From: a virus
Reading direction: 5' to 3' (one strand)
DNA length: 38,049 nt
IMG/VR virus record: IMGVR_UViG_3300025872_000022
Span: 1 to 38,049 of that record
How positions within the stretch are numbered: position 1 is the first letter of the stretch; each line of letters begins with the position of its first letter. Positions 1-38,049 of the stretch are shown one piece after another. The notes under the pieces were generated by a model. It saw nothing but the letters and a program-made list of their open reading frames with translations, ran no database searches and was not told the DNA's origin. Made by a program: the position numbers and the translations under genes.

Positions 1-127
1 AGGCAGGTCAAAGCATTCCCGGTATTAAATTAGTTCATGGTCGCGGTTCTCGTGTTTGGTTACTGTCGGAAGATGAGATGGCCGAGAAGCTGGTCAAGAT
101 GGGCATCCCGAAGTCTGCTGTCTACGA
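1..127. repeat. Terminal overlap of the circular assembly, left copy
   Basis: Bases 1-127 are identical to 37923-38049. The DUF2800 reading frame continues in phase from the right end into the left end, as expected when a circular or circularly permuted genome is cut at an arbitrary point. A repeat of exactly 127 bases, lying inside a coding region, matches a k-mer overlap left by a de Bruijn assembler better than a biological terminal repeat. The unique genome is therefore 37,922 bp. Confidence 0.9.
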
Positions 128-374
128 AACCAAACTCGTCACACCCGCCAAGGCTGAGAAGTTGACATGGGAAAAGCGTGACGGAACAAAGATGCAACTG
201 TCAGACCGCCAACTCAAGACGATGGAAAATGAGTATGTTGTTAAGTTGGCGGGTAGGTTGACCGTAGTTCCGGAATCAGACAATCGCCCCGCTGTTATAA
301 ATAACGCTGCGCCGATGTTTAACGCAGTCGAGGCAGCACCTGCTGCCGAATCCCTGCCCTCGTGGCTTTCTTAA
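1..374 (+). CDS. DUF2800 Cas4/RecB-like nuclease, C-terminal part
   Basis: This is the end of the gene that begins at 37001. Joined across the circle the protein has 431 codons, of which this piece supplies about the last 124. The frame opens at base 3 and stops with TAA at 372-374. The visible part is charged and helical and ends in an Ala/Pro-rich tail, and the catalytic motifs are in the part at the right end of the window. An internal ATG at 78 is not a real start, because the frame continues upstream through the join. About 240 nt without a long gene follow before the DUF2815 gene. Confidence 0.85.
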   Translation, partial: AGQSIPGIKLVHGRGSRVWLLSEDEMAEKLVKMGIPKSAVYETKLVTPAKAEKLTWEKRDGTKMQLSDRQLKTMENEYVVKLAGRLTVVPESDNRPAVINNAAPMFNAVEAAPAAESLPSWLS

Positions 375-613
375 CTTAACGATGGGTCTGCCAAGAGCAC
401 TTGGACGGCAACCATACGGTGAGCTACTTAATTGGAAAAAGTAACAGGATTACAGCCAGTGCGGGCGACGCTTAAAGCGTGGTGTACGGTGACGACTCAC
501 ACATCTTATGATGGGGTACACGAAACTGCGAAATGACCAATTATGTAGAAATGCTCACAGGTGGGTAATCAATCCCACACCCGTCACCTTTATTTTTAAC
601 TGGAGTAAATGTA
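375..613 (+). ncRNA. Candidate structured leader RNA upstream of DUF2815
   Basis: This 239-nt gap has no convincing ORF but several complementary segments. CCAAG 391-395 pairs with CTTGG 400-404, closed further out by ATGG 382-385 with CCAT 412-415. TACTT 425-429 pairs with AAGTA 439-443, ACGCT 468-472 with AGCGT 476-480, and GTGGG 561-565 with CCCAC 574-578. GTGTAC 482-487 can pair with GTACAC 516-521, while the adjacent GGTGACG 488-494 can pair with CGTCACC 582-588, an arrangement that would be a pseudoknot. The last stem lies just before the Shine-Dalgarno at 602-605. Structured motifs named after DUF2800 and DUF2815 genes have been described from comparative searches; I cannot tell whether this matches them. 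Pairings were found by eye, and any one 7-bp match could be chance. Confidence 0.45.
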
Positions 614-1276
614 ATGTCCGATATTATTTTTCTGAGCAATGTTCGTCTGTCCTTTCCTCATCTTGCTGAACCACAGCGACAAGTCAACGAACAAACGGGT
701 AAAGAGCGCGTGTCGTATAACTGCGAGTTCATCATGCCGCAAGATCATCAAGGCTTTCAGCAATTCATGCAGAAATATGGCGCTATGGCGTTGGAGAAGT
801 GGAAGGAACACGCTCAGACCGTTATGGGCATGATTCAGAATGATCGTAAGCTGCGCTGCTTCGGTCGTGGTGAAGAGAAGGTCAACAAGAAGACCTTTCA
901 ACCTTACGATGGGTATGCTGGTCATACTTTCATTACAGCCGGTCGTGACTCGCAGCCACAGATGATCCAAGCTGACGGTAAGCCTGTGGACGCTGGTAAC
1001 ACGATGGCATATCAACAACTGGCCCGCAAGATGTACGGCGGTTGCCGGGTGAACGCTGCCGTCAAGCCGTGGCTTCAAGAAAACAAACACGGTCGTGGCA
1101 TCCGTTGCGATCTAATTGCTGTGCAATTCTTTGCTGACGACACACCGTTCGGTGAGGGTGCAGTGGATGCATCGAACCTGTTCGGTGCCGTAGCTGGTGC
1201 CCCCGCTGGCATGTTTGGTTCTACCGCTGCTCCGGCTGCGGCTATGGGTCTGCCACCGTTCATGATGGGTCAGTGA
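614..1276 (+). CDS. DUF2815 predicted ssDNA-binding protein
   Basis: A 220-aa protein with the typical DUF2815 opening (a short hydrophobic strand followed by NVRLSFPHL) and family length. DUF2815 proteins are regarded as phage single-stranded-DNA-binding proteins and sit with DUF2800 nucleases and a DNA polymerase, exactly the context here. The C-terminus is a low-complexity Ala/Gly/Pro/Met tail, as in many SSBs. The start at 614 is set by GGAG at 602-605. The preceding 240 nt may be a regulatory leader, and a stable hairpin at 1283-1298 separates it from the polymerase. The family assignment is strong. The ssDNA-binding role is inferred from the family. Confidence 0.85.
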   Translation: MSDIIFLSNVRLSFPHLAEPQRQVNEQTGKERVSYNCEFIMPQDHQGFQQFMQKYGAMALEKWKEHAQTVMGMIQNDRKLRCFGRGEEKVNKKTFQPYDGYAGHTFITAGRDSQPQMIQADGKPVDAGNTMAYQQLARKMYGGCRVNAAVKPWLQENKHGRGIRCDLIAVQFFADDTPFGEGAVDASNLFGAVAGAPAGMFGSTAAPAAAMGLPPFMMGQ

Positions 1277-1282
1277 TCAACC

Positions 1283-1298
1283 GGGGGCTTCGGCCCCC
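1283..1298 (+). terminator. GC-rich UUCG hairpin between DUF2815 and polymerase
   Basis: GGGGGC at 1283-1288 pairs with GCCCCC at 1293-1298 around a UUCG tetraloop. Only a weak T stretch (TGTTTG) follows, so this may be a leaky terminator or an mRNA 3'-end stabiliser that lowers polymerase expression relative to the SSB. The polymerase start lies 18 nt further on. Confidence 0.6.
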
Positions 1299-1316
1299 TG
1301 TTTGCGAGTAAATGTA

Positions 1317-3191
1317 ATGAGTAACGACTATGTCTTCGACATCGAAACCTATCCAAACGTGTTCACGCTGGCAGTGGAACATGCGGACGCCCCGCTGCGC
1401 TGGATGTTTGAGATCAGCGACTGGCGTAACGACTCCCGCGAGATTGTTGAGTTTTTGACTTACCTTAAACAGACCAATGCTCGCATGGTCGGCTTTAATA
1501 ATTTAGGGTTTGACTACCCCGTCCTGCACACCCTGATCCGCATGGGTCACAGTGACGCCGATACGTTGTATCAAAAGGCGCAATCAATCATCGGGTCGCA
1601 GGATGAAGACGGTAGCAAGTGGATGCATCTTGTTAAACCGTCTGATCAATTTGTTCCTCAAATTGATTTGTTTAAGATTCACCACTTTGACAACAAGGCA
1701 CGCGCCACTAGTCTCAAGGTGTTGGAGTTTAATATGCGATCCGACACCATTGAGGACTTACCGTTCAAGGTGGGCACCAGCCTAACTCGTGAGCAGATTA
1801 AAGTGCTCAAGCAGTACAACCAGCATGACGTGGTGCAGACCAAGGCGTTCTATCACAAGAGCATCGACATGATCCACTTCCGTGAAGAACTGACGCGCAA
1901 GTACGCCCGGGACTTCATGAACCACAACGACACCAAGATCGGCAAAGACTACTTCGTCATGAAGCTAGAAGAAGCCGGTGTGGCCTGCTACGACTTCGGC
2001 CCCAAGGGTCGCACACCTCGGCAGACCAAGCGTCCAGTGATCCACCTCAAGGATGCCATCCTGCCGTGGATCAGCTTTGAGCAGCCCGAATTTAATCGAG
2101 TGCTGGACTGGCTCAAGGCGCAATCAATCACAGAAACCAAAGGCGTCTTCACTGACCTGACGGCCACGGTCAACGGGTTCACTTTTGTCTTTGGCCTCGG
2201 CGGCATCCATGGCTCCGTCGAATCGGAGGTCATTGAGTCCGATGATGAACATGTCATCGTGGACCTCGATGTCACCTCGTACTACCCGAACCTTGCCATC
2301 GTCAACGGGTTCCACCCGGCCCATCTTGGCAAAGAGTTTGTCAGCATCTACAAGCACCTGTTCGAGCAGCGCAAGCAGTACCCCAAGAAGTCCGCAGAAT
2401 CCGCGATGCTGAAGCTGGCACTCAATGGGGTGTACGGCGACTCCAACAACCAGTTCAGCGTGTTCTACGACCCGCTGTACACCATGACCATCACGCTCAA
2501 CGGTCAACTGCTGCTGTGCCTGCTGGCCGAAGGGTTGATGACGATCCCCGGGCTGCAACTCATTCAAGTGAACACGGACGGTCTGACCGTGCGGGTGCCC
2601 CGGAACATGAAGGTGTTGGTCGATCTGGCCCGAATGGCGTGGCAGGAGCGCACTGGCTTGAACCTTGAAGAAGCCATCTACAAGGCCATGATGATCCGCG
2701 ATGTGAACAACTACATTGGTGTGTTCGATCCTGCGTTTGCGAAACCCGGTGACCCGACTGTCAAGCGCAAGGGTGCCTATGAGTGGAAGATGGGCTGGCA
2801 CCAGAACGCCGGGGGTCTTGTGATTGCCAAGGTCGCCGAGAAGGTGCTGGTCGAGGGTGCGCCGATCCGTGAGACTGTGCAGCAGTGGCCCGATATCATG
2901 GACTTCATGCTTCGCACCAAGGTGCCGCGCAGCAGTTATCTGGCAATCGAGTGGGACGGGCAAGCCCCGCAGCAGTTGCAGAACATCACGAGATATTACA
3001 TCGCTGAAAACGGCGGACGCCTGTTCAAGTACATGCCACCCTTGAAAGGTAAAACCGAGTGGCGAAAAATTGGTGTCGAGAGTGGGTGGAATGTTCAGCC
3101 ATGTAATGACATTAAAGACGCGGGCAAGTTACCTGTAGATTTTGATTACTACGTTCGCGAAATCGAAAAACTTTGTTTGGGGTTAGCATGA
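1317..3191 (+). CDS. Family-B DNA polymerase with 3'-5' exonuclease
   Basis: A 624-aa replicative polymerase, short for family B. The N-terminal exonuclease shows Exo I (D8-I-E10), Exo II (NN then F65-D66) and Exo III (Y167 to D171). The polymerase domain has motif A DVTSYYPN (D318), motif B KLALNGVYG (K366, N370, Y373-G374) and motif C NTDG (D421). In typical family-B enzymes motif C is DTD; here the first Asp is Asn while the second, the metal-binding one, is kept. ATG 1317 is preferred to an in-frame TTG at 1302 because of GAG at 1306-1308, and its leader repeats the DUF2815 leader. The stop overlaps the next start (ATGA). It probably copies the phage genome with the SSB, helicase and primase encoded nearby. 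Confidence 0.9.
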   Translation: MSNDYVFDIETYPNVFTLAVEHADAPLRWMFEISDWRNDSREIVEFLTYLKQTNARMVGFNNLGFDYPVLHTLIRMGHSDADTLYQKAQSIIGSQDEDGSKWMHLVKPSDQFVPQIDLFKIHHFDNKARATSLKVLEFNMRSDTIEDLPFKVGTSLTREQIKVLKQYNQHDVVQTKAFYHKSIDMIHFREELTRKYARDFMNHNDTKIGKDYFVMKLEEAGVACYDFGPKGRTPRQTKRPVIHLKDAILPWISFEQPEFNRVLDWLKAQSITETKGVFTDLTATVNGFTFVFGLGGIHGSVESEVIESDDEHVIVDLDVTSYYPNLAIVNGFHPAHLGKEFVSIYKHLFEQRKQYPKKSAESAMLKLALNGVYGDSNNQFSVFYDPLYTMTITLNGQLLLCLLAEGLMTIPGLQLIQVNTDGLTVRVPRNMKVLVDLARMAWQERTGLNLEEAIYKAMMIRDVNNYIGVFDPAFAKPGDPTVKRKGAYEWKMGWHQNAGGLVIAKVAEKVLVEGAPIRETVQQWPDIMDFMLRTKVPRSSYLAIEWDGQAPQQLQNITRYYIAENGGRLFKYMPPLKGKTEWRKIGVESGWNVQPCNDIKDAGKLPVDFDYYVREIEKLCLGLA

Positions 3192-3457
3192 AAGCACGGG
3201 ACATTCAAATCGGCGGTGACCATTACAAGAACATGGGAGTTGAACCTTGGGATGTAGTTGACACATGGTCCATTGAGCAACGTATTGGGTTTTATCGTGG
3301 CGGTGCGCTTAAGTATCTAATGCGCATGGGAACTAAAGACGAAAACGTTCAAGAGATCCGCAAAGGTGCGCATTACATGCAAAAGTTAGCCGAAGTGTTG
3401 CAAGAACGCGATGATGATCTTAAACATCAACTTGATACCGGATTTCGTGATGCTTGA
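3188..3457 (+). CDS. DUF3310 small phage protein
   Basis: An 89-aa protein whose IGGDHYK motif near the N-terminus, followed by a PWD and a YLMRMGTKD segment, marks the DUF3310 (SaV-like) family common in phage replication operons. Molecular function is not established; the family is often listed near nucleotide-metabolism proteins. Start ATG 3188 overlaps the polymerase stop (ATGA), which indicates translational coupling; an in-frame TTG at 3173 is less likely. Its 3' end overlaps the VRR-NUC gene by 8 nt. Confidence 0.8.
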   Translation: MKARDIQIGGDHYKNMGVEPWDVVDTWSIEQRIGFYRGGALKYLMRMGTKDENVQEIRKGAHYMQKLAEVLQERDDDLKHQLDTGFRDA

Positions 3458-3734
3458 GAAACAAATCGAAGCCAAGGTCTGCGATTATGCTAAGACCAAA
3501 AACGTACTAGTTTACAAGTTCACCAGTCCCGCTCGTGCTGCGGTCCCTGATCGTTTGTTCATTCGGCCCGATGGTCGTATGTGGTTTTGCGAGTTCAAGC
3601 GCGGGGGTCAAAAGCCCACTGAAGCGCAGGAGCGCGAGCATCATAGGTTGCGTCAGTGCAAAGTGTCGGTTTTCGTGGTGGACAACGTAGAAGACGGTAA
3701 GGCGATGGTAGATATGATGGTGATGGGATGCTGA
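3450..3734 (+). CDS. VRR-NUC domain nuclease
   Basis: A 94-aa stand-alone VRR-NUC (PD-(D/E)XK superfamily) nuclease. The catalytic core is visible as VPD (D34) and CEFK (E48, K50), followed by the basic GGQKPT stretch typical of the family. Phage VRR-NUC proteins are thought to cut branched or junction DNA and usually lie directly before an SNF2-type helicase, as here. ATG 3450 lies inside the end of the DUF3310 gene and gives the usual N-terminus. The stop overlaps the helicase start by 7 nt, so polymerase, DUF3310, nuclease and helicase form a coupled chain. Confidence 0.88.
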   Translation: MLEKQIEAKVCDYAKTKNVLVYKFTSPARAAVPDRLFIRPDGRMWFCEFKRGGQKPTEAQEREHHRLRQCKVSVFVVDNVEDGKAMVDMMVMGC

Positions 3735-5134
3735 CACCTGACTTACTCCACGACTACCAAAAAAAGGCGGTTAACTTCCAGTCCACGCACCATCACTCGA
3801 TGCTGTGGCTGGACATGGGTCTAGGTAAGACCGTGATCACACTGACCAGCCTCGCGCATCTGATCAAGACCGGCTTCCTTCGCGGTGTGATTATTGTGGC
3901 TCCCATCCGGGTCATTCGGCTGGTGTGGCGGCAGGAGGCTGCGAAGTGGGAGCACACCAAGCACCTGCGGTTCAGTATGGTGGCGGGCACCAAGGACCAG
4001 CGCACCCGCGCTTTGCTGCGCCCCGCTGACGTGTACATGATCAACTACGAGAACCTTGGGTGGCTTGCTGAAACCTTGCAGACGTACTTTGTGAAGAAGG
4101 GCAAGCCGATGCCTTTCAATGGAATCATCTGGGACGAAATCAGCAAGATGAAAAACAGTGCCACAAACCGGGTAAAGGCGTTTCGCAAAATCGCTGATCA
4201 GTTCGATTGGACCACGGGATTGACCGGCACCCCTGCCAGCAACGGCTACAAAGACCTGCACGGTCAGTTTCTTGTGGTGGACAAGGGTGAGCGATTGGGC
4301 ACCAGCAAGACGCAATTTAAGACCCGGTTTTACAAAAAGGTCGGACCTTACAAGGAAGTGCCGTACGAGGACACCGAGGACACTATTAAAAAGCTGATTG
4401 GTGACATCACTTTGGAGATGAGTGCCGAGGACTATAATCCGTTGCCTGATTTAATTGTGAATAACGTAGAGATCGAAATGCCCGATGATCTGCGGGCTAA
4501 ATACGATAGGCTGGAGAAAGAATTCTTCCTCGTGCTTGATAGTGGTAAGGAGGTCGAAGCCTTCAACCAAGCGGCCTTGACTAATAAATGTCTTCAATTC
4601 TCCAATGGCGCAATGTACCCAATTGCCGGGATGCCGTTGTGGGAACCAGTGCATGACATGAAGCTGAACGCGCTGGAGGACATCATTGACGAGGCCCAAG
4701 GCTCGCCAATCCTGTGCGCCTACGCTTACCGCAGTGACGCCGAGCGCATCATGGAACGGTTTAAAGCGCTGCGCCCGATTAACCTAACCGAATGTAAGAG
4801 TGAATCGTCTTTAACTAACGCAATGCACCGATGGAAGACGGGCGACTGTTCGCTGATGATCGGCCACCCTGCAAGCATGGGTCACGGCATCGACGGCTTA
4901 CAGAAGAACGGTCACATCCTTGTGTGGTATGGCCTCAACTGGTCGCTGGACTTGTACGAGCAGTTCAATGCCCGAGTGCGCCGACAAGGGCAAGGGGCAC
5001 CCGTAATTTGTCATCGCATTCTGATGCAGAACACACTAGATCAGGCACAAGCGATGGCACTCGATGAGAAAGCTACAACTCAAGCAGGACTGCGCAATGC
5101 AGTCAAACAATATCGTCAATCTAAAGGAGTTTGA
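3728..5134 (+). CDS. SNF2-family DEAD-like helicase
   Basis: A 468-aa superfamily-2 helicase/translocase. Walker A is GLGKT (31-35), motif Ia the VAPIRV stretch (58-63), and motif II WDEIS (D136-E137, instead of DEAH). Motif III is TGTP (166-169), motif V the GHGIDGL stretch, and motif VI QFNARVRRQGQ near the C-terminus. Phage SNF2 proteins of this size remodel or unwind replication and recombination intermediates with their VRR-NUC partner. The start overlaps the VRR-NUC gene. One base separates its stop from the next ATG, with that gene's Shine-Dalgarno inside the helicase tail. A complete, ordinary member apart from the DEIS box. Confidence 0.9.
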   Translation: MLTPDLLHDYQKKAVNFQSTHHHSMLWLDMGLGKTVITLTSLAHLIKTGFLRGVIIVAPIRVIRLVWRQEAAKWEHTKHLRFSMVAGTKDQRTRALLRPADVYMINYENLGWLAETLQTYFVKKGKPMPFNGIIWDEISKMKNSATNRVKAFRKIADQFDWTTGLTGTPASNGYKDLHGQFLVVDKGERLGTSKTQFKTRFYKKVGPYKEVPYEDTEDTIKKLIGDITLEMSAEDYNPLPDLIVNNVEIEMPDDLRAKYDRLEKEFFLVLDSGKEVEAFNQAALTNKCLQFSNGAMYPIAGMPLWEPVHDMKLNALEDIIDEAQGSPILCAYAYRSDAERIMERFKALRPINLTECKSESSLTNAMHRWKTGDCSLMIGHPASMGHGIDGLQKNGHILVWYGLNWSLDLYEQFNARVRRQGQGAPVICHRILMQNTLDQAQAMALDEKATTQAGLRNAVKQYRQSKGV

Positions 5135-5135
5135 A

Positions 5136-5441
5136 ATGAGTTACGCGGAAATTGAAATGAAAATAGTACAGTGGGGAGAAGCCCGTGGCATTGTGCAGAA
5201 CGCTACCGCAATGTCACAAGCTATTAAGACACTTGAGGAAACCACTGAATTACTGGACGCAATCAACAAAAAGAATCTTAGCGAGGTGAAAGACGCTATT
5301 GGTGACATTGTGGTCACGTTGATCATGGTGTGCGCTGTGCTGGATGTTAATTTAGTGTCTTGCTTAAAGGACGCATATGGTGAGATTAAAGACCGTAAAG
5401 GTCATCTGACAAAAGAAGGTGTATTTATTAAAGAAGTGTGA
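5136..5441 (+). CDS. MazG-like nucleotide pyrophosphohydrolase
   Basis: A 101-aa all-alpha protein with the MazG signature: EETTE (E34, E35, E38) in one helix and DAIGD (D53, D57) in the next, the carboxylates that would hold magnesium. The usual ExxD of the second motif is replaced by DxxxD, as in some phage MazG-like proteins. Such enzymes hydrolyse (d)NTPs to monophosphates or lower alarmones during infection. ATG 5136 follows AAAGGAG at 5124-5130; in-frame upstream starts inside the helicase gene are less likely. Substrate cannot be told from sequence. Confidence 0.75.
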   Translation: MSYAEIEMKIVQWGEARGIVQNATAMSQAIKTLEETTELLDAINKKNLSEVKDAIGDIVVTLIMVCAVLDVNLVSCLKDAYGEIKDRKGHLTKEGVFIKEV

Positions 5442-5479
5442 TGCAGTTGTGTCACACTGAATTTAAAGGAGTAACTGTA

Positions 5480-5683
5480 ATGATTCGTAATTTATACAAC
5501 TGGTTAAAAAATGCATATTTGTCCCCAAGTGCCGAAACGATTGCCTTACGAGAATTAGAAGACGCAAGACGCAAATTGTTAGAAGCACAGAGCGGTCGTG
5601 AATATGCGACTTCTATGTGTAATTACTATGATGTAAAGATTAAACGTCTCACATCGTATTTGCACAATGCGACGGAGTTGTAA
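5480..5683 (+). CDS. Small coiled-coil phage protein
   Basis: A 67-aa protein with a Trp/Leu-containing N-terminal helix, then a long charged helix (ALRELEDARRKLLEAQ) that could be a coiled coil, and a YYDVKIKRL segment. Similar short proteins occur in many phage operons without a known function. The start is set by AAAGGAG at 5465-5471. Its initiation region (GAGTAACTGTAATG) closely repeats those of the DUF2815 and polymerase genes. Confidence 0.65.
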   Translation: MIRNLYNWLKNAYLSPSAETIALRELEDARRKLLEAQSGREYATSMCNYYDVKIKRLTSYLHNATEL

Positions 5684-5685
5684 TC

Positions 5686-6054
5686 ATGACGCCACCACCT
5701 AAAAACAAAGGGCGGCGCATCATAAAAATAAACGCCATTACGCAGGCAAAGCTAATCGAGGCGATGCTAGACGGTGTTTATACATGCGCGGAGTTGTGTG
5801 ATATCACCGGCCTATACTACTCGACGGTCCTGCATTATTGCCGAGAACTGCATCGCGCAGAGGCGGCGCATATTTGTGGATGGGCGAAAGACAAAAGAGG
5901 AAACACCACGTTAAGAATTTTTAAAATCGGACGCGGAAAAGACGCCAAGCCGAAAAAGCTAACAGGTGCAGAACGACATGCTAGGTGGCGACAAAAACAA
6001 AAATCTATTGAGTTAATCCACTTGTCAGCCGGAGATGGTCATGCGCAAGCGTAG
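5686..6054 (+). CDS. Helix-turn-helix DNA-binding protein
   Basis: A 122-aa basic protein. Residues about 15-60 look like a winged-helix or HTH domain (MLDGVYTCAELCDITGL followed by a recognition-helix-like YYSTVLHYCREL). The C-terminus carries a Lys/Arg-rich segment (KKLTGAERHARWRQKQK) often seen in phage DNA-binding proteins. It may regulate late transcription or its own operon, but the target is unknown. It starts two bases after the previous stop, with GGAG about 10 nt upstream, and overlaps the following gene. Confidence 0.6.
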   Translation: MTPPPKNKGRRIIKINAITQAKLIEAMLDGVYTCAELCDITGLYYSTVLHYCRELHRAEAAHICGWAKDKRGNTTLRIFKIGRGKDAKPKKLTGAERHARWRQKQKSIELIHLSAGDGHAQA

Positions 6055-6526
6055 TAAATATCGACCAAAGCGAGTATTGGCAAATCCACTCGGGTATGTC
6101 ATTGAATCAATGATTCCGGTAGCTCACTATGAAAGCTATCTTGTAGACCTCAAAATAAAAAACAGTGAGGCAATGTGTTCATTGATAAGCGGGAAAGCGA
6201 CAAAAGCCAATATTGACACGTTGGTCAATATGTCAAACATGACTGAAGTGCTGCATGAAATGGGATTCGGTAAAGAACATCACAACATCTGCACAGATGG
6301 GCGTTTTGCTATTTTCAGCATTGTACAGCGAGCCGTGAAACATGGTCGTTTTACACCCACCGGTCCAGAGATTCACATGCTTAATTCACTTATAGAATTG
6401 CACGATGCACAAATGAACATTGTGACAATACGCGACATTGAAAAAGCGTTAACGATCGCCCATCGCAAAATTACTCATGATAGAAACACGATGAAATTGC
6501 CATCCGTGCCGGAGATATTGAACTAG
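6041..6526 (+). CDS. Conserved phage protein of unknown function
   Basis: A 161-aa mostly alpha-helical protein with a basic start (MRKRSKYRPK). I recognise it only as a type seen near the end of replication operons in podophages, without a characterised role. ATG 6041 is preferred over ATG 6035 because GGAG at 6031-6034 then has normal spacing. It overlaps the upstream HTH gene by 14 nt and ends 8 bp from the convergent holin-like gene. In that gap AGGGT and ACCCT could form a weak bidirectional hairpin. Confidence 0.6.
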   Translation: MRKRSKYRPKRVLANPLGYVIESMIPVAHYESYLVDLKIKNSEAMCSLISGKATKANIDTLVNMSNMTEVLHEMGFGKEHHNICTDGRFAIFSIVQRAVKHGRFTPTGPEIHMLNSLIELHDAQMNIVTIRDIEKALTIAHRKITHDRNTMKLPSVPEILN

Positions 6527-6534
6527 GGTGTGTT

Positions 6535-6906
6535 TTATTTACCCTTGCGTGCGTAAAACAGTGTACGGTCGCCAAACAAATAGAACCCAACCGCAGCCGC
6601 AAAATTATCAACCGCGTCACTAGGTTGACCGTTCAATTTTAACGCAGCCCATGTACCCAATACCGTCATGGCGACAACAGGACGCATAAGACGCACGGCA
6701 GCTTCAACCCACGGGTATGACGGGTTAGTTCCTCCGGCGTCGTTCATTGTTTTGAACATGTCTAAATCAAGCTGCCGCATTTTGACATACTCGTCTACGT
6801 TGACCGGCTTGTAAGTGTCCGTCTGAATAAACCGACCGATTAAAGATTTTCCCAAATCTACAGCCAGCGGTCCCAATGCAGCGAGTATGGTCAACGGGTC
6901 CATCAT
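6535..6906 (-). CDS. Holin-like membrane protein (GTA_holin_3TM type)
   Basis: A 123-aa protein with three hydrophobic segments, around residues 5-25 (LTILAALGPLAVDL), 72-92 (RPVVAMTVLGTWAALKL) and 100-117, ending in a short basic tail. The central RP followed by a membrane segment and the late FGDRTLFY motif resemble the 3-TM holin family first seen in gene-transfer agents. A holin would permeabilise the inner membrane to release the adjacent endolysin. It is the last gene of the leftward late block, and its start overlaps the endolysin stop (ATGATGG). Function rests on topology and context. Confidence 0.6.
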   Translation of the reverse strand: MMDPLTILAALGPLAVDLGKSLIGRFIQTDTYKPVNVDEYVKMRQLDLDMFKTMNDAGGTNPSYPWVEAAVRLMRPVVAMTVLGTWAALKLNGQPSDAVDNFAAAVGFYLFGDRTLFYARKGK

Positions 6907-7298
6907 GGATATTCTTTACGCGGTAATTGAAAATGCGGACCATCTCGAAAAATTTTCCAATCGCCGCCCCATTCAATCGGAACACTGAGTTCATTCGCCG
7001 CTTCTTTCATTGCTGCGGCAATTTTGTAATACAGCGGCCAATCCCACCGAACTTCGTCTCCTACGTAAGCCCCAAGGTCAACGGCTTTAGCTAGACGATC
7101 GGGTCCGGGGATATGGCGCGAATTTAACGTTTGACTAGCCCCAATTGCCATTAGTGCTTTTTGACGTTCTAATGATCGCACTCCTTCGAGCACTCGAAAA
7201 TTAACTGTCGTAATTTGAATAGCGCGCCTGACTACATTAACTAAATGAGGATGAACACCTTTCAGTCGCAGATCGCAGCGTTGACTCAGTTCGTGCAT
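6903..7298 (-). CDS. M15-family endolysin (L-Ala-D-Glu peptidase type)
   Basis: A 131-aa peptidoglycan peptidase of the M15/VanY family. Predicted zinc ligands and catalytic residues are all present: H62 in SRH, D74 in AVDLG, E109 in PIEWGGDW, and H122 in GPHFQL. It would cleave the cross-linking peptide at lysis. ATG 7298 removes an N-terminal extension that would overlap the upstream membrane protein in another frame, although its Shine-Dalgarno (TTGGAAAA) is weak. No signal peptide is evident, so export needs the holin. Confidence 0.88.
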   Translation of the reverse strand: MHELSQRCDLRLKGVHPHLVNVVRRAIQITTVNFRVLEGVRSLERQKALMAIGASQTLNSRHIPGPDRLAKAVDLGAYVGDEVRWDWPLYYKIAAAMKEAANELSVPIEWGGDWKIFRDGPHFQLPRKEYP

Positions 7299-7300
7299 GA

Positions 7301-7519
7301 TCAGTAAATTTTCCAATTGCTGAGAACAAACCCAAGAACGGCGGAAAAACACGAAATGACACTCATGCCGAACCAAAGCCCTCCTTTTGATTTATTGGCA
7401 AGTTCCAAAAGTTGCTCAAGTTGACGCTCCATCTTGTCTACTTTTCTATTCATGTCATGCACCTTTTGCCATAAAACCCCGTATTCAACGAGATTAATTT
7501 CAGCGCTATGGGACTCCAT
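7301..7519 (-). CDS. Coiled-coil single-TM protein of the lysis cassette
   Basis: A 72-aa protein: a helical, heptad-like N-terminal half (LWQKVHDMNRKVDKMERQL), then one hydrophobic segment (about residues 49-67, beginning WFGMSVISC). This topology resembles XhlA-type lysis accessory proteins. It lies between the last ejection gene and the endolysin with tight spacing. The start at 7519 is supported by AGGTGAG upstream; an alternative ATG at 7546 would add nine residues. Function inferred from position and topology. Confidence 0.55.
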   Translation of the reverse strand: MESHSAEINLVEYGVLWQKVHDMNRKVDKMERQLEQLLELANKSKGGLWFGMSVISCFSAVLGFVLSNWKIY

Positions 7520-7529
7520 TCTGTCTTTC

Positions 7530-9656
7530 TCACCTAATGAATTCATTCTCAACATTTCGTTCAGGGGCCAGCATATTGACAGCAGCAGCGGTACCGCCTG
7601 TTACTGTCGCTCGGGATGGCGCGCTCCATTTTGTTGGGTCAGCAATAATTTGCAAAACGCGATTGCGTTCAGCCGCAGGTAATGACTCTAACAGATTTGC
7701 CGCCCCACTGGGTGTTTTAAGCGCCTCAGTAAGTGTTACCATTGTTTTCTGACCGATTTTGTTTTCCAAAATGTTCAACGCCTTATTAGTCGTTGCGGTC
7801 ACAGCGCTCAAATAGGAAGGTAGACGAAACTTGCTCATACCTTGGAGCAGTAGTTCTTTAAGTGCTGTTTGACCACCCTCAACTTGAGATTTGATATTAG
7901 CATTGCGGATTACCTTGCTTGCTTCGGACTGTAGGGTACTTAATGTGTCTTCGGCTAACTCTACAGCGATGTTGTACTTACCCGGACCAAGAATCTTTTC
8001 CACGGCTTCGGGAGACTCGTTCTGCACGAGGCGCACAAACGCATTCTTGTCGGTTTTCCACAACTGCAATGCCTCACCGGTCAATTGTTTTTCGGCAATT
8101 TTTTGGGACAGTTTTGCGTGTTCCTTGAGGTATTCACGGTATCCTGCGCCACCTGCTGTTTCAATCGCATCGTCGATTGCGGGCTTGACACGACTTAGAA
8201 CACCAGCGGCAAGATTTCGTTGACTGGTGGCATCCATGCCCGGACGAAGTTGCTGAATCGCAGCGTTCACGGAGTTTTTACGAATTGCGTCAAGAGCACG
8301 AGCGTCAATAATTCCACCGCTGCTCGTCCATTTAGCAATATCATCACTGACGTTGCGCAAGGCACCTAGCAGCACGTCGTTGCCCGCAAACTCGGGGTTA
8401 TTTGCTACAGTTCTAAGACTGCGCACCAACGGCTCACCTTCAAGAGGCTTAATGCCTTGTGCCCGCAAAGCACCAGCGGCTTGATCGGCAAATCGAGCAC
8501 CTTGACCTAAATCAAGCGATGCTTGCGCTGCTTTATTTGACCACTCATTGAATGCTTTTTCGGCCAATTCTCCGCTATAAGTGTATTTAGTCAGACCAAC
8601 CGGCAAACCACGTTTGATTAGATTTAAGCGAGCACTGGCCTTCGCTAGATCACCCAGTTCCATAAAACGGCGAACTTCTTGCACCTTCGTAGCTGCCTGT
8701 TCACCGAGTTCTGCGGATAACCCTTCCAGACGAGCGACTTCTTTGCCCAGATTTGCGCGGTCAAGCGCAGCTTCACGCGTCGGGCTAGTGATAGTGCGGG
8801 CGGCTTCTTTTGCGGCTTCCGTAGTGCCTCGGGCTTCGGCAGCAGTAGTACCACCTGCCAATTTAGACAAAGCATTTAGAGAAACATCACCTTGGGATTT
8901 TTCCAACGCCGACAGGAATCGCGGGTCGCGGGCCGTGGCTCGGTCAATTAGAGCCTGCCATGTTGGACTATTGATGTCGGCAGTGGCCTGTGCGGCACTG
9001 ACACCCTTACCTTGCGACGCCTTGAGTGCATTGAGTGCTTCGGGTAGATCCGGGCCGAGGGCATTTCGGGCGATGTCAGCAGCTTTATTTTTGGGAATTC
9101 GACGCAGATCGGCTAACTTGCCGACACCCTTCGCGATAATCGGACCAGCCACCCGACCACCAACTTCAAACGTAGCACCTTCAAGCACGTTACGCACCGG
9201 TTCAGTAATTTGAGCAGCGCCTTGGCGTGGAGATTTACCCCCCAAATACACATCGGCCAATTCAAGAACCTCTTTAGCTGCACTATAGCCAAGACCAGCA
9301 CCAATAACACCACCTGTCGCCGCACCGGCAGCGGTTCCGGCAAACGGAATGACACTGCCCGATATGCCGCCAGCAGCACCACCAAGCAATGCGCCACCAC
9401 CAGCACCCAATGCCTCAACAACCGGAGCAACGTATGGGCGTACTTTAGAATACAAATCAGCTTCTTGCCGAGCTGCCGGAATGCCTTCAGGGGCGGCAAT
9501 ACGCGGACGCAAGGATTCGGGCAGTTGCGGTACTGCGGATGCTGTAAGTTTACTTACGTCATACCCATTGGCTTGCAGCTTAGCCGTCAAATCGGCCTTG
9601 CTCATACCATCGGGCACTCCTTTGATGATTGTGCCATCGGGTAGACGAACATCCAT
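7530..9656 (-). CDS. Ejection/internal virion protein with glycine-zipper segment
   Basis: A 708-aa protein. The first 35 residues (DVRLPDGTIIKGVPDG) form a short module found at the N-termini of many phage virion proteins. Residues about 80-140 are rich in Gly and Ala with GxxxG spacing and probably insert into or cross membranes. The rest is a long Ala-rich helical region. Position just after two ejection-type genes, size and composition suggest a P22 gp16-like protein that leaves the virion with the DNA. I see no lytic transglycosylase motif. The stop overlaps the lysis cassette region by 0-10 nt depending on the next start. Confidence 0.65.
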   Translation of the reverse strand: MDVRLPDGTIIKGVPDGMSKADLTAKLQANGYDVSKLTASAVPQLPESLRPRIAAPEGIPAARQEADLYSKVRPYVAPVVEALGAGGGALLGGAAGGISGSVIPFAGTAAGAATGGVIGAGLGYSAAKEVLELADVYLGGKSPRQGAAQITEPVRNVLEGATFEVGGRVAGPIIAKGVGKLADLRRIPKNKAADIARNALGPDLPEALNALKASQGKGVSAAQATADINSPTWQALIDRATARDPRFLSALEKSQGDVSLNALSKLAGGTTAAEARGTTEAAKEAARTITSPTREAALDRANLGKEVARLEGLSAELGEQAATKVQEVRRFMELGDLAKASARLNLIKRGLPVGLTKYTYSGELAEKAFNEWSNKAAQASLDLGQGARFADQAAGALRAQGIKPLEGEPLVRSLRTVANNPEFAGNDVLLGALRNVSDDIAKWTSSGGIIDARALDAIRKNSVNAAIQQLRPGMDATSQRNLAAGVLSRVKPAIDDAIETAGGAGYREYLKEHAKLSQKIAEKQLTGEALQLWKTDKNAFVRLVQNESPEAVEKILGPGKYNIAVELAEDTLSTLQSEASKVIRNANIKSQVEGGQTALKELLLQGMSKFRLPSYLSAVTATTNKALNILENKIGQKTMVTLTEALKTPSGAANLLESLPAAERNRVLQIIADPTKWSAPSRATVTGGTAAAVNMLAPERNVENEFIR

Positions 9657-10903
9657 TATTTCAGGCTCCCAAAGTCAATTACACCACCCGATGTTGGAGC
9701 GGCAAGTGCTGCACCACCGGCTCGGGCAGCGCGTTTCTGTGCGTTTTCAACACCTTTGCGAACTACATCTTGTAGGTCCATCGCGGCGCGGATAAATTCT
9801 TTTTCGTCCGTCGCTATCGACATTCGGTTAAAAGCGTCTGTACCTTTAGTGCCTTCTTTTTCGGAAATAGCGCCACCACCCTTGAGGGCTTCAAATGCTT
9901 CAAGGAACGAAGCACCTTTGATTTGATCAACACGAGCCATGAAGCCCGCAGCGTCCGTACCCGGGACAAGTCGAGCACCCGGCATCCAAGTAGCGCCCAC
10001 GGCACTCTCAAAGCCGGGGTGAGGCTTGGAGCCTTCAATCAAACGACCCTTAGAATCGCGTTTACCTATCAATTCATCAATTAAGCGAATACCTTCTTCA
10101 GCACGACTGAGCACCTTCGGCAATGCCTGCATAGCCTGCACATCACCCTTCGCCATTGCTTCACCTGTGGCTCGGGCTGCACCCATGCGCTGCTGAAATA
10201 CAGGATCGGCATCCCGACGGGCGTTTTCTTCCATCACAGCAACACGACGACCCTCGAGTCCAATTCGTAATCCTTCGTTCCGAATGCGCTCGGCTTCACC
10301 GGGAGCCATTGTCATACGGGCTTCTGTACCTTCTACCGTACGAGCGGGACCTTGCCCGAATTTTGGCATAGCGACTACTCGTGTCGCGCCTCCAAGGTTT
10401 TGACTAACAAAATGTTGCTCTAAGGCCTTGTCGGCCTCTAACATTAAGTTACGTGCGACTTCGGGTGAATACTGTTCAGGAATTACATTTACCAAACCCG
10501 GCAGATTTTGCAAAGTATAGTTGCGCCAATTTGCATACGACTCGGGTGAATTTACGGAAGGTAGTAAATCACGGGATTGTTTCATTCGAGCAGCCGCAAC
10601 ATCAGATGCCGCTTTTTCACCCTCGCGGGATTCCTTTTCACCCTTTAGTAATGATTCATAGACTTGACGACCAGCAGCACCGTAACCAAGCAATTGATTA
10701 CGATTTTGAGCGGTCATGCCGGGTATAAATTCACGCAACCGATTACGTTCTTCAATTTCACGCTCGGCTTGCTGCATTTGCATTTGAGCCAAAGCATTTT
10801 GCTGTCGGGCTTGTTGAATTGCAGCCACACGGCCGTACTGAGTCAACGGGTCTTGAAGTTCAATGCCTTTAACACCAAGAGCAATTGCGGGATTGATAGG
10901 CAT
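9656..10903 (-). CDS. Putative DNA ejection protein
   Basis: A 415-aa, highly helical, Gln/Ala/Arg-rich protein. Its N-terminus (residues 20-60) is a Gln-rich charged helix (QQARQQNALAQMQMQQAERE), as in many podophage internal proteins. It lies between the gp7-like and the 708-aa proteins and overlaps the latter by one base, the arrangement of the three P22 ejection genes (7, 20, 16). The role is by position and composition, because no specific domain is recognised. Start: ATG 10903 with AGGAAA upstream. Confidence 0.6.
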   Translation of the reverse strand: MPINPAIALGVKGIELQDPLTQYGRVAAIQQARQQNALAQMQMQQAEREIEERNRLREFIPGMTAQNRNQLLGYGAAGRQVYESLLKGEKESREGEKAASDVAAARMKQSRDLLPSVNSPESYANWRNYTLQNLPGLVNVIPEQYSPEVARNLMLEADKALEQHFVSQNLGGATRVVAMPKFGQGPARTVEGTEARMTMAPGEAERIRNEGLRIGLEGRRVAVMEENARRDADPVFQQRMGAARATGEAMAKGDVQAMQALPKVLSRAEEGIRLIDELIGKRDSKGRLIEGSKPHPGFESAVGATWMPGARLVPGTDAAGFMARVDQIKGASFLEAFEALKGGGAISEKEGTKGTDAFNRMSIATDEKEFIRAAMDLQDVVRKGVENAQKRAARAGGAALAAPTSGGVIDFGSLK

Positions 10904-10912
10904 ATTGATTTC

Positions 10913-11647
10913 CTAAGACTGGAACGGGCCAACTTCTGAGGGGTTTCGGTAGGTGTAATTGTACCCGTCTGCACCTTGACCAACATTAAATGTCGGATTC
11001 TGCTGCATCGCGTTCAGCATGTTCTGACCTTGTTGGTAATTCAGATAAGTACCTAAACCTTGAGTAAGTGCGTTAGCGCCTCCTACGTATCCCGAAGCGC
11101 GAGCAGCAGCGCTGCTCATTTGAGTGTCGCCCACATTGGACGCCATTTGCATACCAGCTTGACCGAGTTGTTGGGCTGTAGTTTGACCAACCCCGGCGAG
11201 AGACTGCAATGGTCCTAATCGAGCTTGACGTTCAGCCTGATACCGATTGAAAGCATTTTGGTATTCTTGAGATGCAATGTCTTGACCGAATCGTTGAATA
11301 CCTTTCATTGCAGCACCAGACATCAGACCCCCTCGGGCAGCAGCCGATCGTTCTAGTGCTTTCATCCCCTCGGACATGCGAAAACCATAACCCGGGTCTT
11401 GCTGGAACTGTTGCATCCCGAACTGCCGATAGTCAGTCAATGGAATTAATTTATTAAGAGCTTGTTCACCGGCTTTGCGCCACGGTTCTTGCAACTCGAC
11501 TTGCCGCTCGAACTGTTCCATTTGCAAAGCGGACGCACGATCCGCAGCACCTGCTTGAGTTGATGCCGCTTTTTTGGATGCACTAGAACCAAGCGCTGCT
11601 GCTCCGACGGCACCTGCCAAAATTGCGGTTCCGGTTCCTATTGCCAT
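10913..11647 (-). CDS. P22 gp7-like DNA transfer protein
   Basis: A 244-aa protein with a hydrophobic Gly/Ala-rich N-terminus (residues 1-22) that could insert in a membrane. A conserved central region follows (DPGYGFRMSEGMKALERSAA, then ARGGLMSG and FGQDIASQEYQNAFNRY), recognisable as the pattern of phage DNA transfer/ejection proteins. It would be packaged in the capsid and injected with the DNA. AGAGGTC upstream supports the start, and the gene overlaps the acetyltransferase 3' end by 10 nt. Confidence 0.75.
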   Translation of the reverse strand: MAIGTGTAILAGAVGAAALGSSASKKAASTQAGAADRASALQMEQFERQVELQEPWRKAGEQALNKLIPLTDYRQFGMQQFQQDPGYGFRMSEGMKALERSAAARGGLMSGAAMKGIQRFGQDIASQEYQNAFNRYQAERQARLGPLQSLAGVGQTTAQQLGQAGMQMASNVGDTQMSSAAARASGYVGGANALTQGLGTYLNYQQGQNMLNAMQQNPTFNVGQGADGYNYTYRNPSEVGPFQS

Positions 11648-12105
11648 GACTTGACCTCTTTAATAAATGTACGCTCCATTGGTTTAAAACCTGCGCGGAC
11701 ATAAAGATTTTCCATCTTTTTTGATCGCTCATCTTCTAAAGCAATCATAAATAATGCTGTGGCGTTTTTTTCTTTCGACCATTGTTCAATTTGCTTGAAC
11801 ATTTCTTTACCTGCGCCGCTACCACGAGCAGCCGGAGTCAACCACCACCATAATTCCTGCACAACAAGAGCCGACGGGTTGAAATACAACGGATAAGCTA
11901 TTGCCGCGCAAATACCAACCATTTGTTCATTAATTTCAGCTAACCAAACGCCCAAGCTATCGTTTTGCAATGACGACAAATAAAATTCCGAATACCCGGG
12001 AATGTCAAACTCAATTAAGCCGTGCATTGGCGATGCCGCGTGAAACGCTTTTGCCAATACAAGATAGTTTGGCAAATCAGATTCGGTGGCTTTGCGTACA
12101 ATCAC
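11638..12105 (-). CDS. GNAT-family N-acetyltransferase
   Basis: A 155-aa GNAT protein: the acetyl-CoA-binding motif A is WLTPAARGSGAGKEM (about residues 87-101), preceded by a beta strand and followed by the usual helix and the motif B region (YVRAGFKPMERTFIKE). It lies inside the virion gene block, overlapping both neighbours, so it is expressed late with structural proteins. It may acetylate a virion or host protein or a small molecule; nothing in the sequence identifies the acceptor. The fold assignment is strong. Confidence 0.85.
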   Translation of the reverse strand: MIVRKATESDLPNYLVLAKAFHAASPMHGLIEFDIPGYSEFYLSSLQNDSLGVWLAEINEQMVGICAAIAYPLYFNPSALVVQELWWWLTPAARGSGAGKEMFKQIEQWSKEKNATALFMIALEDERSKKMENLYVRAGFKPMERTFIKEVKSWQ

Positions 12106-12440
12106 TGAGTCACCTCACGACCACTGACACGCATGTTGATAGCACTAGCGGTTCCGGCAATTGTACTAATAAAGTCGCCGGGGTTCAAAACTTGCCCCAC
12201 CAGTTCGGGGAACGTGTAGACCTCGGACGGCTGAAGTGTTTTGGTTTTGGTGATCAAGTTGATGTCACCAGCGGACCCGGCAGTCGTGACAAGGTTTACC
12301 GAAATCGTTGCTGCTGTAGCGCTATAGTTGGTTGCCGTAAACTTATCAATAATAGTCGTTACATTGGTCGCCGTGTATTGAGTAGTCTGCACATTTTCAA
12401 CGGTCTTGCCGGGAACAAGGTTTTTAACGAGAACTGTCAT
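12102..12440 (-). CDS. Small beta-rich structural-type protein
   Basis: A 112-aa Thr/Val-rich protein predicted to be mostly beta strand (sandwich-like), with no recognised enzymatic motif. The Shine-Dalgarno AAGGAG is well placed upstream of 12440. Its 3' end overlaps the acetyltransferase start by 4 nt. Context between a fibre/hub protein and ejection genes suggests a virion accessory or decoration component. Exact function unknown. Confidence 0.6.
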   Translation of the reverse strand: MTVLVKNLVPGKTVENVQTTQYTATNVTTIIDKFTATNYSATAATISVNLVTTAGSAGDINLITKTKTLQPSEVYTFPELVGQVLNPGDFISTIAGTASAINMRVSGREVTQ

Positions 12441-13520
12441 TTATTGAACTCCTTGAATTGTCGGAACAGAAACCATCGACACAGTTAAGATCACAGATGG
12501 TGTGGCGGGTCGAACAGGGCTTGTTTGCGCCCCGATGTACTGAATTGTAGTCGAGGCGTCTGTTGTCGCCCACATTAGTTCGACATACTCATTTTCCGCC
12601 AAGTCAATAAACAGATTTAACGCGCCGATTAAGTGACCGTCTATCGAACCATGTCTACTTGGTATTGAGAATTGACTGTTGCTGTCAGGCACGTCAGTTC
12701 CATTTTTGCGCATCCAAATATCAATATCGTGAACATTAGAATCCGTGTTAACCATTTGAACACTGAATTGCACATTGTACGTGCCGACTGTTTCACACCT
12801 AATTTTAGAAGAGCATGTGCCAGTGATGGTAGTTGATGCAACCGTTTGCGACACGCTGATTTCATAAGTACCCGTGCTACCGTCTGTACCAGTAAGCTGC
12901 GAAACAATTCGAGTCCCTGCTGTAACACCCGTACCTGTAATCACCATTCCCGGGTAAATTGGCCCGGATGTAATCGCTGTCACAGTCATGACAGTTGTGG
13001 CAATTGACGCCGTAAAAATCGCTGTGCGATTTTCTAGTGTCACGCCGTTACTGAATTGCGTGGTGTCATACAGCAACGGGTATGCTGTAGTCGTAGAACC
13101 ATCTGGTTGATTAGCGGTACTATAAAACGAACCGTAAATAAAATGCGGCACCTGTGGTGTAAAAATAGGCTGAACCGCAAAAGCGTCAAGTTGCTTCTGC
13201 AATTCCGCAATTTGATTTAAAACATCATTCGGTTGTTGAGCTAATCCTTCAATCTGCTTCTGTAATTCGGCAATTTCAGATAACGAATCGTTTTGCGAAG
13301 GTGTCAGTTTTTCATCATCACAACACTGACTCTTTAACACATCGTCAATTGTTAAGGTCGGCGGTCCTTTTTGTACATCGTCAAGCGATATGCTGCTACC
13401 GCCTTGGGTCTGGAACAACGACAAAAAGAACATGTACCAGTGGCGTGACACATTTCCTGTACGCGGGTCAATAAACGCAACTCGGGGAGGCGTAATCGGA
13501 ACATTTAACGGATTAGGCAT
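12441..13520 (-). CDS. Tail fibre/hub protein with inserted beta domain
   Basis: A 359-aa tail protein. The N-terminus contains [16 protein letters not shown] (17-32), a motif common at the N-termini of podophage tail proteins. Residues 81-113 carry two copies of an IAELQKQ coiled-coil unit ([15 protein letters not shown] and [12 protein letters not shown]), which would trimerise. The C-terminal half is a beta-rich domain. Between residues about 165 and 236 a separate Thr/Gly/Ser-rich module (TGTGVTAGT, then [17 protein letters not shown]) interrupts it, apparently an inserted domain. It probably attaches to the gp10-like protein, whose gene it overlaps by 8 nt. Confidence 0.65.
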
Positions 13521-14946
13521 TTGTCGGACTCACAGTTAATTCCGCACCAATGATTGCAATTTTCACCGGGTCCGTACCACTTACTTCGTACACCCTGTCA
13601 CGAATTTTCATGGTCATACCTAAACGTCGCCAGATAGCACGACGATAAAATTCACCAATCTTGCCAATACTAATCCAATGCTCGTTGGACCATGTGTGCC
13701 CACCGTCGTCACTCCAACGAAGTACAACTTGTGGATCGCTACCTTGACCAAGATTTAGACCAACACCGGTTTCTAGATCAAGTTGAAGACTGTGTTGCGC
13801 GCTACGTTTAAGATTATTCTGACTCGTTGGCAATGCTCTCCATGATCGTAACCATTTTTGAACACCACCGTTGTCCGAGAAATCGTTTAAATCAAACGAA
13901 TACACATTTGCGTTTTCGTAGTCCCCGACTAATACATCGCCTTGAAAGAATGCCTGACAGTTACTGCGATGACGAGTAAAGTCACCATTGTCGAATCCGG
14001 CTCGCTCATGCCATGCTTGCGTCGCCACGTCATATACCCAAGTCGTATCAGCTTGGGGGAATATCAGTACGTAGAAACTGTGGCCGTCTTGTTGGTACGT
14101 GTACCCAATTGCGTCCGACATGTCTTCATACTGCTGAATTTGCCATTCAACGGCATGAGTTGAAATGCGTTGACCGGTATAACCATTAGCCCGATAGACA
14201 ATTCCTTGACCCCGAGCGTCTTTACCCAACCAGAAAAGACCATTGTCCATTTTGGCAATCGAATACGGAGCGGCGCAACCTATCTCATTAAAAGCGCCCT
14301 GAATGCGAGAAAGAGGAAAATCCGCGTTACCGCTGTCATACCACACCTCAACGGAATTGGTGCCAAAAACCCAAATTTCTCGATGGTCGGCAATAATGCC
14401 AACTACACCGTCAGGCGATCCTTCGGCTGAAGCAAAATCCAACGGGTCTATGCTCGTACCATCCAGCAATCCAGTTACCCAAATTTTTTGACTATTCGGC
14501 TCGTTGAATACGAAATATCCATCAAGATACGCCACTGTGACGGCACCGGGGAAGTCACCATCTGTGATTTGAGCAAACACGTTGGTTTGCGAATTGTAGA
14601 TGTAGGACGGGCCATCGCAAGCAATAAATAACTGAATACCGTTGTCAACCATGCTTACGGGTCCGCTGGTGCCCGATACAGTACCCAATTCCGTCACAAC
14701 GTAATTAGAGTCTACTTTGTACAGCTTGTTACGGCTAACCACGTACAAGTTGCCACCAAACACCCACATTCCGCGAATTGGTCCAGATCCTACAGATATC
14801 TTCAACTTAAGACCGGGCGCACGATTTAAAAACGCAGGTTCTTTACCGCCCTCGGGAACGAGTTCAGGAAACAAATTGATCATGCGGGCATCGGCAGCGT
14901 TGACGCTGCGAGCCACGTATGCGGAACCGAGAATCGGAGTCTTCAT
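13513..14946 (-). CDS. P22 gp10-like packaged-DNA stabilisation (tail) protein
   Basis: A 477-aa protein, close to the 472 aa of P22 gp10. It opens with a conserved [13 protein letters not shown] segment and has a repeated beta-propeller-like pattern (for example the [14 protein letters not shown] and GLFWLGKD blades). In P22-like phages gp10 binds below the gp4 adaptor, closes the tail after packaging and anchors the needle. It directly follows the gp4-like gene with TGATG coupling, matching the P22 order 4-10. Complete. Confidence 0.88.
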
Positions 14947-15656
14947 CAGAAGTTTCCGGCGTAGATGTTAAATCGTTGTTTATTTGCCACAACACCGTAC
15001 GGTAAACTCATTACGTCGTTAGGATTATTGATGCGTTTGAGATTGCGCTTACTTGTCATAGCAATACGCCGCACTTGCGGTGAAGGCTCCACACCAAACT
15101 CGGGCGCAATCTCCATTGCCAAGTTATAAGCAAAAGCCCGCATGTACCCGGGTGGAAAATGCAATTCAGTTGATAACGTAGCAGGCTGCGTCAATTCTTG
15201 CACTGAAATGAAATGCCACTCCAAAACCTGTGTGGGCTTGGGGTAAACAAACATCTCGACATCGGGAAATGTCTCATTGACAAAAATGACTTGCGGAAAA
15301 GTAGACGTTGCTGTTTTAACCGCGATGCCGTTGTACTGGTCTTGATTGATGAACTTAATGCCGTACGACACACCACTGGGGGCGCGGTAGTACGTGGCAT
15401 CATCAAGCAACACGGGGCGGTTGCCCACAAAGTCACCAGTGGGGCCAAGGGTGCGACGAATCTCGCCTGCGGGCCAACTAAATACTTGGTCTTGAGTGGC
15501 GTAAACAGACAACCGCTCGGTGTTCCACGAGTCGATCATTTGGTTCATCGCCAAAAGAGCGTCTTGACTGGTTGCCGCTGACGGAGTTTCCCCTTCGGCT
15601 AATACACCGAGCATACGCAAAGCCCGATTAATTTGATCGCCAGCGGTCGTTGCCAT
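14946..15656 (-). CDS. P22 gp4-like head-to-tail adaptor
   Basis: A 236-aa protein with the family opening (TTAGDQINRALRMLGVLAEG, residues 3-22) and a conserved helical core (QDALLAMNQMIDSWNTE). In P22, gp4 (166 aa) binds the portal ring and starts tail assembly, and related proteins in other podophages are longer, like this one. It lies next to the gp10-like gene. Unlike P22 gp4 I see no evidence for a muramidase role. GAAGGAAAC precedes ATG 15656. Confidence 0.85.
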   Translation of the reverse strand: MATTAGDQINRALRMLGVLAEGETPSAATSQDALLAMNQMIDSWNTERLSVYATQDQVFSWPAGEIRRTLGPTGDFVGNRPVLLDDATYYRAPSGVSYGIKFINQDQYNGIAVKTATSTFPQVIFVNETFPDVEMFVYPKPTQVLEWHFISVQELTQPATLSTELHFPPGYMRAFAYNLAMEIAPEFGVEPSPQVRRIAMTSKRNLKRINNPNDVMSLPYGVVANKQRFNIYAGNF

Positions 15657-15657
15657 A

Positions 15658-15918
15658 TCAGTTTCCTTCGGATTCGTCGCTTACCGAAGTCAGAAAATCG
15701 GGGACTTCGTTGGGCTGTTCGATGGGTTGTTGGGTCACTTTGCGGGTGTACTTGCGCTTGGGCGCTTCAGCAACCGGCTCAGGTGCCGCTACTGTCGAAG
15801 GTTCGACTGGCGTATCAGGATTGTACTCCGCCCACCCGTTTTTGACATCTTGTTCTATTTCCAGTTCATTGATTGCGACTTTGGCACCATGAATAGGGTG
15901 CACAAGAACAATGTTCAT
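15658..15918 (-). CDS. Small charged protein of the head gene cluster
   Basis: An 86-aa protein with an N-terminal beta segment (MNIVLVHPIHGAKVAINELE), a Pro/Ala/Glu-rich linker and a basic KRKYTRKV stretch. Small proteins of this kind lie between coat and adaptor genes in P22-like phages, with no known role. GGAG precedes the start. One base separates it from the gp4-like gene, and a terminator hairpin lies just upstream. Confidence 0.6.
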   Translation of the reverse strand: MNIVLVHPIHGAKVAINELEIEQDVKNGWAEYNPDTPVEPSTVAAPEPVAEAPKRKYTRKVTQQPIEQPNEVPDFLTSVSDESEGN

Positions 15919-15934
15919 TCAAATCTCCATGTAA

Positions 15935-15956
15935 AAACGGGGCCGAGGCCCCGTTT
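15935..15956 (-). terminator. Rho-independent terminator within the late block
   Basis: On the minus strand the stem AAACGGGGCC/GGCCCCGTTT (35-44 and 47-56 of 15900) is followed by five T residues at 15937-15933. It lies downstream of the decoration-like gene and before the 86-aa gene. It would end most transcripts that start near the coat gene, raising coat and decoration expression above that of the tail genes. Confidence 0.75.
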
Positions 15957-15970
15957 CGAGAACCGCTAGA

Positions 15971-16372
15971 TTAACCTGCGATGCGGTACAGCGACCAAGC
16001 ACCAGCACCGGTTTTACGGGCGCGGAACGTGGCAGATGTGTTTTCCAGAACAACCATGTTGCCGACCAAAGTCCAGCCGGTGCCCACAGCAATCGTCACT
16101 TGATAAGCGGCGTCTTTGTTGCAGACCGAGAAGTCAAAAGCGGCATTTGCTTTTTCGGCGTTTGGGATAGCAGCTTCGGTCAGAGCGACCGTGGGTAGCG
16201 TAGCTGTAGCATCAGCGCCGGTGTCAACAACAAACAGACCAGTGGCTAGTTGGGCACCAGTTAGAGTTACATCACCTGTCACATCAGTCGGAGCAGCTTG
16301 AACAATCAGTTGAGCCTCGGACGGATTGCCCGCGCCGACTTGATAACCACCACCACCATTAGGAAGAGCCAT
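15971..16372 (-). CDS. Putative capsid decoration protein
   Basis: A 133-aa Gly/Ala/Thr-rich, beta-strand-rich protein (a string of short strands such as LATGLFVVDTG and GAWSLYRIAG) just downstream of the coat gene, where decoration or cement proteins usually lie. No specific family is recognised. AAAGGAAA precedes the start, and it is bounded on both sides by hairpins, which suggests a high, separate mRNA level like that of coat. Confidence 0.55.
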   Translation of the reverse strand: MALPNGGGGYQVGAGNPSEAQLIVQAAPTDVTGDVTLTGAQLATGLFVVDTGADATATLPTVALTEAAIPNAEKANAAFDFSVCNKDAAYQVTIAVGTGWTLVGNMVVLENTSATFRARKTGAGAWSLYRIAG

Positions 16373-16403
16373 GATAATTTCCTTTCAGTATTCAATTCAG
16401 AAT

Positions 16404-16423
16404 GCTCCCGGTTTCCCGGGAGC
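16404..16423 (-). terminator. Hairpin after the coat gene, probably leaky
   Basis: GCTCCCGG 16404-16411 pairs with CCGGGAGC 16416-16423 around a 4-nt loop. On the minus strand it is followed by ATTCTGAATT, not a good T tract, so it may act as a leaky terminator or protect the coat mRNA 3' end. Confidence 0.5.
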
Positions 16424-16431
16424 GTTTCAGA

Positions 16432-17640
16432 TTAGCCCCAGATACGGCAAGCCATTTGCGGACGGATCGTGTTGTAACCGTACAGAACGTCAACACGGCA
16501 CGGCATACGGTCGTTGTTGATGTCGTACTGACGAACCACACGCAGGCTGATACCGTTGTGAACAGCACGGCTTGCCATGTCCACACCTTGCGGCAGAAGC
16601 AAGTCGGCAGTTGCAAACGCAATAGCGTCACGGTGATACACGAGATTTTGAGCGTAAGTGCCAGAAGCAGCACCAATAAAGGTCACGGCTTTGCTGTTAC
16701 CCGGCAGGCTTACCACGGTAGCAAGAGCGTTGCCTGCCGAATAGATCGGAGCAACAGTAATGTTACCTTCGCCGCTGCCGCCCAAAGTTACATCAGCCAG
16801 AGCAACAAACTGGAACAGCGAGCCTGTGGATTCACGGGTTTGCGGGTTAGCCGCAAAGCAATCAGCCACGGTGAACACGTCACCAGCTTTAACAGTAGCA
16901 CCAGCACCAGCACCGGTAATTGCGATAGTGGCAGCACCTTCAGCAGTTACCGCAGCCGAAGTGCTTCCACCGGTAGCGGTACGCGAGCCAACAGTGAAGG
17001 ACTTGATCGACTGGCTCATGTTGACTTCTTCGTAGCCCAATACGTTCTCACCCATCATGCCATTTTTAAACTGGCGGGAGATTACATCTTGAGGATTGAA
17101 GAAACCAGACAAGCCGTTAACCAGCGCAGCGTTAGCGGCAGGGTTCACGGTAGCGTAGCGCGGCGACATAGTTGCTGCGTTTTCGTTCAGTTTCTGCTGG
17201 GCTTGCAGCAAAACCAAGGCAGTGCTAGGAGCAGCAGCAGGAGTACCAACCGAGTTACCGATTTGCCTGAATGCGTTGGCAACATCAGCGTCCACAGTGG
17301 AGGCCAACTGACTGATACGTGGCTTCAAGACACGCTCTGCAAAATCGTCCAACTGCATTGTCAGTTCGGCAGATGTGAAATTGATGCCGACATGCTTTTG
17401 CGACGCAACAGTCAAAGTGGTGAACTGTTCGTTGTCGTCTTGGGCTTGCAGAGCAGCACCGTCAGTCACCAGAGCGCGATCGGGCAGGCGAATACGCAGA
17501 GTGGAACCAATTTTCGCGCCTTCAACAGCAAAGCTGTCATCGTATTGGCGGTTTACGTTGCGGGTGATCACAAGATTATTCTCTAGGATTTCCAGAGCTT
17601 TACGTGTGATCATGTCAATGGTAAGAAGGCTATTTGCCAT
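16432..17640 (-). CDS. P22-type major capsid (coat) protein
   Basis: A 402-aa HK97-fold coat protein resembling P22 gp5 (430 aa). The N-terminus (MITRKALEILENNLVITRNV, residues 10-29) is the characteristic P22-coat opening, followed by the IGSTLRIRLPDR beta region. An Ala/Gly/Thr-rich inserted portion (about residues 240-330) may correspond to the P22 insertion domain. It lies downstream of a scaffold gene, as expected for P22-type heads. Complete, with AGGAC before the start. Confidence 0.88.
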   Translation of the reverse strand: MANSLLTIDMITRKALEILENNLVITRNVNRQYDDSFAVEGAKIGSTLRIRLPDRALVTDGAALQAQDDNEQFTTLTVASQKHVGINFTSAELTMQLDDFAERVLKPRISQLASTVDADVANAFRQIGNSVGTPAAAPSTALVLLQAQQKLNENAATMSPRYATVNPAANAALVNGLSGFFNPQDVISRQFKNGMMGENVLGYEEVNMSQSIKSFTVGSRTATGGSTSAAVTAEGAATIAITGAGAGATVKAGDVFTVADCFAANPQTRESTGSLFQFVALADVTLGGSGEGNITVAPIYSAGNALATVVSLPGNSKAVTFIGAASGTYAQNLVYHRDAIAFATADLLLPQGVDMASRAVHNGISLRVVRQYDINNDRMPCRVDVLYGYNTIRPQMACRIWG

Positions 17641-17655
17641 GATTGAGAGTCCTAT

Positions 17656-18504
17656 TTAACGATTGCGGAGTGCCTGCATCTTTGCAATTTGTCGTTGACG
17701 CTCGGCGGCAATCCATTCCGAATCACTCATGGTCTTGATAGACCGAGGATCGGTAGTGTCAATAACACCGGGATTTACAGCACGGGCGCTTACTGGACGA
17801 ATCGGTTCAGGCGCAGACGTTGTTTTCTTCTGGGGAGGCTCGGCGCCAAGTTTGGCTTCAATCTTCCCAATTTCACGTGCTTGCAAAAGTGGCGACAAGC
17901 GCGAAATGCGTTCAGCTTCTTTAGGATTGCTGCCTAGCCAATAAGCCAGATCAGGTCCAAGATCAGATGCTTTAATTGTTTCAGCCATTACATCAGTGAC
18001 TCGAAGCTGCGGGTTGTAAGCGACTTGTTCAAAGTCGTCATACTTATTACGAGCTTCTTCTTCACGTTCAGCGTAGGCGTCTTCAACCTGAGCACGTTGC
18101 TTTTGAATCTCGCGTTGCGCAATCAGTTCTTCGGCTTTCTTTACGGCCAATACTTCCGCATAAGCCTCGGGAGACTCAAACTGATCCGCCGACGGAAGTT
18201 CCGCTGGCACCGATTGCCTCACTTGCATCTCTGCTTGCTTGGCTTGCTGTTCACGTTCCCACTTGCGTTGCTCTCTTGCGAGGCGTTTGCCAATCATCGC
18301 ATCGAGTTCAGCTTGAGTAAATTTTTTCTCTTCCGCTGTCTCGACACTTTGATTCGCGACTTCCGGCGCGTCATGTGCCTGATCCGCAACGGCCGTCGTT
18401 GCAGGGGCTAGCGCGGAGTCAACTTCCGCTAGGTTTTGGACTTCATCGTTCATTGCATGTTCCACTGGAACCCCGGTCTGCTGGACCGGTACAGTTTGCT
18501 TCAT
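17656..18504 (-). CDS. Capsid scaffolding protein
   Basis: A 282-aa charged helical protein. The centre has the common scaffold segment FTQAELDAMIGKRLAREQRK (about residues 62-81), a Gln/Glu-rich helix follows, and the C-terminus is a short basic helix (AAERQRQIAKMQALRNR) of the type that binds coat in P22. It is immediately upstream of coat. An alternative start at ATG 18453 would remove 17 residues and has a somewhat better GTGGA upstream; ATG 18504 has a weak Shine-Dalgarno. No protease is seen, so scaffold is probably recycled as in P22. Confidence 0.8.
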   Translation of the reverse strand: MKQTVPVQQTGVPVEHAMNDEVQNLAEVDSALAPATTAVADQAHDAPEVANQSVETAEEKKFTQAELDAMIGKRLAREQRKWEREQQAKQAEMQVRQSVPAELPSADQFESPEAYAEVLAVKKAEELIAQREIQKQRAQVEDAYAEREEEARNKYDDFEQVAYNPQLRVTDVMAETIKASDLGPDLAYWLGSNPKEAERISRLSPLLQAREIGKIEAKLGAEPPQKKTTSAPEPIRPVSARAVNPGVIDTTDPRSIKTMSDSEWIAAERQRQIAKMQALRNR

Positions 18505-18507
18505 CTA

Positions 18508-18816
18508 TTACCGATAATAACTGATATTCAGTTTAGCACCGGCAACTTGTTCAATAAAACGGATTTTGCTCAAATCGCCATCATATTGCAATGGAATGCC
18601 TGTAGCGAGTGGCATACCGACGGACGCAGTAGGCGCTACTCCATCGTCACGCCAGCGAACACCCTGCGTTTCAGCAATAATCAATGCAAAAGCAGGAGTG
18701 CAGTTTAACCCGTTGGGGTCAGTTGACGGTAGTGTAAGACCAGTAGACGCATTCAGGCTAGTAATTTGCTGATAGCCTAAGCAGGTTGTGACAACTTTGA
18801 GCAAATTATTTGCCAT
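18508..18816 (-). CDS. Conserved small virion-region protein
   Basis: A 102-aa protein of mixed, mostly beta character (for example IPLQYDGDLSKIRFIEQ) with no recognised family. AAGGAG precedes ATG 18816, giving a strong start, and the stop is 3 nt before the scaffold start. Position between a repetitive structural protein and the scaffold suggests a minor head or decoration-type component. Function unknown. Confidence 0.6.
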   Translation of the reverse strand: MANNLLKVVTTCLGYQQITSLNASTGLTLPSTDPNGLNCTPAFALIIAETQGVRWRDDGVAPTASVGMPLATGIPLQYDGDLSKIRFIEQVAGAKLNISYYR

Positions 18817-20174
18817 TAAAATCTCCTTGGGGTGCTAAAAGATCGAAGTCGGTATGTTATTTCATACGATGCTTGCGGGGAAGCCCCGAAATCCCATCCA
18901 TTGTTGTTGCCTGCATCGGTGTTACCTTGATCGACATATGCGTTCCACATTGCACCACCTGCGGCGTTTGAGTCGCTTACTGTCATGTTGGTAGCGTCGA
19001 CCGTGTTTGATGCCTGCGACAGTGTGTATTGAGTTCCGGGAATAGAGCTTTGCAGTGTGATCGATGGACTACCCGCAATAATAAACGTGCCTGCTGTGTT
19101 GGTTGAGCCTGCCAAAAATTCAACTGTGCCAGAAGTAAGCGTAAGGGTTCGGGTCGCGCCAAGTGTCAATGCCTCAACAAATTTAACAATCGAACCTGTA
19201 GATGCAACGCCAACCGGGAAGTCAAACGTCTTACCGTCGGCTGTCACGGTTTGAGTGCCCGTAGAGCCACGGAACTCAAGCCCAATGGTTGCGGCACTTA
19301 AAGTCATGCCAGCACTAAACTTCAAGTTACCAAAGATGCCAACTGTGGTGCCGGGATTCATCGTATAAGTTCCAGCAAAACCCGTGAAATCTAAGTCACG
19401 AGCGCCACGAGCGTTTCCCGTGGTTGTGACAATGTCTGTGCCAGCGAGAACGTAAAAATCAAAAGCAGTATCCTCAGTCACACTAGCCACAAGACCGAGA
19501 GTACGAGTGCCAACTGCACCCGCATAATTCAACTCAATACGCCGAGAACCCGATACTGTCAAATTAACGGCAGACAGACTAAGCACGCTCGTGTTGTTTC
19601 CAGTTAAGACAATCTTTCCTGTACCAAAAGCCAGTGTTCGAGTGGTGTTGACGTTGGAGCTGAAAAGCCCGCAGGTAAATGTGTTGCCGTTTAAATTTAA
19701 ACTCCCGTTGGTGAGTGTCAACGCCCTATTCGATGCGACGGTAACCGAATCTTGGAGCGTCCACTCGCCACCGACGCCGTTAAACACATGACTGTTCTGG
19801 AAAAGAAATCCATTCGTTGTGATGGTGTTTCCTGTTGTAGTTGACACAAACACTAAACCAACGCTCGACCCCCAAACTACACCAGCGGCAGCGTGAGTTA
19901 GATTTCCTGAAATTCTAACTGTACTGTTTGTATTAGAAAATGTCAGCGTTCCGGTTGCTGGCCCTGCTACATTCAAGCTACGGCAAAGCATGCTTGTCGT
20001 ATCGCTGGGTGTTGTAACAATGTACCCGACTGCGCTTGACAATAAGTCGAAGTACACATCATCGTTAATGGTGGGAACAGAAAATCCGCCAGCACCGCCG
20101 GATGTGTCTGACCAATTCGCCGTGTTTGCAGAGTTCCACGTACCTGCGCCGCCTACCCAATAACGATCAGCCAT
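18816..20174 (-). CDS. Repetitive beta-strand tail/appendage protein
   Basis: A 452-aa protein starting with ADRYWVGGAGTWNSANTANW, an N-terminal module seen in many environmental phage proteins. Short repeated beta strands follow, rich in Thr, Asn, Ser and Val (LTLTNGSLNLNGNTF and similar), suggesting a beta-helix or beta-solenoid fold. No catalytic motif. It is probably a virion surface or appendage protein, encoded next to the tailspike but with its own Shine-Dalgarno (AAGGGA) after a 150-nt gap. The exact role is inferred from composition. Confidence 0.6.
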   Translation of the reverse strand: MADRYWVGGAGTWNSANTANWSDTSGGAGGFSVPTINDDVYFDLLSSAVGYIVTTPSDTTSMLCRSLNVAGPATGTLTFSNTNSTVRISGNLTHAAAGVVWGSSVGLVFVSTTTGNTITTNGFLFQNSHVFNGVGGEWTLQDSVTVASNRALTLTNGSLNLNGNTFTCGLFSSNVNTTRTLAFGTGKIVLTGNNTSVLSLSAVNLTVSGSRRIELNYAGAVGTRTLGLVASVTEDTAFDFYVLAGTDIVTTTGNARGARDLDFTGFAGTYTMNPGTTVGIFGNLKFSAGMTLSAATIGLEFRGSTGTQTVTADGKTFDFPVGVASTGSIVKFVEALTLGATRTLTLTSGTVEFLAGSTNTAGTFIIAGSPSITLQSSIPGTQYTLSQASNTVDATNMTVSDSNAAGGAMWNAYVDQGNTDAGNNNGWDFGASPQASYEITYRLRSFSTPRRF

Positions 20175-20244
20175 TTAAACTTTCCCTTACTGGTTCCGTG
20201 ATGACTCGACCGTCAGCATCGGTCCCGGTTCGTGTTACCGACAT
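20167..20244 (-). CDS. Possible 25-aa micro-ORF ahead of the beta-repeat protein
   Basis: In the 151-bp gap between tailspike and the 452-aa gene, an ATG on the minus strand at 20244 opens 25 codons ending TGA at 20167, overlapping the start of the next gene by 8 nt. Its sequence is polar (ending EPVRESLNG) and it has AGGA about 12 nt upstream. It may be a coupling ORF or chance; no homology is recognised. Confidence 0.25.
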   Translation of the reverse strand: MSVTRTGTDADGRVITEPVRESLNG

Positions 20245-20325
20245 CGGTGTATTTAATCCTGTCTAAATTGTACTATTGAACACATATACCACCAGCGCAA
20301 ATTACATCCGATACTGGTGTAAAAA

Positions 20326-22458
20326 TTATGCTGTGTTATCACTGCGAGATATTTCTCGCCATGTTGTGCCCATAAACATCAACGTGATAGTGTCATCAAC
20401 ATGCGTCAAAGTAAAATCTCCAGCCAGCCGAAGATTTCCGACGCCATCTTTCAAAACCACATCATTGCTATTGCTTGCCGCAACAAGAGTCAGCACTCGT
20501 CCGTTGTAGCCACCATCAATTGTGCTTAAATCGTCCGAGGCCGCGCCTCCTTCAGTTGCAACTGTATGAACATCATTCCACACTGTAATTGCATCACTCG
20601 CAATTGTTAGCGAAGGCGGATTCGTCAATGTGTAGTAATTGCGAGCCGATGTTATAAAATTGCTCGCTGCCACACTGGAGAACGGGACCGGACATGATAC
20701 AAACGCATTGTCGGTAATAAACGATGCTTTTGTCTGCCCACCGAAACGCACGGCGGAAGATGTCACGTTTTCAAATCTATTATTGGCAATCGTAAATCCC
20801 GCAATTCCAACCGCGCCGCTTGTCGAGGCGACAATTCCATAAAGAGGAATATTTTTAAATACGTTTCCAGTAATTGAGGCACTTAAAGCGGTGAAATTGT
20901 CATCAAAAACTGAGAGCCCACTGTTTGCCAAAACAGTGTCTACTAGGTTGCCAGAAAAAATAAATTCCCCGGTCACATCTGCAACCCTAATTGCTATGTC
21001 GCCGCTATTAAAGGAGATGTTATTGGAAAACACAACATTATGGTAACCCTGAATGTTGTAGTTATAGATGGCGCTGTTTCGACAGATGTTCCCGGTAATA
21101 CTGGCTTCTTTTAAGTAGCCCGGAGCCAATGTATCACCAATCAAATTAAATCCAATCCCATCAGCGTCCCTCACGACGTTATTTGCGCAAACAAAGCCGC
21201 TACCGATTGTTACATCGTCAGACGTTCCGCTCATTGTTATTCCGTGCGCGTCATACACGCCATCAGTTACTGTTTCGTCTACAATGTTTCCAGACACAAC
21301 GCACGAATTAATATTCGCCTTAGTGGATATTCCTCTCCCATAAGCGCGCACTATTCTGTTGCCAGTAACGACTACCCGTCCTGCGCCGGCGTATACCTCA
21401 ATCGCGCCAAGTCGATTGGATGCGCATCGCCCGACATCAGTAAAAAAGTTGTTAGATATGATGAGTGATGTTGAGTTTGGTGTGCCTATTAGCACAGTTG
21501 CAATGCCGCAGATGCCTGCCGCTACGGGGCTTCTTTGAAGATCGAATTGATTGGCATCAATCAAACATTGAGACGCGCCGCCCAAAGAAATATACCTTGG
21601 CGCGAAAGCGGCGGTTCCTTCTTGACCGCCAAAAAAGCGGGAGTTAGCCACGGTTACGTAAGATAGTTCGGTGGCCACCGTACTAGAATCGACTCGGATA
21701 GCCGCAAATTCTTGGTTTTTAAATTCACAATTCAAAATGTTTATTTTTGATTGCGTGCCGCTGCAATAAATAATATTTGCGCTTTGTAATGCTGTTTGAT
21801 TTTGCCAATTTCCGTCAAAAACCACATTTTCAAATTGCCAGCTTGAATTAGCGGTTGATCCAGAAAACATGCTTCCAGCAGTTGCATTCTTCTTTTTAAT
21901 TGTTGCATCATTCGCATATAAAAATACCGTCGAAGGCAGTGTAATATTTGAAATTAAATAAATTCCATTTGGGAAAAATAACGCAGATTCCGTATTAATC
22001 GCAGCCTGAATTGCCGCCGTATCATCCGTTACCCCATCCCCAACAGCACCAAAATCTTTAACGCTAACAGTCTGGCGTAACTTAGCCTGAACAGTCGTGG
22101 CAACCGCTCCTGTGCCAGCAGGGTCATACTGAACCGCAGATGCGTTGGTGGCAATACCGGTTCCGTTGATTCCGGTAATGTTGTCCCAAGTTCCCAACGT
22201 AACATCAGCGCTGGTCATCAACACAAATTTATAACTGGCACCGGCAGTTAGCCAAATTTCTCCACCCGGAACACGACCAGCCGAATCCAAAATAATCGGA
22301 TTAGTGTGCGCAACATTTCCGGCAGACGTTGTATAAGTTGTCTGCGGAGTCGTTGTGCCAGCTTGATACGACCACAGTTTTCCACCAGATAACGTATTAC
22401 CAACGTTGTCAAAAAACTGTTGCCCTGCTCCTGCAAGTGCGGAAAGATTGACCGTCAT
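20326..22458 (-). CDS. P22-like tailspike with beta-helix receptor domain
   Basis: A 710-aa tailspike. Residues 1-100 resemble the P22-type head-binding domain (GGKLWSYQAGTTTPQTTYT and HTNPIILDSAGRVPGGEIWL). A conserved VSVKDFGAVGDGVTDDTAAI (about 131-150) begins the pectate-lyase-like right-handed beta-helix. Many N- and S-rich rungs follow, and the C-terminus has a short DFTLTHVDDTITLMF segment common in phage tail proteins. Such spikes bind and often hydrolyse surface polysaccharide. Catalytic residues cannot be assigned by eye. It is the main host-range determinant here. TAGGAAA precedes the start. Confidence 0.82.
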   Translation of the reverse strand: MTVNLSALAGAGQQFFDNVGNTLSGGKLWSYQAGTTTPQTTYTTSAGNVAHTNPIILDSAGRVPGGEIWLTAGASYKFVLMTSADVTLGTWDNITGINGTGIATNASAVQYDPAGTGAVATTVQAKLRQTVSVKDFGAVGDGVTDDTAAIQAAINTESALFFPNGIYLISNITLPSTVFLYANDATIKKKNATAGSMFSGSTANSSWQFENVVFDGNWQNQTALQSANIIYCSGTQSKINILNCEFKNQEFAAIRVDSSTVATELSYVTVANSRFFGGQEGTAAFAPRYISLGGASQCLIDANQFDLQRSPVAAGICGIATVLIGTPNSTSLIISNNFFTDVGRCASNRLGAIEVYAGAGRVVVTGNRIVRAYGRGISTKANINSCVVSGNIVDETVTDGVYDAHGITMSGTSDDVTIGSGFVCANNVVRDADGIGFNLIGDTLAPGYLKEASITGNICRNSAIYNYNIQGYHNVVFSNNISFNSGDIAIRVADVTGEFIFSGNLVDTVLANSGLSVFDDNFTALSASITGNVFKNIPLYGIVASTSGAVGIAGFTIANNRFENVTSSAVRFGGQTKASFITDNAFVSCPVPFSSVAASNFITSARNYYTLTNPPSLTIASDAITVWNDVHTVATEGGAASDDLSTIDGGYNGRVLTLVAASNSNDVVLKDGVGNLRLAGDFTLTHVDDTITLMFMGTTWREISRSDNTA

Positions 22459-22467
22459 TTAAATTTC

Positions 22468-22830
22468 CTATGCTAAAAACTTTAATTTGTAAAGAGTGGA
22501 CAGATAAAGTCCAACGATCTCATCAATAATGTTTTGAAGCGGGGTATCGGTTTTTTCACAAACATCAAACCGCATCTTCTCGATATCGGCCATTGAATCT
22601 TCAAGAAACTCGACAATGTTGGTTGTTTTTTTAGCCGACATCAAGCTAATCGGACCAATTAAACCATGACGACCTTGGTATGCTTCAGCAAACTTATCAG
22701 CTAAATCCACAATTTCATCATAAAACGAATTTAGAGCAGAATGTTTAGCAAAACTGCGGGTGTTTAGATGAACGGAATGCGCGACATCCCGTGCCAGAAA
22801 CAACGTGCCCACGAAATCAGCGCATTTCAT
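22468..22830 (-). CDS. DUF5856-like ferritin-like helical protein
   Basis: A 120-aa all-helical protein with the segment FAKHSALNSFYDEIVDLADK, then FAEAYQGRHG, which I associate with DUF5856, a phage family proposed to resemble Dps/ferritin-like helical bundles. Function unknown. It overlaps the portal 3' end by 14 nt with GGAGAG upstream, and lies before the tailspike. Assignment from memory of the family pattern. Confidence 0.6.
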   Translation of the reverse strand: MKCADFVGTLFLARDVAHSVHLNTRSFAKHSALNSFYDEIVDLADKFAEAYQGRHGLIGPISLMSAKKTTNIVEFLEDSMADIEKMRFDVCEKTDTPLQNIIDEIVGLYLSTLYKLKFLA

Positions 22831-25015
22831 TCATCTCTCCTTGCTCGGGCATTCCACCCATCTGTCCCATTGATTCCATTTGCGGAGTTTCACGCATTTC
22901 GGGCGCACTTGCAATTAAATCACCCGTGTCAACAGCGGCTGCGATTGTACCCATCACAATATCTTGAATCTGTTCGGGCGTCATGCTGGCCTGCACTGCA
23001 CTAATGCGCTGTGTTTCAGCCTGATACGCTTTAACCTCTGCCTCATATTCCTTGATGTCCAGATCACGGGCTTCCATGCTCTTGTTGACGTTCTGAAGCA
23101 TCTGGAACATGTTCTGCATTTCAGCTTGCATTGCTTGCATTTGTTGATTTGCAGCAACCAAAGCCGGATTATCTTCGTCGGCTAGAACTTTGGGGTCAAG
23201 GGTTTTCTGGAACCGTTTGGCAAGGTCTTGCGCGCCGGGCCAGTCCATGTTCTTGACAAACAAATCGCCAGCCACTTGCCATAGTTGCGGATTACCTTGC
23301 AACAGTTGAGCCATTGATTCCAATGCTTCTTGACGCTTGGTTGCGTAACCGGGACCAGTAATAACGCGCACGTCGTATTTACCGACTGACGGGTTATAAA
23401 TTTTGTCAATGACGACACCTTCTTGATTCACGATCTTCTTGACCGGTTCCTCTTGCATCGGGTTCATCTTGACGGTTGACGGTTCGCCGTCTTCACCAAT
23501 GATGCGAGCAATGCGTTCGGTGTCGTAAATCTTAGGAATCAAATCCACCAGTTGACGACCAACATGGCGAATAGCGCGGGCCAAATTATCCACATAATGA
23601 TAAGTTCCTACGTCTCCCTCACGCTGACGCGCAAGGATTGCTTTGCCGGACCGTTCATTACTTGTCATCCCCAAGGATGCATTATATTGACCGGTTGCTG
23701 ATTTTATATCTTCGGATGCTCCTGCTTTTGCCTGCAACAGCCCACTAGAAGCCATTGGCGGTTGCGCTCGCTGCGGTAACGGTAGAGTATTACCTTGACC
23801 ATCTGTAACGTCGGGATTAACTTCAAGATACGGCCAATTTTGAGTATTTGCAGTCTTCCACTGTTGCTCATAGCCCTCAAACTGCCCGCCGTATCCGATA
23901 AACGGAGCTTTGGGTGCCAATGCCAGCATTTCAGCTTCTTGCGACACCCAGTAGTTGTACATACGTTGCGCGTCTTTAGCATTTCGCACCAGACCGCTCA
24001 CATATACTCGACCGTCGACTTCAAATTCGTTACCGACTACCCGCACCACAGGAATATACGAGCCTGCCCAATCACGTTCCTCAAGAACCTCGTAGCCATT
24101 AATCTTGCACCATTTGACCTTTTTACGATCCGACATGCGGGAACGCAACGGCTTGCCAAACATGGCGCGCAACGATTTATCTTCAGGAGTGCCATTAAAA
24201 GCGGTCACATTTCCCGGGTATAGGTTCAGTGTTGCTTTTTCATACTCGATGTAAAAATACTCAGCGATGCGAACAGTGTTCTCACTGATCCACTGACTTA
24301 TAGACTGATCGCCAACACCCAGTGACATAAGGGTGTTGATCGGAGCCGCGTTGGGATATAGACGCTCGTATTCAACTTTGGTCATGTCCTCTGTGATAAA
24401 ACACCAACGGGCGTCAGCACCGGTCGGGTCTTGAATCAAAGGGTCCATGTAGACCGAAAAACTATTACGAATGCGTCCAATCTTAATATCTTGATCAAAG
24501 GTTTCTTCGTCGCAATACTCGGTCAACAGACGAATATAACCTTCACCGTAAGCAACTTGATTTTCGCACGATGTGTCGTACGCAACATCGGCGTCAGAGA
24601 TGTATTCAATGTGGCGAATTACACCGTTGTAGACTTCAGCCATGTCTACATCTGACTTATCATCCGCAGGAATTACTTTAATTCCCGGACGATTCATGCG
24701 CTGTTCATTGGTGATCTGCTTGACGTGCTGTGGTAATTTGTTAATGGTCAAGCAAGGACGAGCGTTAATAGTCTGACCCTGAACCGCACCACGAGTTTGA
24801 AGCACATCAGCGGGCCACTGCCACTGATTATCAGGAGAGCCTGCGTAGAACCGCAGATCGTCAAGTTCACTTTCCCGCGTTTCAGAAAACGCTGAAATCG
24901 CCATCGTCATACGTGAGCGGGCGACGGTAAGAATGTCTTCAGAGCCGCCTTTTGACGGATGCGGTCCGTTTTTTGCCACATTTGATGCGGCTACGATTCC
25001 GATAGTGTCTTTCAT
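22817..25015 (-). CDS. P22-type portal protein
   Basis: A 732-aa portal, essentially P22 gp1 length (725 aa). Characteristic segments include ARSRMTMAISAFSETRESEL and DLRFYAGSPDNQW near the N-terminus, then INKLPQHVKQITNEQRMNRP. The C-terminal 130 residues are a helical barrel-like Gln/Met/Glu-rich region. The portal dodecamer sits at one vertex, serves as the DNA channel and docks the terminase and gp4 adaptor. ATG 25015 overlaps the stop of the GroES-like gene (ATGA), so portal translation is coupled to it. Confidence 0.9.
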   Translation of the reverse strand: MKDTIGIVAASNVAKNGPHPSKGGSEDILTVARSRMTMAISAFSETRESELDDLRFYAGSPDNQWQWPADVLQTRGAVQGQTINARPCLTINKLPQHVKQITNEQRMNRPGIKVIPADDKSDVDMAEVYNGVIRHIEYISDADVAYDTSCENQVAYGEGYIRLLTEYCDEETFDQDIKIGRIRNSFSVYMDPLIQDPTGADARWCFITEDMTKVEYERLYPNAAPINTLMSLGVGDQSISQWISENTVRIAEYFYIEYEKATLNLYPGNVTAFNGTPEDKSLRAMFGKPLRSRMSDRKKVKWCKINGYEVLEERDWAGSYIPVVRVVGNEFEVDGRVYVSGLVRNAKDAQRMYNYWVSQEAEMLALAPKAPFIGYGGQFEGYEQQWKTANTQNWPYLEVNPDVTDGQGNTLPLPQRAQPPMASSGLLQAKAGASEDIKSATGQYNASLGMTSNERSGKAILARQREGDVGTYHYVDNLARAIRHVGRQLVDLIPKIYDTERIARIIGEDGEPSTVKMNPMQEEPVKKIVNQEGVVIDKIYNPSVGKYDVRVITGPGYATKRQEALESMAQLLQGNPQLWQVAGDLFVKNMDWPGAQDLAKRFQKTLDPKVLADEDNPALVAANQQMQAMQAEMQNMFQMLQNVNKSMEARDLDIKEYEAEVKAYQAETQRISAVQASMTPEQIQDIVMGTIAAAVDTGDLIASAPEMRETPQMESMGQMGGMPEQGEMNEMR

Positions 25016-25260
25016 GCGTCAAATACTCCGAGGGTGTGCGCCTCTCGCATTACGAGAAGGTCTTCGCCTTCCCATTGTAAGTCCTGACCGATAGAATCTC
25101 CAAATAGCACACGATTGCCCACTTTTACATCCTTGGCGGCAGGACCAGCAGAGACAACTACACCAGTACCAGTTTGCTTTTGTCGCAAAAGAACAAAAAG
25201 GTCATGTTTCTCCATATCAGGACGAACAATAAGGCAGTCTTGTGTGGCTTGAAGTCTCAT
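25012..25260 (-). CDS. GroES-like co-chaperonin
   Basis: An 82-aa Cpn10-fold protein. The N-terminal strand (QATQDCLIVRPDMEK), the GTGVVVSAGPA turn, VKVGNRVLFGD and the C-terminal ELxVMRE-like segment (EDLLVMREAHTLGVFDA) follow GroES strand order. It would cap host GroEL and change folding selectivity, plausibly for the coat or portal. The mobile loop region is short (about HDLFVLLRQKQTG) and lacks the usual hydrophobic IVL triad, so GroEL affinity is uncertain. Both neighbours overlap it (ATGA at each end), so it belongs to the terminase-portal unit. Confidence 0.7.
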   Translation of the reverse strand: MRLQATQDCLIVRPDMEKHDLFVLLRQKQTGTGVVVSAGPAAKDVKVGNRVLFGDSIGQDLQWEGEDLLVMREAHTLGVFDA

Positions 25261-25406
25261 TTTTTACTTTTCATCGGGGATTTTTTAGCGGCCTCGCGCT
25301 TGACGCTGTACGCAATGGCAACTGCTTGCTTAATGGGCTTTGTTTTAGCCTCAGCCGCCACGTTTTTTCTGAATGCTTCTTTCGAGGGACTTTTGACAAG
25401 TGGCAT
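25257..25406 (-). CDS. 49-aa Lys-rich small phage protein
   Basis: A short gene in the gap between the terminase and GroES-like genes. It begins MPLVKSPSKEAFRKNV and contains KQAVAIAYSVKREA, a pattern I know from tiny basic proteins that recur in phage head clusters, and it ends in a Lys/Ser tail. TAGGAGC lies properly spaced before ATG 25406, and its TGA overlaps the GroES-like start (ATGA). Function unknown; the charge suggests nucleic-acid or acidic-partner binding. Confidence 0.75.
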   Translation of the reverse strand: MPLVKSPSKEAFRKNVAAEAKTKPIKQAVAIAYSVKREAAKKSPMKSKK

Positions 25407-25434
25407 TATTTGCTCCTATTTTTCTTCGTTGCCA

Positions 25435-26976
25435 TCAAGCACCCATCCAAGATGTTGAAACGGCTCCATTCTGCGCATTACGCCGTTGATTCGTTCGCTC
25501 ATTGTACTCGCGATGCGCAACAGGAAAAGCAAAAGTTACGGCAATTGCGTCAGCGGCATCTGGTGAAGCTAACCCGCGCGCCTTCATTTCCTTTTTACCT
25601 TCCAAGAAGATAGTTCCCGCCGAGTTGGGCTTCTTCATTGGACCGACCAAATCCGCTTTTAAAAGTCTATCCTGCGGCAAACTAGCCGACTTAAGCCAAT
25701 CACGCAGGGCTCCCCAAATCTCAGCGCGTTTATTGCCCCACATCACAGGGTTCTTGGCTTTCCAACCAAAGTTCACCCCGCGAACTTTATACTTCTGCTC
25801 GGTTAGTCTGTCAAGGATGCCATACCCAAGCCCGCCTTCATCAATCACGGTCAAAGCTGGTCGATACTCTTCAATGGCATCAATAACGTGTCCGACTGTA
25901 GTCATGGTATCGTCACCACGAAACCGTTTAATGGCAACAATGTCACGCCCTCGACGCACAGCAATTACTGTGCTGTCCATGCCGCCCCGAGCGGGGTCAA
26001 CCCCCACAATCACAGGCGCAGTCATGTCCTTGTACTGCGGACGCTTCATGGCGTCATCGACGATGTGAGGACTGATAAACTGGTCTTGTCCGCTCTTGGG
26101 GAAATCCCCATAAACTTCAACCCGAGCTTCGTCCGAGTCTTCACCGTACTCCGCAATGATCTGCTCGTAAATCGACTTATCAGTACCTTCAACGGTTCTG
26201 GCGTCAATTTTTTCAGATTCCCAAAAATCGCGTTTATTACCGTCCACAGCTTCATAAAAATAGCCTGTGTTCCGTCGTCCGTTGGAAAACGCAAACCAAT
26301 ACCTATCGAGAATGTTTTCAGTAAAGAAGCCCGCTGCAACTGACCAAATACCATCGGGGATACCGCTGGCCTCGTCGAAGATCACCATCATGCCGTCCAT
26401 ATTATGGACACCAGCATAAGCATCTGGGTTTTCTTCACTCCACAGCTTCCCCTCGGCACCCCAATATCGAGTACCTTTCTTAAGGTCACGCTCGACCAGT
26501 TCGGTCAACCAGTTGGCCGGGTTCAGGCTTGTAGCCGTGGGTTCCCACCAGTGAGCATTGATCGCCATTGTCACCCATTTAGTCAACTCACCCCACGTCA
26601 CTTTCCGCAACTGGTTCTCACTGTTGGCCGATACGATGACAGAACTACCTATCCGAGTAGTCAGCATCCACAGGATCAGCCAACTAACCAGTGCGGACTT
26701 ACCAACCCCTCGACCAGACGAAACAGCCCTGCGCAGCGCTTCAATCAGGTCACCCTCGGTCAACTTACCCCGATTCTCCTTGATGAAGTCTCGGATGCGC
26801 CGCAGCGTCCTACGCTGCCATGATCTAGGGGCTTTGAAATGCTCAAGTGGGGTGTTCTTCTGCCCCCACGGAAACGCAAACAACACGAACGCTTCAGGAT
26901 CGTCCTTGATCGCAGGTGACCACAACTGTGACATCAGCAGTTGCTCCTCCTCGGGACTGTATCTCATTTTCTGCAA
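25435..26976 (-). CDS. terL: Terminase large subunit
   Basis: A 513-aa packaging motor. ATPase: Walker A-like SGRGVGKSA (87-95), Walker B VIFDEA with D201-E202. Nuclease: VDPARGG (D327), VIDEGG (D379-E380), SPDAADAI (D473, D476). It cleaves concatemers and pumps DNA through the portal. The start could be TTG 26976, six bases after GGAG, or ATG 26967, whose spacing to that site (15 nt) is too long; I favour TTG. It begins one base after the TerS stop. Headful or cos packaging cannot be decided. Confidence 0.92.
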   Translation of the reverse strand: MQKMRYSPEEEQLLMSQLWSPAIKDDPEAFVLFAFPWGQKNTPLEHFKAPRSWQRRTLRRIRDFIKENRGKLTEGDLIEALRRAVSSGRGVGKSALVSWLILWMLTTRIGSSVIVSANSENQLRKVTWGELTKWVTMAINAHWWEPTATSLNPANWLTELVERDLKKGTRYWGAEGKLWSEENPDAYAGVHNMDGMMVIFDEASGIPDGIWSVAAGFFTENILDRYWFAFSNGRRNTGYFYEAVDGNKRDFWESEKIDARTVEGTDKSIYEQIIAEYGEDSDEARVEVYGDFPKSGQDQFISPHIVDDAMKRPQYKDMTAPVIVGVDPARGGMDSTVIAVRRGRDIVAIKRFRGDDTMTTVGHVIDAIEEYRPALTVIDEGGLGYGILDRLTEQKYKVRGVNFGWKAKNPVMWGNKRAEIWGALRDWLKSASLPQDRLLKADLVGPMKKPNSAGTIFLEGKKEMKARGLASPDAADAIAVTFAFPVAHREYNERTNQRRNAQNGAVSTSWMGA

Positions 26977-26977
26977 G

Positions 26978-27547
26978 TCACTCTCCCTCGTCCGTCAATC
27001 TCGGGGTCACATCCACCACTTCAGCTTCAATCACCCTAGCCTGCGCCTGCGCAAGAGCCTCGGTAATCGAGATTGTTCCACCCACTTCAATCTGCCTAGT
27101 TTCCCCGTACCGCTTACGATTGTGTGCGCCCATAAGCCACTTTCGCGTATCAATGCGCAACTTGTCTCGGTTAACTGTGTCATTCGATGTTGGATCAATC
27201 GCGCCTATCCCATCAGCAATCTCAAGGATCTCCCCGGCCAAGAACTCAGTGCGCATCTCCTGCGCTTCTTTGAACCGTTCATGGCGAATCGGGTCACGTT
27301 TAATCCAGCGCAAAAAATCCTCGTACGACACAAGTCGATGGTCGTCTTCGATGAGGGATTGCAGGGATCGGCCCCGGTAAACGTCTTCAATTACCCGCTC
27401 GAATATTTGCTCATATTCGACATGGCGAAGGGCTTTGGACTCCGCAGGGAGCCTTGGGGGTTTGGGGTCTGGGCACGACAGCCAGTTTGGAAGAGATTGA
27501 TCACTGGCGACAACCGTGCCTACAGGCTGAGAGTTTCCTTGCTCCAT
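26978..27547 (-). CDS. terS: Terminase small subunit
   Basis: A 189-aa protein. The middle is helical (SYEDFLRWIKRDPIRHERFK), followed by a segment (RDKLRIDTRKWLMGAHNRKR) typical of phage small terminases with a DNA-binding N-terminus and an oligomerisation core. The C-terminus (TPRLTDEGE) is acidic. It recognises the packaging site and recruits TerL. I chose ATG 27547: the frame stays open to 27721, but that stretch overlaps repeats and is not protein-like. The Shine-Dalgarno is weak at 27547. First gene of the leftward late block. Confidence 0.82.
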   Translation of the reverse strand: MEQGNSQPVGTVVASDQSLPNWLSCPDPKPPRLPAESKALRHVEYEQIFERVIEDVYRGRSLQSLIEDDHRLVSYEDFLRWIKRDPIRHERFKEAQEMRTEFLAGEILEIADGIGAIDPTSNDTVNRDKLRIDTRKWLMGAHNRKRYGETRQIEVGGTISITEALAQAQARVIEAEVVDVTPRLTDEGE

Positions 27548-27798
27548 AGTGCTGTCGATGTTAGCACGGTTGTTAAATTTGTGGAATACAAGGATTGATT
27601 GATTACATGACCCCACTGGGTTTTTACTTTTGAAAAAATTTTCAGAATTCTCGTGGTGCTTACGTAGCCGAACCAGCGACCCAGCGGGCCCTACCCCACC
27701 CCCATCAACCCCAAGAATCACAAAACCCAGTGAGTCAAAAACCCGATGGGTAGGCGATAAACAGTAGAACCAATGGGTTTGATTAGATTTTGAGTATC

Positions 27799-27825
27799 TG
27801 GGTTCAATGGGTCATTGGAACCCAG
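27799..27825. repeat. Near-perfect inverted repeat in control region
   Basis: CTGGGTTCAATG (27799-27810) and CATTGGAACCCAG (27813-27825) form a 12-bp stem with one bulged G and a minimal loop. Each arm contains an operator half-site. It could be a binding site for a dimeric regulator or a cruciform. Confidence 0.6.
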
Positions 27826-27835
27826 TGGACTAGAC

Positions 27836-27861
27836 ACAATGGGTTAATAGTCACCCATTGT
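27836..27861. repeat. Perfect 9-bp inverted repeat in control region
   Basis: ACAATGGGT (27836-27844) and ACCCATTGT (27853-27861) are perfect inverted copies around an 8-nt centre, consistent with a paired operator. Confidence 0.7.
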
Positions 27862-28077
27862 TCCCGTGCTTTTGGGTCAAACGTGCTCATGTTCCCAATG
27901 AAACGGGAGACAGCGACATAAAAGCCTTTCCCGCGCGCGCGAACCCTTGACTCAATACGATTTTTAAACAGTCTTTTAATCCGAGAATCTTTTAATCGCA
28001 TGCCCTTATCTTCTAGGCTTGTTGTCACCGTTCTGTTAAACTGCGGGAACACAGACACACTGAAGAAAGAAGAAACA

Positions 28078-28608
28078 ATGAGAAACCGACAAGCAATTGA
28101 AGATGCCGTTTACGACGCATTCCCCGCGATGGATATGTCCGAAATTGAGCGTATGGATACGGACAAACTCGAATGGCTTTTGGAAGTACGACAAGGGAAA
28201 CGTAAAGACCCGGTTGCGATAAATGATCAGAAATTAGGACGCCCGCGCAAACAGAAAACCGGCGTAGTTTGGTCAAAAATTGGCGCGGGTTATGAATTGC
28301 GCGACGGTGTGTTGGTTTATGTTGAACACTGGCGCACATCGAACGAAGCCGGAGACGCCGTGCGCGAATATGTGACTGCATGCGGAGATCGGGTTAGCTA
28401 TGACGGGCGCACCGTTGCAGCGTCCCGACTAAAACACTTTTTACAAACTGGCGAATGGGTGAAGCGAGTGCCTGCACCCACTCGATACCGCGCCCGCGTG
28501 CGCACCACTGGCGGGCTGATACACATTGGCTACTTTGCAACCCGAGAAGAACGGGACGCAGCCGTTTTTGCTTACAAACTAGGGATTTTTCCCAATGGGT
28601 TAAAATAA
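28078..28608 (+). CDS. AT-hook plus AP2-like DNA-binding protein
   Basis: A 176-aa basic protein. Residues 54-58 are an AT-hook core (GRPRK). The C-terminus from about 136 to 170 (YRARVRTTGG, then IHIGYFATREERDAAV) matches the AP2/ERF-type fold that phages often attach to HNH nucleases, here without an HNH motif. The N-terminal 50 residues are helical. It is flanked by ACCCANTGGGT clusters (27611-27861 and 28590-28633), so it may be their ligand; that is inference. ATG 28078 follows AGAAAGAAGAAAC, a weak but usable ribosome site. First gene of the rightward arm. Confidence 0.7.
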   Translation: MRNRQAIEDAVYDAFPAMDMSEIERMDTDKLEWLLEVRQGKRKDPVAINDQKLGRPRKQKTGVVWSKIGAGYELRDGVLVYVEHWRTSNEAGDAVREYVTACGDRVSYDGRTVAASRLKHFLQTGEWVKRVPAPTRYRARVRTTGGLIHIGYFATREERDAAVFAYKLGIFPNGLK

Positions 28609-28633
28609 CCCTTGACATTTGAACCCAGTGGGA
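28590..28633 (+). promoter_or_regulatory. Two operator-like sites bracketing a -35 box
   Basis: TCCCAATGGGT (28590-28600) and ACCCAGTGGGA (28623-28633) each differ from ACCCANTGGGT by one base. They are 33 bp apart centre to centre, about three helical turns. The second fills the promoter spacer, so a bound protein would block RNA polymerase. Confidence 0.6.
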
Positions 28634-28639
28634 TATACT
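28612..28639 (+). promoter_or_regulatory. Consensus-like sigma-70 promoter for the accessory operon
   Basis: TTGACA at 28612-28617 and TATACT at 28634-28639 with a 16-bp spacer. Transcription would start about 28646-28647, which puts the start at or next to the ATG of a 15-codon micro-ORF. The spacer contains an operator-like palindrome, so repression seems likely. Confidence 0.75.
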
Positions 28640-28646
28640 TCTTCAC

Positions 28647-28694
28647 ATGGCAGCACAAAACGTAAAAGTGACATTAAAGGACCCAACACTATGA
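28647..28694 (+). CDS. Possible leaderless 15-aa leader peptide
   Basis: ATG 28647 begins MAAQNVKVTLKDPTL and ends with TGA at 28692-28694, overlapping the start of the 68-aa gene (ATGA). The predicted transcription start is 7 nt after the -10 box, at the A of this ATG, so the mRNA would be leaderless. It contains the next gene's AAAGGA. Its reality is uncertain, but coupling geometry and promoter position fit. Confidence 0.4.
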   Translation: MAAQNVKVTLKDPTL

Positions 28695-28897
28695 AAACCC
28701 AAACTATCCACACCTCTGGTCGATATTCAGCATGCGTTCATCCCGTCGCTGGATTAATTGTCCAATCTACCAAAAAGAACGGGGGTGTCCGACTTTGCCC
28801 CGATCATCCTCAATTCGAGCAATATCTCGAATGCTTCAAAACCGCAATTGATGCCACTGAAGCGGACGCTATCTGCCGTGCTCTGATTAATCAGTAA
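28691..28897 (+). CDS. Small unknown protein of the accessory operon
   Basis: A 68-aa protein with two Cys (SACVHPVAG, RLCPDHPQ) and a helical C-terminus (CFKTAIDATEADAICRAL). No family recognised. AAAGGA sits 11 nt before ATG 28691; an upstream in-frame extension to 28619 crosses the promoter and is unlikely. First robust gene downstream of the 28612 promoter, so probably made very early. Confidence 0.6.
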   Translation: MKTQTIHTSGRYSACVHPVAGLIVQSTKKNGGVRLCPDHPQFEQYLECFKTAIDATEADAICRALINQ

Positions 28898-28907
28898 AGG
28901 AACCATT

Positions 28908-29084
28908 ATGCCGATACCAAAGATAAGCGCCTCGAAAATCCCGCTTGAAGGGTGGGTCGCAAATATATGGGTGGAAACATTAAAACAATGGTTCCCCATG
29001 TCAGGTTCACCCGTATTTAAAACGCCCGACGCCGCGTTATGGTGGGCAAGTGACGAATTAAAAAGCTGGCCACCTGAAAAGTAA
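28908..29084 (+). CDS. 58-aa Trp-rich small protein
   Basis: A short gene with AAAGGAACC before its ATG (28908) and TAA at 29082-29084. It is Trp- and Pro-rich (EGWVANIWVETLKQWF, ALWWASDELKSWPPEK), soluble rather than membrane in character. It lies 10 nt after the preceding gene and shares its ribosome-site style (AAAGGAACC). Function unknown; the size and position fit early host-takeover peptides. Confidence 0.6.
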   Translation: MPIPKISASKIPLEGWVANIWVETLKQWFPMSGSPVFKTPDAALWWASDELKSWPPEK

Positions 29085-29097
29085 AGGAACCAACACT

Positions 29098-29229
29098 ATG
29101 AATAAACACTCGCAAGGGTGGCGCGAATCGAACACGGAACCCGGGCCACCCGTTATCACTCAAATTATCGGAACACTAGCAACGGCGCTTGTTTTGTACT
29201 TTTTCTTTTTTGTTCTTTTTTCTCTGTAA
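29098..29229 (+). CDS. 43-aa single-TM small protein
   Basis: After AAAGGAACC, ATG 29098 opens 43 codons ending with TAA at 29227-29229. The N-terminal 20 residues are polar, and residues about 22-43 form one hydrophobic helix with a run of Phe (LVLYFFFFVLFSL), so it is a predicted inner-membrane protein. The DNA encoding the TM segment and the next ribosome site is duplicated at 29661-29732. Unknown function. Confidence 0.6.
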   Translation: MNKHSQGWRESNTEPGPPVITQIIGTLATALVLYFFFFVLFSL

Positions 29230-29249
29230 CCCGTAAAGGATTAATTATG
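29162..29249 (+). repeat. Direct repeat, copy 1 (TM segment and gene leader)
   Basis: From AAATTATC to AATTATG this segment matches 29661-29732 apart from a few substitutions and a 16-nt internal extra stretch (near TACTTTTTCTTTTTTG). It includes the C-terminal coding part of the 43-aa protein and the TAAAGG ribosome site of the next gene. Confidence 0.8.
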
Positions 29250-29432
29250 TCAAGTTGGCATCAAGAAAAAGCCGGTATGCCGGTGTTGTATCACGCTACT
29301 TTGTGGACGGCATACAATCCTCGGGGGCACCTTTCTGTAATGCGGTTTTTAACGGCCGAAGAATGCATGCGGTATTGCGAGAAAACCGGCGATGTAGCGC
29401 TTCCGCCCACTATTGCAAGGGTGAAGCCATGA
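29247..29432 (+). CDS. 61-aa unknown protein
   Basis: A 61-aa protein (starting SSWHQEKAGMPVLYHATLW) with mixed secondary structure and no recognised motif. GTAAAGG precedes ATG 29247. TGA overlaps the next ATG at 29429, so the two are coupled. Confidence 0.55.
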   Translation: MSSWHQEKAGMPVLYHATLWTAYNPRGHLSVMRFLTAEECMRYCEKTGDVALPPTIARVKP

Positions 29433-29662
29433 ACCGATATCTGCCCGTCGAAGGATCGGACCTTCATACCATCGAACCCGTAAATAATGTTTTTCGCGTC
29501 GCGGGGATTATCAGAAGTCCTCTTCAATTAATCAGCATCACGTGGGAAGTCGATAACCCGACGGGCAGTGGATCGACCGAGTGTGAAGCATGGCGCGGGC
29601 AGTACGAACTTGACAGCTTGATCCGCGCGGGCTACCGCGTATTGAAGGTAACCATTGTTTAA
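29429..29662 (+). CDS. 77-aa unknown protein
   Basis: A 77-aa protein with a beta-rich centre (FRVAGIIRSPLQLISITWEV) and no recognised family. It starts on an ATGA overlap with the previous gene; no independent Shine-Dalgarno is obvious, so translation probably depends on coupling. It ends just before the second copy of the 29162 repeat. Confidence 0.5.
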   Translation: MNRYLPVEGSDLHTIEPVNNVFRVAGIIRSPLQLISITWEVDNPTGSGSTECEAWRGQYELDSLIRAGYRVLKVTIV

Positions 29663-29732
29663 ATTATCAGAACACTAGCAACGGCACTCGTTTTGTTCTT
29701 TTTTCTCTGTAACCCGTAAAGGCTTAATTATG
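29661..29732 (+). repeat. Direct repeat, copy 2
   Basis: Copy of 29162-29249 without the 16-nt stretch. Here it no longer encodes the TM protein and serves as the leader and ribosome site of the 124-aa gene. A third fragment, TTGTTTAAATTATC, shared with 29655-29668, occurs at 30114-30127 before the 97-aa gene. Confidence 0.75.
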
Positions 29733-30104
29733 AAGACCCAGCTTATCAATCAAATAGCAGAAAAGATCCGTTCCTTCGGGTACGACGTTTATTTAAGCAA
29801 TGACAAGCGGCACGGCTTCTATACCGACGGGAAACGGGTCGTTTCTTTTGGTGGACATTGGAACTTTTTCGTCGACTTCTCGGGCAACTATGCACCGACT
29901 AAAACATCCGGTACTGGGTGGGGCATCGCAAGAGAACAATCCGACATCACGCAAGAGCAAGCCGAAAAATACATAAAAGCCAATGCGCCACGGTGGACCG
30001 GCAACATAGATCCAATTTACATTACCCCCGAGCAACACTTAAAAACCTACGGCAAATCGAGCGGGTACTCAAAATTTGAACCCGCGACGGTTACCGCGTA
30101 TTGA
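29730..30104 (+). CDS. Conserved phage protein of unknown function
   Basis: A 124-aa protein with an alternating aromatic-rich beta region (HGFYTDGKRVVSFGGHWNFF) and a helical C-terminal part (ITQEQAEKYIKANAP, ITPEQHLKTYGKSS). I recognise it only as a type present in several phage accessory operons. GTAAAGG precedes ATG 29730, within a repeated leader. Confidence 0.6.
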   Translation: MKTQLINQIAEKIRSFGYDVYLSNDKRHGFYTDGKRVVSFGGHWNFFVDFSGNYAPTKTSGTGWGIAREQSDITQEQAEKYIKANAPRWTGNIDPIYITPEQHLKTYGKSSGYSKFEPATVTAY

Positions 30105-30139
30105 ATATAACCCTTGTTTAAATTATCGAAGGTTTGACT

Positions 30140-30433
30140 ATGATTGACCTGCTTAAACTGAAAGCCGATGAAGCCGAGCGAATCGCATATTCCGAAGGTT
30201 TCACAATGGCTGCGGAATTATTCGCGCGAATCGCGAAACTTGAAGCCGAGCGAGAATCACTACTCGATCAGGTGGACGTTTTGCGATACACGGCGGACGA
30301 TTACAGAGAATTTTTCAATGCGTGCTTCGACCGATTGTCGGATCGGCACTTCTATCCATCGATCGCATCCGATCACGACAAGCAGCAAATTTTCGATGCT
30401 ATAGAGCGTGGCGAAAAGCGAGAGACGCAGTAA
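30140..30433 (+). CDS. 97-aa coiled-coil protein
   Basis: A 97-aa protein dominated by charged helices (LLKLKADEAERIAYSEGF, then IAKLEAERESLLDQVDVL) that look like a coiled coil. ATG 30140 is preferred to the upstream in-frame TTG (30134) because GAAGG then has good spacing. Unknown function. Confidence 0.55.
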   Translation: MIDLLKLKADEAERIAYSEGFTMAAELFARIAKLEAERESLLDQVDVLRYTADDYREFFNACFDRLSDRHFYPSIASDHDKQQIFDAIERGEKRETQ

Positions 30434-30439
30434 AAAGAT

Positions 30440-30640
30440 ATGACTTGGAAAGTAGAAAGTTTTGTATCTGATATGGGCTACCTTGTACAACACATAGTAC
30501 CTATTGATGACCTATACGAGCATGTCCTCCTGCCGAGTTGCTGGTGCGATCCAACTATTGACGAGGAAGACTTTATTGCTACCCATAACAGCGCAGACCA
30601 TCGGGAACAATTTGAAACTAACCAAAGGAAAAAGACATGA
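30440..30640 (+). CDS. 66-aa acidic unknown protein
   Basis: A 66-aa acidic protein (IDDLYEHVLLPSCWCDPTID) with two Cys in a CWC motif. No family recognised. It starts 6 nt after the previous stop, and its TGA overlaps the next ATG at 30637. Confidence 0.5.
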   Translation: MTWKVESFVSDMGYLVQHIVPIDDLYEHVLLPSCWCDPTIDEEDFIATHNSADHREQFETNQRKKT

Positions 30641-30843
30641 AAACACTTATTGCAAACATGAAGCACGCGGCACGCAACCATGAAAGCGTTCACATTGGCG
30701 GTGGGCTCTTTTCCCCCGAGGAGTTGCTAGACGCAGCAAAACAATTCGAGGCACTTAAAACAGCGGCGCTTGCAGCACTCGAAGAACCATGCGAAGGCGG
30801 CGCGCTACTGCGCCAAGCACTGCGAAGGATTGATGAAAAATGA
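30637..30843 (+). CDS. 68-aa helical unknown protein
   Basis: A 68-aa protein with two predicted helices (SPEELLDAAKQFEALKTA and ALLRQALRRIDEK). No family recognised. AAAGGAAAAAGAC precedes ATG 30637. Its TGA overlaps a 24-codon ORF (ATGA), continuing a chain of coupled small genes. Confidence 0.55.
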   Translation: MKTLIANMKHAARNHESVHIGGGLFSPEELLDAAKQFEALKTAALAALEEPCEGGALLRQALRRIDEK

Positions 30844-30914
30844 TAGCTGCCGCATGCATTGCCCTGCTCGGGCTAATAATCCTCCCAATAATTTCCGATT
30901 TTCTAGACTTATGA
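30840..30914 (+). CDS. 24-aa hydrophobic micro-protein
   Basis: A 24-codon ORF joined to both neighbours by ATGA overlaps: ATG 30840 over the previous TGA, and TGA 30912-30914 over the next ATG. It begins MIAAACIALLGLII and is almost wholly hydrophobic, one transmembrane helix with an acidic end. GAAGGA lies 11 nt upstream. The double overlap and TM-like composition favour a real peptide, perhaps a membrane regulator of lysis or exclusion; function unknown. Confidence 0.5.
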   Translation: MIAAACIALLGLIILPIISDFLDL

Positions 30915-31198
30915 ATAACGCACAAAACCCCGTTTCAAATAGCTTCGCTGCGCGACTGCTTGAGACAATGCACAGACTGAACCTTAATGAGGCACGCGCT
31001 GCAGACTACTTCGGAGTTCCCGTGTTCACTCTTCGCAAGTGGTGCAAAGGTCAACGTGAACCGAGTGCCGTGGCGTTTCGCTTACTCGACGTGCTAGGTA
31101 TGATCGAGGCACTGGCTCCCGCTCTTCATGAATCGTTTTTACCGCCAGTTGAACAACCAACTCCGCGCAAACGGGGTCGGCAAGTAGTGCAGAATTAA
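30911..31198 (+). CDS. HTH transcriptional regulator-like protein
   Basis: A 95-aa protein. Residues about 15-45 (LNLNEARAADYFGVPVFTLRKW) look like a helix-turn-helix where the recognition helix is VPVFTLRKWCKG, followed by a helical region and a basic Pro/Arg/Lys tail. Such small HTH proteins are common phage operon regulators. ATG 30911 overlaps the micro-protein stop. Target unknown; a role on the ACCCANTGGGT sites is possible but untested. Confidence 0.65.
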   Translation: MNNAQNPVSNSFAARLLETMHRLNLNEARAADYFGVPVFTLRKWCKGQREPSAVAFRLLDVLGMIEALAPALHESFLPPVEQPTPRKRGRQVVQN

Positions 31199-31230
31199 TC
31201 CAAACCGAAAAATCCGATTACGTGGAGACG

Positions 31231-31278
31231 AGAAGCAATGACCAGAGATGACATTATCCGTATGGCGCGGGAAGCTGG
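31231..31278 (+). repeat. Direct repeat, first gene-start copy
   Basis: AGAAGCAATGACCAGAGATG and the following bases to 31278 are repeated at 31521-31568 with two mismatches. The repeat spans the ribosome region and the first codons of the 97-aa gene. Confidence 0.85.
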
Positions 31279-31531
31279 ATTCGTTAACCTCTCAGACCAA
31301 TATTGGGATTGCACCACGGAAGGCATTGGACGTTTCGCCGCCCTCGTTGCAGAAGCCGATAAAAAAGACGCAGATCGTTATAGATGGTTAAGGGATAACA
31401 ACGCTAGTTTTTCGTGGAACCCGTCGAAATATGACAAAGAAACAATTAGTGGTTTTGCAGCCTTTGGTACTGGCTATATCGGATTTGAGTTTGAAGCTGC
31501 GATTGACAAAGCAATGGGGAAGAAGCAATGA
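31238..31531 (+). CDS. 97-aa phage protein with repeated N-terminal module
   Basis: Its N-terminus MTRDDIIRMAREAG is a common module of small phage proteins, followed by RFAALVAEADKKDADRYRWL and a C-terminal FEAAIDKAM segment. These modules are combined variably in phage accessory proteins of unknown function. GGAGACGAGAAG precedes the ATG. The stop overlaps the next gene, which begins with the same module. Confidence 0.65.
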   Translation: MTRDDIIRMAREAGFVNLSDQYWDCTTEGIGRFAALVAEADKKDADRYRWLRDNNASFSWNPSKYDKETISGFAAFGTGYIGFEFEAAIDKAMGKKQ

Positions 31532-31568
31532 CCAGAGATGACATTATCCGCATGGCGCGGGAGGCTGG
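31521..31568 (+). repeat. Direct repeat, second gene-start copy
   Basis: Second copy of the 48-bp gene-start repeat (see 31231-31278), indicating tandem duplication or recombination of modules in this operon. Confidence 0.85.
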
Positions 31569-31728
31569 CATACGAGACTGCACATGTAATGCGGCTTTGG
31601 GATGCCTTAAACGCTTCGCCGCCCTAGTCGCAGCTGCCGAGCGTGAGGCTCGTAAGAAAATGCGCGATGACATTGAAAAAAAATTCGACGGGCAAGATTT
31701 TTTAGCAGCCATCAGAGCAAGGGAGTGA
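31528..31728 (+). CDS. 66-aa paralogue of the preceding protein
   Basis: It shares MTRDDIIRMAREAG and FAALVAAAEREA with the 97-aa protein upstream but has a CTCNAALGC centre and a different charged C-terminus. It starts on an ATGA overlap. The two genes probably arose by duplication of a shared 5' module. Function unknown. Confidence 0.65.
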   Translation: MTRDDIIRMAREAGIRDCTCNAALGCLKRFAALVAAAEREARKKMRDDIEKKFDGQDFLAAIRARE

Positions 31729-31731
31729 AAA

Positions 31732-31989
31732 ATGATTGACAAAATTTTCGAGCGCATCCTGAAAGAAAAGCAGGACGAAATTGACCTACTGAAAGCCAAA
31801 GAGGCGAGTTCAAATAAAGCGTGGGAAAGGCATGTTAAACAGTACGAAGATCTTGTTCAAGCCGCATTCATGGCGCTGGATAACGACTCTCCAGAGTGCC
31901 ATTTCCACCTAAAGCAGGTTTTAGTTAAACAGGGCTGGTGCACGATGTGCGAATGCAGTCCATGCGAATGTGAGGGGCAATATGACTGA
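31732..31989 (+). CDS. 85-aa protein with Cys-rich tail
   Basis: A helical charged N-terminal half (KIFERILKEKQDEIDLLKAK) and a C-terminal cluster WCTMCECSPCECEG with five Cys, which could bind a metal (zinc). GGGAGTG precedes ATG 31732. The 3' end overlaps the next gene by 8 nt. No known family. Confidence 0.6.
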   Translation: MIDKIFERILKEKQDEIDLLKAKEASSNKAWERHVKQYEDLVQAAFMALDNDSPECHFHLKQVLVKQGWCTMCECSPCECEGQYD

Positions 31990-32227
31990 CCGAATTTCCG
32001 CGTATGCAATGGCACTGCAAAGCGACATCAACACCGAGCGATTTCAGGTTGTCGAAAACGGCAAACTGCAAACCTATTGGATAGGCACAGTCTACGGCGG
32101 TGGAGTCGCTACCGATGCCGGGTTCAAATTCAAAACACCAGAGGAAGCATGGGACAACGCTAGTCTGTTCGTTGAGCAGTGTGCCGAGATAGTTAGTGAG
32201 AGACTAAACAAGAAAGGGGAGAGATGA
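31982..32227 (+). CDS. 81-aa unknown protein
   Basis: An 81-aa protein with a beta-rich centre (KLQTYWIGTVYGGGVATDAG) and a helical end (ASLFVEQCAEIVSERL). GAGGGG immediately upstream favours ATG 31982 over the upstream GTG. Overlaps both neighbours; function unknown. Confidence 0.55.
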   Translation: MTDRISAYAMALQSDINTERFQVVENGKLQTYWIGTVYGGGVATDAGFKFKTPEEAWDNASLFVEQCAEIVSERLNKKGER

Positions 32228-32646
32228 CTGACCGAGAACTATTAGAGCAGGCGCTCGATGCGCTACATGTGGCTGTGTCGTGGGGCACATGGCTTCGAGG
32301 GTTGGAAGCGGTCGAAGCCTTGCGCGAGAGGCTGGCACAGCCGGAGCAGGAGCCGGTGGCGTGGCGATTCAAGGAGACAAAGAACAAGCCGTGGTCTATT
32401 TCAGATGACGGGTATTACATTTCCTGCAAACGAACTAGCGGCTACATAATCGAACCACTTTACACCGCCCAACCACAGCGCAAGCAGCTAACTGATGAGG
32501 AGATAGCAGATGAGTGGGAGCACGTAACAGGACACAACATCTCTCACGGCGATAGGCAAGAATGCCGTGCCATGTATATATCGCCAGACGAAGTGACTGA
32601 ATTCGCCAGAGCCGTCATCGCAAAAGCAACAGGGGAAAAAGAATGA
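32224..32646 (+). CDS. Conserved modular phage protein
   Basis: A 140-aa protein. N-terminal helix (DRELLEQALDALHVAV), a central QEPVAWRF segment, an EPLYTAQPQRKQLTDEEIAD linker and a C-terminal EFARAVIAKATGEKE. This arrangement recurs in accessory proteins of many proteobacterial phages with unknown role. GGGAGAG precedes ATG 32224, overlapping the previous stop. Confidence 0.65.
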   Translation: MTDRELLEQALDALHVAVSWGTWLRGLEAVEALRERLAQPEQEPVAWRFKETKNKPWSISDDGYYISCKRTSGYIIEPLYTAQPQRKQLTDEEIADEWEHVTGHNISHGDRQECRAMYISPDEVTEFARAVIAKATGEKE

Positions 32647-32957
32647 ACAAACACACGCCGGGACCGTGGCGCATCGGCAATCTAGGGAGTTACGACGCAC
32701 ATACAGACGAACCGTACAGGAATGTATGGGCCGGTGAGGGTGTTGAAGCAACTGTAGTGGCACAAGCAGTTAGAACCGCAGGAGCGATGACAAATAATGT
32801 TGACGAAGACGCCCGCCTAATCGCCGCAGCACCTGATCTACTGGCAGCACTGCAGGGACTGCTAAGAGGCATTTTCGACGGTCCAGACGAGGCAAACGCC
32901 GCCATGCTCATCGCCAAAGCGCGAGATGCAGTGAATAAGGCCACGGGGGAAAATTGA
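32643..32957 (+). CDS. Conserved phage protein (HTPGPW/LIAAAPDLL type)
   Basis: A 104-aa protein with the widely recurring pattern HTPGPW near the start and DEDARLIAAAPDLLAAL in the middle, typical of uncharacterised phage proteins. The C-terminus is helical (EANAAMLIAKARDAVNK). It overlaps the preceding gene by ATGA. Function unknown. Confidence 0.7.
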   Translation: MNKHTPGPWRIGNLGSYDAHTDEPYRNVWAGEGVEATVVAQAVRTAGAMTNNVDEDARLIAAAPDLLAALQGLLRGIFDGPDEANAAMLIAKARDAVNKATGEN

Positions 32958-32959
32958 AC

Positions 32960-33289
32960 ATGTACGAATACAAGGCAAAAATTGAGCACGTTGTCGACGG
33001 TGACTCAGTTGACGCAGTGATTGATGTGGGTTTTAAAACAAACATTCGCCAGCGCCTTAGACTGGCTCGCATTGATACGCCAGAGCGTGGGCAAGATGGG
33101 TATGCGCAAGCGCGTGATTGTGTAACGTGGGCAGTTCTGAATAAAACGGTTTTGGTTAAGACGGAAAAAACTAGCAAGTGGGGTTACTACCTCGCCGAGA
33201 TTACGCTGCCAGACGGGCGGAACCTGAGCGATGCACTATTAGAGGCAGAACTAGCTAAACCGTATGACGGGGGGAAGAAGCACTTTTAA
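32960..33289 (+). CDS. Staphylococcal-nuclease-like (SNase) protein
   Basis: A 109-aa SNase-fold protein: VVDGDSVDA (D13, D15) and RLRLARIDTPE (R34, D39, E42) match the calcium-binding and catalytic part of SNase. The second catalytic Arg, normally in a GR motif, is replaced: the sequence reads KWGYYLAEI (Y76), so activity is uncertain. It could degrade DNA or RNA, or only bind nucleic acid. ATG 32960 is the likely start; a TTG six bases upstream overlaps the previous stop. Last gene of the operon, followed by a terminator. Confidence 0.75.
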   Translation: MYEYKAKIEHVVDGDSVDAVIDVGFKTNIRQRLRLARIDTPERGQDGYAQARDCVTWAVLNKTVLVKTEKTSKWGYYLAEITLPDGRNLSDALLEAELAKPYDGGKKHF

Positions 33290-33335
33290 ACCTTTTCATG
33301 TCAAAAAATCCGATAGGAAAAGGTTGATCATAAGT

Positions 33336-33361
33336 AAAAGCCCGGTAATTCCGGGCTTTTT
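33336..33361. terminator. Bidirectional rho-independent terminator
   Basis: AAAAGCCCGG 33336-33345 pairs with CCGGGCTTTT 33351-33360 around TAATT. T runs follow on the plus strand and, through the A run, on the minus strand. It separates the convergent accessory operon and primase gene. Confidence 0.9.
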
Positions 33362-33363
33362 GT

Positions 33364-35865
33364 TTACTCGTCATCCATTTCGGCAGGATCGTACCCCTTT
33401 ACCAGCTTTCGCTCGTACCCTTTCTCGTACGCATGTCGGTAAATGTAATCAGCATGTCTCTGCTTTGCCTTAATGACTTTCTCGCGGTAGTCTTTGAACA
33501 TGCCAGACAAGCCGGGATTGATCGCCCATGTGACCTTTTTCTTGTGTAGTTCACTCTCAACCTGCACCACCCATCCCGCTTGCTCCAGCACTAACATCGC
33601 GTCCATGACCGCTTGGTCCTTCTGCCAATCGGTCTTGCCTTCTAGCGGACGCCTTGCCGATTTTTTCAAAGTGCGCAAGTCGATTGTTTGAACGTCTGAG
33701 CTAATTTGAATAATGTAATCAATAACCCATTGATCGAAGTCGTTGGTGATTGCGCCACCCACTTCGCCTAGTGAATAACGATACGCCGGGATCACATAGC
33801 CACGAATTAAACTTATGACCCTGTGGACAACATCGGCCTGCACTTGTGGGGCGAATGGGGACTCGATGATGTGGAACAACAGGATCAAACGACCAGCTAG
33901 GCCCTCCAGCTTACCGAATGCCGTCATGTACTCGGTGCCACTATCGAGTACACGCTCGTCTTGTTTTGCTGCTTCATACCATGATTGAAACTCACGAAAC
34001 GTGGTGAACGCTTCAGTAGATAAATGATACGTTTGAGGCGGCAGCGCGTAGGTCAAGCGCAGAGTATTTTCCCATGCTGCCGCACTCGTCATGAACTCGG
34101 GGATTGGGTGACCTAATTTCGTTTTACTTCCGCGCAAAACTGCGGGAATGAATCGTTGCAATAGTCCATCTGCTGCAAGGGCTGCTAAGTTTTGTCTGAA
34201 CACGGTGGGTTGGATATTTCCATAAATCGAAACCGCCAAATTTTCGCAATAGATCGAGCCAGCGCCTACTCGGTCCATTTCGTAATGCTCCGATTCATAA
34301 CTGACAACCCATGCCGAGCGATCCTCGCCGCTAGTCTTGTCGGTCAACTTGCGCACCCACGAGTTCATCTCGTCGAGGTGGCACAACATGCCACGGGGAC
34401 GGTCGGCTGCTTGGCGTACCAGCTTCTGACTCGTGATATCGGACACCGTGATCTTAAGCGGCACGGGCTGCGGGGGCATCTCGGGTACTTGCGGGGCTTG
34501 ATCCGCGCCTAACATTGCCTCGGGGCTGGCTGAGAATTCGAGAAAGGCTTTCTTGGCACTGGCGTATGCCGCTTCTTTACCTTCCCAGTCTAACAATTCT
34601 TTACTGTATCGGGGTCGATCCTCCGCTTCGATGTTTTTTAATGGTGACAACATCGGTCGGGAACCGGGGGACTTCTTGTCCGCTGGATCACCAAGAGTCA
34701 TGAGCCAAAGCACAGGCGGCACACGGAATCCGGGCATAAGTTCAAGCCGGATGCGGGCGTCAACGACTCCGCAAACAGCAGCCAATCCAGCGAACAAAGG
34801 GACCAAAGGGTCACAACCCACGCTTTCTGATATTTCCTGTGACCGCTGGCGTAGGATACCGGGCCAGATCGTCAGGTCCATCTCGGGCGGCTTAGGACGC
34901 AGGCCGTCCACCACGTCCAACGGTTCCATAACTGGCATCTCGATCTTGCTGAACAACTCGGACGCATCGGGCAGGGGCCGTTGCCACCCGTGCTGCTTGG
35001 CAATATGAAATAGCGTTCCGATTTTGACCGCAGACGCTTTATCGGTTTTAAAACTGTTCCACTGACTGAAGATGCCGCCCCGAGCGGGGTACTTAGCGGA
35101 AGGCATTGACCACTCATCCCACAACTGCAATGCTTGATCAAGCTGGTCTGTCTGAGTGCCCGCCCAATGTAAAGCCATTCCGACGTTGATCCACTCGTCA
35201 CGGCTAACGTCGGGGCTGATGTGCTCCAAGGCAGAACGAATTTCGTCCCACGACGCATCCACTGCACCCTCTGTACTGATCGTGCGCTCTTTGTCTTGCG
35301 ACAACATCGCATTCCATAGATCAAGCAGCGCCTGTGGAATGATTGGTAAACGAGTCCAATGCCCGCTGCCTGCCCAATGATAGGGTTGACGTGTTTCGGG
35401 ATGAATTGACGGAGGTAAAACATCCTGCACCGTTAATCCACCCGCAGTGGCACACCGTAGTTCGTAAATCGTGATGCCGCTGTGGATGATCTTTTTTGAC
35501 GGCAATGCTGCACCGAAAGGCATTGCGTACAGTAATTTACCGTGTCCCGGCTTGCCGGAGTTGATAACAACAGCGTCGGGTGCGTTATATAACGATTGCA
35601 AATCAATTCCGTGCTGGTCTAGCAGACTGGCGGCAATAATCCAGTTATCAATATCAAGTGCCATTGTGCCGCTGTAAGCGTGCGCCAATCCGATACCAAA
35701 TCCCGACGATAAATCGGCTTGCGATTGAAGCGCATTTTCTCGAAGGTTCCAACCCGGAGTACGTGGCCCCTTAGTGTTGGGAGGAATCGGGACAAGTGAC
35801 CAACCATGCCGAATGTAAGCGTCGACAGACGCGGGGTGAGATTGCACTGTCTGAAATGCTGTCAT
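33364..35865 (-). CDS. PrimPol-DUF3987 replication initiation protein
   Basis: An 833-aa multidomain protein. The N-terminal primase-polymerase has DIDN (D71, D73), GHGKLLYAMP (107-116), YELR (E135) and PPSIHP (151-156). A PriCT-like helical linker (about 205-290, DEWINVGMALHWAG) follows, then a DUF3987 ATPase/helicase-like region. Its nucleotide-binding loop is degenerate (GDPADKKSP, 392-400), while CHLDEMNSW resembles Walker B. It would prime or initiate genome replication with the family-B polymerase. ATG 35865 has a weak GAGA ribosome site. Its leader is covered on the other strand by a predicted short RNA. Confidence 0.85.
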   Translation of the reverse strand: MTAFQTVQSHPASVDAYIRHGWSLVPIPPNTKGPRTPGWNLRENALQSQADLSSGFGIGLAHAYSGTMALDIDNWIIAASLLDQHGIDLQSLYNAPDAVVINSGKPGHGKLLYAMPFGAALPSKKIIHSGITIYELRCATAGGLTVQDVLPPSIHPETRQPYHWAGSGHWTRLPIIPQALLDLWNAMLSQDKERTISTEGAVDASWDEIRSALEHISPDVSRDEWINVGMALHWAGTQTDQLDQALQLWDEWSMPSAKYPARGGIFSQWNSFKTDKASAVKIGTLFHIAKQHGWQRPLPDASELFSKIEMPVMEPLDVVDGLRPKPPEMDLTIWPGILRQRSQEISESVGCDPLVPLFAGLAAVCGVVDARIRLELMPGFRVPPVLWLMTLGDPADKKSPGSRPMLSPLKNIEAEDRPRYSKELLDWEGKEAAYASAKKAFLEFSASPEAMLGADQAPQVPEMPPQPVPLKITVSDITSQKLVRQAADRPRGMLCHLDEMNSWVRKLTDKTSGEDRSAWVVSYESEHYEMDRVGAGSIYCENLAVSIYGNIQPTVFRQNLAALAADGLLQRFIPAVLRGSKTKLGHPIPEFMTSAAAWENTLRLTYALPPQTYHLSTEAFTTFREFQSWYEAAKQDERVLDSGTEYMTAFGKLEGLAGRLILLFHIIESPFAPQVQADVVHRVISLIRGYVIPAYRYSLGEVGGAITNDFDQWVIDYIIQISSDVQTIDLRTLKKSARRPLEGKTDWQKDQAVMDAMLVLEQAGWVVQVESELHKKKVTWAINPGLSGMFKDYREKVIKAKQRHADYIYRHAYEKGYERKLVKGYDPAEMDDE

Positions 35866-35870
35866 ATACT
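35842..35870 (+). promoter_or_regulatory. Promoter P1 for a short RNA antisense to the primase leader
   Basis: TTGCAC at 35842-35847 and TATACT at 35865-35870, spacer 17. The predicted start is near 35877. The promoter lies across the primase start codon, on the opposite strand. Its -35 resembles those at 35991 and 36313 (TTGCAY). Confidence 0.55.
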
Positions 35871-35876
35871 ATTCTC

Positions 35877-35957
35877 GTTGGTAATCAAGGTTGCCATCTC
35901 CGTCTCCAAAGTCTCTTCACGGGTTGCCCCGGGGTTCACAAGACCCCGGGGTTTTTC
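35877..35957 (+). ncRNA. Candidate antisense RNA of about 80 nt
   Basis: Between P1 and the terminator at 35927-35956 there is no ATG, so the product would be a noncoding RNA of about 80 nt. It is complementary to the leader of the leftward primase mRNA, including bases just before its ribosome site, if that mRNA begins near 35988. Antisense RNAs in this position control replication-protein synthesis in plasmids. Confidence 0.45.
35927..35956 (+). terminator. Rho-independent terminator of the candidate RNA
   Basis: CCCCGGGGT 35927-35935 pairs with ACCCCGGGG 35943-35951 around a 7-nt loop, followed by TTTTT. On the minus strand no T run follows, so it should stop only rightward transcripts. 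No protein gene lies between P1 and this terminator. Confidence 0.85.
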
Positions 35958-35990
35958 TTTTAGAGCTTGAAGAAATCTTACGTCCATGTG

Positions 35991-36027
35991 TTGCATTGTA
36001 CTACGCTTGTGATACACTTACAAGCGT
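35991..36027. promoter_or_regulatory. Face-to-face promoters with an 8-bp operator
   Basis: Rightward: TTGCAT 35991-35996, 16 bp, TACACT 36013-36018. Leftward: TTGTAA (minus strand, 36023-36018), 17 bp, TACAAT (36000-35995), which would drive the primase gene. ACGCTTGT 36003-36010 and ACAAGCGT 36020-36027 form a perfect 8-bp inverted repeat over the -10 and -35 boxes, a likely operator. The two promoters overlap, so they would exclude each other. Confidence 0.6.
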
Positions 36028-36045
36028 CATCACTTGGAGAAAAAC

Positions 36046-36288
36046 GTGAAACTGCAAACATACGTATTAAACGCCGCAGGTCTTCAAGCAATCAATCAAT
36101 TCTCAACTAAGTATTCCGTTTGCAAGATTCCGACTGCGCTGCATTATCAAGCGGAGACGGAGCGCAATACCATCATGATGCAGGGTCATCCCGGTTTAAT
36201 CGCGATCGACAAGATCGTTAGCAAAGACGGTAAAGCGCATGTTTTGTCGCTCAATCCTGAATGGTTTGAAATTAACACGGATGAATGA
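36046..36288 (+). CDS. 80-aa unknown protein (GTG start)
   Basis: An 80-aa protein with no recognised domain (starting MKLQTYVLNAAGLQAINQFS). GTG 36046 is chosen because GGAG lies 7 nt upstream; an upstream in-frame TTG is less likely. It is the first gene of the rightward replication arm, directly behind the divergent promoters. It could be a regulator by position; nothing in the sequence proves it. Confidence 0.55.
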   Translation: MKLQTYVLNAAGLQAINQFSTKYSVCKIPTALHYQAETERNTIMMQGHPGLIAIDKIVSKDGKAHVLSLNPEWFEINTDE

Positions 36289-36312
36289 TGTGAAAATTTT
36301 CATGCTTGTCGG

Positions 36313-36340
36313 TTGCATTGTGCTACAAACGTGATACAAT
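36313..36340 (+). promoter_or_regulatory. Promoter P3, near-copy of the 35991 promoter
   Basis: TTGCAT 36313-36318, 16 bp, TACAAT 36335-36340. The pattern TTGCATTGTNCTAC, then GTGATACA, is shared with 35991-36018. It would drive the ribbon-helix-helix gene and the following nuclease operon, and the shared sequence may be a common operator. Confidence 0.6.
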
Positions 36341-36370
36341 ACACCCATCAGCACATAAAATTTGATTGCC

Positions 36371-36574
36371 ATGACATCCACTAACAAAGCATCGCATCTG
36401 ACTGTCCGAGTGGCAGACCTTACGCGAGCCAAATTTCACGAGAAGGCAAGAAAGTTCGGGACACCGAGCGAAATCTTACGTGAACTCATCGACGCCTTTA
36501 TTGAAGATCGCGTCACCATTAACCCACCTGTAATCAGTAACCCCAAGGAAAAACTATATGTCCCTCGAAGCTAA
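36371..36574 (+). CDS. Ribbon-helix-helix (CopG/Arc-like) regulator
   Basis: A 67-aa protein: a short beta strand (HLTVRVADL, about 9-17), then two helices (RAKFHEKARKFG and TPSEILRELIDAFIEDR), the RHH pattern of Arc/CopG-type repressors that bind palindromes as dimers. The leader is only about 24 nt from the predicted start at 36347 and has no clear Shine-Dalgarno, so translation may be poor. It may autoregulate the similar promoters at 35991 and 36313. Overlaps the next gene by 17 nt. Confidence 0.65.
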   Translation: MTSTNKASHLTVRVADLTRAKFHEKARKFGTPSEILRELIDAFIEDRVTINPPVISNPKEKLYVPRS

Positions 36575-37001
36575 GATCGAAGCATTGACACAAGCCGTTC
36601 AGGCTCTAACTGCACAACTGCAATCTGCTAACGAAACCCCTGTTGCACCTGCACCAGTTGTTGCACATGTACCTGCACCAGTTGTTGCACCTGCACCTGC
36701 ACCAGTTGTTGCACCTGCACCTGCGCCCGTACCTGCGCCAGTTGTTGCACCTGCACCAGTTATGCCATTACCGCCTAGTTTTGTCACTCCTGCTGCGGCA
36801 CCGATAGCATCGGGTGCGCCTTTCACTGACGGAAAAGGTCTAATTGATTACGTCATGAGCGCATATAAAACAATGGGTCCACAAAAAGGCGCGCAGATTC
36901 AAAACGTCTTGACGGGTTTAGGTTACCAAAACATCAACGATGTGAAGCCTGAACACTATGGTGTTTTGTTTGCCGGTGTTGAACAATTGAAAGTAGCGTA
37001 A
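36558..37001 (+). CDS. Coiled coil, Pro/Ala/Val-repeat and C-terminal domain protein
   Basis: A 147-aa protein in three parts: a coiled-coil start (SLEAKIEALTQAVQALTAQL), a repeated Pro-Ala-Val linker (APAPVVAPAP, residues about 28-70), and a folded C-terminal domain of about 60 residues (GKGLIDYVMSAYKTMGPQ). The linker resembles flexible arms in multi-domain phage proteins. AAGGAAAAAC precedes ATG 36558. It is encoded just before the DUF2800 nuclease. Unknown function; a partner in replication or recombination is plausible. Confidence 0.6.
   Translation: MSLEAKIEALTQAVQALTAQLQSANETPVAPAPVVAHVPAPVVAPAPAPVVAPAPAPVPAPVVAPAPVMPLPPSFVTPAAAPIASGAPFTDGKGLIDYVMSAYKTMGPQKGAQIQNVLTGLGYQNINDVKPEHYGVLFAGVEQLKVA
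36642..36762 (+). repeat. Tandem DNA repeat encoding the Pro-Ala-Val linker
   Basis: Degenerate units around GCACCTGCACCAGTTGTT recur several times over this span, coding for PAPVVA. Such tracts can expand or contract by slippage. Confidence 0.75.
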
Positions 37002-38049
37002 TGACTGCACATGCTCAATTGTCGCCCTCTAAACGGCACCGTTGGGCATTGTGCCCCGGTAGCATTCGCGAAGAGGCGAAGTTTCCCGATCAGCGGAGCG
37101 GTCCTGCTGCCGTAGACGGAACCCATAGTCATATGCTGTTAGAACACTGCATCAAAGCGGAACTCGTCGATCCTGTTTCACTGGTAGGTGTTGAGATGGT
37201 CGACCACGATGGTAGTTTTGTGGTTGATGCTGATCGGGCATCTCGGGTTAAGGTTGCCGTTGATTACATTCGTGAACGGTCGATGAACGGCATGTTTAAG
37301 GTGATCTCTGAAGAGCGCGTTGACCCCGAGTATCTGCTCGGGCGCAGCGATCTGTCGGGTACCGTTGACTGTCAAATCATCGGTCCTGATTGGATTGAGT
37401 TGATCGACTACAAAGACGGAATGGGTGTGGTGAGCGCCGAAGGCAACATGCAGCTTGAGCAATATGCGTATGGTGTATTGGCTGGCTACAAACTGCCGAT
37501 TAACGCCGATTACCCGGCTAAACGTATCATCATGACCATCGTTCAACCAAAGCTAGCGCTTAAGGGAATGAAGGCTGTTGCTTCCTGTGAGCGGGATGTG
37601 TACGAAATGCTCATAGGTGCGGGTGCAATCATCATACAAGCTGCTGCAACTGACGCACCAGATGCACCACTTGTGCCGGGTGAAAGTCAATGTAAATTCT
37701 GCAAGGCTAAAGGCTCATGCGCCGCCCTTGCCAGTAACGTAATGAAGGAGGTGGGAATCATGTTTCAACCAACCGTAACGCAACCCCTCGATGTCGCACA
37801 GCAAAGCGCAGATAAAGACCCTACCACGATGGACGACCAACAGATTCGTCAAATCATGGAGGCTGCTCCGCTCATGCGCCAACTGCTTGAGGGTGTAGAG
37901 AAGGAAGCGCTGCGTCGTTTGGAGGCAGGTCAAAGCATTCCCGGTATTAAATTAGTTCATGGTCGCGGTTCTCGTGTTTGGTTACTGTCGGAAGATGAGA
38001 TGGCCGAGAAGCTGGTCAAGATGGGCATCCCGAAGTCTGCTGTCTACGA
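37001..38049 (+). CDS. DUF2800 Cas4/RecB-like nuclease, N-terminal part
   Basis: First 349 codons of a 431-codon protein that continues at base 1. Conserved elements: C18 in ALCPGS, GTHSHMLLEH (40-49), GTVD (D123), LIDYKDG (D136, K138), QLEQYAYG (151-158) and CKFCKAKGSC (C231, C234, C240). C18 with the late cluster makes four Cys of the type that holds an iron-sulphur cluster in Cas4/AddB nucleases, around a PD-(D/E)XK active site. It is probably an exonuclease that makes single strands for the DUF2815 protein. ATG 37001 overlaps the previous stop. Confidence 0.88.
   Translation, partial: MTAHAQLSPSKRHRWALCPGSIREEAKFPDQRSGPAAVDGTHSHMLLEHCIKAELVDPVSLVGVEMVDHDGSFVVDADRASRVKVAVDYIRERSMNGMFKVISEERVDPEYLLGRSDLSGTVDCQIIGPDWIELIDYKDGMGVVSAEGNMQLEQYAYGVLAGYKLPINADYPAKRIIMTIVQPKLALKGMKAVASCERDVYEMLIGAGAIIIQAAATDAPDAPLVPGESQCKFCKAKGSCAALASNVMKEVGIMFQPTVTQPLDVAQQSADKDPTTMDDQQIRQIMEAAPLMRQLLEGVEKEALRRLEAGQSIPGIKLVHGRGSRVWLLSEDEMAEKLVKMGIPKSAVY
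37923..38049. repeat. Terminal overlap of the circular assembly, right copy
   Basis: Identical to 1-127. It lies within the DUF2800 gene and probably reflects assembly of a circular or permuted molecule. Confidence 0.9.

Follow-up and report, generated by a model that had tools for sequence, protein, structure and literature searches.

Arrangement of the locus

The stretch of DNA analyzed here, which we call the window, is a virus record of 38,049 bases that encodes an Sf6-type terminase small subunit, a P22-type portal, a prim-pol/helicase and a phage DNA polymerase. DSL-LC05 (OR003940), a metagenome-assembled lake phage, has a TerL 89% identical to that of the window; for MW202483 and MW202898 the TerL identities are 66% and 50%. 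Structural genes run leftward from the terminase small subunit gene (TerS) at 27547, and early genes run rightward from about 28640. The stretch between them holds an array of short palindromes, which recurs in a family of uncultured water phages as about 8-10 copies between the early and late genes. The features of the locus, with operators and promoters as predicted, are as follows.

26978-27547, minus strand: terminase small subunit (TerS), first late gene (Pfam Sf6_terminase, 5e-18)
27558-27566, minus strand: late terminase promoter, extended -10 (TGCTAACAT), poor -35
27611-27621, no strand: putative operator site 1 (CCCCACTGGGT), upstream of the late terminase promoter, 63 bp from the TerS start
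27679-27844, no strand: middle cluster of putative operators, with sites at 27679, 27725, 27741, 27768, 27820 and 27834
28078-28608, plus strand: 176-aa AT-hook/AP2-like protein, an optional insertion and not the proposed binder
28590-28600, no strand: putative operator just upstream of the early -35, overlapping the 3' end of the AP2-like gene
28612-28639, plus strand: early promoter, TTGACA (28612-28617), 16-bp spacer, TATACT (28634-28639)
28623-28633, no strand: putative operator that fills the early promoter spacer
30911-31198, plus strand: small XRE-like HTH protein (95 aa) in the early operon, proposed array-binding regulator

With the consensus ACCCRNYGGGT, which was derived from the phage family and not from the window alone, and with up to one mismatch, 8 sites fall within 27601-28640 against 0.14 expected, and 0 of 5,000 shuffles reach 8; the remaining 37 kb of the window contains 8 scattered sites at the same stringency. 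Measured against ACCCANTGGGT, near-copies with one mismatch begin at 27611, 27725, 27741, 27768, 27834, 28590 and 28623 and those with two at 27679 and 27820, and an exact copy is found nowhere in the window. Sites of the middle cluster have 1 or 2 mismatches to the consensus, apart from 27741, which has none. Across the whole window, ACCCANTGGGT with up to two mismatches occurs 25 times where 14.6 are expected, a count equaled by 1 of 100 shuffles; as the sites are degenerate and restricted to a single place, this enrichment is only mild. The shuffles, together with the reversed-pattern control given below, rule out a chance origin, and the palindrome array is real. The original prediction of at least eight near-copies in two clusters, one of them around the early -35 box, is confirmed by the mismatch scan, the family-consensus count and the shuffles. 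Of the two sites at the early promoter, that at 28590 precedes the -35 and that at 28623-28633 lies exactly between the -35 and the -10.

The gene at 28078 had been described as combining an AT-hook with an AP2 domain. This description stands as far as inspection by eye goes, which picks out GRPRK and a C-terminal AP2-like pattern, but Pfam finds neither domain: 0 families match the 176-aa protein of the window at E up to 1, and at E up to 0.1 neither AP2 nor AT_hook matches any of 13 homologues. The structure model (pTM 0.39) shows a C-terminal strand-strand-helix that would be compatible with an AP2-like domain; a Foldseek search with it found no match at E up to 0.001. There is also a weak profile match to HNH endonucleases, which hints that the gene may be related to homing endonucleases.

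Between the middle cluster and the early promoter region lies a noncoding block (27935-28060) that is GC-rich, then T/A-rich, and ends near TTGTCACC. By eye this block is conserved even in the relatives L049, L033 and L054, which have no array, and its role may be that of an origin or of some other control element.

Conservation of the array and the protein that accompanies it

Eighty fetched TerL relatives, the window and three named phages gave 84 regions upstream of TerL, of which 12 were too short and 72 (at least 1 kb) were usable. The array, defined as at least four sites, is kept in 62 of these 72 mutually related and hence not independent regions, and the same pattern reversed gives 0 of 72. 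Exact sites are common in many relatives at places where the copies of the window are degenerate. The ten regions scored as array-less are L033, L042, L048, L049, L054, L062, L076 (which has three sites), L082, L005 and L006. Near-duplicates (L007, L024, L026 and L027) are left out of the spacer, per-site, TerS-distance and phasing counts given below.

Several relatives without the array carry other repeats at its position. In L049 (locus 6754-7140) this is AAACATC-N11-GATGTTT, and upstream of TerL there are TGACCAATCGGTCA in L048, pairs of TTGTCACA in L054 and GTTTA-N2-TAAAC in L005. Since these array-less relatives have other repeats in the same place, they suggest that the same switch logic could be run by other proteins. 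No HTH was seen by eye in the early operon of L049, among the ORFs outside the structural middle of the record. A further kind of repeat occurs in L136, where about six tandem copies of GGTGCTAGT (3184-3242) separate the TerS promoter from the first palindrome.

Among the early-region proteins tested, taken from the window and DSL-LC05, it is the small HTH protein that tracks the array; of the 35 regions that reach 6 kb, 31 have it. Of the 44 regions that span 4.3 kb or more, 39 have both the array and the HTH protein, four (L033, L049, L005 and L006) have neither, and none has the array without the protein; the one remaining region, L076, has the HTH protein and a weak array of only three sites. 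Starting instead from the HTH protein, we collected 80 loci, five of which had too little upstream sequence and were left out; the array was found at 75 of the 75 loci with at least 2.5 kb upstream, in a scan whose helix-based patterns favored the canonical class. A search for the HTH protein in the genome contigs collection gave one weak relative. A short protein at 36362-36574, by eye of the ribbon-helix-helix (Arc-like) type, has a counterpart at 2119-2328 in DSL-LC05. This DSL-LC05 copy has homologues in 25 regions, and it was rejected as the binder because these regions include the array-less L033 and L049.

The HTH protein is predicted by AlphaFold2 to form the five-helix HTH fold (mean pLDDT 85.6). 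Its neighbors by Foldseek and VIA-align are XRE-type HTH domains, including HigA2 (Z 8.5-8.9), MqsA (Z 7.7-7.8), and Aca and P2 C (6.5-7.2), although structure Z scores below 8 are common by chance, and Foldseek gave no match at E below 0.001. At E up to 0.1, HTH_3 is found in 23 of 36 members of the HTH family (best 6.6e-6), HTH_31 in 20 (best 1.1e-8) and the MqsA profile in 24. Profiles recognize the protein of the window as HTH only weakly, at 15.3 bits against a cut-off of 23 in the HTH_3/HTH_31 test and at 16.6 bits with MqsA, under the Pfam gathering cut-off of 30. A phage profile named 'transcriptional repressor' matches it at 1.2e-5.

Differences in the recognition helix go along with differences in the repeats. 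Where the helix reads GVPV[FY]T, the array consists of ACCC-N3-GGGT; GVP[QE][ST]T pairs with GCAC-N3-GTGC, and GVKITTW with RACCCATTGM. We noticed these classes, and did not predict them, after outliers had been seen, and the L210-type array was sought once that exception had been found. L210 has the HTH protein without the canonical array, and its helix is GVPQTT instead of GVPV[FY]T. L233 (the same as L210), L234, L235 and L236 contain 3, 3, 5 and 5 exact GCAC-N3-GTGC palindromes at the array position, counts that 0 of 1,000 shuffles reach in any of the four regions and that compare with at most one in 68 other regions; the helices of L234-L236 are GVPQTT, GVPETT and GVPEST. Since the HTH proteins of L234 and L210 are 99% identical, at best three of the GCAC-class sequences are independent. 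In the GVKITTWRNW class, L062 (the same as L237), L238 and L239 carry 12, 8 and 12 exact copies of the asymmetric RACCCATTGM, which occurs 0-2 times in 67 other regions. L075 and L076, with the helix GVSVFTLRHW, have weakened sites. The ACCC and GCAC classes keep the same geometry of two four-base half-sites three bases apart. The underlying alignment of HTH proteins omits L004, L007, L023, L024, L026, L027, L028, L046 and L083. This covariation of helix and repeat is the strongest evidence that the HTH protein reads the array. The protein at 30911-31198 is the best candidate for its binder. The original prediction had cast the AT-hook/AP2-like gene as the regulator and had named the HTH protein at 30911 as the alternative that would speak against it; the evidence favors the latter.

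Promoters at the two ends of the array

A site occupies the spacer of a strong promoter (TTGACA or near, 15-19 bp, TAnnnT or near) in 34 of 58 arrays, and most of these sites are, like that of the window, among the last ones ahead of the early genes; by this definition, no strong promoter lies over any site in the other 24. Counted per site, 34 of 529 sites fall in a promoter spacer, compared with 313 of 84,422 control positions. Given established promoter anatomy, a protein bound between the -35 and -10 elements would block polymerase, and a protein occupying the spacer site would be expected to do so at the early promoter.

At the other end of the array, the distance from site 1 to the TerS start falls into three groups, 42-43 bp (14 regions), 51-54 bp (26) and 61-64 bp (14), which together account for 54 of 57 regions with never a value between them; in the other three regions site 1 lies 101, 115 and 128 from the TerS start. 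L075 and L076, in which no TerS start is recognizable, are left out of these distances. In 40 of 56 regions the late promoter has its extended -10, TGNTANNNT, 8-11 bases ahead of the start codon. Leaving out the 16 regions without a strict extended -10 and two with far sites, site 1 is phased to this element at 10.5 bp (R = 0.89, thinned set, n=20), with the reservation that there are three distance clusters only, so that periods from 9.5 to 11 bp fit nearly equally, and that relatedness inflates any p-value. In L237 and L238 the first asymmetric sites, located by hand at about 62 bp from the start codon, share this phase. Between site 1 and site 2 no clear phasing is seen (R = 0.29, 35 thinned arrays), and within the array we found no helical period at 10.5 bp and a weak one at 5.3 bp. 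Because the phase of site 1 is fixed to the promoter and not to the other sites, the spacing suggests contact with polymerase, and hence activation of the late promoter by a protein at site 1, rather than looping.

TerS seems to begin 3-4 bases after the transcription start predicted from the extended -10 (TGNTANNNT; 27545-27566), and no clear ribosome-binding site is seen there; on these grounds the TerS mRNA may be leaderless. The array-less L033, L049 and L054 have the same layout.

A candidate early-to-late switch

We consider it likely that the array is the operator set of the early-operon HTH protein, serving early repression and, probably, late activation. Early in infection, host RNA polymerase would use the strong early promoter (28612-28639) and the HTH protein would be made. 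It could then bind the ACCC-N3-GGGT palindromes, presumably as a dimer, and from the site in the -35/-10 spacer it would shut the early promoter, in a form of negative autoregulation. Upstream of the terminase promoter, with its weak -35 and extended -10, the protein would sit on a fixed face of the helix and might help polymerase to start late transcription, and the middle cluster probably loads it cooperatively. The original view of the layout as one that turns off early genes and touches the late side without CI/Cro is supported and strengthened by the conservation of the array, the spacer position and the phasing.

Alternatively, the AT-hook/AP2-like protein could bind the array and be the switch itself. 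Its gene lies between both clusters in the window, it has DNA-binding-like features by eye, and a homologue is present at 13 of the 75 HTH loci with an array. However, the gene is absent from 35 of 39 array regions, its four occurrences include two in the same phage, and L033 has it without the array. Together with the lack of a Pfam AT-hook or AP2 match, this leaves the original assignment of the regulator highly improbable, and the protein is very probably not the array binder. No match to the protein was found in the named phages, nor was an AP2-like gene matched in the DSL-LC05 region. Where the gene is present it separates the cluster from the early promoter, placing the last sites ~1.65 kb instead of ~1.1 kb from TerL, and it reads as an inserted passenger. 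Still less credible, in our estimate, is a packaging (pac) site read by TerS: the array adjoins the TerS gene, but TerS does not follow the array, since the array-less L033 and L049 have TerS proteins 71% and 74% identical to that of the window, and this reading was dropped.

An iteron-type replication origin, with the HTH protein as initiator or copy-control protein and the promoter overlap secondary, fits the way the repeats adjoin a conserved noncoding block where transcription diverges (about 27935-28060). Yet an origin would need neither a site in the early spacer nor a site 1 phased to the late promoter, the spacing within the array lacks a 10.5-bp period, and the block persists in L049, L033 and L054, which have no array; we regard this explanation as unlikely. 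Temperate phages, in which the HTH protein would be a lysogeny (immunity) repressor acting on the array, are more doubtful again. That operator specificity is exchanged among related phages is reminiscent of heteroimmunity, and the HTH homologue of DSL-LC05 is annotated as 'repressor protein C', but the 58 annotated features of DSL-LC05 include no integrase, this phage is predicted to be virulent in the available text of its authors' description (PMC10611076), and the HTH gene sits inside the early operon that it would shut off. We therefore retain the HTH protein as the probable early repressor and late activator.

In its predicted fold class this protein resembles the small XRE-type HTH autorepressors, such as HigA2, the MqsA C-terminal domain, Aca and P2 C. 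Such autorepressors act on short palindromic operators over their own promoter. The protein differs from them in its weak sequence similarity (16.6 bits against 30 for MqsA), in having 8-10 sites with the late promoter as a second target, and in that no toxin or anti-CRISPR partner was identified. Unlike the lambda CI/Cro region, the array has TerS on one side and the early genes on the other, with the HTH gene some 2.3 kb further downstream, and no divergent repressor/cro pair was found; since the second divergent unit is the terminase, this is not a CI/Cro region. DSL-LC05, with its closely related TerL, shares the array, the HTH homologue and the spacer operator; in the available text of its description (PMC10611076) the array region is not treated and the word 'repressor' occurs 0 times. 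Among open-licence PMC papers, those matching forms of the motif bear off-topic titles, and no comparable switch was seen among those listed.

The switch logic is of the known phi29 p4 type, with a different protein and site. According to the text available for p4 (PMC3100819), one early protein uses several sites between the early (A2b/A2c) and late (A3) promoters, with overlap between these sites and elements of the early promoters, and the -35 of the late promoter is poor. By position, the sites described here likewise overlap early promoter elements and precede a late promoter with a poor -35. In the same text, p4 is a protein of distinct fold that recognizes CTTTTT-15 bp-AAAATG jointly with p6. 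The switch proposed here instead pairs an XRE-like HTH protein with ACCC-N3-GGGT sites; p4 is not among the matches listed in the structure search with the HTH protein, which are XRE-type HTH chains.

If the proposed role of the HTH protein is right, it would provide a switch that is compact and testable, for phages often met in metagenomes yet uncultured, and an example of p4-like logic built from a different protein, while the natural protein/operator pairs would make the recognition rules of the small HTH fold readable. It would also correct a tempting annotation error, as the AP2-like gene next to the operators, though eye-catching, has the look of a passenger. A bolder proposal, which we advance tentatively and with some doubt, is that in a large clade of freshwater podophages, all of them virulent, a lone XRE-like protein makes up the entire early-to-late switch, acting through a plug in the early promoter spacer and by driving a phased late promoter with an extended -10, and that its helix and all operators have changed in concert at least twice, from ACCC to GCAC and from symmetric to asymmetric. 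Should this be true, these phages would hold a natural helix-to-operator code, and incompatibility groups would exist among closely related virulent phages.

Follow-up and report, generated by a model that had tools for sequence, protein, structure and literature searches.

A textbook means by which plasmids keep their copy number low is antisense control of a replication protein, exerted by way of a coupled leader peptide, and a virulent phage is expected to replicate at maximal speed. In plasmid R1, repA is coupled to tap, which CopA blocks, while in pMV158 the rep gene is controlled by an antisense RNA (RNAII) together with a small repressor, CopG (PMC5717011). In the Synechocystis plasmid pSYSA, asRNA1 lies over ssr7036, upstream of the gene for the primase-helicase CyRepA1; translation of ssr7036 is not needed for the copy-number effect, and the authors favour ColE1-like priming (PMC9978351). 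Among phages, the OOP RNA of lambda has the 3′ end of cII as its pairing target and works by way of RNase III decay (PMC3349717, PMC5415839), and of the reviewed phage antisense RNAs (OOP, PaQ, sar, and sas) none lies on a replication-gene leader (PMC5415839). In the open-access literature, to which our search extended, we find no description of such antisense/leader-peptide control on a phage primase.

We analyze here a virus record of 38,049 bases (IMGVR_UViG_3300025872_000022; the whole stretch is hereafter referred to as the window) in which a short antisense RNA is predicted over the leader of the primase gene. From comparison with related sequences, we consider it likely that this RNA blocks translation of a short leader ORF and hence synthesis of the coupled primase, which would place replication under negative feedback.

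The window is probably a permuted complete genome, because an exonuclease gene crosses both of its ends (37001-38047 and 3-374). It encodes P22-like portal, head-closure, tail-spike, and DNA-ejection genes, and the element described below is carried by a family of P22-like freshwater phages. The sole good match to the window in the phage collection is DSL-LC05 (82%), a metagenome-assembled genome predicted to be virulent (PMC10611076). Relatives with hosts, as prophage or plasmid, number 0 among 84,980 bacterial and archaeal genomes. We find neither a tyrosine integrase nor ParA in 28 near-full-length records, which, together with the prediction for DSL-LC05, points to a probable lytic lifestyle. 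The window also encodes an HTH repressor-like protein at 30770-31198 (PHROG 2328, E 2.3e-5); HTH_3 is above the Pfam cut-off in 4 of the 28 relatives, although no integrase was found, and a “repressor protein C” is annotated in DSL-LC05. Elsewhere in the window, a two-sided terminator lies at 33336-33360, between a rightward nuclease gene (ending at 33289) and the leftward primase gene, and a strong intrinsic-terminator-like hairpin lies at ~17159 (plus strand), antisense inside the leftward major head protein gene. The features of the primase region are as follows:

33364-35865, minus strand: PrimPol - PriCT_2 - DUF3987 primase/helicase, 833 aa (Pfam PF09250 8.4e-16, PF08707 4.5e-19, PF13148 3.2e-43)
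35842-35870, plus strand: antisense promoter P1, with -35 TTGCAC at 35842-35847, a 17-nt spacer, and -10 TATACT at 35865-35870
35862-35897, minus strand: leader ORF of 11 codons (MATLITNENSI and stop), whose stop TGA overlaps the primase start (ATGA)
35877-35962, plus strand: predicted antisense RNA of ~85 nt, its start placed 7 nt past the -10 and its end in the T tract
35878-35897, plus strand: stem-loop 1, core UGGUAA/UUGCCA (fold prediction and covariation)
35898-35907, minus strand: Shine-Dalgarno of the leader ORF (GGAGACGGAG), wholly within the complement of the antisense RNA
35898-35925, plus strand: linker with the complement of the leader Shine-Dalgarno (CTCC)
35926-35962, plus strand: stem-loop 2, an intrinsic terminator whose T tract is confined to the antisense strand
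35991-36018, plus strand: divergent promoter TTGCAT-16-TACACT, overlapping the primase promoter
35995-36023, minus strand: primase promoter TTGTAA-17-TACAAT, with the start near 35988 and a leader of ~123 nt
36371-36574, plus strand: small protein of 67 aa with a ribbon-helix-helix-like (RHH-like) layout (alignment of 31 and AF2 model)

An initial annotation of this DNA had proposed a rightward promoter (TTGCAC-17-TATACT) with a strong rho-independent terminator within 115 bp, a leftward primase promoter (TTGTAA-17-TACAAT at 36023-35995), and an RNA of about 80 nt fully complementary to the primase leader. Both promoters are found as claimed, the terminator is present and one-directional (plus strand), and the predicted RNA at 35877-35962 falls within the 123-nt leader. 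Two of its descriptions hold in part. The rightward promoter was called consensus-like; its -10 and spacing are present, but the -35 matches the consensus at only 3 of 6 positions (8 of 12 for the whole of P1), so the label is generous, and a simple promoter scanner misses P1 for the same reason. The statement that no ORF lies between promoter and terminator is true for the plus strand, but the minus strand carries the 11-codon leader ORF at 35897-35862.

P1 is embedded in the start of the gene that it opposes: its -35 lies inside primase codons 7-8, and the first base of its -10 is shared with the primase ATG. By weight matrix, no other site on the antisense strand of the 2.4-kb primase gene scores higher as a promoter, either in the window or in any of 17 other genomes (18 of 18). 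P1 and its terminator are the only promoter/strong-terminator pair of such spacing on either strand of the 38-kb window, and 40 first-order Markov sequences contain no such pair. The TTG of the -35 is the complement of the primase Gln8 codon, CAA. This codon is CAA in 77 of the 78 RNA-bearing primases (Gln elsewhere in the gene is ~70% CAG). Its synonymous entropy is below that of every other column among the 447 conserved codon columns, and none of the other conserved Gln columns (23 in all) is as extreme. The Val codon preceding Gln8 varies in its third base, giving TTG(C/A/T/G)AC.

Four rounds of collecting primase relatives from IMG/VR gave 109 loci; with the window and DSL-LC05 counted, the distinct leader regions number 88. 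The primases compared extend down to ~63% identity, and nearly all relatives are metagenome contigs. Under a strict definition, a terminator is present on the antisense strand in 80 of the 88 leader regions and on the sense strand in 1, as against 36 of 1617 random segments (2.2%) from the same contigs. All 80 terminator-bearing regions have TAnnnT at the exact place of the -10, and 79 have TTG 17 nt upstream. The eight terminator-less regions comprise seven in which the -10 box is also absent and one (L046) with a decayed stem. Loss of promoter and terminator beside a retained primase had been named as the finding that would speak against the RNA; the outcome is the opposite, with both kept in 80 of 88.

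When the first 20 codons are left out of the primase tree, the RNA falls on both sides of the midpoint root, and its label needs 4-6 changes. The distribution suggests that promoter and terminator are usually lost together. By itself, joint loss is suggestive and not conclusive, because independent contrasts are few (sign test: 3 of 4 agree, none against, 3 informative, p 0.25). The antisense terminator and -10 are lost in L065-L071, L078, L143, L270, L044, and L037, most of which are also without the leader ORF; the -35 TTG is also gone in L065, L069, L078, and L270.

The 85-nt RNA has a predicted minimum free energy of -31.8 kcal/mol (z = -3.95), and 0 of 200 shuffles fold as well. Its homologues (74 distinct RNAs of 59-91 nt, median 82) mostly consist of two stem-loops joined by a CU-rich linker, with a UCUCCUU-type linker sequence in most relatives. 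The terminator stem at 35926-35952 has 11 bp, 8 of them G-C, together with TTTTCTTTT on the plus strand only. A search of Rfam gives no gathering-level match in the window; the best weak match is an unrelated Burkholderia terminator hairpin.

Base pairs in the homologues were counted by register, per hairpin. A MAFFT alignment of all RNAs yielded only 7 pairs, having misplaced the terminator because stem length varies. Stem 1, with which the RNA begins at its 5′ end, occurs in 26 distinct in-register versions, whose 234 cells comprise 135 Watson-Crick pairs, 95 G-U pairs, 0 A-C, and 4 other; at pairs 3-22 (C-G/U-A) and 4-21 (U-A/U-G/C-G), both sides change in a compensatory manner. Other clades have an unrelated yet fully paired stem 1: UGUUAGC/GCUGACA (L059), GUUUGCG/CGCGUAAAC (L073), and GUUAU/AUAAC (L174). 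The 46 distinct versions of stem 2 contribute 448 Watson-Crick cells, 57 G-U cells, and 7 of other kinds. Wherever the antisense RNA pairs G with U, the mRNA has a mismatched A and C, and the count of 95 against 0 in stem 1 therefore indicates that pairing is kept on the antisense strand. Judged by these substitutions, the antisense strand is the strand under constraint.

The same counts bear on an explanation that dispenses with the antisense RNA altogether, under which the hairpins would belong to the sense mRNA or be sites on the DNA, with coding conservation accounting for the sequence that looks like a promoter. Stem 1 does lie over leader codons, and the -35 does lie over primase codons. 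However, such an account is contradicted by the 95:0 ratio of G-U to A-C in the antisense reading, by a T tract on the antisense strand only, by a CAA codon fixed against codon usage, and by a TATAAT that persists in regions in which we find no coupled leader ORF, and we regard it as very unlikely.

The leader ORF lies under the RNA. In 69 of 77 relatives, the leader start with the best Shine-Dalgarno is in frame, despite indels, with the primase-overlapping stop; the ORFs have 8-18 codons. The ATGA overlap alone is weak evidence, because it is partly automatic from the second codon ACA/ACG; the reading frame conserved among the relatives is real evidence for the leader ORF. The median Shine-Dalgarno energy is -8.7 kcal/mol at the leader start versus -3.7 kcal/mol at the primase start. 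A stronger primase Shine-Dalgarno in the clades without the RNA, which we considered as well, finds no clear support in the duplex energies. Because the leader peptides differ completely between clades (MNKVSATAITNGSIL, MKRNKESEISI, MNMTTALSERII, and VITNRGIV), what is conserved seems to be translation rather than any particular peptide; the same has been argued for plasmid leader peptides (PMC5304414).

L056, L059, L060, and L073 show no clear ATGA-coupled leader ORF, and yet they retain the hairpins together with a -10 that matches TATAAT in full; the RNA is therefore kept whether or not the leader encodes such an ORF. Conservation of the hairpin apart from the coding sequence, a comparison suggested in the initial annotation, is thus seen in these four. 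Across the relatives as a whole, comparison shows the promoter, RNA fold, terminator, and leader ORF to be conserved and frequently lost jointly.

Two hairpins with a CU-rich single-stranded linker would also suit a trans-acting sRNA, one that acts on host mRNAs and whose overlap with the primase is secondary. We find this hard to credit, given the full complementarity of the RNA to its own leader and the position of the linker exactly opposite the leader Shine-Dalgarno.

Under the reading that we favor, in which the RNA acts on the leader, a cis-encoded RNA of ~80-85 nt would run rightward from P1, which lies within the primase start, and end at its own terminator. Its complementarity to the primase leader would be complete and would take in both the start codon of the leader ORF and its Shine-Dalgarno. 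The primase, with its weak ribosome site, would be made by translational coupling from the leader ORF (ATGA); pairing of RNA and leader would occlude the ribosome site of the leader ORF and shut coupled primase translation, and the duplex would probably be exposed to RNase III. Because the antisense RNA would be made per genome copy, primase synthesis would go down as copies rise, giving negative feedback. Transcription of the RNA, repression, coupling, and a role in infection (timing or limiting replication) are the parts of this scheme that we infer.

We considered other ways in which an antisense RNA could act on this leader. Transcriptional attenuation of the pT181/pIP501 type would need a sense-strand terminator between the antisense target and the rep start; one is found in only the 1 of 88 leader regions noted above, and we disfavor this mechanism. 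A by-eye search for a ColIb-type pseudoknot, in which the loop of the sense hairpin would pair with the primase start, revealed no complement that recurs consistently. Many sense hairpins, although not all, have a YUNR loop motif (CUUG, UUAG), to which we gave no weight.

The act of transcription, as opposed to its product, may also matter. P1 faces the primase promoter from ~125 bp away, and in lambda the convergent pO promoter lowers pR transcription (PMC3985674). The antisense transcript could then be real while its effect is mainly transcriptional interference with the primase promoter, the terminator serving only to shield the rightward operon. As this would need neither the conserved covarying stem 1 nor the conserved leader frame, we think it improbable as the main effect, although interference and RNA pairing can coexist.

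The divergent region beyond the primase promoter contains a 27-nt direct repeat (35990-36016 and 36312-36338, 81% identical), which contains the rightward promoter; each of its copies precedes one of two small rightward genes. It is possibly the operator of the RHH-like protein. Homologues of this 67-aa protein adjoin the RNA in relatives; its AF2 model (pLDDT 72.7) has helices at 16-26 and 32-44 after an extended N-terminus, and neither Foldseek nor Pfam gives confirmation of an RHH fold. That it is a CopB/CopG-like repressor is speculative. In the window, an 84-aa ORF (36034-36288) with no Pfam or PHROGs relatives separates the primase leader from the RHH-like gene; in most relatives examined, the RHH-like gene comes first.

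A replication origin in the divergent region is another conceivable target, at which the RNA or its transcription would serve as primer or transcriptional activator. RNA-based origins are described in mycobacterial prophages (PMC7157519), and OOP/pO affects lambda replication (PMC3349717, PMC3985674). However, the predicted RNA stops at a strong intrinsic terminator, we find no iteron set or skew switch in the divergent region, and the leader ORF beneath the RNA would be left unexplained; we rate an origin role as quite unlikely. As additions to leader pairing, interference and an origin-linked role like that of lambda pO/OOP are both possible.

A similar arrangement is found in a second clade. 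Among distant PrimPol phages, the antisense terminator is absent in six of seven and present in Pseudomonas phage MR14 (L273, MT104474.1 40358-42803), which, with its IMG/VR relatives L281 and L282, has an antisense element over the PrimPol leader. In this clade, TTGACT-17-GATAAT/GACAAT lies at the primase start, followed by a terminator (CCCGCC..GCGGG) with a changing, covarying loop and a T tract; the PrimPol is ~32% identical to that of the window over the matched part. The mechanism may differ here, because there is no leader ORF and the predicted RNA ends upstream of the primase Shine-Dalgarno.

How, then, does the locus compare with the described systems? The likeness to R1 CopA/CopT, put forward in the initial annotation, extends to a short two-hairpin antisense RNA whose 3′ hairpin is the terminator, a promoter within the leader region of a replication gene, a short leader ORF as target, with apparent coupling of the replication protein to it, and possibly a small repressor gene nearby. 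The comparison is better than first thought, because a tap-like leader ORF lies under the RNA. Unlike in R1, the carrier is a virus and not a plasmid, the target is PrimPol-DUF3987 and not RepA (IncFII), the promoter sits over the primase start itself, and the putative repressor gene is divergent rather than upstream in the same operon; there is also no sequence or Rfam relation. The antisense-RNA reading and the R1 comparison are thus strongly supported in layout, fold, and strand constraint, while membership of the R1/CopA family fails. The RNA would work like CopA and is probably no homologue of it, given the unrelated target protein and the absence of an Rfam match.

In pSYSA, too, an antisense RNA covers a small ORF that directly precedes the gene for a replication protein of the primase-helicase kind, and primase residues 27-297 of the window match CyRepA1-family plasmid proteins (29.6% identity, E 3e-7), with no full-length match. 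It differs in having an ORF of 64 codons, an asRNA of ~150 nt, and an intergenic spacer in place of the ATGA overlap. Lambda OOP (77 nt) is likewise a short, self-terminating phage antisense RNA near replication genes, but it is not on a replication-gene leader and involves no coupled leader peptide, whereas the RNA in the window lies over the 5′ leader of the primase and not over the 3′ end of a cII-like gene. pMV158, in which an antisense RNA is combined with a small repressor, may resemble the locus; however, copG is co-transcribed with repB, while the RHH-like gene here is divergent and its repressor role is putative.

If the leader reading is correct, plasmid-type antisense/leader-peptide control would now be seen in phages. 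A broader proposal, to which we give about an even chance, is that the element is a plasmid-style copy-number controller, ancestral and conserved in the whole group of apparently virulent P22-like phages and arisen independently in the MR14 clade, so that these phages would sense and limit their copy number during infection or persist as copy-controlled episomes. What comes out of the analysis is a small predicted RNA open to direct test, a leader gene that is apparently coupled and so far unannotated, and a clear pattern by which other phages can be scanned. A conserved brake on the primase, if true, would mean either that the timing or limiting of genome copies is under selection in these phages or that they have an undescribed episomal state.
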